DNA of 46,794 nt from Planctomycetota bacterium (GTDB taxonomy: Bacteria; Planctomycetota; Uabimicrobiia; Uabimicrobiales; JABWCH01), in the NCBI GenBank assembly GCA_020057085.1, contig JAGVGO010000246.1, forward strand, positions 1 to 46,794, read 5' to 3'. Shown here one piece after another: positions 1 through 46,794 of the stretch. The position numbers were made by a program, and so were the translations under genes. The notes below the pieces were generated by a model, which saw only the letters and a program-made list of their open reading frames with translations, made no database searches and was not told where the DNA came from. Positions within the stretch are counted from its first letter, which is position 1. Every line of letters begins with the position of its first letter.

Positions 1-90
1 TGCTCCACGACGATCGGAACAGCGAACGGTTGCTGCTCTCTGTGCGCGTAATCTGGACAGCCGATCGTCGTTGCGCAGACTTACCGCTTC
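1..90. repeat. Diverged, window-truncated core copy of the palindromic MITE-like repeat found at 8054-8236 and 40099-40280
   Basis: Shares ctccacgaYgatcggaacaRcgaacggttgc and ctggacagccgatcSTcgtt with the other copies; arms ccacgacgatcgg / ccgatcgtcgttg are nearly perfectly complementary. Outer part differs from the other copies. Confidence 0.75.
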
Positions 91-109
91 GCTCCAGTTT
101 CATCGCTTG

Positions 110-142
110 TACTCGTGTCCCGCGTAGTCGGGACACAGAGTA
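110..142. other. Hairpin tactcgtgtcccg-cgtagt-cgggacacagagta
   Basis: Inverted repeat with one bulged nucleotide, read directly. Confidence 0.6.
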
Positions 143-145
143 TGA

Positions 146-172
146 AAAAAATTGGCCCGGCCGGATGGGGCC
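146..172 (-). terminator. Possible weak intrinsic terminator of the 179-712 minus-strand gene
   Basis: On the minus strand ggccc...gggcc followed by aattttttt just after the stop codon. Confidence 0.35.
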
Positions 173-178
173 GTAATA

Positions 179-712
179 TCAATCCACAAATTCTTCGGAC
201 GTACCTTGTTTTTCTTTTGTTTTGTATTGAAAGATATGGCCGAATCTTTTGCCGGAAATAGTGATGAAATCAATACGGAATACCGCGTTGTCTTTCATTT
301 CAAAATCTTTTGGCACCTCAAAGAAACATACCGGACTCAGGGCAACCGTGGTTTGCGGCGCAATATTCCACGGCGGTTTTTCCTGGTTCTGATAGCCCCA
401 GGTACCTTTGACCCACTTGTCGGCGACTTTCAGGTAGCAGTCGAATTTGATGATCGAATTTTGCAATGTACTGTTGTTGGCGACAAGCACACCACCCGAT
501 TCCATCGGCCACACCGAGATGGTTTTGGTTCCTTGCTCTGCATTCTCACGACCAGGGCTTGAACCAAAGCTCCACAACTGAAAAATCTTGAGACTGGGTT
601 TTTCGCTACGTGCCTTGATCACCCAGAAGTAAAATGTTACCACGAGAGACAAGGCACTCAAGAATACTTCAAAGCGGATTTGTTGTATATCGAAAGCGAA
701 CAACATAGACAT
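179..712 (-). CDS. Hypothetical protein with N-terminal transmembrane segment
   Basis: 177-aa ORF; hydrophobic N-terminus IRFEVFLSALSLVVTFYFWVI. No family recognised. Confidence 0.7.
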   Translation of the reverse strand: MSMLFAFDIQQIRFEVFLSALSLVVTFYFWVIKARSEKPSLKIFQLWSFGSSPGRENAEQGTKTISVWPMESGGVLVANNSTLQNSIIKFDCYLKVADKWVKGTWGYQNQEKPPWNIAPQTTVALSPVCFFEVPKDFEMKDNAVFRIDFITISGKRFGHIFQYKTKEKQGTSEEFVD

Positions 713-736
713 CCTTTCTGAGTTTAATTACAGCAA

Positions 737-1222
737 TTAGCGCAATAGCTTTAGCACGTGCGCGTAACGCATGATACCGGTGAACATCGCCGACAGTGCA
801 TCTTCCAATTCGTTAGGGTCGAGGTTGGCCGCTGCCAGATTCTCGCGCAGCCAGATATGCCCTTTGTCCAAAGCGAATGCACCGTGCAATAGTTTATTGT
901 TGAGCTCCAGTAACTTGTATGACCAATCAGGTACGTGCTTTTCGAGATGAGCAATGTCACAGATGTCGGCGACCAGACACACCACCTCTTCCTCAGCATC
1001 CACCATGATCTCCAGACCCAACTCCGGTTCTGTGACGCTAAAGAGATCAGGACGATGTACGGTGTAGCCGATGTCGTCTATATCCTGTAAAATAGCCAGA
1101 ACTTTGCGCCCGTTTTCCACCTCTTTGGCGGAAGGAGAATAGCCTGTTTGCGGGACGGCAGCAGGCGCTAACGTCGCCCCTTTTTTACTGCTTTTGGCTT
1201 TAGCAGCCGTTTTCGTTTTCAT
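737..1222 (-). CDS. YbjN / type III secretion chaperone-like domain protein
   Basis: ORF with Lys/Ala-rich N-terminus then a YbjN-like pattern (LGLEIMVDAEEEVVCLVADI...LLELNNKLLHGAFALDKGHIWLRENL). Start chosen at MKTKTAAK within the longer ORF. Confidence 0.55.
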   Translation of the reverse strand: MKTKTAAKAKSSKKGATLAPAAVPQTGYSPSAKEVENGRKVLAILQDIDDIGYTVHRPDLFSVTEPELGLEIMVDAEEEVVCLVADICDIAHLEKHVPDWSYKLLELNNKLLHGAFALDKGHIWLRENLAAANLDPNELEDALSAMFTGIMRYAHVLKLLR

Positions 1223-1299
1223 AATTTTTTTACCCAAGATACAGAACAAATGTAGCGGTTATTCTTACAGTGACTTAGCCCGATTGTACCACAATCCGG

Positions 1300-1317
1300 C
1301 AGTTTTGCAACAGATTT
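1300..1317. repeat. 18-bp direct repeat cagttttgcaacagattt (copy 1)
   Basis: Exact match to 1527-1544. Confidence 0.85.
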
Positions 1318-1419
1318 GTAATAGTTCAGGTGATGAGTGACAGTTAAACGTCGAGCATATTCATTCGGAGAAAGCCTTTTGAGTTCACGCCCCCGCCGCG
1401 GACTCTGAAACGCCCATTT

Positions 1420-1439
1420 CCTGGCACTTTAGTGCCAGG
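1420..1439. other. Near-perfect palindrome cctggcacttTagtgccagg
   Basis: 9-bp stem, 2-nt loop, followed by a second hairpin tgccgc-attc-gcggca at 1451-1466. Confidence 0.75.
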
Positions 1440-1526
1440 CTTTATAACTGTGCCGCATTCGCGGCAGGGAAAAATTCGACTTTTTACACAGGCATCGAAT
1501 TTGGTAACTATTCATCTGCACCAATA

Positions 1527-1544
1527 CAGTTTTGCAACAGATTT
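1527..1544. repeat. 18-bp direct repeat cagttttgcaacagattt (copy 2), overlapping the stop codon of the glycosyltransferase gene
   Basis: Exact match to 1300-1317; TAA stop on minus strand at 1543-1545. Confidence 0.85.
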
Positions 1545-2694
1545 AGCGAATTGCCGATTGACACACAGCGACTGTCGCCTCGGCGTTGCGTGACAAAGTA
1601 AACTGTTGAGCTGTGGCGAGTGCCTTGGCGCCTAAACATCGGCGTGTGTCCGGACAATGTAGTGCCGACAGGTAGGCTGCCAATTCCTCCGAGTCGTAAC
1701 CATGCCAGGATCGTTTTCCAGTGGCTTGCGACAACACATAGCCGCTGTGCCCGTTGCCAATCAACTCTGCCGCGCCGTTGTCTGCCGTGGTAATGACCGG
1801 CAGGCCGGAAGACATGGCTTCCAGTGTCACATTGGCAAAGGGATCGTAGCAAGTAGGCAAGACCAAGACATCGGCAGCACGATACCATTCTCCGACTTGC
1901 GGCGTAGCGCCGGCAAAAACCACACCTTGACTGATGTGTAGTCGTGCGGCAATTTTTTGCCATTTACCGATGTTACCCCGTCCGACCACAACCAAAAGAG
2001 CCTTGCCGCTTTGCAGATCGTGTCGCGCGCCGTCCATTAAAAAATCGAGCCCTTTGCGTCGCCAGTCATTGGCAACAAATAAGACCACCATTTTGTCTGT
2101 CGGAATCTGCCACTGTTTGCGCCAGTCCAAACGGCCTTCTTCACTGCCTGGATGAAAAACTTGTCCATCCACGCCGTTGTAAACCACATGGATGCGATCG
2201 GGTGGAAACTGGTAATAGCGCAGAATCAAATTTTTTACCATGCACGAATTGGTGATGATCGTCTTGCAGTTTTGTGGACGATATAAACATCGTTCGATAG
2301 CGTTGATCGCCATACGTCGCGGCTGGCTTTGCGCGCAGAAGCGCAGCAGTGCGTTACCATATTTGATGCGCATCCAGTGCGCCTGTACGCCATCGGCAGA
2401 GCGATACACGTCGGCCGGATAAAAGGGGCTCAATGCCAGGAGAACGTCACAACCATGATGCTGAACGGCTTCTCGCATTTTCCTTACGGCATTTAAGGGT
2501 GCCGTCCATGGACACCAGGCCGGTTGTGCTACCGGATGGCAATGGATAGCGGCAGGTATTCTCTCGGCAAACCGCATACTCCATACGTGTAGTTCATGGC
2601 CAAGCGTTACGAGGGTGGTGGCCAGAGTATAGCTATATCTTTCTAGCCCGCCGCGTGTCGGCACAAATTCTTTGATGAGCAGGGCAATTTTCAT
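1543..2694 (-). CDS. Glycosyltransferase family 4 (GT-B fold)
   Basis: MKIALLIKEFVPTRGGLERYSYTLA...VVYNGVDGQVFHPG...VVFAGATPQVGEWYRAADVLVLPTCYDPFANVTLEAMSSGLPVITT. Start set at MKIALL so that it overlaps the upstream stop by ATGA. Confidence 0.9.
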   Translation of the reverse strand: MKIALLIKEFVPTRGGLERYSYTLATTLVTLGHELHVWSMRFAERIPAAIHCHPVAQPAWCPWTAPLNAVRKMREAVQHHGCDVLLALSPFYPADVYRSADGVQAHWMRIKYGNALLRFCAQSQPRRMAINAIERCLYRPQNCKTIITNSCMVKNLILRYYQFPPDRIHVVYNGVDGQVFHPGSEEGRLDWRKQWQIPTDKMVVLFVANDWRRKGLDFLMDGARHDLQSGKALLVVVGRGNIGKWQKIAARLHISQGVVFAGATPQVGEWYRAADVLVLPTCYDPFANVTLEAMSSGLPVITTADNGAAELIGNGHSGYVLSQATGKRSWHGYDSEELAAYLSALHCPDTRRCLGAKALATAQQFTLSRNAEATVAVCQSAIR

Positions 2695-3344
2695 ATTTTT
2701 CTGCGGCGCAAGATTCTCTTCTGACAATGGCGGGCATAAGCAGGCGGCAGATTGTGCCATACCGGGATGTGGTACATTTCGTATCTGCGGATAAAATGTG
2801 TAACGATGTGGTTGACACCATGAATGCGCTGTTCATCTTTGCCAAAGGACAAAACCATCTTCAACCGGCGTACCCCGATGTATTCAAAATAACTGATCCA
2901 GCCGTTCGGTTTCAGCAACTTCAGCAGATGCGTCAATATATCTTCGACCAGTTGCGGCTCAAAGGCATTGAGTGGCAGGCCGGAAACGATATAATCGTAC
3001 TGTGCCGCTCCGCTGATGTTTTGTACCGGCATTGGCAACAGGCGAAATGTACCCTTGAAGTTAATGAAAGCCGGACTCGTGGTGGTGAGTTCTTGCAGAT
3101 ATTGGATGAACGGCGGGTGCAGCTCGCAAATATCGAGATGATCCTCCACTGCCAAAATTTCAATCAATTTTCTGGTAAAGACTCCGGTGCCGGCTCCTAC
3201 TTCAAGCACCCGCACACGCCCTTTTTTTTGCGAGACTTGTTGCGTGATTGCCTGTGCCAGAGCCTGTGAACTGGGGGCTATAGCGCCAACACTATCAAAG
3301 CTGGCGAATGTCGCCTGCCAAAATGTTTGTACTTCTTTCCACAT
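2691..3344 (-). CDS. SAM-dependent methyltransferase, phospholipid N-methyltransferase / rRNA adenine dimethylase-like
   Basis: VRVLEVGAGTGVFTRKLIEIL motif I; DYIVSGLPLNAF motif resembles PmtA-type proteins. Confidence 0.7.
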   Translation of the reverse strand: MWKEVQTFWQATFASFDSVGAIAPSSQALAQAITQQVSQKKGRVRVLEVGAGTGVFTRKLIEILAVEDHLDICELHPPFIQYLQELTTTSPAFINFKGTFRLLPMPVQNISGAAQYDYIVSGLPLNAFEPQLVEDILTHLLKLLKPNGWISYFEYIGVRRLKMVLSFGKDEQRIHGVNHIVTHFIRRYEMYHIPVWHNLPPAYARHCQKRILRRRKI

Positions 3345-3350
3345 ATTTTT

Positions 3351-3821
3351 TCACCAATTTTTTTCGTTGTCCAGATCTTCTTCTTCCGGCGCACCAATCT
3401 TATCAGGTTTTTTAGTGTCTTTACTCTGTTCCTGTTTAGCGGGAGCTGTAGCTTTTGGTGGTGACGTGGAATCAGGGTTATCTGTCGCGGGAGACTGCTT
3501 GGTTTCAGGCTTGTCCGGTGCAGGAGTTGGCTTGGTTTGCTGTACTGCTGGCTTGATTGGTGCCGGATTTTCTTCGCTCTCTCCATACTCTTTTTCCGGG
3601 TAGATAATTTTATCTTCCCAGGCCAGCAAAATACGGCATTCTGGATTCGGGCATTGTGCCGAATCATAATTCACAACCTGGTTGCAAGAATGACACACCG
3701 GCAGCCATCGTTTTTTGACAGGCGTGCCCCCTTCTCGTTCCACCCATGCCACTTTAGCGATACATCCGGTGAGGCATAGAACGACAGCTAACAACAAAAT
3801 GCGGTATACAAAATTGTACAT
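3351..3821 (-). CDS. Lipoprotein with Cys pairs and Pro/Lys-rich disordered tail
   Basis: Lipobox-like LTGC after a hydrophobic leader; CHSCNQVVNYDSAQCPNPEC resembles a zinc ribbon. Confidence 0.7.
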   Translation of the reverse strand: MYNFVYRILLLAVVLCLTGCIAKVAWVEREGGTPVKKRWLPVCHSCNQVVNYDSAQCPNPECRILLAWEDKIIYPEKEYGESEENPAPIKPAVQQTKPTPAPDKPETKQSPATDNPDSTSPPKATAPAKQEQSKDTKKPDKIGAPEEEDLDNEKNW

Positions 3822-3830
3822 GGTAATTTC

Positions 3831-4502
3831 TCACGAAAAATTTGTCAAAAGTTCGCGCGGGATAGAAATGTCAACCACCACCACTTCTCCGGTCAGGCTG
3901 GGCCCTGCGCCGACAAGAAAGCCTTTTTTGGGCAGGCAGAAAGTGATGGTGGCAGTGGCGGGCAGGGCTACCCCTAAAACTTCGCCGCTGTTCGCGTCGA
4001 GGCCGGATGGTATGTCTATGGCAATGGTTGGCTTGTGCCACGAAGCGATTTCGGCCATGATGCCGAAAATCGGCTCGCGGATTTTGCCCTGGAGACCGGT
4101 GCCGAAGATGGCGTCAACCACCATTTCTGTCTGTGATATTTCTGAGTAGCATGCACGCAGGGCATCGGTGTGGCAGATTTCGCGGGGTACCAGTCCCATG
4201 CGACACAAAATCTCCAGGTTGATGCAGGGATCAGATGCGGGGTTGACGTCCGCCAGATGACCGAGGAAAAAAAGTTGCAGCGGAATGCCACGGTTGTGCA
4301 GATGGCGTGCGATGACAAAACCGTCACCGCCGTTGTTGCCTTTGCCGCAAAAGATGGCCAGCGAACCGCCTTTACTCTTGCGGGCAATCCACGCCGCCGC
4401 TCCGGCGCCTGCGTTCTCCATCAAAATGAGGCTAGGGATATGATACTGCTCGCTGGCAAGGCGATCCAAATCACGCACTTGCTCGCGGGTTACATGTTTC
4501 AT
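3831..4502 (-). CDS. nnrE: NAD(P)H-hydrate epimerase (YjeF N-terminal domain)
   Basis: AIFCGKGNNGGDGFVIARHLHNRG...VVDAIFGTGLQGKIREP...IAIDIPSGLDANSGEVLGVALPATATITFCLPKKGF. Start set at MKHVTREQ, 4-bp overlap with the upstream gene. Confidence 0.92.
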   Translation of the reverse strand: MKHVTREQVRDLDRLASEQYHIPSLILMENAGAGAAAWIARKSKGGSLAIFCGKGNNGGDGFVIARHLHNRGIPLQLFFLGHLADVNPASDPCINLEILCRMGLVPREICHTDALRACYSEISQTEMVVDAIFGTGLQGKIREPIFGIMAEIASWHKPTIAIDIPSGLDANSGEVLGVALPATATITFCLPKKGFLVGAGPSLTGEVVVVDISIPRELLTNFS

Positions 4503-5185
4503 AAAATGATTTCCGTCTTGCGGCCACCCGCCACCAGTACCACATAATTTTGCTGCACTGCGCCGATAGGCCATAAGCCGCGTTTGAACATATCCATCAG
4601 CGGGGCAAATGGATTCTGGTATTTCTTTTTCTCCATAAGGTCACTGACTACCTGCCATGAAATATACCAACTGGCGATTTGCGCGGCATCCTCCACCGCT
4701 TTTTCCACCGTATCGAGATCGCTCCCCATTTCCGTGTCTTTGGGTTTGCCTGATTCATCAACCACAACCATGGGAATAGTCAGCGTCGCTTTGGCGCTTA
4801 GCCCTGCCCCTTCTATGGCCAGTCTTCTGGCTACACTTCTTGTTTTGGCATGAACCTGGCGTACGCTATTGTCCAGTTCAATTACCCTGGAATCTGTGAT
4901 GGCAACGTCACGCAGCACGCCTAACGTATTGTCCATCACCAAATAAGATACCGACTTTCTGGCCTCAGCATGCAGCCGTAAGATATCCCTGGGGAGCTTG
5001 CCTGGCCAGATCGTCATGAGTTGGCATGGGAAGGTGTTTTTATAACCGAACGGTCTTAGCCGTTCCTGGTGCAGATTGACAAGCGTAGTGATTTCGCGCT
5101 TGATGACCGGAGAAACAGGGCAGAACCATTTGTATTCTTTACCTATCTCTTGTAGAAAACTTTCACATGATAATTTTTCAGACAT
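4499..5185 (-). CDS. Conserved-looking hypothetical protein
   Basis: ORF with start at MSEKLSCE; translationally coupled to nnrE. No family recognised. Confidence 0.6.
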   Translation of the reverse strand: MSEKLSCESFLQEIGKEYKWFCPVSPVIKREITTLVNLHQERLRPFGYKNTFPCQLMTIWPGKLPRDILRLHAEARKSVSYLVMDNTLGVLRDVAITDSRVIELDNSVRQVHAKTRSVARRLAIEGAGLSAKATLTIPMVVVDESGKPKDTEMGSDLDTVEKAVEDAAQIASWYISWQVVSDLMEKKKYQNPFAPLMDMFKRGLWPIGAVQQNYVVLVAGGRKTEIIL

Positions 5186-5198
5186 AATTTTTAGACGC

Positions 5199-6215
5199 CT
5201 AGAAATCATCTATCCTATCAACATATTCGGGATGGTCAATAAACGGATTACGATTGTGCTGGTATTGGGAGATATTGGCCGTGCGTACACGTTCTTTGCT
5301 ATCCACAGGATCTTGCTGATTCCATTGTTTGAGAATCTGTTCCATCGTGTTGTTGACCGGCAACTGATAGCGGATGGCAAAATAGAAGATGGCGCGTGCC
5401 ACATTGCCACGATGCTCCGAACGCGGCATGAACACGATGTTATTGCTGCTGTCTGTGCCAAGGCTACTGTTGCCTTTGCTCCAGGTCACGACAACGACAA
5501 GCCCGAAAGGATAATTGGAACGCCGCGAGTTGGTTTCCGAATCTGTCGGAAACAAATGATGCAAATCGCTCAACGCCGGATCGTTCTCCGCCCCCTGCGA
5601 TTTCGGCCAGGTATGCTCGGTGTTCATGTCGTTGCCGTCGGGAATGGTGGTAGTCTTGACCAGGCGACCGGTATAAACACATTCGACATAACCGCTCACA
5701 TTGTCAATTTCGCCGAACATTTTTTGCCGCGCTCCGGTATAGCCGAGGCAGGTATGGTTTTTCACCAGATTGTACAGTTCTTGTTTGAGATCGCTGTTGT
5801 ACAGTTTGTCCGCTTGCGTATAATCGTCATCCGCAGTGACCCTATATTCGCGTGCCATGATCGCGCGTATATGCGTGACCGCATAGCCGTAGGCAATCTT
5901 GGAGTCGTCGCTGACAAGCTGGATATATGCCGTATCTCCCTCGACAAACACCGTCTGACCGGCGAGCATGCACGCGACATATTTACCTACAGGGCGGTTC
6001 TGTCCGTCCAGCACCAGGATAAAGTCACCATCTCCAGCACAAGTAGCGGCACTAAAGGTAATTTCAAGTCCGCTAGCGCCTTTGTTGCTGTAGCACTGGG
6101 TCTGATCAAAGTTATTGGGGTACGGATGCGGTGATTCGGGAAGTGCCCACACCGACATGCTTGAGCACACGCACCATACAGCCAAAGTCAACGCCGTTTT
6201 TATTTGTTTCCACAT
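5199..6215 (-). CDS. Secreted endonuclease I family nuclease (EndA/NucM-like)
   Basis: Signal peptide (LALAVWCVCSSMSVWA) and EHTWPKSQGAENDPALSDLHHLFPTDSETNSRRSNYPFG, typical of the Endonuclease_1 family. Confidence 0.9.
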   Translation of the reverse strand: MWKQIKTALTLAVWCVCSSMSVWALPESPHPYPNNFDQTQCYSNKGASGLEITFSAATCAGDGDFILVLDGQNRPVGKYVACMLAGQTVFVEGDTAYIQLVSDDSKIAYGYAVTHIRAIMAREYRVTADDDYTQADKLYNSDLKQELYNLVKNHTCLGYTGARQKMFGEIDNVSGYVECVYTGRLVKTTTIPDGNDMNTEHTWPKSQGAENDPALSDLHHLFPTDSETNSRRSNYPFGLVVVVTWSKGNSSLGTDSSNNIVFMPRSEHRGNVARAIFYFAIRYQLPVNNTMEQILKQWNQQDPVDSKERVRTANISQYQHNRNPFIDHPEYVDRIDDF

Positions 6216-6236
6216 AACTATCTCCCCTGATATGTG

Positions 6237-7952
6237 TTACTCTTTTTTGCGTTTGATCCCTACGATCGTGATATCATCAAACTGCTCATTATTGCCAATA
6301 AAATCGATTACCGACTGAAAGATATTGTTCATAGCCTGATCCACCGGCAAATGGGCATACTGTTCCGCCAAAATGATCAAGTTTTCCAGAGTGAACATCC
6401 TGCCCTTTTCATTCATAGCCTCAGTGACACCATCGGTAAAGAGGACGATCATATCTTCTGCTTCGAAGATCAGCTCTTCCAATTTCAGATGCGGACTTAC
6501 AATGTCGTATTTGAGTCCAAGTACCACACCACCCGCCTTGAACACCGAACATTTCTTCTGTTTGGCCTGGTAATGGATGATGTGTTCATGTCCCGCAGAA
6601 CTGAAGAGAAATTTTTTCTTCTTGGCATCCCAAAACATCAGCAACAGGCTCACAAACCTGCCTGTACCCCAGATATCTTTTTCGAGCAGACGGGCGACTT
6701 GATCCAGTATCTCGCGCGGTGTACTATAGAAAGGAATAAGAGCACGGATAAAAGAACGCACTTCGCTCATAATAAGGCCTGCCGCCACTCCCTTACCGGC
6801 TACGTCCCCGATGCTTACATAGATGTCTTCAGTGATCTGGTTGGGCTGGATTTCCCGATAGAGGAAATCGTAATAGTCGCCTCCGATCTCTTTGGCACTT
6901 TGCATCAAACCGTAAAGTTCGATATCTTTGCTGGTCGGGATCGTCTTCGGCAACAAGCTTTGCTGGATGTTTTTACCGATTTTCAATTCCTGCGCACGTG
7001 CCTTCTGTTCTTCGCGTTCCTCCTGAATGCGGATGTTCTCGAAGGCGTAAGCGGCCTGGCTGGTGAAGAGTTCGAGGATTTCCGTATCGCGGTTTTCCGA
7101 TTTGAGTTCGTCAACGAAGAGGAGGCCTAGCGGCGTTTCGCCGAGCGACAGCGGCACCAGACACCCTTGGTCCCAGCGTGAGGCACTGTCCAGCACCTTG
7201 AGAAACTTCTGCTTGTCCTCTTCTTTGCGTGCGGCGAATTTACCTCGACCTGCCATAAATTCCAGTTTGCCGTTCATGCGCATGGCCAGGAAGGCATGCT
7301 CCGTACCCATACTGTCAGCCGCCTCTTCAACTACGTTTTTACACAACTCTTCATAGGTTTGCAGACGGAACAGCTTGGGCGTGACAACGAGCAACCTTTG
7401 CACTCGTTCCTGACTTTCCTTGATCTTGTTCATCGCGATGTTTTGCTCTGTGCGTAAATTCCAGGAAACCACCAGATTACAAGCCGTCTGCAGCAACTCT
7501 TCTTTGGTGAACGGTTTTTTGATATACAGCCACTCGTCTTGCGATTCAAAAATTTTGCGGATTTCGCTAACACTCTGATCGGTAAGGTCGGTAATCGCCA
7601 CCACAGCGCACAACAGTGAAGGGAAGATGCGCTTCACTTCGCGGATACAGTCGAGGCCGCTGGCTTCCCCCTCAATGCCAATATCGAAGAAGCCGACCGC
7701 CATCTCCTCTTCCTTATTTTTTGCTTCCAGCGCATTACGAATGGCAGCCTGTCCCGACATGGCAGGAAACACCTTGTAGCCGCTTATCTCACTGCCTTCA
7801 GCCTCGACCCCATACTGCCGCTGGATATATTTTTGCATAATCATGGCAACACGATCGGTGGAGAAAGTGAGTACGTCTTGGTAGAGTTTTAAAATATCCT
7901 CTTCCGCATCCACACAGAGAATATTCAGATTCCAACGGTGTTCCAGTCCCAC
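6237..7952 (-). CDS. Response regulator receiver - GAF - SpoIIE-type PP2C serine phosphatase
   Basis: NILCVDAEEDILKLYQD...FFDIG...YIKKPFT receiver; IQQSLLPKTIPTSKDIELYGLMQSAKEIGGDYYDF...ISIGDVAGKGVAAGLIM...VLFTDGVTEAMN SpoIIE core. Confidence 0.9.
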   Translation of the reverse strand: MGLEHRWNLNILCVDAEEDILKLYQDVLTFSTDRVAMIMQKYIQRQYGVEAEGSEISGYKVFPAMSGQAAIRNALEAKNKEEEMAVGFFDIGIEGEASGLDCIREVKRIFPSLLCAVVAITDLTDQSVSEIRKIFESQDEWLYIKKPFTKEELLQTACNLVVSWNLRTEQNIAMNKIKESQERVQRLLVVTPKLFRLQTYEELCKNVVEEAADSMGTEHAFLAMRMNGKLEFMAGRGKFAARKEEDKQKFLKVLDSASRWDQGCLVPLSLGETPLGLLFVDELKSENRDTEILELFTSQAAYAFENIRIQEEREEQKARAQELKIGKNIQQSLLPKTIPTSKDIELYGLMQSAKEIGGDYYDFLYREIQPNQITEDIYVSIGDVAGKGVAAGLIMSEVRSFIRALIPFYSTPREILDQVARLLEKDIWGTGRFVSLLLMFWDAKKKKFLFSSAGHEHIIHYQAKQKKCSVFKAGGVVLGLKYDIVSPHLKLEELIFEAEDMIVLFTDGVTEAMNEKGRMFTLENLIILAEQYAHLPVDQAMNNIFQSVIDFIGNNEQFDDITIVGIKRKKE

Positions 7953-8044
7953 GCAAGACTCTCCTAATCAAGATATTTACTTCTTTACAAGAAATTATGT
8001 TTTTTTAATTGTAGCAGACATAGCTGCTAACGTCAAGGAGAAAA

Positions 8045-8053
8045 CCCAGTGTG
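8045..8053. repeat. Left 9-bp target site duplication cccagtgtg
   Basis: Exact direct repeat with 8237-8245 flanking the MITE-like element. Confidence 0.85.
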
Positions 8054-8236
8054 CAGGGCCATTTCATTCTCCGTGTTTTGCCATCTTCGCGCGGCAATGC
8101 CTTCTCCACGATGATCGGAACAACGAACGGTTGCAACCAGAGTGCGAGTAAGCTGGACAGCCGATCCTCGTTACGAAGGCATTTGCCGCGCTCATTGTGG
8201 ATTTTACTGCTCGCTCTGGAGAATGAAATGACCCTG
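8054..8236. mobile_element. MITE-like palindromic element, copy A
   Basis: Terminal inverted repeats cagggccatttcattctcc / ggagaatgaaatgaccctg; subterminal arms cgcggcaatgccttc / gaaggcatttgccgcg; flanked by 9-bp direct repeat cccagtgtg. Confidence 0.88.
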
Positions 8237-8245
8237 CCCAGTGTG
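8237..8245. repeat. Right 9-bp target site duplication cccagtgtg
   Basis: Exact direct repeat with 8045-8053. Confidence 0.85.
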
Positions 8246-8374
8246 TCAGCTCGCTATTCGTAGACCGGCATAGCACAGATTTTTCTTGCGCATCGTTGCT
8301 GGTTTGTTATCATAAAATTATAGCTATTCAACAAGTGGTAGCACGTAGTCGTAAAACACGGAAAGGAGAATTTT

Positions 8375-8503
8375 GTGCGTAAGATTTTCGGGGTCGCTTT
8401 GTTGTTGCTTTCACTCAGTGTTACAGTCGGAAGCACTGAGTGGCGTCCAGCTCACCGGTTTCTCCAATTGAGCAGGAATAAGAATCGAAAGGGACACCTA
8501 TAA
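8375..8503 (+). CDS. Small secreted/membrane peptide, 42 aa (GTG start)
   Basis: MRKIFGVALLLLSLSVTVGSTEWRPAHRFLQLSRNKNRKGHL*; ggaaaggag RBS upstream; ends 13 bp before the FHA-phosphatase gene. Below the ORF track cutoff. Confidence 0.5.
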   Translation: MRKIFGVALLLLSLSVTVGSTEWRPAHRFLQLSRNKNRKGHL

Positions 8504-8516
8504 AAGGAAATAACTG

Positions 8517-10289
8517 ATGGCTACTTTATCTTTGTACAGTCATGCAACTCAGCAGAAACACGTCCTGCAAGGTCGCCTGGTATATACCATCGGCTCGGCG
8601 CCCGACAATTGGCTGCGCCTCGAGGACGAGACGGTGCATCCCCATCACGCCATCATCAGCATTGCCGGCGAAAAAATAAAAATTCAGAAATTCCAGGAAC
8701 ATGTGGAGATCAAGATTCAACATATACCCATAAAAATACCTGGCTATCTCAAACATGGCGATGTATTGACACTGGGAAAAATAGAATTCGAATTCCAAGC
8801 GGAGACCAGGCTGACTTCTCAGTTCAAGTTTTCACGTGAAGCGCACATCAACAAAATGGTTTGCTCTGTAGACATCAGTTCAGGTTATCCTGCGCCTGGC
8901 GAGAAAGCCTTGTTGACCTATCAAGCCACGGCACTCAACCAAGAGCAATTTGGCATACAACTGTTAGGAGAATTGGTTGCGCTGACCAAGGCTTATGGTG
9001 GTTTGCTCCTGGTGCAAAAGCAAGATGCCGGTAAAAAAATCGAAGATTGTTTTACGCCTCTCGCTGTGAAAGCTCCGGCTGGTGAGACTTTGGCCATTCC
9101 TTACGAGCTTTTTACGAATGCGCCCCATGCAGGCAATCTCAACCATGCTAAAGTGTTGGTCGCGGCTGAGGCTATGGCCAAATCTGGTTCTTCCGGCATA
9201 CTTTCTTGCTCTTACTGTTACCTCCCTTTATTACTGAAATCACAATGGATGGTCGTGTTGCTGGTGGGCACCTTTGGCAATCACAAAAATTTCCAGGATA
9301 CCCTGCCCGCTCTTTGCAGTGCGGCGGGTGCCTATATCATTCCTATGCTCGAACTCCTTGGCAAATATAATGTGCAAGAGGCGGAACTACAAACAGCCCA
9401 ACAAATCATCTCGTATCAAGAGGCGGAGCTTAAGGCAGCAAATGCAATCCAGGCGTCTTTACTACCTGTGGCAAGTCGCTGCCAGCAAATAGAAGTGCCG
9501 GTAAGCCTGGATATTTGGGGCGTCTACCGACCTGCCGGCCAAGTTGGCGGAGACTATCTGGACATACTGTTTTCCCAGGACGAATCGCAATTGTATTTTT
9601 GTATTGGCGATGTGTCAGGCAAGGGTCAGGCGGCAAGTCTGGTGATGGCTACGGTGCGAGCCTATTTCCGGCTGCTGGCCAGCCAAGGTGTTCGCACCAA
9701 TACTATTGTGGAACAACTCAACCGTCACCTTCACCAAGACCTTCATAAAATTGGCAAACTTTTCGTCACCATGATGGTATTTCGCTGGGATGAAATGTCG
9801 GGACAGTTGTTCTATACCCCGGCAGGCACACATTTATGGATCATCAGGCAAGATGGCTCTGTTTCTCCACAAGAAAGAACAGGCACGATCATAGGTATGC
9901 GCGACAAACTCTCCGAGGAGCAAAAAGAAGAGAGCCTACTTCCTCTGGCAGAAGGAGAAATCCTGGTTTTAGCGACGGACGGCGTATGGGAAGCGAGAAA
10001 CCAAAAAGAGGAGGCATGGGAAGACCAGGAAAACAATTTTATCACCAGTTTACGACAAAGCCCCAAAACAAGCGCACTGGCTGTGCTACATCATCTGCTC
10101 AACGATTTAGAATGTTTTACTGCCGGGGTCGGTATTGCCCATGACGATATTTCTTTGCTGGTGATCCAGAAAAAGGCCAAACCAATTGTCATGGTAGACC
10201 GTTTTCTCAAACTTTACCAGCAGGGTAAAGTAGAAAATATTGAGCAAGTCATGAAAAATCTGAAAACAATGTTAGAAAGTTCGCAATAG
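8517..10289 (+). CDS. FHA domain - SpoIIE-type PP2C phosphatase
   Basis: N-terminal FHA pattern (YTIGSAPDNWLRLEDETVHPHHAIISIAGEKIKIQ...GDVLTLGKIEFEF) and C-terminal IQASLLPV...GVYRPAGQVGGDYLDI...CIGDVSGKGQAASLVM...LATDGVWEARN. Confidence 0.9.
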   Translation: MATLSLYSHATQQKHVLQGRLVYTIGSAPDNWLRLEDETVHPHHAIISIAGEKIKIQKFQEHVEIKIQHIPIKIPGYLKHGDVLTLGKIEFEFQAETRLTSQFKFSREAHINKMVCSVDISSGYPAPGEKALLTYQATALNQEQFGIQLLGELVALTKAYGGLLLVQKQDAGKKIEDCFTPLAVKAPAGETLAIPYELFTNAPHAGNLNHAKVLVAAEAMAKSGSSGILSCSYCYLPLLLKSQWMVVLLVGTFGNHKNFQDTLPALCSAAGAYIIPMLELLGKYNVQEAELQTAQQIISYQEAELKAANAIQASLLPVASRCQQIEVPVSLDIWGVYRPAGQVGGDYLDILFSQDESQLYFCIGDVSGKGQAASLVMATVRAYFRLLASQGVRTNTIVEQLNRHLHQDLHKIGKLFVTMMVFRWDEMSGQLFYTPAGTHLWIIRQDGSVSPQERTGTIIGMRDKLSEEQKEESLLPLAEGEILVLATDGVWEARNQKEEAWEDQENNFITSLRQSPKTSALAVLHHLLNDLECFTAGVGIAHDDISLLVIQKKAKPIVMVDRFLKLYQQGKVENIEQVMKNLKTMLESSQ

Positions 10290-10332
10290 AAGCACGCTTC
10301 AATCGCTTCAATGGCAGAAAAGAGGAGAATGT

Positions 10333-12093
10333 ATGCAACGGTGTAGGATTATGATATGCTGGCTTCTTTGCCTGTGGCTGCCGCTAAATCTCACCGTACG
10401 CGCTCCCGCGCAGTCGCACGATGGCAAGCTGTGGCTGGTGAGTGTCGGCATCAGCCAATTCCGTGATACGCGCATTGGCGAACTGGCTTATGCCAGCCAG
10501 GATGCGAGCGACCTGGCCGCCATATTTGCCAAACAAGGGCAGAGCATGCTGCTGACGGATGAAAAAGCGACTTTATCTCGCATCATGGCCATCTTTGCCC
10601 AGCTCAAGCAAAAAGTCGGGGCAGCGGATATGGTGGTGATGTTTTACAGCGGACATAGTGATTTCTATGATAACAATACCTACCTCTTCTCGCACGATAC
10701 GATTAGCGACAATCTGGCTGATACCTCCCTGGCAGTGAACGATCTGCGCCAACTGCTGTTGTCTCTCCCTTGCCGCCATGTAGTCGTGATTAGCGACGCC
10801 AGCCGCAAAAGCCGGCTGCGCAAACATTCGCCTGCCGTGGAGCAGATTCACAAGATTGCCTTGTCGTCGCCAGCAGATCGGCGCGTTGCCGTACTGACTG
10901 CCACCCGTACCCACGAATACGGCTGCGAAGACGCCGCGCAACACCACACCATTTTTGCCGCGAGCCTGTTGCAAGGGTTGCGTGGCGACGCAGACAGAGA
11001 AGCGCAGGATGGTCAGGTGAGCGTAGCGGAACTGTTCGATTATCTGGTAGTACAGGTACCGCGCAACACCGAGCGAGCACAACACCCAGTGGCCAAATAC
11101 AGCGCGGCCTGGCCACGTGCAGAGACGCAGCGGGTGATGATACTCGCCAAGCAACAAGATGTTACGATGCCCCCTCTTGCTGTACGCCAGCCGGCTAACG
11201 ACAAAAGGACCGAGAAGCCGACTAGCGATGTGAAAAACGATACTTCACATTTGGCTAAAGAGATAAATACGAACGCGAAAGAAATGCCAGAGAAGAGCAA
11301 CACGGCCAACGATGCAGGCAAAGGAACCTATCATGCGCTCATCATTGCCAACGCCGCCTACCGCGACCCAACATGGACACCGCTCACCACGCCGCTTACC
11401 AACAGCAAGGCGATCATGTCTGTGTTGCAAGATGATTACGGTTTTACGCACAGCCACATCCGGCGACTTGTCAACGCCAACCGCAAACAGATGCTGGAGG
11501 CTCTACAAAATTTGGCCGAGCGTGTTGAGAGAAACGACAGAGTGTTCGTGTGTTACTTCGGCCACACATACTGGGACGGGGAAAACGGGCAGACATATCT
11601 GGTGCCGGTAGATGCGCGCGTCGGTGCTTTCAACCGCACTCTCGTCCCTTCACGTATGCTGGCAAACTCCTTATGTCGCCTGACACAGCGTGCGCGGCAT
11701 GTGTTGGCCGTGTTCGACAGCGGGCTGCATTTCGATTGTCTGGGGGAGGAAGAGAGCGAAGTAGAGGCACGTCCGCTGCCGCTCAAGCAAAAAAAAACAC
11801 GCATCGCTAAGACATGCCAGGTAGTAATGTCGGCGTGCAAAGAATACAAGGATGATGTGTATCGCCAAGAGCTATCCGCTTTGGGCTATTTTTTGGTGGA
11901 AGGGCTTAAACAAAACCGCGAGGCTGCATATCCGGCTTCACATATCGCCACTTTTTTACAAAAGCGACTGCGCAAAGCGGGTGAAGCACCGGTGAAGTAC
12001 GTCATGCTGCCTCTGCCGGAAGACAAAAGTGAGCAGTTCGTGTTCACGCGCCGTGCCAAGAAACGGCAAGAACAAAGCCAGGATGATGAGTGA
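10333..12093 (+). CDS. Secreted tandem caspase-like (peptidase C14 fold) protein, both domains probably without catalytic Cys
   Basis: Two C14-like domains: KLWLVSVGISQFRD...VVMFYSGHSDFYDNNTYLF...VVVISDASRKS and YHALIIANAAYRDPTWTPLTTPLTNSKAIMSVLQDDYGF...FVCYFGHTYWDGENGQTYLVPVDA...VLAVFDSGLHF; N-terminal signal peptide. Confidence 0.82.
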   Translation: MQRCRIMICWLLCLWLPLNLTVRAPAQSHDGKLWLVSVGISQFRDTRIGELAYASQDASDLAAIFAKQGQSMLLTDEKATLSRIMAIFAQLKQKVGAADMVVMFYSGHSDFYDNNTYLFSHDTISDNLADTSLAVNDLRQLLLSLPCRHVVVISDASRKSRLRKHSPAVEQIHKIALSSPADRRVAVLTATRTHEYGCEDAAQHHTIFAASLLQGLRGDADREAQDGQVSVAELFDYLVVQVPRNTERAQHPVAKYSAAWPRAETQRVMILAKQQDVTMPPLAVRQPANDKRTEKPTSDVKNDTSHLAKEINTNAKEMPEKSNTANDAGKGTYHALIIANAAYRDPTWTPLTTPLTNSKAIMSVLQDDYGFTHSHIRRLVNANRKQMLEALQNLAERVERNDRVFVCYFGHTYWDGENGQTYLVPVDARVGAFNRTLVPSRMLANSLCRLTQRARHVLAVFDSGLHFDCLGEEESEVEARPLPLKQKKTRIAKTCQVVMSACKEYKDDVYRQELSALGYFLVEGLKQNREAAYPASHIATFLQKRLRKAGEAPVKYVMLPLPEDKSEQFVFTRRAKKRQEQSQDDE

Positions 12094-12165
12094 CGGCGTT
12101 CGCAATATATGTCACTTTTGTCTGAAACATGAATTTTCGTAATGAAAAAAAACGGGCGTCCCTTG

Positions 12166-15100
12166 TCATTTGACTTTTTTTTGCGCCGCGCGCAGGGCAG
12201 CCATCAGCATGTACTTGACCATAACGTCTTTTTCCGCCTGAATCTGCGCTTCCAAAGCGGATATGGCTTGTGGCTCGGCAATTTCAAGCAAAGCCGCAGC
12301 ACAGGCAAACCGCACATGCGGATTCTTGTCGCCAATCTCCTGGATCAGAAGCGGCACGGCAATTTCCTGCATTTTCACCATGGTATCAATCACCAGTGGC
12401 AGCAAGGCCGGTTTTTGCAACGCCTGCAACAAGTAATAGATAGACTCGGAGGCGCTGGTTTCACCGAGCGCCATGACTATCGCCTTGCGTACTCTTTCAT
12501 CCTTGTCGAGCAGACGCACCAGATGCGGAATCGCCGATTTGCCGATCTTACCAAGCGTTTTGGCCAGGTAAACCTGCTCATTGCCTTCTGCCTTGAGCAG
12601 CAGCTCGATGAGCGGATTGATGGCTACTTCTGCTCCCGGTCCGATACTGGCAACAACATCTATGGCTATCTTCTGCATCTCTTTGTTTTGTGCATCCAAC
12701 ATCAACTTGATGAGACTAGGGACTGACGGGGCACCGATCATGGTAAGCGTCGTGGTGATGGCCTGCAGTTCATTGGGATTCTGCAAGTGCTTCAAGCGTT
12801 CTATCAGACGGGAGACAGCGCGTGCGCCCATTTTTGTCAGGATACGCACCGCTGCATTTCGTACTTTCTCGCTATCGTAACTGAGGACGCGCAGGGCAAT
12901 CTCGTCGGCATTGGGGTCTTCCTGCAATATCTGCAGAATACCGATAAGCAAACTTTCTTCCTTGTCAGGAGCAATTTCACGACTGAGATAGGGCACGGCA
13001 ACCGAACCGAATTTCTGCAGAATGTAGAAAGCGCTCTTGCGTGTCATCTCGCGATCCTGCTTGAGGAGGGAAATGACCTCCGGAATGCTCTCTTCGCCGA
13101 AGTTGATCACTGTCTCACGCAGCAGCTTGTGTATTTCCTCGTCCTCTTCATTGCGCAGCACTTCGAGGAACATGGGCAATGCTTTCTTGGCCTTGTCGCC
13201 TATATTGCCAAGAGCCTGGATGATTTCTTTGCGTTCTTCCAGCGGCGCCGCAGGAAACGACTCCATGAGAAAATCAGGAACCTCCGGCATGTTGCTTTGA
13301 ATTTCCCCCAACGTGTGGATGAGAGTAGGACGCAACACCGGGTCGCTAGAGCGGCGCAGTTCGATGATGATGTAAGGCACGACTTCTTTACCTAGTTTAC
13401 CCAAGGCTTTGCTGGCCGCTTCCCGCACCATGCTATTTTCACTGCGGGCTGCCTCGAGCAAAGCACGGATGCTGTCGCTTGGAATCTCACGGATATTGCC
13501 AAGCGACAGTGCCGCAGCCACACGCACCATATCCTGCTGGTCGAACCGCAAAGCAGCCGTAAGCGGATCTATGACTCGCCGTTCGGAAATTTTCATGTAA
13601 CCGAGCGCAATGGCCGACCCCTCGCGCGCTTCCCGGTATTCGCCAAAACGCAGAGTGGAGGCCAGCTTGGGTATCGCCTCCTTGCCGATTTTGGCCAGGG
13701 CGATGGCTACCACTTCCCGCTCTTTGGCGCCGATGTAACTGTAGGTAAACACATTCAGCAACGGATTGATAGCATCTTTGGCTACCGCTCCAATATTGCC
13801 GAGTGCCTCGGCCGCGGCGCGAATCATGGCTTCATCGCTATATTCATCTTCCAGGATAGCGACCAGTTTGGGAACGGCGTTTTTGGCAAGAGTTCCCAGG
13901 CTGCCGATCGCTTTGCACAAGGCGATCTTGACCACCGCCTCTTCGTTCCCCAGTCGTTCCAGAAACAAAGGCAGCATGTTCTTGCCGGCGACACCGACAT
14001 TGGCCAAAGCGTATGCCGCTTCACTGCGGATGGCCGAATCTTTGGACTGGAAAGCGGCTTGTAGTTCGGGAATCACTTCCTTGCAGGCTTCGCCCATAGC
14101 GCGTACGGCATATAACGCCGAATATTGCAAAGGGTTGTTCGGGGCCAGCAAAGGTTTTATGGTCGGCAATACCTTGCTTGCCTCAGGCCCGATGGTGGCA
14201 AGAATACGTAGCAGGCTCTTTTTGGTCTCGTCATCCTTGCTGTTCTGGAAAATGTCCATGATATACGGAAGTGCCTGCGCACTCCACTCTTTGATCAGTT
14301 CTTCAGCAAGGCTCTGGACAATAGGTGCAGGCTCGGACACCAAGGGCAAAATGTCAGGAATAGCAGATGGGCCAAGGCGTTTCAACATTTCCTGCAATAC
14401 TTCTTTCAATTCGCGGCTTTGATCGAGGCGAAAAATGTGAATAGCCTCCGGAATGGCGGGCTTCCCCATATTGACAAGCGATTCCAGTAACAATCTGCCG
14501 ACTTCCGGCTGGGTATTTTTGATTTTACTGAGGATAATAGGTATGCCTGGCAGCCCCAAGGTCTGCAAAATCTGCTGGCAATCTTTCGCCAGAGTTTTAT
14601 CCGCGGTGCGTTTTTCTACCAGGGCAATGAGCGGAATAATAGCATCGGTACCAATCTGGGAGAGAGCGTCCTCGGCAATTTCCTGATTGGTTTCGTTAGG
14701 ACTGAGCAGGAGCTCGAGAAACACCGGAATCTCGATTTTGCCTCGTTCTCTCAATATTTTTGCCACTTTACGTTTGACATCCAGATCATCGCTACGCAGC
14801 AGCAAACGTAAATTGGCCAGCCAGTTTGCATTGCCAAGCAGTTCCAATGCTTTGCCAGATATATTCTTGTCGCTATGTATGGCAAAATTTACCAAGGCAA
14901 TGACTACCGTTTCTTCATTAGGGCCGAGATTGGACAAAAATTGCATGGCTGCTTCTACTACCGGCAGCGTAGGAGCGGCTGTGACAATATCTTGCAACCT
15001 CGGTAGCGAAGTTGATTCCGCCTTAAGCTGGGCAATCTCTTCTTCAGCCTTGGATTGGATCGGAGCAGGGGCATTGTTGTCTTGTTTGGCCGGTTCTGTC

Positions 15101-15219
15101 TTTTCGTCCTTTTTTGCTTCGTTGGCGGGTGGCAGATATTGGCCAACTAACAGATGGCTGCATACCACCCACATGGTAACCAAGGCATACAGCCCAATAA
15201 AATTCCTCAAAAATTGCAT
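12166..15219 (-). CDS. Large HEAT-repeat protein with N-terminal signal/TM segment
   Basis: Many ~35-aa HEAT/PBS-lyase-like repeats (e.g. RVAAALSLGNIREIPSDSIRALLEAARSENSMVREAASKALGKLGKEVVPYI). Start set at MQFLRN after an aaaggag RBS. Confidence 0.9.
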   Translation of the reverse strand: MQFLRNFIGLYALVTMWVVCSHLLVGQYLPPANEAKKDEKTEPAKQDNNAPAPIQSKAEEEIAQLKAESTSLPRLQDIVTAAPTLPVVEAAMQFLSNLGPNEETVVIALVNFAIHSDKNISGKALELLGNANWLANLRLLLRSDDLDVKRKVAKILRERGKIEIPVFLELLLSPNETNQEIAEDALSQIGTDAIIPLIALVEKRTADKTLAKDCQQILQTLGLPGIPIILSKIKNTQPEVGRLLLESLVNMGKPAIPEAIHIFRLDQSRELKEVLQEMLKRLGPSAIPDILPLVSEPAPIVQSLAEELIKEWSAQALPYIMDIFQNSKDDETKKSLLRILATIGPEASKVLPTIKPLLAPNNPLQYSALYAVRAMGEACKEVIPELQAAFQSKDSAIRSEAAYALANVGVAGKNMLPLFLERLGNEEAVVKIALCKAIGSLGTLAKNAVPKLVAILEDEYSDEAMIRAAAEALGNIGAVAKDAINPLLNVFTYSYIGAKEREVVAIALAKIGKEAIPKLASTLRFGEYREAREGSAIALGYMKISERRVIDPLTAALRFDQQDMVRVAAALSLGNIREIPSDSIRALLEAARSENSMVREAASKALGKLGKEVVPYIIIELRRSSDPVLRPTLIHTLGEIQSNMPEVPDFLMESFPAAPLEERKEIIQALGNIGDKAKKALPMFLEVLRNEEDEEIHKLLRETVINFGEESIPEVISLLKQDREMTRKSAFYILQKFGSVAVPYLSREIAPDKEESLLIGILQILQEDPNADEIALRVLSYDSEKVRNAAVRILTKMGARAVSRLIERLKHLQNPNELQAITTTLTMIGAPSVPSLIKLMLDAQNKEMQKIAIDVVASIGPGAEVAINPLIELLLKAEGNEQVYLAKTLGKIGKSAIPHLVRLLDKDERVRKAIVMALGETSASESIYYLLQALQKPALLPLVIDTMVKMQEIAVPLLIQEIGDKNPHVRFACAAALLEIAEPQAISALEAQIQAEKDVMVKYMLMAALRAAQKKVK

Positions 15220-15576
15220 AACATCTCCTTTTTTGAGCAAGGCATTCTCCTGACTGTTCTAATGTTGGGACAACAGGCAAGCTCTTCATTTAAGACAACG
15301 ATGGTTGTCGTTTATTCAATCACATGTTATCAGCTCCCCTTCGATGCGGGCCATTTGCTAACATGCGAGCCTTTACCTTGCATCCATAGTTTCTCATATT
15401 GCGACCGGCTTGGCAACATTTTTTTCTTTCAATAGAGAAGGGTTTAGCGAAAAACTGACACACCAAGCCTTGCCCGTTAGAGCTGCCTGGTAAATTTCTT
15501 CTGGCTTTCAGCCGGCAAATTGGCTACAATTTTTATGACAATAGCCCCTGGTACTGTGTTTTTGAAAGGCTAAACC

Positions 15577-17403
15577 ATGAGTGACAAACTGTCTTCATTG
15601 AGATTGAGAAGGACAACACGCTCTCGTCGGCATGAAACCAACCGAGGTTTTACCTTGATAGAGCTGATGGTCGTGTGCGCTATCTTCGGTGTCATCGCGG
15701 CGATTATTCTGCCCAGCTTAGCCAAGGTAGTGGGAAAAAAGAAAAAGATGGAAGAGGAACGAGTACTGGCAGGCTCTCCTAAAGAGAGCATCGCTCCACG
15801 TGCATCATCTGCACTACGTGCGGCTGCCAAGGGCATGCTGCCGGTATTCAGCAGAGAGGACATCCGCATTGCGCTGTCTACCCAGGAACATCGTATCGGT
15901 ATGGATGTCTACACTCGCTTCGAAGCGAGCTACCACGGCCAATTTGTCATGCTGCACAGCAGCGACAAAGAAGAAACGGTACGTCTCGATTTTTCGTTCC
16001 CGGAGAGTACCACAGAAGCCAGGGACGTTTCGCTCAAACTGAGTACCGGGGCGGCGCTGGCCGAGCCGCAGGGTGTGGTGTACGACGAGGCAGGCATCTT
16101 TTGGAGCGGCCCGCTTCCAGGCAACACGGAAGTGAAAGCGGAAGTCTCTTTCATTGCCCAGGGGCGCGATAGTTTCGTCTATCGCCTGCCCGCCACCAGT
16201 CGTACACGTGTGGTGCAGCTTACGCTTGCAATTCAGGGAAACCCTGCCATTGTCATTCCAGACCACGCACTGCAGCCGACCAGCACCAGCAGCGAGCAAA
16301 TCGTGTGGCAATTCAACAACCTCGTCAGCGACCGCGCCATTGTCATCGAGCTGCCGGGCGCCCAAAGCCCGCTTGGCAGAGCAATGCTGTTGTGCAAGCT
16401 GGTCGGCATGGCGGTGCTGCTGTTCGGCGCTGGTTTCTGGTATCTGTCGGAACTTTACAAACCCGGTTTGCTGCATGCTTTTCGCTGGGCACACTTCTTT
16501 TTGCTGGCACTCAACTATTCCCTGTTTTTCGTGGTGTTCGGCGTACTCGGCTTCCGCGGCAACACCACCACCTGGTCGGCCATCGCCATCGCTGCGTTGC
16601 TGTCGCTGCCGCTGCTCATGCTGCACGTCACGGGTGTCATCCATGCCCACTTCGCTTTCACCAGAACATTGCCGCTGGCCATTTTTACCCTGGGCCTTGT
16701 CATCAACGGCGTCTACGGCGGAGAGCTGCGCGACTATGTGTTCCTTGGCGCTGCCGTCATCTCTATCGCCTTTGTCACGGTGACCTTCCGACGCTGGGCA
16801 ACACATCGCGAAGAATGGGTAAAGAGTCTCGAAAACAACCTGGTCGCAAGGATCAAAGCATTTGCCGACCGCATCACCACCGCCCGGGAACTTGACAAAC
16901 AGGCTGGAACCGCACTCCAGCAAAGCGACACTGGAAGCCTCGGCGCGCTGCGCACCAGTGTCGAGAAAGCGTGGCAATATCTGATCAAGCAATGCCAGGA
17001 ATATGACAGCCTGTCGTTCGATGCGGCCAAGATGGTGACGATAAGCAACAACTATCAGCGCAACTATCAGCGCAATACTCTGGGTGATCGCATGGTATTC
17101 CTGGAAGGCTGCCTCTTCGATGCCAGAAAAAATCTGGAGACCGCCTTGCGCCAGCTCGTGGACGCGCGCGAATCGCTCAAAGCCAAAGGCGGGCAAAGCG
17201 TGCCCGGCAAGACACATTGCGCGGTCTGCGGCCATGCCGGCGAAGCCACGCCGTTCTGCCCGCACTGCGGCGCCCAGCGTCCGCTCAATCTGGTGTGCGG
17301 CAAATGCGGTGACGCCCTGCGCCTGCCACTGCATATGATGGACAAGAATTTAATCAAAAACCCGATCCATTGCCTCTCCTGTGGCGAGCCGTACAGTTTG
17401 TAA
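15577..17403 (+). CDS. Prepilin-type leader protein fused to polytopic (possibly CreD-like) membrane region and C-terminal zinc ribbons
   Basis: RGFTLIELMVVCAIFGVIAAIILPSL class III leader; several TM helices (ca. residues 270-405); C-terminal CAVCGHAGEATPFCPHCG and CGKCGDALRL...CLSCGE. Confidence 0.8.
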   Translation: MSDKLSSLRLRRTTRSRRHETNRGFTLIELMVVCAIFGVIAAIILPSLAKVVGKKKKMEEERVLAGSPKESIAPRASSALRAAAKGMLPVFSREDIRIALSTQEHRIGMDVYTRFEASYHGQFVMLHSSDKEETVRLDFSFPESTTEARDVSLKLSTGAALAEPQGVVYDEAGIFWSGPLPGNTEVKAEVSFIAQGRDSFVYRLPATSRTRVVQLTLAIQGNPAIVIPDHALQPTSTSSEQIVWQFNNLVSDRAIVIELPGAQSPLGRAMLLCKLVGMAVLLFGAGFWYLSELYKPGLLHAFRWAHFFLLALNYSLFFVVFGVLGFRGNTTTWSAIAIAALLSLPLLMLHVTGVIHAHFAFTRTLPLAIFTLGLVINGVYGGELRDYVFLGAAVISIAFVTVTFRRWATHREEWVKSLENNLVARIKAFADRITTARELDKQAGTALQQSDTGSLGALRTSVEKAWQYLIKQCQEYDSLSFDAAKMVTISNNYQRNYQRNTLGDRMVFLEGCLFDARKNLETALRQLVDARESLKAKGGQSVPGKTHCAVCGHAGEATPFCPHCGAQRPLNLVCGKCGDALRLPLHMMDKNLIKNPIHCLSCGEPYSL

Positions 17404-17478
17404 AGAAGAAAGCCATGCAGCGAAAACTGCCGTCTCGTCTGCGGTCTGCGAAATGTGTTTTGGGCAAAGAGGAGAAAA

Positions 17479-19656
17479 ATGTTGAATGATTTGAACGATA
17501 GAACAATGTTGAATGACAAGCCTGCTATCCTGGCGGTTGACGACTGTTCCGTATCGCTGACGCTGTTGGTCAACTTACTGAGTCCGCTGGGTTACCAGGT
17601 ACGTACGGCCGACAGCGGCGAACTGGCATTGGCCGCCGTGGCCGCCAACCCGCCGGACCTGATTCTGCTCGATGTCCGCATGCCGGGCATTGACGGGCTT
17701 GAAGTGTGCCGGCGGCTCAAGGCGCGCCCTGAGTCGCGGCACATTCCTGTCATCTTGATAAGTGCGTTTGCCGAAGTGAAAGAATGGGTGGCGGGTCTGC
17801 AACTGGGCGCGGCCGACTACATCACCAAGCCATTTCAAGCCGAGGAACTGCTGGCGCGCGTCCAGACTCACCTGGCTTTGCAGTGTGCCCATGTGTCGCT
17901 CGCACAACAGGCGGCTGCACTCCAGGCGCATGTGGCGGAGATCGAACGCATGAACCGGCTGTATGCCACCCTGAGCCAGGCCAACCAGACCATCGCCCGC
18001 TGCAAGTCGCTCGCGGAGTTGTTTCCCAACCTCTGCCGCGTGGCGGTCGAGTTTGGCCAGTTCAAGATGGCCTGGATTGGCTTGCGAATCGCCGGCAGAG
18101 ATCGAGTGAGTGCCTTTGCTCGCTATGCAGCGCCGCAGGACGCGCCCCTCGCGTTGCCCTGCCAGGACTGCCAGGACTGCGGCTGCAGTATCACTGTCGA
18201 AGCCGTGCGCACCGGCCGCCCTTGCTTGAGCAACGACTTACAACACGACGAACGCACAGCCTGCTGCCATGCGGTATTGTTCCAACTCGGCGTCCGCTCC
18301 TGCGCCGCCTTCCCGTTCCACCTTCATGGCGAGGCGTGTGGCACATTCGCCCTCTGTTCGGCCGAGGCAGACTTCTTCAACGCAGCCGAGGTGTATCTGT
18401 TGGAAGAAGTGTGCCTCGACATCTCTTATGCCATGGAAAACATCAAGCGAGAAGAGCAGCGTCAACAGGCGGAGGCAGATCGGGAGAAGCTGCAAGCGCA
18501 GTTAATCCAGTCCCAGAAGATGGAAGCGGTCGGGCGACTGGCCGGCGGCGTGGCGCACGACTTCAACAACATGTTGAGCGTCATCCTGGGACAAACAGAG
18601 ATGGCTCTCATAAATATGGAGCCGTCCGGGCCGCTCTTTTCTCGCCTGATGGAAATCCACAAAGCCGCCGAGCGTTCCGCCAATCTGACCCGGCAACTGC
18701 TGGCCTTTGCCCGCAAGCAGACCATCGCGCCCAAGGTACTCGACCTGAACGAGACACTGGAAGGGATGCTCAAGATGCTGCGGCGGCTCATCGGTGAAGA
18801 CATCGTGCTGGCCTGGCTGCCGGCCGACGGTCTTTGGCCGGTCAAGGTGGATCCGTCGCAAATAGACCAGATACTTGCCAACTTGTGCGTCAACGCCCGC
18901 GATGCCATCTCCGGCGTGGGCAAAGTGACTATCGAAACGAGAAACGTCGTTCTTGACGAGGCTTATTGCGCCGAGCATGTGGAGTGCGTTCCCGGCGACT
19001 ACGTTCTGTTGGCCGTGGACGACAACGGCTGCGGCATGGACAAGGAGACGCTAGGCAAGCTGTTCGAACCGTTTTTCACTACCAAAGAAATGGGAAAAGG
19101 CACCGGCCTCGGGCTGGCCACAGTCTACGGCATCGTCAAGCAGAACAAAGGTTTTATCAATGTTTACAGCGAACCGGGCCAAGGCGCGACCTTCAAAATT
19201 TACCTGCCACGCCACCTCAGCGAGGTCGAGCGGGTGCAGGATGAAGCTCCGACGGCGCTGGTCCGCGGCCACGAAACGATCTTGCTGGTGGAAGACGAAC
19301 CGTCATTACTGGAAATGACCCAGGCCATGCTCGAAAGCCTCGGCTACACCGTGCAGGCCGCCGCCACGCCGAGCGCGGCCATGCACATGGCAAAGGAACA
19401 CGCCAGCCACATCCGGCTGCTCATAAGCGACGTGGTCATGCCTGAGAAGAACGGACGGGAGCTGGCAAAAGATCTGACGGTACTCAATCCGAGCTTAGAG
19501 TGCCTGTTCATGTCCGGCTACACTGCTAACGCCATTGCCCACCACGGGGTACTCGACGAGGGTGTCCATTTCATCCCGAAGCCGTTCTCCTTGAAGACAC
19601 TGGCCGCCAAGGTGCGCGAGGTGCTGGATTACGGTAAGCAGCAACGACCAAGTTGA
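17479..19656 (+). CDS. Hybrid histidine kinase: REC - GAF - HisKA - HATPase - REC
   Basis: AILAVDDCS...LLDVRMPG...TKPF; GAF with HRP-like RTGRPCLSNDL; GGVAHDFNNMLSVILG; LCVNARDAISG; FEPFFTTKEMGKGTGLGLATVYGIV; C-terminal ETILLVEDEPSLLEMTQ...LISDVVMPEKNG...IPKPF. Confidence 0.93.
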   Translation: MLNDLNDRTMLNDKPAILAVDDCSVSLTLLVNLLSPLGYQVRTADSGELALAAVAANPPDLILLDVRMPGIDGLEVCRRLKARPESRHIPVILISAFAEVKEWVAGLQLGAADYITKPFQAEELLARVQTHLALQCAHVSLAQQAAALQAHVAEIERMNRLYATLSQANQTIARCKSLAELFPNLCRVAVEFGQFKMAWIGLRIAGRDRVSAFARYAAPQDAPLALPCQDCQDCGCSITVEAVRTGRPCLSNDLQHDERTACCHAVLFQLGVRSCAAFPFHLHGEACGTFALCSAEADFFNAAEVYLLEEVCLDISYAMENIKREEQRQQAEADREKLQAQLIQSQKMEAVGRLAGGVAHDFNNMLSVILGQTEMALINMEPSGPLFSRLMEIHKAAERSANLTRQLLAFARKQTIAPKVLDLNETLEGMLKMLRRLIGEDIVLAWLPADGLWPVKVDPSQIDQILANLCVNARDAISGVGKVTIETRNVVLDEAYCAEHVECVPGDYVLLAVDDNGCGMDKETLGKLFEPFFTTKEMGKGTGLGLATVYGIVKQNKGFINVYSEPGQGATFKIYLPRHLSEVERVQDEAPTALVRGHETILLVEDEPSLLEMTQAMLESLGYTVQAAATPSAAMHMAKEHASHIRLLISDVVMPEKNGRELAKDLTVLNPSLECLFMSGYTANAIAHHGVLDEGVHFIPKPFSLKTLAAKVREVLDYGKQQRPS

Positions 19657-19724
19657 GCGGCTATTTGTTTTTGCAACCAAAAGCAGCCAAGACAGGGTCA
19701 TTTTCATTTCATATGATCGCCGGT

Positions 19725-22700
19725 TTATTTGTATGGGTTCTCAGGGACTTCTTTGAGGCAACGGAAACCAACGTCGGCGAACCATTTGACAGGCTTGCGC
19801 TGCGACGCGCTGAAAGCTTGCATACGCAGCCACAGCTCGGCATAAGAGCCACCTTTGATCGGCGCAAACTCCTCCTTCGGGTCTTTATTGGCGTCGCCTA
19901 TTTTCTCCTGCTGACACCATTCAGCCACGTTGCCGGCCATGCCCACAATGCCAAACCACGACACGTCACCCGGAAATTCATCAACACGTGCAATTTCGCG
20001 TGTGGTTAGCTGGCTCGACGGTCGGTAATTGGCCTTGAAACTATGTTTCTTCTCATTGTAAGGCGCTTCATCGCCCCACGGATATCTGCGGCCGTCGCTA
20101 CTGCGCGCGGCATATTCCCACTGCTCTACCGTAGGTAGTTGTTTGCCTGCCCATTTGGCGTAAGCCTCAGCTTCATAGTATGTGACGTCGTTGACCGGTA
20201 AATTTTCCTCTTCGCCTGACAGTTTGCGAGCGAGCCAAGGCAGACGTCGCGGGCCTTTGCGTGCTTCGGCAAGCCATTCCTTGCCTTCCTTGCTCCACCA
20301 CAGAGGCAGATTTTGCTCTTCGTAGCCGCCGCTTTTCACAAAGCGGAAAAATTCTTTGCGCGTCAGCTCATGACGATCCATGTAGAATCCTTGCATCTGC
20401 TTCTCTTTAGCAGGGAATTCAGGATCATGAGGATTGCCTAAAACAGCTTTGCCGGCAGGTACGTACACCATCTCTTGCGGGCGGTTCAGGTCCTGCCAAT
20501 TTTTCTGTAAAAACTCTTTGCTGCCTGCATGCTGCGGCTGTATCCGCAGTGCCAGTTCAAAACAGGAGTAAGCCAGAAGCTGATCTTGTCGGCGATAATA
20601 TTCTTTGCCGAGCAGATAGCACAATTCAGACATCTGTTCGCATGTTTTACCGCTATCCACGATGACGCCCACTTGCGGCTTAGGCTGTTCTTCTTTGGCC
20701 TTTAGCGTCTCCAGTTTCTTGATTTCCTGACCATACAGGGCAGCGCATTTCTTGCTTTCCATATGTTCCGGATCGAATTGCAATGCCACTTCCATGCTGG
20801 CCAGAGCGACGTACGGTTCATTATACAAGTATGATTTTTCGCCGAGCTGGTAGCACAACTGTGCCAGGATTTTCTTGTCAACTTCGCCCTTTACCGGTTT
20901 GCTCTCCGTCTTGCCATCATTGGGTTTGATCGGCAACGGTTCATCTTTGCCGGGGACAGCGCCAATGGTCATGCCTTGTTGGAACAACTGACGCATTCTT
21001 TCGCCGATTTCAACCATGTTGGTGCGCAGTTGCGATGCACCGATGCGCAGGTCGGTGTCTATCTGGTAGGTTTTCTCTTCGAGATTCTTGACACGGCCTT
21101 TCAGAGTCTCCACCGTGTTGCTCACATTCAAGTCCTGGCTGGAGAACTGTTTGTCCAGTTTGGCAAGTTCGCCTTCGAGGTGGGTAGTGCGGTCGCTGAG
21201 CTTACCCATATCCTGGCGTGATTCCTTGTCGCGTTCTTTGGCTGTTTGTTCCAGTTTCTTTTCAAGCTCGGTGAGCTTGCCGCCAAATTTGTCCTCCGCT
21301 GTGTTTACAGCTTTGCTCTGTTCGTCATCGCGTTTGTCCAGCTTTTCCAGCTTGGCCTTGATTTCCATTTCAAAATCAAGTGAATCTTTGCGGTTCTTGA
21401 GGATATTGTCTTGCAGCGAACGACTGTCACCGTCCAGTTTTTTGTTTTGCGAAGAAAGTTTTTCGATGCTATCCTTGGCTGTTTTGATTTCGGTTTCCAG
21501 CACTTCACTGCGTTTGCTCTGTGCATTGTCAACTTCACGACTCTCTTTGAACTTGCTATTCAGGTCTTCGGCGGTACCTTGAATCTTTGCAGACTGTTTG
21601 TAAAGTTCGGCAATATCCTTTTCCTGTTTTTCGTCGCGTTTACCCGAATTGGCAAGTGACTCTCGCAGACTGACGGTTTCTTTCGTCAGCACTTCGTCCT
21701 GTTTACGCAAATTTTGCAGCTCGCCGTTGGTGTTGGTGTCCGCCTGTTTCAGGGAAGAGATATTGCTGCGCAATTCTTCCGAGGTGTTTTTGATGTCGTT
21801 GATGCTGCGTACGAATTCGAAATTCTGTTCACGGAATTTACTGAAATTCTGGTCGTTGGCGAGCTGTTTTTCTTTCACCTCATCACGTATCGTCTGTATC
21901 TGCTTGCCATACTGGTCACGGTTGGATTGGATGAGTTGGAAATAGGAACCACCTTCCGCTAAAGGCGGGGTGAGGGCTTCGAGTTTACGCACCTTGTCGC
22001 CCATTTCCTGAAAACGTGTATCGAGTGTGGCCAACTGCGTGAGACGAGTATCTATGGCTTTGACATTGCTTTCCAATGCGCCAAGCTGTTCGCGGCTCAA
22101 TTTGTCCTGTTGTTTGGCCAGGCTGGCGTTTGCCTCTTTGTTCGCGGCCACTTGCGTTTCGAGAGCCTTGTATTTTTCGGTCGTCTCGTCCAGTTGCGCC
22201 TGAAGTTTTTCCAGCTTCTTGTCCATGCTGGCCAACAGGTCGCCACGGCTCTCCCATTTCTGTAAGGCCGCCTCGAGAGTCTGTAGTTTACTTTCGTATC
22301 CTTTCTGCACGTCAGCGTTGGCTTGCAGACTCTTTTCCATCGTTTCCATGTAGGATGCCGCTTTGTCCCATTTTTGCGTCAGCTCGGAGGTGGGGACTCG
22401 CTTGTCAAGAGCCTGCACTGTACCTTGTACGGCTTTGACATCTTTGCCCATCTGGTCAACATTGTTTTCCAGGTTACGGATACCGGAAGTGAGAGGGTTG
22501 AGACTGCTGAGAGAGGCCAGTTTCTTTTGCTGCTGTTCTATCTCTTTGATTTTGTCTACCCAGATTCTCACTGGAACATAGTAACGAACCAGGCGGGCGG
22601 GGCGGCTGTTGTCGCTTTCGCCCTTCCAGGGATAATCGCTCAAATCTGATTTTACCTGTTTGGCCAGATTCCACATTGCCTCGGTCGGGAGGATCCATCC

Positions 22701-23060
22701 CGTGTGCATGGCGTATGCTCGTGCCTCGGCCAAGGAGATTCCTAACACGGGCTGGTCTTCGGTGCCCTGTGGCGGATTACCGGCACTCCATGTCCTGGGC
22801 GCATAATTTCCCTGGTTATCCTTGAATTTGCCCATATTTTGCAGAGTGTCGTAGTCCCAAAGATGACGCTTCAGGTAACCATTTCTCATAATAAAACCGA
22901 ATAAATAATCCTGGTTCGTGACCTCTGGAGAAAGGTAAAAAGCCTCAATGCGGATACCATCTACTTCTCCGCTGGGAATCAAGATCATTTCCTGGGCGCC
23001 GGCGCAGACAAGCAAGCCCAGCAGGCAAATTAAGGTTGTTAGAAACCACCTTGCTTCCAT
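19725..23060 (-). CDS. Secreted coiled-coil protein with an FGE-sulfatase (SUMF1)-like domain at each end
   Basis: Signal peptide; N-terminal MILIPSGEVDGIRIEAFYLSPEVTNQDYL...LPTEAMWNLAKQ; central heptad-like region; TPR-like part; C-terminal MVYVPAGKAVLGN...LPTVEQWEYAARSSDGRRYPWGDE...GMAGNVAEW...IKGGSYAE...VGFRCLK. Confidence 0.88.
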   Translation of the reverse strand: MEARWFLTTLICLLGLLVCAGAQEMILIPSGEVDGIRIEAFYLSPEVTNQDYLFGFIMRNGYLKRHLWDYDTLQNMGKFKDNQGNYAPRTWSAGNPPQGTEDQPVLGISLAEARAYAMHTGWILPTEAMWNLAKQVKSDLSDYPWKGESDNSRPARLVRYYVPVRIWVDKIKEIEQQQKKLASLSSLNPLTSGIRNLENNVDQMGKDVKAVQGTVQALDKRVPTSELTQKWDKAASYMETMEKSLQANADVQKGYESKLQTLEAALQKWESRGDLLASMDKKLEKLQAQLDETTEKYKALETQVAANKEANASLAKQQDKLSREQLGALESNVKAIDTRLTQLATLDTRFQEMGDKVRKLEALTPPLAEGGSYFQLIQSNRDQYGKQIQTIRDEVKEKQLANDQNFSKFREQNFEFVRSINDIKNTSEELRSNISSLKQADTNTNGELQNLRKQDEVLTKETVSLRESLANSGKRDEKQEKDIAELYKQSAKIQGTAEDLNSKFKESREVDNAQSKRSEVLETEIKTAKDSIEKLSSQNKKLDGDSRSLQDNILKNRKDSLDFEMEIKAKLEKLDKRDDEQSKAVNTAEDKFGGKLTELEKKLEQTAKERDKESRQDMGKLSDRTTHLEGELAKLDKQFSSQDLNVSNTVETLKGRVKNLEEKTYQIDTDLRIGASQLRTNMVEIGERMRQLFQQGMTIGAVPGKDEPLPIKPNDGKTESKPVKGEVDKKILAQLCYQLGEKSYLYNEPYVALASMEVALQFDPEHMESKKCAALYGQEIKKLETLKAKEEQPKPQVGVIVDSGKTCEQMSELCYLLGKEYYRRQDQLLAYSCFELALRIQPQHAGSKEFLQKNWQDLNRPQEMVYVPAGKAVLGNPHDPEFPAKEKQMQGFYMDRHELTRKEFFRFVKSGGYEEQNLPLWWSKEGKEWLAEARKGPRRLPWLARKLSGEEENLPVNDVTYYEAEAYAKWAGKQLPTVEQWEYAARSSDGRRYPWGDEAPYNEKKHSFKANYRPSSQLTTREIARVDEFPGDVSWFGIVGMAGNVAEWCQQEKIGDANKDPKEEFAPIKGGSYAELWLRMQAFSASQRKPVKWFADVGFRCLKEVPENPYK

Positions 23061-23074
23061 AATTGTCCCTCTCT

Positions 23075-25153
23075 TTACTCATTTTGCACAATCACTGTTT
23101 GTCCGTTTCGCAAATCTTTAAGTTGTTTATTTTTTGGAGATACGATCTGGCGAATTACTAAATCTCCCTTGAAAATATCACCGGTTACCGGCCATAAGTT
23201 GTCATTGCTCTTGTCTGGCCGCACTTCACATTTGTATACTTTGTTATCTGCTTTGGTTTTGAGGACAAAGCTACGTTGCGCCTCCTGGATTACTGCTTCG
23301 CGAGGCACTTCGAGGATGCCCTGGTACTGTTTCTGGTATTGCAGCATAATTTTGCTGCCTTGTTTTACTTCATAGTCGGCCGGATTTACCAGTGCACTGA
23401 TGCGCCAGGTAACGGGCGTAGTGCCACGATCCTGGTAGATCTTATCTATCGTGCCCGTGAGAGTTTTCTCTTCCCATTTCAATTGAATCGCCTCCCCACT
23501 CTTCCAATCCAGGGCATCGCCTTCCGGTACTATAAATTCGGCTTGTAGCAGAGAGATTTCCACCAAAGGCTGTTGTGCCGCTACGGTGGTGTCGGAGGCT
23601 ACCAACCATTTGCGGATGACACCTTGTTGTGTAGCCATGAAAGTGGTCTTTTTGCCCTCTTCCCTGCTTTTTTCGGCTATACTTTTCTCCAGCTCATGGA
23701 TTTGCTGAGTCATTTGTGTTTCTTGGCGAGTGAGAAGATTGTTCAGGACTTGGCGATGTTGAGAGACATCCGCAGGTAACTCTTTTTCATAGTTTTTTTT
23801 CATTTCTTGATATTTTTGCAAATAGGCCTGGAATTCTTGGGTCGCCTTTTTGTACTCTCTCTCGTATTGTTGTTTTTCGTCTGGTTTTTTAGCCGCACTC
23901 AATTGTTTTTTCAAAGCCTGGGAGGTGCTGGAAGCTTTGGCGGTATTTGCTATCAACTCTTTGTGCGCTACCGCGGACTGTAAACGGCTTTGGCAACCGG
24001 CCATTTGCTTCTCCAATTCCTGAATCTGCCGAGTATCGGCTTCCTGCCACAAACTGGCGAGAGGAGTACCCACCTTCACCATCGTCCCGGCAGGCAACAA
24101 TTCTACGATTTTACCGGCTACCGGAGCATTGAGGCTCGTCATCTGTGCAGCAGGCAAAATTCCTTCTGACTGGCGGTCGCGCGCGATTGATTTTTCTTCA
24201 ATCTGATATAACTTCACTTTGACATTGGCGAGATCTGTCTGTTGTTTGGAGAAAAAAATAAAAAAAGCCAATACGGCAAACGCCAGGGTACCGGCCGCCA
24301 CAGTGCCGAAACTTTTTACTTTTTTGCGCCGTTGGCTTTCATCAATAGCCAGAGAGCGAGAGCTTTTATTGCCCGATGTGGAATCACTGCTGGCAATGTC
24401 TTCGCCGGTACTTTCCGCTAGATCCCAGGCTTCTTCAATAGCTTGATCTCGTGCATCGTATGGCGAAATATTCATCTCCGAATCAGTGAACAGCTCTTCC
24501 ATTTCTTTGTCACGTGGCAATACCTGATCTTTGGATTCAAATAACAGTTCACCGGTTTCCAGTAAATCATCTCCGCTTTCACGTTCAAATACCAGCTCTT
24601 CGGTGTCTGCCTTGATAGCATCGTAATTTTTGGGAACTCGTTCTTTATGTTGGTGGTAAATATCCAGCAAAGGTTGTTGGATATTTGTGTCGTTTGGTAG
24701 ACCGAGAAGCGATTTCGTTTCTGATGGTTGATTGTTCGCAATGACAGGTTTTTCATCTTTATCGGCAGCCTTTTCGCCAAGAAACATAAATCCAGTCTGT
24801 TCTTTCTCAGGAGTAGACGGCGACTCTGATATATCTTCTCCTATTTCACCATCTTCACCCATAGCAAACAAAGGTTTTGGGGTCTCTTCCTCTTCCGCTG
24901 TGTCTTCGCTATTCTTTTCGTCATCTTCGACTATTTCTTCTATTAGCAGAGCATCTCCTTCCTTGTGCGCGACAATCGTGTCTTGGTCCATTTTACTCAT
25001 TTTGAGAAGCTCGATATCTTCCTTGAGGAATTTAATCTTGTCTCCCTCACGGAAGGCTTTCACTTCCCCTTCCTGCATCATTCTTTCCAGTTGCTCGCGT
25101 TCCATCTGGAGCTCTCGGAGTACCTCATTAAAAGAATAAAATTCTTGTCCCAT
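23075..25153 (-). CDS. Excisionase-like HTH - acidic linker - TM - HlyD/biotinyl-lipoyl-like membrane fusion protein
   Basis: N-terminal YSFNEVLRELQMEREQLERMMQEGEVKAFREGDKIKFLKEDIELL; TM FGTVAAGTLAFAVLAFFIFFS; HlyD-like MTSLNAPVAGKIVELLPAGTMVKVGTPLASL...coiled coil...second lipoyl half. Start set at MGQEFYSF. Confidence 0.8.
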   Translation of the reverse strand: MGQEFYSFNEVLRELQMEREQLERMMQEGEVKAFREGDKIKFLKEDIELLKMSKMDQDTIVAHKEGDALLIEEIVEDDEKNSEDTAEEEETPKPLFAMGEDGEIGEDISESPSTPEKEQTGFMFLGEKAADKDEKPVIANNQPSETKSLLGLPNDTNIQQPLLDIYHQHKERVPKNYDAIKADTEELVFERESGDDLLETGELLFESKDQVLPRDKEMEELFTDSEMNISPYDARDQAIEEAWDLAESTGEDIASSDSTSGNKSSRSLAIDESQRRKKVKSFGTVAAGTLAFAVLAFFIFFSKQQTDLANVKVKLYQIEEKSIARDRQSEGILPAAQMTSLNAPVAGKIVELLPAGTMVKVGTPLASLWQEADTRQIQELEKQMAGCQSRLQSAVAHKELIANTAKASSTSQALKKQLSAAKKPDEKQQYEREYKKATQEFQAYLQKYQEMKKNYEKELPADVSQHRQVLNNLLTRQETQMTQQIHELEKSIAEKSREEGKKTTFMATQQGVIRKWLVASDTTVAAQQPLVEISLLQAEFIVPEGDALDWKSGEAIQLKWEEKTLTGTIDKIYQDRGTTPVTWRISALVNPADYEVKQGSKIMLQYQKQYQGILEVPREAVIQEAQRSFVLKTKADNKVYKCEVRPDKSNDNLWPVTGDIFKGDLVIRQIVSPKNKQLKDLRNGQTVIVQNE

Positions 25154-25458
25154 GAAACTCCCCTCAATTTGTGCTGAGTACCACGTCAAGCATGTCGGAT
25201 ATGTCGTCTTAAGATGATAAATTCCATAATCTTGCAATATATTATATATACTTTATTATAGCATGAATTTGTATGGAAATCGAGAAAATTCTTGTGGCAA
25301 AAATAATCTTGATGCGTTGCAAAAGCTTGAAAGCTTGACAAAGCCCAACTTTTTGGATAAGATCGTCTTTGTGAAAATTATGTAGACTATTGTTGCGTGC
25401 TTGCGGTTGGTTGCTAGGAGCTGCGAACCGCCAAGAAATTTCTGTCAAAGGTACATGA

Positions 25459-27075
25459 ATGTCTTATTTAGATCACGACACAGCCAGTCTTGTAAAAAGA
25501 CTACGCCTGTTCCCTTCCTCAGATAAAGCAAAAATTCTTCAGGGCTCTTTCACGCAAGCTGAACAGGCGCTGCAAGAAAAACTTAAGTTAGCAGAAACCG
25601 GGGGAGGGGAAGTCGCTATTCGGCGTTACCATGCTACTGGTAAAATGACTGCTCGAGAAAGAATTCAGGCGTGTTTGGATCCCAACACTTTCAATGAAAT
25701 TGACAAATTCGTAGGTAAAACAATTTTAGGAGATGGTGTGGTAGGTGGGTGGGGATTGGTCCATGACCGCAAAACTTTTATTTTTGCATGGGATTTTACC
25801 ATCATTGCCGGAACCTGCGGCCATGACAATGCCAACAAAATTGTGAAATTGCATGATATGGCGTTGAAAGAAGGGTGCCCCCTCATCGGCATCAACGATT
25901 CGGCAGGAGCACGCATTCAAGAAGGGATGTTGTCGCTTGCCGCCTACTCTCGCATTTTTTATGGAAACTCTGCCAAGCTGTCAGGCCGTATTCCCCAGAT
26001 TTCTCTCATCATGGGTAATTGTGCCGGAGGCGCTGTTTATTCGCCAGCCATGACAGATCTTATCATTATGACAGATTATTCCTTTATGGCCATCACCGGA
26101 CCCATAGTTCTCAAGGCTGCGACCGGCGTGAGTGTAAAAGCTTCTGAGTTGGGAGGCGCACGAATCCAAGAAGAAAGTGCGGGTCTGGTTCATCTTACTG
26201 CGCCAGATGACCTGAAGGCTCTCCAGTTCGTCCGTGAATTTTTAAGCTTCGTACCACAAAACTTCCGAGAAAAACCATTGATTCAGCCTACTACGGATCC
26301 CTGGGACCGTCCTACGGAAGTTTCACACGAAATACTCCAGGCAATAGAAGATAACGCCTTTGACATGCGTGTGATTGTTACAGATGTACTCGATGATGGC
26401 TATTATTTCGAGCTGCAGAAGAATTTTGCCCCAAACATATCGACTGGTTTTGGGCGCGTGGTAGGAATTCCAGTGGGAGTCATTGCCAATAACAGCAAAT
26501 ATCATGCAGGGTGCTTAGATATTAACAGTTCCTGTAAAGCGGCAAGATTCGTCAATTTTTGTAATCTTTTCAATATCCCCATCCTGAATTTCGTAGACGT
26601 GCCTGGCTTTCTCCCCTCCTTGGAACAGGAACGTGGGGGCATTATTCGCCATGGCTCGAAGTTGTTATTTGCCCAGTGTGTCGCCGATGTACCAAAGATT
26701 TCGCTCATCATTCGCAAATCCTTTGGTGGTGCATATTGCGTCATGCTAAGCAGAGATATTCATGCCGACCGGGCCTTTGCACTACCTTCGGCACAGATAG
26801 CCGTAATGGGAGGGGCGGGCGCTGTGGATGTGGTTTATCGCCGCGAGCTTACTGCCATTCAGGATGAAAAACAGCGAGAGAAACGCCGCCAGGAATTGAT
26901 AGTACTCTACAATAAAGAACACCTCAATCCATGGGAAGCGGCACAGGCGGGTAAAATAGACGATGTGATAGCTGCTACTCAGTTGCGTCGTGCTGTCGCT
27001 CAAGAATTACCTTCTCTTTTCGCCAGTTACCGCCCGGCCCAGGCGGATCGCAAGTATCCCAATATTCCTTTATAG
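25459..27075 (+). CDS. pccB: Propionyl-CoA (acyl-CoA) carboxylase carboxyltransferase subunit
   Basis: MTARERIQACLDPNTFNEID...IGINDSAGARIQEG...GNCAGGAVYSPAMTDLIIM...FVDVPGFLPSLEQERGGIIRHGSKLLFA...SFGGAYCVM. Confidence 0.93.
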   Translation: MSYLDHDTASLVKRLRLFPSSDKAKILQGSFTQAEQALQEKLKLAETGGGEVAIRRYHATGKMTARERIQACLDPNTFNEIDKFVGKTILGDGVVGGWGLVHDRKTFIFAWDFTIIAGTCGHDNANKIVKLHDMALKEGCPLIGINDSAGARIQEGMLSLAAYSRIFYGNSAKLSGRIPQISLIMGNCAGGAVYSPAMTDLIIMTDYSFMAITGPIVLKAATGVSVKASELGGARIQEESAGLVHLTAPDDLKALQFVREFLSFVPQNFREKPLIQPTTDPWDRPTEVSHEILQAIEDNAFDMRVIVTDVLDDGYYFELQKNFAPNISTGFGRVVGIPVGVIANNSKYHAGCLDINSSCKAARFVNFCNLFNIPILNFVDVPGFLPSLEQERGGIIRHGSKLLFAQCVADVPKISLIIRKSFGGAYCVMLSRDIHADRAFALPSAQIAVMGGAGAVDVVYRRELTAIQDEKQREKRRQELIVLYNKEHLNPWEAAQAGKIDDVIAATQLRRAVAQELPSLFASYRPAQADRKYPNIPL

Positions 27076-27084
27076 GAAATAGCC

Positions 27085-29583
27085 ATGAATGATTCTGTGA
27101 CTCGAGTAAATACCCATACCACAAACCAGATGTGCGATTCAGGGCAAGCAATCCCTTTGTGGCAAATGAAGGTTCTGATTGCTTGTCGTGGCCCTATTGC
27201 CGAAGAAGCACTGCGTGTAATTCAAGAATTAGGCATGACCAAACCGGATGTGATTGTATCGCGACAGGAGTGGCTGGATAATCTGGAAAGCCGGGCTCCC
27301 TGGCTTACCCATCGCGAGCGTTTCGCCAGGGTCCATCGTGTAGATGAATACCTCGATATGGATCACATTATGCAAATCGCTTTGGCAAATCACATAGATG
27401 CCATATATGTTGGCTATGGTTTTTTAGCTGAGAACGCTGATTTTGCAAGGAAATGCGAACGAGCAGGAGTCCGCTTTGTCGGCCCATCCAGCGAAGTACT
27501 CTATCGTGTAGGTTCTAAACAGAAAGGGAGGAGCCTTTGTAAAAAACTGGGGATTCCCGTGGTGCCCGGAGTAGAAATCTTAGAAAAAACGTCCCAAGAT
27601 TTAGACACGGCTCTGCCAGAAGTGCTCTCCCAGGCCCAACTTCAGGGAATCTCTCTCTTCAGCGAAGAAGAAATAATGGCAACCATTACTAAAGAGATGA
27701 ATGCACTCTGGCAAAAGTATGGAACAGTGCCGATCCGTATTAAAGCCAGTACCGGGGGGGGAGGCAAGGGTCAGCGCATAGTTTCTCATCCGGAGGAAAT
27801 AACGAAAGCGGTGCGCGAGGTTTGGAGTGAAATCGGGGCTTCCTGTGGCAGCGGCAATAAAGCAGTGGTTTTAGAACGCAACCTGGTTGGCCCAAGACAT
27901 CTGGAGGTACAGGTTTTCGGCGATGGAAAAAACGTAGTCCATTTCGGCGTGCGCGATTGTTCTACCCAGACCATGTTTTATCAAAAACTCATCGAAATTG
28001 CCCGGCATGAAGGCCAGCTGGAAGAGTTGCGCAAGACACTCGCTCCGGATTCACCATTGCATGCCGACCTCGAAAAAGAAGCGGCCTTACTTCGCAGTCT
28101 TGCGTCTGCCGCAGTGAAACTGTGCCAGGCTATTGGCTACAGGGGCGCAGGGACGGTAGAATTTTTGGTGGATGAGGCGTACAATTTTTATTTTATGGAA
28201 GTCAATGCGCGGATTCAGGTGGAACATGGGGTAAGCGAAGAGGTCGCGCGGGTCAAGGGTAAAAAAATCAGCCTGGTTGCCGAACAACTCCGCATCATAA
28301 GCGGCGAAGAGATCGGCTATAGCCAGGATGATATTACCTTTCAAGGATATGCCTTAGAGACTCGCATCAGCCTTTTGGATTCGACCATGCTGCGCCCCGC
28401 ACCCGGTGCAACAATTGAGAGGTTGGCTTTTCCCAAAGGAGAAGGAATTCGCATAGAGGATGGCGGCACGGAAGCGGCTCTCGCATGCCATCGCTCCGTT
28501 GTTTCGCCGCCTTCTTACGATGCCAATGTCACCCTCAATATCTATAGCGGAAGCACCTGGGATGAAGTGCTGACAAAAGCGATTACCAATCTCCGGAGCA
28601 GCGATATTCACGGCAGGTCTCTTGCCACCACGATTCCATTCCATATCGCAGTGTTGACCTGGTTGCGCCAGAATCAGCCCTTTGTCCGCGTGACTACCAG
28701 CTTTGTCGAGACTTACCTCTGTTTGGTTGCCAGGTTGAAAAGCCGTTTGGAAGCCGAGATCCCCAAAGTCGCGGACATGGCCTCGCGCTTTCCTAATGCC
28801 TCTCAATATATAATAGCGTGTGATGTTTTCTCTTCCCTCTGTTCCGAACCCAGTCTGGGCGCGGCTTTCTTTTGGGAGCATCATGAGGCAATGGAGCCTC
28901 TCGAAGTTCTGGCTCTTTTTGTCTCCCATTTTGATTTACCACTCTGGCAAGAAGATAGAGCTTATTTAAACGAAGCGCAGGAATTTTTCCAGGCTATGGA
29001 AGGTCTGCGCAGGAAACTGAACATCGGTCGCGCCATTTTCTATGAAGGCCTGGACAAAGGAGCGAATGCAGAAATTCTGTGTTTGGCACAAGTTATTGCC
29101 GATGCGGAGAAGGTAAGCACTGACCAGGCGTTAGCGACATTACAAAAGCGATACCACGGCTATCGCCAGGATCTGCAGCAGGTAATTGCGCGTTTTATTG
29201 ACATCCTCAGTGAGTGCGAATTTGCCGCTTTACGTCGTGATGAAAAAGGAACCAAACTTCTTTTTCCCAAATCTCTCGAAGAAGGAGCGGCGCGTCAAAA
29301 GTCTCTTGCGGGAGCTTGCAGTAGCGGTGCTGCCTCTGGGGAAGCCAAGGGTGTCGTTATTTCGCCGATTTTGGGAATTTTTTACCGCTCTCCCAAACCA
29401 GGGGCCCCGCCCTTTGTAGCTGTGCAGCAAAGAGTGAAACAAGGACAGGCGCTGGCTGTAGTAGGAGCGATGAAGGTATTCTCAGAAATCCAGGCACCGC
29501 ATGATGGTGTGGTGCAGGAAATTTGTGCAGGCAATGAAACTCTTGTGTCTCCTGGGCAAAAGCTGATGGTACTCCAGGGTTAG
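27085..29583 (+). CDS. pccA: Biotin carboxylase fused to BCCP (acyl-CoA carboxylase alpha subunit)
   Basis: ATP-grasp RIKASTGGGGKGQRIV...FMEVNARIQVEHGVSEE; C-terminal biotinyl motif VVGAMKVFSEIQAPHDGVV. Confidence 0.92.
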   Translation: MNDSVTRVNTHTTNQMCDSGQAIPLWQMKVLIACRGPIAEEALRVIQELGMTKPDVIVSRQEWLDNLESRAPWLTHRERFARVHRVDEYLDMDHIMQIALANHIDAIYVGYGFLAENADFARKCERAGVRFVGPSSEVLYRVGSKQKGRSLCKKLGIPVVPGVEILEKTSQDLDTALPEVLSQAQLQGISLFSEEEIMATITKEMNALWQKYGTVPIRIKASTGGGGKGQRIVSHPEEITKAVREVWSEIGASCGSGNKAVVLERNLVGPRHLEVQVFGDGKNVVHFGVRDCSTQTMFYQKLIEIARHEGQLEELRKTLAPDSPLHADLEKEAALLRSLASAAVKLCQAIGYRGAGTVEFLVDEAYNFYFMEVNARIQVEHGVSEEVARVKGKKISLVAEQLRIISGEEIGYSQDDITFQGYALETRISLLDSTMLRPAPGATIERLAFPKGEGIRIEDGGTEAALACHRSVVSPPSYDANVTLNIYSGSTWDEVLTKAITNLRSSDIHGRSLATTIPFHIAVLTWLRQNQPFVRVTTSFVETYLCLVARLKSRLEAEIPKVADMASRFPNASQYIIACDVFSSLCSEPSLGAAFFWEHHEAMEPLEVLALFVSHFDLPLWQEDRAYLNEAQEFFQAMEGLRRKLNIGRAIFYEGLDKGANAEILCLAQVIADAEKVSTDQALATLQKRYHGYRQDLQQVIARFIDILSECEFAALRRDEKGTKLLFPKSLEEGAARQKSLAGACSSGAASGEAKGVVISPILGIFYRSPKPGAPPFVAVQQRVKQGQALAVVGAMKVFSEIQAPHDGVVQEICAGNETLVSPGQKLMVLQG

Positions 29584-29605
29584 GCCTAATTTTTTGCGAG
29601 CAAAG
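29518..29605. repeat. Direct repeat copy 1: 3' end of the biotin carboxylase gene plus downstream leader
   Basis: gaaatttgtgcaggcaatgaaactcttgtgtc...caaaagctgatggta.tccagggtta...attttttgcgagcaaa also present at 30794-30877. Confidence 0.93.
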
Positions 29606-29628
29606 TTTTTCGCAAAGGAGGAAAAAGT

Positions 29629-29802
29629 ATGTGCAAGTTTTTGGCCATTGTCCTGCTGGTGCTTTGCCTTGTGAATACCTACGCGCAGGACAATAGCGAG
29701 CGCGGGCTAAGGCTCGTGCGGGTAAGCCCGATGGGCGAGAAGGTGACCGGGCGGCAATTTTTGCTCACCATCTTGGCTCAATCCCTGCGCCGCACTCGGT
29801 AG
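29629..29802 (+). pseudogene. Small secreted ORF (57 aa), possible truncated N-terminus of a caspase-like secreted protein
   Basis: MCKFLAIVLLVLCLVNTYAQDNSERGLRLVRVSPMGEKVTGRQFLLTILAQSLRRTR*; aaaggaggaaaaagt RBS; ORF ends inside an 18-bp inverted repeat. Confidence 0.45.
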
Positions 29803-29832
29803 GGACATCTTCTACGGCGCAGGGATTGAGCC
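29775..29832. other. Perfect 18-bp inverted repeat ggctcaatccctgcgccg / cggcgcagggattgagcc
   Basis: Arms 29775-29792 and 29815-29832, 22-nt loop. A third related arm accggctcaaccctgcggc lies at 29866-29884. Confidence 0.9.
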
Positions 29833-29962
29833 GGTTTAGGGCAATTTGTGCGGCCTCAGCTTTTTACCGGCTCAACCCTGCGGCTACGAATCTTCTAAAA
29901 ATCCATGAAAAAAATGAGCGAACCGTGAGACTTTTGTCTATATTTTAAAAGGCAGAAGGAAA

Positions 29963-30247
29963 TTGGCGACCATACAGACCATTAGAAAGAAACTGGCCCT
30001 GCGGGAATACGAATTGGCCATCCCTCATTTTTTTGAAGAGATGGCCAACGATAACCTGAGTTTTGATGATATTCAGATGGCAATCAACAATGGCGTGATA
30101 AACCGTAAATTTACCCGCGAGCCTCGGGGAACGCGTTACGAAGTGGTCGGTAAAACAAAAAGTGGCAGAGAGATTGCCATCATCTGTAGAGTCAAGAGTA
30201 CCGGCAAAATACTGTTGATTACGACCTATGCTTTATGCAAGGAGTAG
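29963..30247 (+). CDS. DUF4258-like putative toxin (TTG start)
   Basis: 94 aa; SFDDIQMAINNGVINRKF...GTRYEVVGKTKSGREIAIICRVKSTGKILLITTYAL resembles the DUF4258 family; directly followed by a YgiT-type antitoxin-like gene. Confidence 0.75.
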   Translation: MATIQTIRKKLALREYELAIPHFFEEMANDNLSFDDIQMAINNGVINRKFTREPRGTRYEVVGKTKSGREIAIICRVKSTGKILLITTYALCKE

Positions 30248-30255
30248 CGATCTTT

Positions 30256-30525
30256 ATGACAGCACCGAAAACAGCTTATGATTATGGCGAATGTGAGATG
30301 TGCGACGCACGCCTGGAGGAACGGTATATCCATCAGGATTTCTGGATCAAGGGGCAACTGGTCGTCATAGAAAACGTGCCTGCCGGGTGTTGTCCGCAAT
30401 GTGGAGCTAAAGTGGTAAATGCAGAAACTGGAGTACATATTGCGGGGCTGATCGGCAATGCGGAGCAAATCGCCAAAGCCCCGCGCCTTGCTGTTCCCTT
30501 ACTCCATTATCAAACAGCCAAGTAA
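30256..30525 (+). CDS. YgiT-type zinc-finger (MqsA N-terminal-like) antitoxin candidate
   Basis: CEMCDARLEERYIHQDFWIKGQLVVIENVPAGCCPQCGAKVV: CxxC...CxxCG. RBS aaggag overlaps the end of the DUF4258 gene. Confidence 0.8.
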   Translation: MTAPKTAYDYGECEMCDARLEERYIHQDFWIKGQLVVIENVPAGCCPQCGAKVVNAETGVHIAGLIGNAEQIAKAPRLAVPLLHYQTAK

Positions 30526-30544
30526 GGCTTTTGGAAAAAAATAA

Positions 30545-30790
30545 TTGTCCCAGCGTTACGAAACAATAGATACGGGGTTACTGTGCTTCTCGATTGAGCC
30601 ATTTCCAGGCCGGCAGGAAGGCGAGCAGATCGGCATCCAGAAAGGCGAGCAGATCGGCATCCAGAAAGAGAAGCGGGAAGCGGTACTCCAGGGCTTGAAA
30701 ATGGGGCTGGATGTCAAGACGTTGCACCAGTTGACCAAAATCCCTGTGGCCGAGATCGAGAAAATGCGCCGCGACATGGACAAACACTGA
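30545..30790 (+). pseudogene. C-terminal remnant of an Rpn/PD-(D/E)XK-type (transposase-like) nuclease
   Basis: 81 aa: GEQIGIQKGEQIGIQKEKREAVLQGLKMGLDVKTLHQLTKIPVAEIEKMRRD, the charged-repeat tail typical of Rpn-family proteins; nuclease domain absent. Confidence 0.6.
30620..30667 (+). repeat. Tandem 24-bp repeat x2 (ggcgagcagatcggcatccagaaa)
   Basis: Two exact adjacent copies, 30620-30643 and 30644-30667, encoding GEQIGIQK repeats. Confidence 0.9.
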
Positions 30791-30793
30791 AAA

Positions 30794-30877
30794 GAAATTT
30801 GTGCAGGCAATGAAACTCTTGTGTCGCCCGAGACAAAAGCTGATGGTAATCCAGGGTTAATTTTTTTGCGAGCAAAA
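30794..30877. repeat. Direct repeat copy 2: decayed duplicate of the 3' end of the biotin carboxylase gene
   Basis: High similarity to 29518-29605 with point changes and small indels; sits directly before the mutase start codon. Confidence 0.93.
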
Positions 30878-30879
30878 CT

Positions 30880-32460
30880 ATGGGAACTAAAGATCCTCAA
30901 AAACCACCCCAAGAGGCTATAAAGCCACTTTGTGGGCCAAAAGATTTTAGCTACCAGGAAAAACTAGGTGAGCCGGGTGAATATCCGTTTACCAGAGGTG
31001 TCTGGCCTACCATGTATCGAAGCAAATTATGGACCATGCGCCAGTACGCCGGTTTTGGGACGGCGGAAGAGTCCAATCAGCGTTATAAATATTTGCTGTC
31101 CCAGGGGCAGACGGGCCTTTCCGTAGCCTTTGACCTCCCCACTCAATTGGGTTATGATTCTGACCATCCCTTAGCGCGTGGAGAGGTCGGGAAAGTGGGG
31201 GTAGCGATAAGTACCCTGGCCGATATGGAGGCTCTTTTTGCCGACATTCCTCTCGACAAAGTCTCTACTTCCATGACCATAAACGCCCCGGCAGCCGTAC
31301 TCCTGGCCTTTTATCTGGCGGTTGGAGAAAAGCAAGGAATTGCGAAAGCTCAGCTTACGGGTACGATTCAAAATGATATTTTAAAAGAGTACATCGCCAG
31401 GGGCACCTATATTTTTCCGCCCAAACCATCACTCCGCCTTATCACGGATGTTTTTGCTTATTGTACTCAGGAAGTGCCGCAGTGGAACACCATCAGTATT
31501 TCCGGATACCATATCCGTGAAGCAGGCTCCACCGCTGCTCAGGAGGTCGCTTTTACTTTGGCCGATGGCATTACTTATGTCGAAGCCGCCCTCAACGTCG
31601 GGCTGGAAATTGACAGTTTTGCACCTCGTCTTTCGTTCTTTTTCAATGCCCACAACGATCTTTTTGCAGAGGCCGCCAAATTCCGTGCGGCACGACGGCT
31701 ATGGGCCAAAATCATGAAGGAAAGGTTTAAAGCCAGGTCACCTAAATCCCAAATGCTTCGTTTTCACACGCAAACGGCAGGATCGGCCTTGACTGCTCAG
31801 CAACCGGAAAACAATGTGGCACGCGTGACTCTCCAGGCGCTGGCTGCCGTTCTTGGCGGCACGCAGAGCTTGCATACCAACTCAAAAGACGAGGCTCTTG
31901 GCCTCCCGACAGAAGAGTCTGTCCGTACCGCACTGCGCACCCAACAGATCATTGCTTACGAATCAGGGGGGACAAATGCCGTAGATCCTTTAGGCGGCTC
32001 TTACTATGTGGAACATTTGACAGACACGATAGAGGCCGCAGCACAAAACTACCTGAATATTATTGACAAGATGGGGGGCACTATTGCCGCAATCGAGGGC
32101 GGATATATCCAGCAGGAGATTCAGAAAAGCGCCTACCAATATCAAAAAGATATCGAGAGCGAGCAAAGAGTGGTGGTAGGAGTCAATCGCTTCCAGGCGC
32201 AAGAAAATACCAAGCTCACTATTCTCAAAGTATCCGAAGAGGCAGAACGCCATCAATTGGCCAGGCTGAATAAAGTGCGCCGCGAACGGGACGCCCAAAA
32301 AGTGCAAAAAATTCTTGCCACACTGGAAGAGAAAGCACGCACGCATGAAAATCTCATGCCTCTTTTTTTGGAAGCATCCCACCAGTACGTCTCTTTAGGC
32401 GAAATTTGCGGGGTATTACGAAAAATCTTCGGGGAATATCAAGAAAAAGTGGTGTTGTAA
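30880..32460 (+). CDS. Methylmalonyl-CoA mutase large (catalytic) subunit, split type
   Basis: [63 protein letters not shown]...[14 protein letters not shown]...[16 protein letters not shown]; no B12 domain. Confidence 0.94.
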
Positions 32461-32484
32461 GGTGTTGTAGCAGGAGGATGGAAA

Positions 32485-32895
32485 ATGGCCAAAAAGATTC
32501 GCGTGCTCATTGCCAAGCCTGGTCTGGATGGCCATGACCGTGGAGCTAAGGTCGTGGCAAAAGCATTCATGGAGGCTGGGATGGAAGTGATCTACACTGG
32601 CATTCGCAAAACTCCGGAACAAATTGCTCATATCGCGTTACAAGAAGATGTGGATGTGGTGGGCTTAAGTAGCCTTTCTGGCGGGCACAACACGTTATTT
32701 GTCGATGTTGCCCGGTGGCTGGCAAAGGTGGGGAAAAAAGATGTGCTTTTACTCGGCGGTGGGATAGTGCCGGAGGAAGATGTTTTGTATTTAAAACAAA
32801 ATGGCTTTGCTGAAATTTTTGCGCCGGGGACTGACACCAAGACTATCGCAGAATATATCATTTCGCGGGTGTATCCAAAACTAGGGAATGAATGA
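32485..32895 (+). CDS. Methylmalonyl-CoA mutase small subunit, B12-binding domain
   Basis: [34 protein letters not shown]...[11 protein letters not shown] (DxHxxG motif). Confidence 0.95.
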
Positions 32896-32971
32896 AACCA
32901 CGAATGGACACGAATAAACACGAATTATTATGGCAAGAAAAATTAGTGTCCATTAGTGTTCATTCGTGGTT
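32896..32971. repeat. Imperfect palindromic repeat built from ccacgaat / acacgaat units
   Basis: Left arm aaccacgaatggacacgaataaacacgaatt (32896-32926), right arm aattagtgtccattagtgttcattcgtggtt (32941-32971), 31 nt each, mostly complementary. Confidence 0.85.
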
Positions 32972-32991
32972 CAAGTTGTAGGCCAGTAATT

Positions 32992-33927
32992 ATGGAAGAT
33001 ATTGACCAGCTTTTGCAAAAAATTCGCAGCCAGAATATGGCCGCAATTGCTCATGCCATCACATTGGTAGAAAATCGGGACGACGGCTATCTCACGCTGT
33101 TAGATAAGCTATATAACCTTCCCAGACACAGTTTCGTAGTGGGCATTACGGGTGCTCCGGGAAGCGGCAAAAGCACTTTTGTGAATCAGTTAGTGCCCCA
33201 AGCCTTAGAGACGCAAAAGAAAGTAGCCGTCATTGCCATAGATCCCAGCAGTCGTTTTACCGGTGGAGCTTTGCTGGGAGACAGGATTCGTTTCTCGGAT
33301 GCCTTCCCTTTCGATCGAGTCTTTTTTCGGAGTCTGGCAAGCCGTTCTTCGCTGGGAGCCGTTTCTTCCGCTCTTTTTAGCATCCTCCAAATATTCAATG
33401 GTGCTTTATTTGATTGCATATTTGTAGAATCTGTGGGTGCCGGACAAAACGATCTCGATATTAAAGATTACGTAGATATGGTACTGCTGTTTCTGGTATC
33501 AGGCATGGGCGACGAGGTACAATGTATGAAAGCGGGCATCATGGAAATTGCCGACCTTTTTGTCATCAACAAAATCGACCTCTACCCTCCCGCACCGCTT
33601 TTCCTTGCGCTCCTCAATCATCTCAGTTTACATCTCTCCTCAGAAACGGCTCAGAGCCGCATTGTGCAAACAGACGCCCTGCACAATACAGGTTTTACCG
33701 AGTTATGGCACACCATAGAAAATTTCAGGCAGACCTGTAGATATCAGAAGAGAAGCCTGGAAAAAGATACGGCTCTTCTCTTAAAAAATGAAGTGGAAAG
33801 GCTTTTTACGGAAAAACATATACAAAAAAAGTTGCAAGAGCTTCTCTCTTTAGGAACTTCTCCTTATCAGATGGTAGAAAAGATGCAAAAGTTGCTCGAA
33901 GAGATGCTGGGAGATCCTCATGATTAA
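32992..33927 (+). CDS. meaB: MeaB/ArgK-type P-loop GTPase (mutase chaperone)
   Basis: VGITGAPGSGKSTFVNQLV...VAVIAIDPSSRFTGGALLGDRIR...FVESVGAGQNDLDIKDYVDM...VINKIDL. Start set at MEDIDQ. Confidence 0.93.
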   Translation: MEDIDQLLQKIRSQNMAAIAHAITLVENRDDGYLTLLDKLYNLPRHSFVVGITGAPGSGKSTFVNQLVPQALETQKKVAVIAIDPSSRFTGGALLGDRIRFSDAFPFDRVFFRSLASRSSLGAVSSALFSILQIFNGALFDCIFVESVGAGQNDLDIKDYVDMVLLFLVSGMGDEVQCMKAGIMEIADLFVINKIDLYPPAPLFLALLNHLSLHLSSETAQSRIVQTDALHNTGFTELWHTIENFRQTCRYQKRSLEKDTALLLKNEVERLFTEKHIQKKLQELLSLGTSPYQMVEKMQKLLEEMLGDPHD

Positions 33928-34333
33928 AATGATTAAAAAAATCGCCCATATTGGTATTGCAGTGGAGAATATAGAAGAGCAAATAGTATGGTATCGGGAT
34001 ATTTTAGGATTTTCTGTGGTTGGCTATGAAGACGTGCCGGATCAGAAAGTACGAGTGGTAATTTTGGCAGTCGGAGAAATCCATGTAGAACTTCTACAGC
34101 CTACTTCTCCGGATAGCCCTATTGCCAAATACCTTGAAAAAAAAGGTAGCGGCATCCATCATATTGCCTACGAAGTAGATGATATTAAAGAAGCCATAGC
34201 TTATTTCACAGAGAAAAAAATACAAATGATAGATAAATCTCCAAGGTCTGGAGCACATGATAAACAAATTGCCTTTGTTCATCCTAAGTCAACGTGCGGG
34301 GTGCTGACAGAATTGTGTGCTCATGCCCGGTAA
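33920..34333 (+). CDS. mce: Methylmalonyl-CoA epimerase (glyoxalase/VOC fold)
   Basis: KIAHIGIAVENIEEQIVWYRDILGF...EIHVELLQPTSPDSPIAKYLEKKGSGIHHIAYEVDDIKEAIAYF...FVHPKSTCGVLTELC. Confidence 0.94.
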   Translation: MIKMIKKIAHIGIAVENIEEQIVWYRDILGFSVVGYEDVPDQKVRVVILAVGEIHVELLQPTSPDSPIAKYLEKKGSGIHHIAYEVDDIKEAIAYFTEKKIQMIDKSPRSGAHDKQIAFVHPKSTCGVLTELCAHAR

Positions 34334-34377
34334 ACGGCGGTTTTCGCAAAAATTCTTGATCAGAAAGAGCGGTTGAT

Positions 34378-35115
34378 ATGTCTTCTTTATTTGAATTCAA
34401 CCTTGTAGATTATCTGACATTGATAGTTTTTGCAATTGCCATTCATGGATTTTTTCGCAGCCCCGTCAGACGATATAATTGGCTTGGATTTTCTCCCAAG
34501 GTTCTCGTTGCTGTCTATGCACTGAAAACCAATTCATTTTTACTGATTAAACAGAGCATTGACAAAGCCAAGCAATCTAGACATGGTGGGGGGAGCCAAC
34601 AGGAAGAACTGTGGAGATTTCCAAAAACTACAATTCACAGCACTATTGAAGTGGCTGTGGTAAAAACTTTAAAATATCTCGATATTCCCGAACATAGAAC
34701 AAGTATGGCACTATCCATGCCAGTGGGAAAAGTCCGTTATAAAGAAAAAACAAAGCGTATCAGTCAGGCTTCGGATTTTTTGAAAACGGTGGCGTTGAAG
34801 GATAGCAAATTCAATAAATCTACCATTGATTCCACAAGATTATTCCATTTTCATGGAATTGGTTTTATTCTTTGTCTGATAAATGTTCAGGAAGAGCTTG
34901 ACATCAATCCTAAAAATTTTGGCTTTGGCGTGGAGGAAGCGCGTTTTTTTACTCTCGAATCCACAGCCCAACAACTCATAAAAGGGATTGGCTTTTTTCA
35001 AGATGAAGATATAGATGGTCAATCCAAAGTAGCCAACACCATTGTATCTGCTTTAATCCAACATAGTCTTCAAATGCAAAAATTATGGCTGAAGAGACGG
35101 GAAAACATTTCATAG
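34378..35115 (+). CDS. Membrane-anchored protein with possible degenerate Nudix-like fold
   Basis: N-terminal hydrophobic LTLIVFAIAIHGFF; KVLVAVYALKTNSFLLIKQS...EELWRFPKTTIHSTIEVAVVKTLKYLDIP...GVEEARFFTLEST resembles a Nudix layout without the REUXEE signature. Confidence 0.6.
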   Translation: MSSLFEFNLVDYLTLIVFAIAIHGFFRSPVRRYNWLGFSPKVLVAVYALKTNSFLLIKQSIDKAKQSRHGGGSQQEELWRFPKTTIHSTIEVAVVKTLKYLDIPEHRTSMALSMPVGKVRYKEKTKRISQASDFLKTVALKDSKFNKSTIDSTRLFHFHGIGFILCLINVQEELDINPKNFGFGVEEARFFTLESTAQQLIKGIGFFQDEDIDGQSKVANTIVSALIQHSLQMQKLWLKRRENIS

Positions 35116-35149
35116 AAAACGATAAGGGCTTGGCGAAAAATAATTTTTG

Positions 35150-35178
35150 TTGACATGCAATATAATTATACGTATACT
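35150..35178 (+). promoter_or_regulatory. Sigma70-like promoter TTGACA-17-TATACT
   Basis: ttgaca 35150-35155, 17-nt spacer, tatact 35173-35178, upstream of the ATPase gene at 35302. Confidence 0.65.
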
Positions 35179-35301
35179 TATAATGGTATTGCGAAACGCC
35201 TGAAAAATTCATCCTTCTATTTCTCGTAAAGGAACACGTACTAGGAGACGATTTATTGAGTATGCTTCTATGTTTTTCAACATTTCTGAGAGCAGAGTCG
35301 T

Positions 35302-36609
35302 ATGCCCAACAAGACTATTTATATCAGGGAAGAAGACATGAGTGTCTTTGAGAACGCGCAGAAGATGGGCAAAGATTCCATTTCTGCCATCGTGACCTCC
35401 GCTTTGCGTGACTACGTTGCCAAAGAGGAAGAAAAAAACAAGGGCGAGCAGGAATCTGCACAACTGCTTGATAGCATTTTGGCCAAAGCCGCCTCTGTGC
35501 ACGCTTCGGATATTCATATTCAGCCCATGCGGAAAGGTAGCAGTGTCCGCTTTCGTGTGGATGGAGTACTGAGGGAGAGCGATCCCTTGACGCCACAACA
35601 GCACAACGCCGTCATGGCTTCTTGCAAACACCTGGCTGGGCAAGATGGTGGCGAGAACATGTTGCTGCAAGGTAAAATTCAATCGCTGGAAATCGCAGGC
35701 AGAAAAATTGACATGAGAGTTTGCATTGTCCCGTCCATCCTGGGTGAATGTGTCACCATGCGTATTTTGGAAACCGAGGCCACGCTGCCCGATGTCGCGC
35801 AACTGGAAGTACAGGGAGAGCATGCCGCGCAACTCACCCAGCTTGCGGCCAAGCCTTTTGGGGCTATTTTGGTCAGCGGTCCCACCGGCTGTGGCAAAAC
35901 TTCCACCATTTACTCCATGCTCAAACAGATTGATCGCTCGCATCAGAAAGTGATGACGGTGGAAGATCCGGTCGAGTATATCATCGAACGGTGTGTGCAG
36001 ATTCCCCTGACAACTTTGCCAGGCTCCACGTTTCCCGGCGTGCTACGTACCATTCTGGGGAGCGACCCTGATGTCATTTTTGTCGGGGAAATCCGCGACA
36101 AAGAGACGGCTCTCATCTGTATGGAAGCCGCCTGCACAGGACACCTGGTGTTCTCCCTGCTGCATGCCCATGCAGCTCCCGCCGCATTGCTCCGCCTGAT
36201 CCACATAGGCATAGAGCCGTTTCTGGTGCGCGATGCCGTCATCGGCATAGTAGGGCAGCGCCTCGTACGCTGTCTTTGTAAAGAATGCAAGACCAGAGAC
36301 AATGCCAGCTACCGGCAGCTTGAGCTTGAGCGATACATCGAATCAGGAATTCAGTTGTTCAAGGCGGTCGGCTGCAAGAAATGTGGGCAGAGCGGCTATA
36401 AAGGGCGAACGGCGCTTTTTGAAGTTTTGCTGCCGAGCAGCGAAGTGCAGCAAGCCATCATGCGCGGTGTAGCGGAAGACGAACTGAACAAGATCGCGCA
36501 CAAGGAAGGCATGAAGACGCTGCTGGAAGATGGTTTAGATAAAGCCGCCCGCGGCTACACTTCGGTAAGTGAGGTATTGCGTGTGATGCAAGGAAATATC
36601 TCCGCGTGA
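35302..36609 (+). CDS. GspE/PilB-family secretion ATPase with N-terminal EXLDI/ribbon-helix-helix-like segment
   Basis: Walker A VSGPTGCGKTST, VEDPVEYI, LGSDPDVIFVGEIRDKETA, GHLVFSLLHAHAA, CxxC pairs CLCKEC / CKKCGQSGYKGR; N-terminus MPNKTIYIREEDMSVFENAQKMGKDSISAIVTSALRDYVAKEEE. Confidence 0.9.
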   Translation: MPNKTIYIREEDMSVFENAQKMGKDSISAIVTSALRDYVAKEEEKNKGEQESAQLLDSILAKAASVHASDIHIQPMRKGSSVRFRVDGVLRESDPLTPQQHNAVMASCKHLAGQDGGENMLLQGKIQSLEIAGRKIDMRVCIVPSILGECVTMRILETEATLPDVAQLEVQGEHAAQLTQLAAKPFGAILVSGPTGCGKTSTIYSMLKQIDRSHQKVMTVEDPVEYIIERCVQIPLTTLPGSTFPGVLRTILGSDPDVIFVGEIRDKETALICMEAACTGHLVFSLLHAHAAPAALLRLIHIGIEPFLVRDAVIGIVGQRLVRCLCKECKTRDNASYRQLELERYIESGIQLFKAVGCKKCGQSGYKGRTALFEVLLPSSEVQQAIMRGVAEDELNKIAHKEGMKTLLEDGLDKAARGYTSVSEVLRVMQGNISA

Positions 36610-36621
36610 TGTTTTGCCCCA

Positions 36622-36652
36622 AGCCCTGTCCGCAAGGATGGGGCTTTTTTTT
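36622..36652 (+). terminator. Intrinsic terminator agccctgtcc-gcaa-ggatggggct + T tract
   Basis: 10-bp stem with two G-U pairs, GNRA-like gcaa loop, followed by a run of T; 12 bp after the ATPase stop codon. Confidence 0.88.
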
Positions 36653-36687
36653 GTGCAAGGGCGACCTACCGTCGTCGGTTTTCTGCT

Positions 36688-38439
36688 TTAATTTTTGCTC
36701 ACCCGATAGAGATGCCAGACAAACTCCTGTCGGTGTTCATAAATGGTAAATTTTGTCACCGGGGCAAGCGAGAGTCCCATCTCCTGCAACTTATCGGTAC
36801 ATGCAGACTGTTGCTCGGTATCGGTGAGAAGCATGGCCGGCCAGGGGAACAGCGCAAAATCTTCCAGCTTGACGATCTTGCGATAGCTGTGCGATATACC
36901 CCACAGCAATTTGTCGCTGTCGCCTCCCACCAGATAGAGAGGTTCGCCCTGGCACAAGCGTTTGACCACATAGGCTTCTTCGTAGCCATCTTTGGCCAGC
37001 GGCGTATAAGGCAGGTAAAGAAAGGTGACGCTGACCGACAGAAACGCTGCCGCGGCTGTGGTCACGACAAGATAAGGAATATCCCATCGGCCACGCAAGA
37101 AAATAAAGCCGACAGCGATGAAGAGTGGCGCAAAGCACCAGACAGTAGCCGGTGCGCCGAAGTAAGTGAGGGCGATAAATCCGACGGGCACCAGAAAAAC
37201 GGCGGCCAGCACCAAAGCACGATGCACGGCCAATACCAGTTTTTGCTGCCATAACCATTGGCCTGAGTTAAGCTGACGTGCCAGATAATCGCACACCATG
37301 CCGAGAAAGACCGCCAATATCGGCAGCAGCATGAGAAAATAGCGATTCTTCTTCGCCGGAATGCAAGAAAGCAGCAACAGTGCCAGTACAAGCCAGATGA
37401 ACGGAAAAAACGATGCCACGGGCAAAATATGCTGTTGAGTACCGCTCGTCGTGCGAGGCCGTTGCCAGTGCCACAAACTTTTTCCCCACCAGATCAGGGC
37501 TGCCAGCAGGAGCAAGCTCCAGGGGGCAATGAGTGGGAGCGCCATACCGAGATAAAAAACAAAGGTCCCGCCGTGCTCCACATTCACGGAGACGACATCC
37601 TTTTGCAGCATGTGCCAGGTATCCGGATGCCACAGCCAGACGCCGAACCACCAGGCATTGCCAAGCAGCAAAGTGCCCAGCCCGATGAGGCACAGTATTA
37701 CCCAGTGACGGACGGTGCGTGGCAGATGACTCTTTACCGCGTGCCATGCTTCTACATCAGGGACGCGCCGAGTCAGCCAGAAAAACAGCCCATACGCCAT
37801 AAAAAATGGCAGCCAGATGGTAACAAAGGCGGCCGGCCCTTTGCTCAAAAAAGAGGCGCCGCCGAGTATGGTTGCCAAGATGGCATAACGCCAACCGCCT
37901 TGCGTGGCGGCAAAAGCGCGACAGGCAGCCCACAGTGAGCCAAATCCCAGTGTGCCGACGAACATGTCCCAGCGTGCCGTCTGCACTTCGCCGATGAATT
38001 GCAGGCTGGTTGCCAGCATGAGCAGCGCAAAGAGTCCTGCCCGTGGGTTGTACCAGTCGCTGGTAAAACGGAACACAAACCATAGCAGCAAGAGCGACAT
38101 GATGGCATTGGGGATGCGCAGCCAGAACAGATTGCGGGTATCGCCGCACAGCTTCGCCATGGCGGCGGCAGCCCAGGTGGGCAGTGGCGGTTTAAGGATA
38201 CGCGGGTTAGCATTGAGCGTCGGCAAGAGCCAGTTGCCGCTTTCGATGATTTCTTCCGCGGCGCGCAGATTGCGTGCTTCCATGATGCTGGACACGGCAA
38301 TGCCCTGAATCAGGAGCAGAGAAAACAGCGCCGCCAGCGCAAACAAAAACAGTAAAGCAGCGACGGAAACAGTTTCGGCACTGAGGCAAGCGACACAGCG
38401 TTCCCACCGTTCGTTAAGGGAAGAGAGGATTTGTTTCAT
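36688..38439 (-). CDS. ArnT-like / PMT_2-type membrane glycosyltransferase
   Basis: EARNLRAAEEIIESGNWLLPTLNANPRILKPPLPTWAAAAMAKLCG followed by multiple TM helices. Start set at MKQILSS. Confidence 0.88.
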   Translation of the reverse strand: MKQILSSLNERWERCVACLSAETVSVAALLFLFALAALFSLLLIQGIAVSSIMEARNLRAAEEIIESGNWLLPTLNANPRILKPPLPTWAAAAMAKLCGDTRNLFWLRIPNAIMSLLLLWFVFRFTSDWYNPRAGLFALLMLATSLQFIGEVQTARWDMFVGTLGFGSLWAACRAFAATQGGWRYAILATILGGASFLSKGPAAFVTIWLPFFMAYGLFFWLTRRVPDVEAWHAVKSHLPRTVRHWVILCLIGLGTLLLGNAWWFGVWLWHPDTWHMLQKDVVSVNVEHGGTFVFYLGMALPLIAPWSLLLLAALIWWGKSLWHWQRPRTTSGTQQHILPVASFFPFIWLVLALLLLSCIPAKKNRYFLMLLPILAVFLGMVCDYLARQLNSGQWLWQQKLVLAVHRALVLAAVFLVPVGFIALTYFGAPATVWCFAPLFIAVGFIFLRGRWDIPYLVVTTAAAAFLSVSVTFLYLPYTPLAKDGYEEAYVVKRLCQGEPLYLVGGDSDKLLWGISHSYRKIVKLEDFALFPWPAMLLTDTEQQSACTDKLQEMGLSLAPVTKFTIYEHRQEFVWHLYRVSKN

Positions 38440-38449
38440 ATCCGCCGCC

Positions 38450-39178
38450 TTACAGATCCTTAGGATTGGTATGCGAGATAAGATTTCGTGCAAGCTCGGA
38501 ACGCTGGTACAAAAAATACAAGGCCACACTAAAAATGATCAATAACGAAGATGCCAACGTCACCGGCAACACAAAATTTTGCTGTAGCCCGCAGCCGTAA
38601 AGGACAAAGATGAGAGTCTGCGGTAAAAAGCCAAGGGCGGATGCTGCCAGAAATGTCAGCACGGACACCGCGCTAAGCCCTGTCAAAATGTTGACGAAAA
38701 ATCCTGGTACTGGGAGTTGTCGCAACAAGAAAATGCTAGCAAAGCCGTGCTTCCGTATATAGGCATCCACTCTCTCTAGATGTGCCGCTATAATCTTTTG
38801 CAGAAACGCTTCCCTGGCCCAGCGTACTGTCAAAAATACGATGAAGGAACCAGCTACTGCCGTGGCTTCGGCGAGTATCACACCTTGCCAGAAACCGAAA
38901 ACGGCTCCGGCCAGGAAAGCGGCTACGGTGCGCGGAAAGCCGGCACCGATAGCAAGTGAACCCACAACAAAGAAAACCAAAGGTGCCCACACTGAGTAGT
39001 ATTGGAGTTCTGCCCGCAGCTTTTCCACTTGGCTCAAGTTGAGGTATTTACCAAGTGGTGAACCGTACAGTAGAACAAAACAGAGCAGCAAACACACCGC
39101 CATCACGATCGGTTTAGCGATGGCAGTTTTGATATTTTTGCATGTTGGCATTGAGTTGTTGCCCGCTTTGCTTGTCAC
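38450..39178 (-). CDS. TVP38/TMEM64 (VTT/DedA-like) membrane protein
   Basis: GAGFPRTVAAFLAGAVFGFWQGVILAEATAVAGSFIVFLTVRWAREAF...RQLPVPGFFVNILTGLSAVSVLTFLAASALGFLPQTLIFVLYG. Confidence 0.87.
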   Translation of the reverse strand: MTSKAGNNSMPTCKNIKTAIAKPIVMAVCLLLCFVLLYGSPLGKYLNLSQVEKLRAELQYYSVWAPLVFFVVGSLAIGAGFPRTVAAFLAGAVFGFWQGVILAEATAVAGSFIVFLTVRWAREAFLQKIIAAHLERVDAYIRKHGFASIFLLRQLPVPGFFVNILTGLSAVSVLTFLAASALGFLPQTLIFVLYGCGLQQNFVLPVTLASSLLIIFSVALYFLYQRSELARNLISHTNPKDL

Positions 39179-39186
39179 GCAGTGTA

Positions 39187-40068
39187 CTAGAAGCGAATAC
39201 CCAGGCCTGCCGAGGCTGTCCAGGAATGGAACAATGCCGTTCCGTAAAAATGATCGTCGCGCTTGCTATCGGCACGCAGATACTCGTAAGTACCTTCGCC
39301 GAACAGAAAGAAATTTTCTCCGAGATACCAGCGGGCAGTAAACGAGGCGTGTGCCGAAGCGAATTTAACATCCTTGTACTCGATCATCATGCCGCTGCAA
39401 CCTAAAGTAAACACTAACGGCTTGCTGAAAGCGAAATCAATATGAAAACCAGGCCGCAGCACGGGCAGCAGGCGATCCGCCTCTTCTTTTAGCGTGCCGT
39501 TGCTAAAGGAATAGCTCAAGGAAATAGCCTCAAAATCCAGATCTATGCCCGCTCCGAAATTGACATTGGCATATATCGTATAAGCCAGAAGAACACGCCA
39601 GAACTCCATGGTAATTTCAGCATCGAGCTGTGTTCCGAGAGCGAAGGTGGTGCCATTGATGGCAATATCCCGCGCCAGGGTCGTGTCACTATCGAACTGA
39701 GCGCTGCTATAGGTGAAGTACAGCCGCCAACCGCTCCAGGCAAGCTCCGCGCCGAGCACATAGTCGTTGCTGGATCGTTCGAGGCCGAGATCTTTGCGTA
39801 AATCCAACTCACTACCTTGGGTAGTGCTGTTGTTCAGACGTCCGGAAATTTTTTGGTAAGTTTGGCGTACGCCGACATTGCCAGCGAAGCTGAAGCCATA
39901 GTTGAGAAAGCACGCTCCGCCATATGGAACATCTGTCTGTGGGAATAGCATTAGTTCTTCGTCTTCGCTTGCGCCTGGCGTCATCTGCTGGGCAGAACTC
40001 CAACTGGCAAAAAAGAGGACAAAACAGATTACGCCAAATACCAAATTTTTTATCGTAAGTTTTCTCAT
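39187..40068 (-). CDS. Outer-membrane beta-barrel-like secreted protein
   Basis: Signal peptide ending SSAQ; alternating amphipathic strands; C-terminal ...WTASAGLGIRF with terminal Phe. Confidence 0.7.
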   Translation of the reverse strand: MRKLTIKNLVFGVICFVLFFASWSSAQQMTPGASEDEELMLFPQTDVPYGGACFLNYGFSFAGNVGVRQTYQKISGRLNNSTTQGSELDLRKDLGLERSSNDYVLGAELAWSGWRLYFTYSSAQFDSDTTLARDIAINGTTFALGTQLDAEITMEFWRVLLAYTIYANVNFGAGIDLDFEAISLSYSFSNGTLKEEADRLLPVLRPGFHIDFAFSKPLVFTLGCSGMMIEYKDVKFASAHASFTARWYLGENFFLFGEGTYEYLRADSKRDDHFYGTALFHSWTASAGLGIRF

Positions 40069-40098
40069 ACTCTTTCCTTTTTGACATCAGGTCTTTTC

Positions 40099-40280
40099 CA
40101 TGGCTATTTCATTCTTCGTGTTTTGCTATCTTCGCGCGGCAATGCCTTCTCCACGATGATCGGAACAACGAACGCTTGCGTGTCTTTGTGCGCCAAGCAC
40201 GACAGCCGATCCTCGTTACGAAGGCATTTGCCGCGTTCACTGTGGACTTTACTACTCGCTCGGAGAATGAAATGACCCTG
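40099..40280. mobile_element. MITE-like palindromic element, copy B
   Basis: catggctatttcattct... / ...ggagaatgaaatgaccctg ends; internal sequence closely matches 8054-8236; flanked by ggtcttttc (40090-40098) and ggttttttc (40281-40289), an 8/9 target duplication. Confidence 0.87.
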
Positions 40281-40377
40281 GGTTTTTTCCCTGGTTTTTG
40301 TTATAATGACGGTAGTCGTCTATTATAAAAAGATTCCTGGCGAACTGCTATAAAAAACAGAAAACAGGAAAAAATTT

Positions 40378-40563
40378 ATGCAAACAAAAAATTATTTGCG
40401 CTATTCGCATCTGGGCTTACAGTTTTTTATCGTTTTCGCGGGTTGTTTTTACGGCGGCTATTACCTCGACAAACAATGGGCAACCTCGCCCTGGCTTACG
40501 CTGAGTGGCTTTGTCGTTGGTTTTGCCGCCAGTCTATGGTTTCTCGTGAAAGAAACGCAATAA
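40378..40563 (+). CDS. AtpZ/AtpI-like F0F1-ATPase-associated small membrane protein
   Basis: 61 aa, two TM helices: LGLQFFIVFAGCFYGGYYLDKQWATSPWLTLSGFVVGFAASLWFLVKE. Confidence 0.75.
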   Translation: MQTKNYLRYSHLGLQFFIVFAGCFYGGYYLDKQWATSPWLTLSGFVVGFAASLWFLVKETQ

Positions 40564-40570
40564 AATTGGT

Positions 40571-43096
40571 CTATTTCAACTTCCCAGCCGCCTGCGTGTC
40601 TGGCAAATATTTTTGGATGAGACCCGCCACAGTAGCTGCGTTTTTATTTTTGCCCGCTTCTTTGAGTTTACGGGCATAGTCGCTCAACTTTTCCGCCAGG
40701 CCTTCGCGTTGGTGACGGAAGGCAAGCGAATCCCTGAATAATGATGTCAGCTCTTGCAACGTTTCCTCACCTGACACGGGATCGCCGTTCAAGAAATAGT
40801 GGCTGGCCATGGGTAACAGATAAAAAGCAAACATTTGTTGGTAGAAAGTGTCATTTGTCAACTCTGGCAACAGTCCTTTCAGGCTGCGAAAAGTCTTGAC
40901 CGGCAACAGGAAAATCAACAGACCTATGCGTTGAGGTAGAGAAGCCGACAGGTTATCACCGAGAATGGCACGGAATGTTTCAATACCCAGCTTGCGAAAA
41001 GGAGCATATTCGACTTTGTTTTGGCCGTGTTCAAATACCAAGGAATCGTTTTTAAAGTTGATCATGAGCAGTTTGCCTTCTATCTCTGTGCCATTTTCCA
41101 TTTGCACACGGATGGTTTTGCCTCTGGCCTCCTCAAAAACTTTTTGCAAAGTTTCTCCCATTTTTTGCGCTGCCTGGATATCGAGCGACCACTGGGCTAA
41201 CGTTTTGTTCCAGGCAGGGTGAGTCGCCTGGTATTGTGCCAACATTTCCACCGCCTTGCCATAATGACGGCCGACTAAAGAAGGATAAATTTTATAAACC
41301 ACTTCGTTCGCTACTTTGGCCCAATTGTAATCATCTTCTGCTTGTTTGAGCGCGCTGATTTTGTCTGTTGCTTGCTGCTGTCGCTCGGCTAAATGTTTGG
41401 TTTTGCTCTTTTCTACGAGTTCCATTGCTTCCCTGAATTTGCACTGTTTTTCCAACTCGGAGGCACGGGTGCTTGTTTTGTGCCACGCTTCCTCATCTTT
41501 GGCTATGACTTGCTGCTTGAGCGTGTTGATCTGCGGGGCGATGTCTTCGTCAAAAACCTTGTTTTGGTAGACGGCTATATGTGCCATAGCCTCGGTGTAA
41601 TTACCGTCCTGCAACATCGCATTCACTTTTTTACTCACACTGCCCCATTCGCGACGGAGGTTGAGCTTATCCAGTTTACCTCTGATTTCCTGCAATTTTT
41701 GCGTCGTCTGTGCCCGATACGGGTTATCCACGTATTCCTTGGCAAATTCTTCCCAATCTTCCTGGGCGCGGCGCAAGTCCCTCTCGTCATCATCTTTGAC
41801 GGGGCAGCTGGACAATTTTTGGTATTGTTCGTGCATTTCTTTTTCGCGTTGTGTCTGCCGTGTCGTGTTTGTCGGCGTAGGTTCTACAGGCGTTGGCGTA
41901 CGCCTGTTGCCGACGATGATGAAAAAGATAACGGCAACAAGCGCACAAAGCATGATACCACCTGTCACATATGGTGCAATACGTTGTTTTTGTACCTGCG
42001 GACGTTTGGTGTAATTGGGAATTTCGGGCACATCCCAACCGACCTGCTTTAAGAGCTTTTCTGTGGTAACGACCTGTTGTTCTGCCGGAGATGCAGCTTG
42101 TGTGGCTGGCTGTTCATCCATGAAGTCGAGTCTGGCCGCAGCCGGCTTACCCTCTTGCAAAGAACTTATGGAAATTGCCTGGGTAAGACCCATGACTTGC
42201 AATTTTTTTGGCACTGCCATGGTATTTTTTTTACTTTTGAGTTTTTTGCTGTCTACCAGTTCCATCTGACAGGTTTTACACTGGTAGCTGCGGCCAACCT
42301 GAAACAACACAATCTGATATTTTTTTTGGCATTTGGGGCAAGCCATGGTTTTGCTCTCTTGCCGCGACAGAATGGTCTTCACCTGCTGCGGGTTCAGTGT
42401 GCCTTGAGCGATCATGATCTCACCCAATTTTTTACCCGCTTCCCGGGCTTGCACGGCAAGTGCAGCGTCCACTTCTCTCTGCGTCGCCAGATGCAGTAAA
42501 ATGGCGGTCTTGCCAAAAGGAGTCACCACACTTGCCGAAGTTTTCGCTTCTTTTTCGTCTTTCTGCTCCCGATCTTGGGTAACTGGATTGCCACCTGCAT
42601 CTGTCAACCTCTGTTTTGTGTCGGCTGCCTCACTACTCTGTTTGGTGCCGGCTATTCCCTCTTTGTCACCTGCCGGCGTAGTGGCGGCAGGTAGTTTGCC
42701 CGTTGTTTCTGCCGGATCGTCAAGGGAAATTAACTTTTCGCCTTTTATTTTAGGCTGCAGGGCAATTTCTTCGACCGATGGTAGCGAGTCCAACACATTG
42801 GCAGTCCGTGATGTAGCTAGTTTCAATTTGCCTCCGGATGGCGGCGCAACTGGTTCAACCGGCTTTAATTTGACCTCAGGCTGTTCCGAGGTAAGAAACG
42901 GTTCTTCCTCCTCTTTGCTTTGAGCTTCCTCCTGTGATAGTCGGATAATCTGTTCTGTATTTAGATACCCTTTTTTCACAAGAATATCCAGGACGTTCTG
43001 TCCTCCGGTTTTTTTCTTCTCGGCAGCACATTCTTCCAACTGCGCTTGTGACAGCCAACCGCGTAAGATAGCCTTTTGCAGTAGCGATTTTTCCAT
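40571..43096 (-). CDS. Large single-TM protein with GspE-N-like start, zinc ribbon and coiled-coil/TPR-like periplasmic region
   Basis: MEKSLLQKAILRGWLSQAQLEECAAEKKKTGGQNVLDILVKKGYLNTEQI; CPKCQKKYQIVLFQVGRSYQCKTCQMEL; TM APYVTGGIMLCALVAVIFFIIVG. Confidence 0.75.
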   Translation of the reverse strand: MEKSLLQKAILRGWLSQAQLEECAAEKKKTGGQNVLDILVKKGYLNTEQIIRLSQEEAQSKEEEEPFLTSEQPEVKLKPVEPVAPPSGGKLKLATSRTANVLDSLPSVEEIALQPKIKGEKLISLDDPAETTGKLPAATTPAGDKEGIAGTKQSSEAADTKQRLTDAGGNPVTQDREQKDEKEAKTSASVVTPFGKTAILLHLATQREVDAALAVQAREAGKKLGEIMIAQGTLNPQQVKTILSRQESKTMACPKCQKKYQIVLFQVGRSYQCKTCQMELVDSKKLKSKKNTMAVPKKLQVMGLTQAISISSLQEGKPAAARLDFMDEQPATQAASPAEQQVVTTEKLLKQVGWDVPEIPNYTKRPQVQKQRIAPYVTGGIMLCALVAVIFFIIVGNRRTPTPVEPTPTNTTRQTQREKEMHEQYQKLSSCPVKDDDERDLRRAQEDWEEFAKEYVDNPYRAQTTQKLQEIRGKLDKLNLRREWGSVSKKVNAMLQDGNYTEAMAHIAVYQNKVFDEDIAPQINTLKQQVIAKDEEAWHKTSTRASELEKQCKFREAMELVEKSKTKHLAERQQQATDKISALKQAEDDYNWAKVANEVVYKIYPSLVGRHYGKAVEMLAQYQATHPAWNKTLAQWSLDIQAAQKMGETLQKVFEEARGKTIRVQMENGTEIEGKLLMINFKNDSLVFEHGQNKVEYAPFRKLGIETFRAILGDNLSASLPQRIGLLIFLLPVKTFRSLKGLLPELTNDTFYQQMFAFYLLPMASHYFLNGDPVSGEETLQELTSLFRDSLAFRHQREGLAEKLSDYARKLKEAGKNKNAATVAGLIQKYLPDTQAAGKLK

Positions 43097-43123
43097 ATCT
43101 GTCGCTTCTCCAGTTCTAGGCGA

Positions 43124-43160
43124 CTTCAAAAAAATAAACTATCATTTTATTTTTTTGAAG
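43124..43160. terminator. Perfect 15-bp A/T-rich hairpin, probable terminator after acyP
   Basis: cttcaaaaaaataaa-ctatcat-tttatttttttgaag, immediately beyond the acylphosphatase stop codon. Confidence 0.6.
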
Positions 43161-43165
43161 CCGCT

Positions 43166-43438
43166 CTAACGTCGCGTATGAAAATTGTCCAGGTCGCCCT
43201 GGAATGGTTCTTCCGTCACTACAACACTCTGCACCTGGGCAAGGGGAGGACCTTGGTGACTCCAGGCAATCAGTTCATCTGCTGCCTCATCTTCCCCTTC
43301 CACCAGTATCTCTACACGTCCGTCGCTTAAATTTTTGACCCAACCTTTTACTTCTAACTGCAAGGCCTTTTCGGTTGTGTAATAACGGAAATTCACTCCC
43401 TGGACTTTTCCCGCAATGAGTGCATGTGCGCGTTTCAT
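43166..43438 (-). CDS. acyP: Acylphosphatase
   Basis: MKRAHALIAGKVQGVNFRYYTTEKALQLEVKGWVKNLSDGRVEILVEGE, the acylphosphatase signature. Confidence 0.92.
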   Translation of the reverse strand: MKRAHALIAGKVQGVNFRYYTTEKALQLEVKGWVKNLSDGRVEILVEGEDEAADELIAWSHQGPPLAQVQSVVVTEEPFQGDLDNFHTRR

Positions 43439-43551
43439 AAGAATGAGACCTTTTACTGTCAAGGTTGATGGCACAAATTTTTGCTCGTTTTCTGTTTAGC
43501 ATTATAAGCGCAATCGGACAAAAAGTCAATCGCATGTTGCTAAAAAACACT

Positions 43552-43592
43552 CAGGGTCATTTCATTCTCCAGAGCGAGTAGTAAAATCCACC
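43552..43592. repeat. Solo end fragment of the MITE-like element, inverted relative to the other copies
   Basis: cagggtcatttcattctccagagcgagtagtaaaatccac is the reverse complement of the right end of copies A/B; the rest of the element is absent. Confidence 0.85.
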
Positions 43593-43803
43593 TTTGCTTG
43601 GGGAGAAACCTGGCGATTGCGTCGGAAATTTCTGGACAAATACGCCATTGAAGTGTAAAATCATTTTGGGCAACGGTTTCGGTGTCTGCTCAGTCCAGAT
43701 ACAATGCTTGCTAGCCACGTGCCTACGTGTCTTGGTTCCGGCAAAAGATCGCTAAACGCGCCTGGCCGGCTGCTTTCATGCGACATATAATGAGGACAGA
43801 TTT

Positions 43804-45003
43804 ATGAAAAAAGTTATCATCGCGTTTTCACTCCTGTTGTTGATAGCCGTAGCCGTCGTTGGCTGGCTATACTACACGGTGCAAAAGCTGCAAGTGACCG
43901 TCAGGCGTCTGGCGGTGGAGATGCGAAAAAAACAGATGGTAGTCGTCGCCGATATGGAGGTGCAAAACCCGTTTTTCTTCTCGCTTTCCTATTTCAAGGT
44001 TGACTATGCCTTGCGTACCCAGGAAGGCGTGCTGCTGAGCGGCGAGATGAAGATGACGGGCAATATCAAAGGGCACGACAGCGAAATGTTAAAAATACCT
44101 TGCAGCATTGATGTAGCAAATTTCCAGAAACTGCGGCAGCAGCTCAAGGAGCACGCGGTGCAACTGGTGTTTGTCGGACAGCTCCATGTGAATCTCAAAG
44201 TGATGCAAATGGGCATCCCGTTTATACTGGACAAGGAGATACCGCAGCAAAAAGACCAATTTACCTGCCAGGTAAAAGAATGCCGTGTGACACACCTGTC
44301 GCCAGATAAAATCGCTCTCGTTCTGGAACTTGCGCTTGCCAACCAATCGCCGCAGCAGATACAAAATGTTATTGCACTGTATCAGGTAGCGGTTGGCGAC
44401 AAAGCAATCATCGAAGGCAAACTGACACTCGACAGTTTGCCTCCCCAGGGTACGGGAACAGCATCGGTGCCGTTGGCAATTGACCGCGCTGCGCTCCAGA
44501 AAATTAAGGCCGTCTATGCCGGCAAAAAAGTACCGCTTGTGGTAAGAGGCGAGATACACGGTATGCTACAAGGCAACACCATCGCCGTTCCGTTTCAAAT
44601 AGTCAAGGAAGTCGAACTACGCGAACGCGCCTTTGAGGTCAAGCTAAAAAAGATTCGCGTGCAGAAGGCGCGTCTGCGCGAAACCACTTTGCTGGCGGTG
44701 GTGGAAGTGAAAAACAGCCTGCCCTTTAAGCTGGAGAATGTGCAGGTCGAAGGCGATATCGAGCTGGGCGATAAAATTGATGCGAAAGTGTTGACCCAGG
44801 GTTTCACTCTCGCTCCCGGCGAAACTACGACGCTCGAACTGGAAATCACCCGGCAACGCGGCGGGATCCTGGAACTGGCGAAAACCCTGCTCCAGCAGAA
44901 GCGGGCCAACAGCCAGCTACGCATGAAACTAAGCGGCACTACCGAAGACAAGGCCGTGATTGGCGACGAGCTGGAACAGAGCGACAGCGTAGAGGTGGAG
45001 TAA
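43804..45003 (+). CDS. LEA type 2 / WHy-like repeat protein, membrane anchored
   Basis: N-terminal TM; repeated LEA2-like patterns (VVVADMEVQNPFFFSLSYFKVDYAL; LVLELALANQSPQQIQNVIALYQVAV; LLAVVEVKNSLPFKLENVQVEGDIEL). Confidence 0.8.
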   Translation: MKKVIIAFSLLLLIAVAVVGWLYYTVQKLQVTVRRLAVEMRKKQMVVVADMEVQNPFFFSLSYFKVDYALRTQEGVLLSGEMKMTGNIKGHDSEMLKIPCSIDVANFQKLRQQLKEHAVQLVFVGQLHVNLKVMQMGIPFILDKEIPQQKDQFTCQVKECRVTHLSPDKIALVLELALANQSPQQIQNVIALYQVAVGDKAIIEGKLTLDSLPPQGTGTASVPLAIDRAALQKIKAVYAGKKVPLVVRGEIHGMLQGNTIAVPFQIVKEVELRERAFEVKLKKIRVQKARLRETTLLAVVEVKNSLPFKLENVQVEGDIELGDKIDAKVLTQGFTLAPGETTTLELEITRQRGGILELAKTLLQQKRANSQLRMKLSGTTEDKAVIGDELEQSDSVEVE

Positions 45004-45007
45004 GACG

Positions 45008-46690
45008 ATGCGAGGCGACTGGTACATGCGAAGCGACATCAAGTTTTGTTTATGTCTATATTTCCTCCCGATAATTTTTGGCCTTTGCTCTTCCCTGTGT
45101 ATTTGCTGGTTGCTACCACTCCCTGCCCCAAACCATGTCGTCGCGCTCGCGGCCACGCAGGAGAAAGCGGCTCTACCAGTACCCGTGTTATCTCTCCGCC
45201 TCGAACAGGCCACCATCGTCCATCGCCCTGACGGAAGCTATACGTGCCGCTGTCAGGGTAGCAGCAATCTGCCCGACGGCGCTTATCTGCAATTTTTGTG
45301 GAAATATGCCAGACCGCAGCCGGCAGTGGCTATCGTTGACGGCTGCACGACGCTCAAGCAAGGTCGTTTCAGCTCCGACCTGGGCAATTTTCCGGCGTCG
45401 CGTGTTATCTTTCCCGGCAGTTACCAGATCACCGTTTTTTTTTCACCCGCGCTGCAACAACAGAAGATAGCTGCCGAATTTTGTGAAACGAATCTGACGT
45501 TTATGCTCGGCGACGAAACTCAATACGCCGCTCTCTTTGCCGGCGAGCAAGCGTGGCTGGAAAAATTTTTGCGCGAAGTGGCGGCCTCTTGCAACAAAAT
45601 CTACGGTGCTTATCGGGCTGGCCAAAACAAGAGCGACGAGTGGTACCGTGGCCGTGCGAGTCGCGAAGACTGGTTCATGTCGCTGCGCCAGGGTGAGATG
45701 GCGCGCGGGCATCTTTACCTGTGCCATCCGTTCGTCAAGACTGTGAGCCAGTTGCGTCCGCTCGTCAATCTGCTGGAAATGATCGAGGAAGCAGTCGAAA
45801 TTTCTTTGCAGGAAAAAGAAGACTCGTTCTTGCATAAACGGCTTGGCGAAATGAACGACCTCTATCCTGCGGTCTACAACGATTTTCTGCAGGAACTTAT
45901 GGCGCTTTCCCTAAATCCGGCAGACGCTTTGCGCGCCGAACTACAGAATTGCCGCAACGAAATGCGCCAAACCCCTCCGCCACACAGGACCGACAACGTG
46001 GTACGCGAGCAAGCGGCCTATCTGGTGCGTTTGCATCTCTTCTATCAGGAGGTAGAGCGTTTGCCGCTCAACTCACCTGCCGCTTTTGTTGCCGCCAGTA
46101 ACGACTGGCTGTGGCGTGTGCGCAGCATAATGGCCGAACTGAGCAAGACACAAGAAGCAATGGGCAGGGAAGAAACCGGCCTGCTGCTTACACCGTATCC
46201 CTTGCCAGGCGAGTGGCGGACGGTGTTCGATTCACTGTTGGCGGCATGGGAACAAAAAGCTGTCTCGGCTAAGGTGTTGACCGCGTTGAGCTACCCTGCG
46301 CCTACTTCATTTAGCGAGCATTGGCAAAAATTTATCGCCGGTGGCAGGGTGGCAGAACTGGTGAAATGGCATATCCGCCGCGAAAGTGACCGCTTTGCGT
46401 TGTACTTGCAAACAATGCAGAAAAAAATGTCGGGCGAAAGTAGTGGCAGCGAAGATGACATACCCGGCGTAGTCGTTAGCCGGCAGGCGGACATCCGCTT
46501 GCTGACCCAACTCGAACCGGCGACATCGCTGCTGTTCCGTGATTACCTGCGGGTGTGCGGCCGCCTGCTCTATGTGGATGATGTATTGTCGCAGTGCCGC
46601 CAGGGCGAAATCGGCCGCGAGGCGGCTCTCGCCGAGCTGGACCGGCTTAAACAGGAGATCGCCGCACTACAAGCGGCGTGTCAGAAGTAA
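45008..46690 (+). CDS. Hypothetical secreted/membrane-anchored protein, same operon as the LEA2 protein
   Basis: 560-aa ORF starting 4 bp after the LEA2 stop; hydrophobic N-terminus FCLCLYFLPIIFGLCSSLCICWLL; no family recognised. Confidence 0.75.
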   Translation: MRGDWYMRSDIKFCLCLYFLPIIFGLCSSLCICWLLPLPAPNHVVALAATQEKAALPVPVLSLRLEQATIVHRPDGSYTCRCQGSSNLPDGAYLQFLWKYARPQPAVAIVDGCTTLKQGRFSSDLGNFPASRVIFPGSYQITVFFSPALQQQKIAAEFCETNLTFMLGDETQYAALFAGEQAWLEKFLREVAASCNKIYGAYRAGQNKSDEWYRGRASREDWFMSLRQGEMARGHLYLCHPFVKTVSQLRPLVNLLEMIEEAVEISLQEKEDSFLHKRLGEMNDLYPAVYNDFLQELMALSLNPADALRAELQNCRNEMRQTPPPHRTDNVVREQAAYLVRLHLFYQEVERLPLNSPAAFVAASNDWLWRVRSIMAELSKTQEAMGREETGLLLTPYPLPGEWRTVFDSLLAAWEQKAVSAKVLTALSYPAPTSFSEHWQKFIAGGRVAELVKWHIRRESDRFALYLQTMQKKMSGESSGSEDDIPGVVVSRQADIRLLTQLEPATSLLFRDYLRVCGRLLYVDDVLSQCRQGEIGREAALAELDRLKQEIAALQAACQK

Positions 46691-46794
46691 CTTGAGGGCG
46701 TATCCAATAATTAGGGGGCATAGTAACTTTTTTGAAATAAGTACAAGAGTACAAGCCTATAACCTCTCTCCTGGCGGGCTGTTTTGTACCCACA

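Follow-up and report, generated by a model that had tools for sequence, protein, structure and literature searches.

What moved a short palindromic element that lies between two phosphatase genes of a Planctomycetota bacterium, and what does this element carry? The element (183 bp, + strand) occupies positions 8054-8236 of the window, the 46,794-nucleotide stretch of DNA analysed here, and an earlier note had read it as a MITE-like element mobilised by a DDE-type transposase. Re-reading the sequence placed each of its claimed features where the note had put them: a left terminal inverted repeat (TIR) CAGGGCCATTTCATTCTCC at 8054-8072 (+ strand), a right TIR CAGGGTCATTTCATTCTCC (as read on the - strand) at 8218-8236, the two 19-bp TIRs being identical at 18 of 19 positions, subterminal arms CGCGGCAATGCCTTC / GAAGGCATTTGCCGCG, inner arms GATCGG / CCGATC, and a 9-bp target duplication, CCCAGTGTG, repeated without mismatch at 8045-8053 and 8237-8245. 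The proposed long cruciform was borne out by folding energies of -80.3 kcal/mol (+ strand) and -82.5 kcal/mol (- strand). This fold is far beyond chance, since both strands beat their shuffled versions (z -6.5 and -6.9, respectively; 0 of 200 shuffles as good). No open reading frame of at least 100 aa overlaps the element, which is short and non-coding, as MITEs are (about 70-300 bp).

Domain matches also upheld the position between two SpoIIE phosphatase genes, which are divergently transcribed: a SpoIIE gene at 6237-7952 (- strand; PF07228, E 1.8e-39) and an FHA + SpoIIE gene at 8517-10289 (+ strand; E 7.3e-34). A promoter scan, in which the number of sites was at chance level, placed a promoter-like site on the - strand at 8036-8008, just beyond the left end of the element. 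A caspase-domain protein (PF00656; 10333-12093) adjoins the FHA-SpoIIE gene. A CesT-like chaperone (737-1249), the FHA/Yop-YscD-like domain that accompanies SpoIIE at 8517-10289, and a T2SSE ATPase (35302-36609) share the window, and these are possible secretion-system genes.

We then searched by BLASTN for further copies, as the earlier note had suggested, in the element's own genome (an assembly of 3.73 Mb in 288 contigs, 59% complete) and in its relatives. The search returned 43 matches from the own genome and 0 from 58 relatives, and the TIR pattern, with up to three mismatches allowed, matched the own genome 42 times, against 0 for a reversed control pattern. Because of these matches, the element is no chance palindrome. 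The TIRs are common to dispersed copies, of which 14 have both ends and several are partial, the total coming to about 15-20 occurrences; the other two-ended copies measure 125-281 bp. In an alignment of the 14 two-ended copies and one single-ended copy, pairwise identity averaged 88% (range 76-99%), and therefore the family does not stem from a single recent burst. The window itself holds a second copy at 40099-40280 (+ strand, 182 bp, 88% identical), flanked by the imperfect 9-bp duplication GGTCTTTTC / GGTTTTTTC, and a remnant with a single 40-bp end at 43552-43591 (+ strand). A joined-flank test for genes interrupted by MITE copies gave mixed frame lengths. At C30:8102-8160 (L062:4103-4161), two outward-facing MITE ends (GAATGAAATGACCCTG ... 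CAGGGTCATTTCATTC) lie about 21 bp apart.

The earlier note held that other copies lacking flanking duplications would speak against its reading. We looked at the flanks of the 14 two-ended copies and found that 10 of them have a duplication of 8, 9 or 10 bp with no more than one mismatch, a clear duplication being absent in the other four. Exact 9-bp duplications flank the copy at 8054-8236 and those at C114:28659 and C160:18060, exact 10-bp duplications occur on C94, C179 and C282, and an exact 8-bp duplication occurs on C27; the copies at window position 40099 and on C167 and C225 have 9-bp duplications with one mismatch. Altogether, 78 of 126 flank positions matched, compared with a mean of 36.8 and a maximum of 68 after permutation of the flank partners, and none of 10,000 permutations reached the observed total. 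The length of 9 bp thus stands for the element itself, while across the family the length is not constant and stays within the narrow range of 8 to 10 bp. Since 10 of the 14 copies have such duplications next to their TIRs, a history of DDE-type transposition is well supported. The ISAs1 family duplicates 8-10 bp of its target, and the variation in length is informative because it fits this family, whose elements gave 9-10 bp when measured here in the same way.

The DDE-type transposase had been described as not seen in the window, and we likewise found no transposase between such ends in the window or in the 59%-complete assembly. The search for an autonomous insertion sequence (IS) with these ends, which the earlier note had proposed, thus yielded none in the own assembly and succeeded in other genomes, where the elements found belong to ISAs1. 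In a scan for the exact TIR across one genome per species (85,462 species), the 19-bp sequence immediately preceded the start of an ISAs1-type transposase gene in Halomicronema (L169) and in Cyanothece (L151). A broken ISAs1 gene of Nostoc mirabile ends with this TIR, altered at two positions. A tblastn search with part of this broken gene led to three plasmid elements annotated as ISAs1 and ending in CAGGGCTATTTCATTC(T): one of 1167 bp on Acaryochloris pMB07, with the 10-bp duplication ATCTCAGCCC; one of 1154 bp on Gloeobacter pGMOR2, with the 10-bp duplication ATCCTAGTTG and two changes in one end; and one of 1154 bp on Gloeothece Cy782203, whose protein was confirmed to carry PF13808 and PF01609. 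Two of the three thus have 10-bp duplications. Like the MITE, the ISAs1 elements have this TIR and a duplication of 9-10 bp; they differ from it in being about 1.15-1.5 kb long and encoding a transposase, and an informal comparison noticed no likeness beyond the TIR. CAGGG ends and duplications of 9-10 bp were also found on unrelated ISAs1 copies of Ktedonobacter and of species from the host phylum.

The family can be named because the same TIR is found on autonomous ISAs1 elements of other genomes, and the assignment of the MITE's ends to ISAs1 is well supported. Taken by itself, a 9-bp duplication suits several families (IS1, ISKra4, IS4 subgroups and ISLre2), which leaves room for another DDE family with duplications of about 9 bp as the mover, its ends being similar by chance, and the failure to find any driver transposase in the 59%-complete assembly agrees with this. 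However, the TIR starts with CAGGG and shares 16-19 bp, well beyond this motif, with ISAs1 elements in several genomes, and the 8-10 bp range, with some exact duplications of 10 bp, agrees with what we measured on ISAs1 elements, so that we regard a mover from another family as highly unlikely.

The mover in this host is, by inference, an ISAs1 enzyme. No PF13808 protein was found in the own assembly (59% complete, 288 contigs) or among the five closest relatives, and in the phylum one is present in only 8 of 149 genomes. Multi-copy ISs are often missing from metagenome-assembled genomes, and for this reason, together with the incompleteness and fragmentation of the assembly, the missing transposase weighs little. 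Several candidates were followed up and set aside. Single TIR ends at C114:6509, C114:42364, C43:165 and C30:8102-8160 and on C208 and C240 flanked no recognisable transposase. C43 at first resembled the 3' end of a transposase gene; its initial 98 bases, however, are part of another multi-copy sequence, which also occurs in the window at 1317-1402 (- strand) and at other contig ends (23 genome BLAST matches) and is probably a different IS. The one PF01609 (DDE_Tnp_1) match of the own genome, on C258, has no TIR nearby and no PF13808. In Nostoc (L121), a 1540-bp pair of TIRs has between its ends a 424-aa frame resembling an iron-sulphur membrane protein, and is thus no IS. Several single TIR matches, in Rhodobacteraceae, an archaeal MAG and others, look like chance, for which we estimate about 8 matches in 264 Gb.

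The same exact TIR bounds MITE-sized units in Nostoc (166-171 bp), Chamaesiphon (121 bp) and a Spirochaetia MAG (157 bp). Like the 183-bp element, these units have the CAGGGCTATTTCATTCTCC end and no open reading frame, and most have 9-10 bp duplications (e.g. CTGTGCTAG, ATTAAAACA and TGCGTTACCC), which we found in Nostoc and the Spirochaetia MAG; their interiors, compared by eye, are unlike that of the 183-bp element and differ between phyla. Where PMC10969869 and PMC3733652 cite Zhou et al. 2008, Nezha is a cyanobacterial MITE, and the Nostoc elements may be of this kind, which we offer as a lead only. In Ktedonobacter (L128:3363-3408), two CAGGGCTATTTCATTCTCC ends face each other across an 8-bp spacer and make up a 46-bp unit with no clear duplication. 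A viral contig from IMG/VR (L208, reverse strand from 1469) carries a unit of MITE size whose ends are of this TIR class and which is flanked by a near-exact 10-bp repeat, AACGGCGGTA / TACGGCGGTA.

We next turned to the interior. Positions 8087-8194 (+ strand) form a structured core palindrome (covariance model R1, 103.7 bits) with the motif TCC.CGAYGATSSGAACARCGAACGNTTGCA, and this core recurs in the own genome without CAGGG ends. It belongs to a repeat family with three forms. Form F1 (arms GGCAAATGCCTTC / GAAGGCATTTGCC) is that of the MITE and also occurs without TIRs in L015 and L017; form F2 has arms AGTAAGTCTGC / GCAGACTTACC; and form F3 has arms TGCAAAGTCTCT / AGAGACTTTGCA and an additional internal hairpin. 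An F2 core without CAGGG ends lies at 3-78 of the window (+ strand), cut by the start of the contig. By eye, TATGAAACATGAA is common to the left outer sequences of F2 and F3, and GTTTCATCTTGAAA to the right outer sequences of several F2 copies, neither being the TIR. The interior palindrome family thus also exists without TIRs.

The arms of the core covary. Double changes occurred at 9 of 19 pairs, and 92% of cells were paired, compared with 28-51% in controls with slid partners, statistics that are somewhat overstated, since the aligned copies share descent and this structure guided the choice of alignment; the three-way arm changes between F1, F2 and F3 are plain in the raw sequences. These compensatory changes, together with the core's presence at about 15 sites that lack intact CAGGG ends, would fit a unit that is primarily a functional structured element (a non-coding RNA, attenuator or protein-binding hairpin), with a selected core for which the CAGGG ends are one frame of several. 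Such a role is compatible with a MITE. However, the TIRs and duplications need transposition whatever the role of the core, and selfish repeats also show covarying hairpins. Moreover, the covariance model placed the core at 31 sites of the own genome and detected none in 98 others, in a search whose filters may lose weak matches, and there was no Rfam match (the best hit scored 18.4 bits, the cut-off being 181.5). A primarily functional element is therefore rather unlikely.

A long imperfect palindrome in many copies, with F2 and F3 copies that have no definable target duplication, also recalls REP/BIME-type palindromes spread by a Y1 (RAYT) transposase rather than by a DDE enzyme. For the CAGGG-ended copies, and for these only, the TIRs and duplications argue strongly against this origin: we know of no Y1 (HUH) enzyme that makes TIRs with 8-10 bp duplications, and we consider such an origin of the unit barely credible. 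REPs and small dispersed repeats (PMC3733652; Elhai et al. 2008, cited there) resemble the present repeat in being structured, multi-copy and mutually nested palindromes. The MITE differs from them in its DDE-type TIRs and duplications, and the F2/F3 cores, at about 110-150 bp, differ from the REPs of PMC3733652, which are 20-40 bp long.

Taken together, the 183-bp unit is very probably a non-autonomous ISAs1-family MITE, moved by an ISAs1 transposase in trans, whose ends flank a pre-existing F1 palindrome. Acting in trans, a DDE transposase of the ISAs1 family would bind the CAGGGYYATTTCATTCTCC ends and move the unit, and its staggered cuts would duplicate 8-10 bp of the target, here CCCAGTGTG. 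The unit would have arisen when ISAs1 ends came to flank the F1 palindrome, and not from an IS that lost its interior. Since F1 is seen both with and without the TIRs, it is simpler to suppose that ISAs1 ends captured a core that already existed, and we prefer this to the reverse order.

Three MITE copies (C282, C114:23358 and C244) contain one or two hairpins of about 46 bp, of the type CTCTGTTCCTCACTTCGCTCGGAACGAGGGCGAGGACCTCTGCGAG. Each has GCC on both sides, two different GCC sites of the MITE are occupied, and related hairpins occur elsewhere in the genome. The nested ones have the look of insertions into the MITE. They lie at L016, L067 (two sites) and L069, with related ones at L256, L257 and L259, and two variants show compensatory stem changes (ATGCC/GGCAT and GTTCC/GGAAC). 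On a broader and tentative proposal, which we hold with less than even confidence, the ISAs1 MITE captured a lineage-specific, covarying F1 palindrome and disperses it, so that one folded module would occur in several unrelated mobile or intergenic frames and would itself be a landing site for a third, GCC-duplicating hairpin.

These results put a name, ISAs1, to the likely mover of the MITE, for which only a DDE-type enzyme had been proposed. One 19-bp ISAs1 terminus is common to MITEs of cyanobacteria, a spirochaete and this host, with differing interiors, and one transposase family is thus used by unrelated cargo. The 183-bp element is an ordinary example of an established type, the MITE with IS ends. 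What is unusual here is the structured core common to several frames, together with the hairpins nested in some copies, and the core with its compensatory arms may be worth examining on its own as an undescribed repeat or putative RNA.
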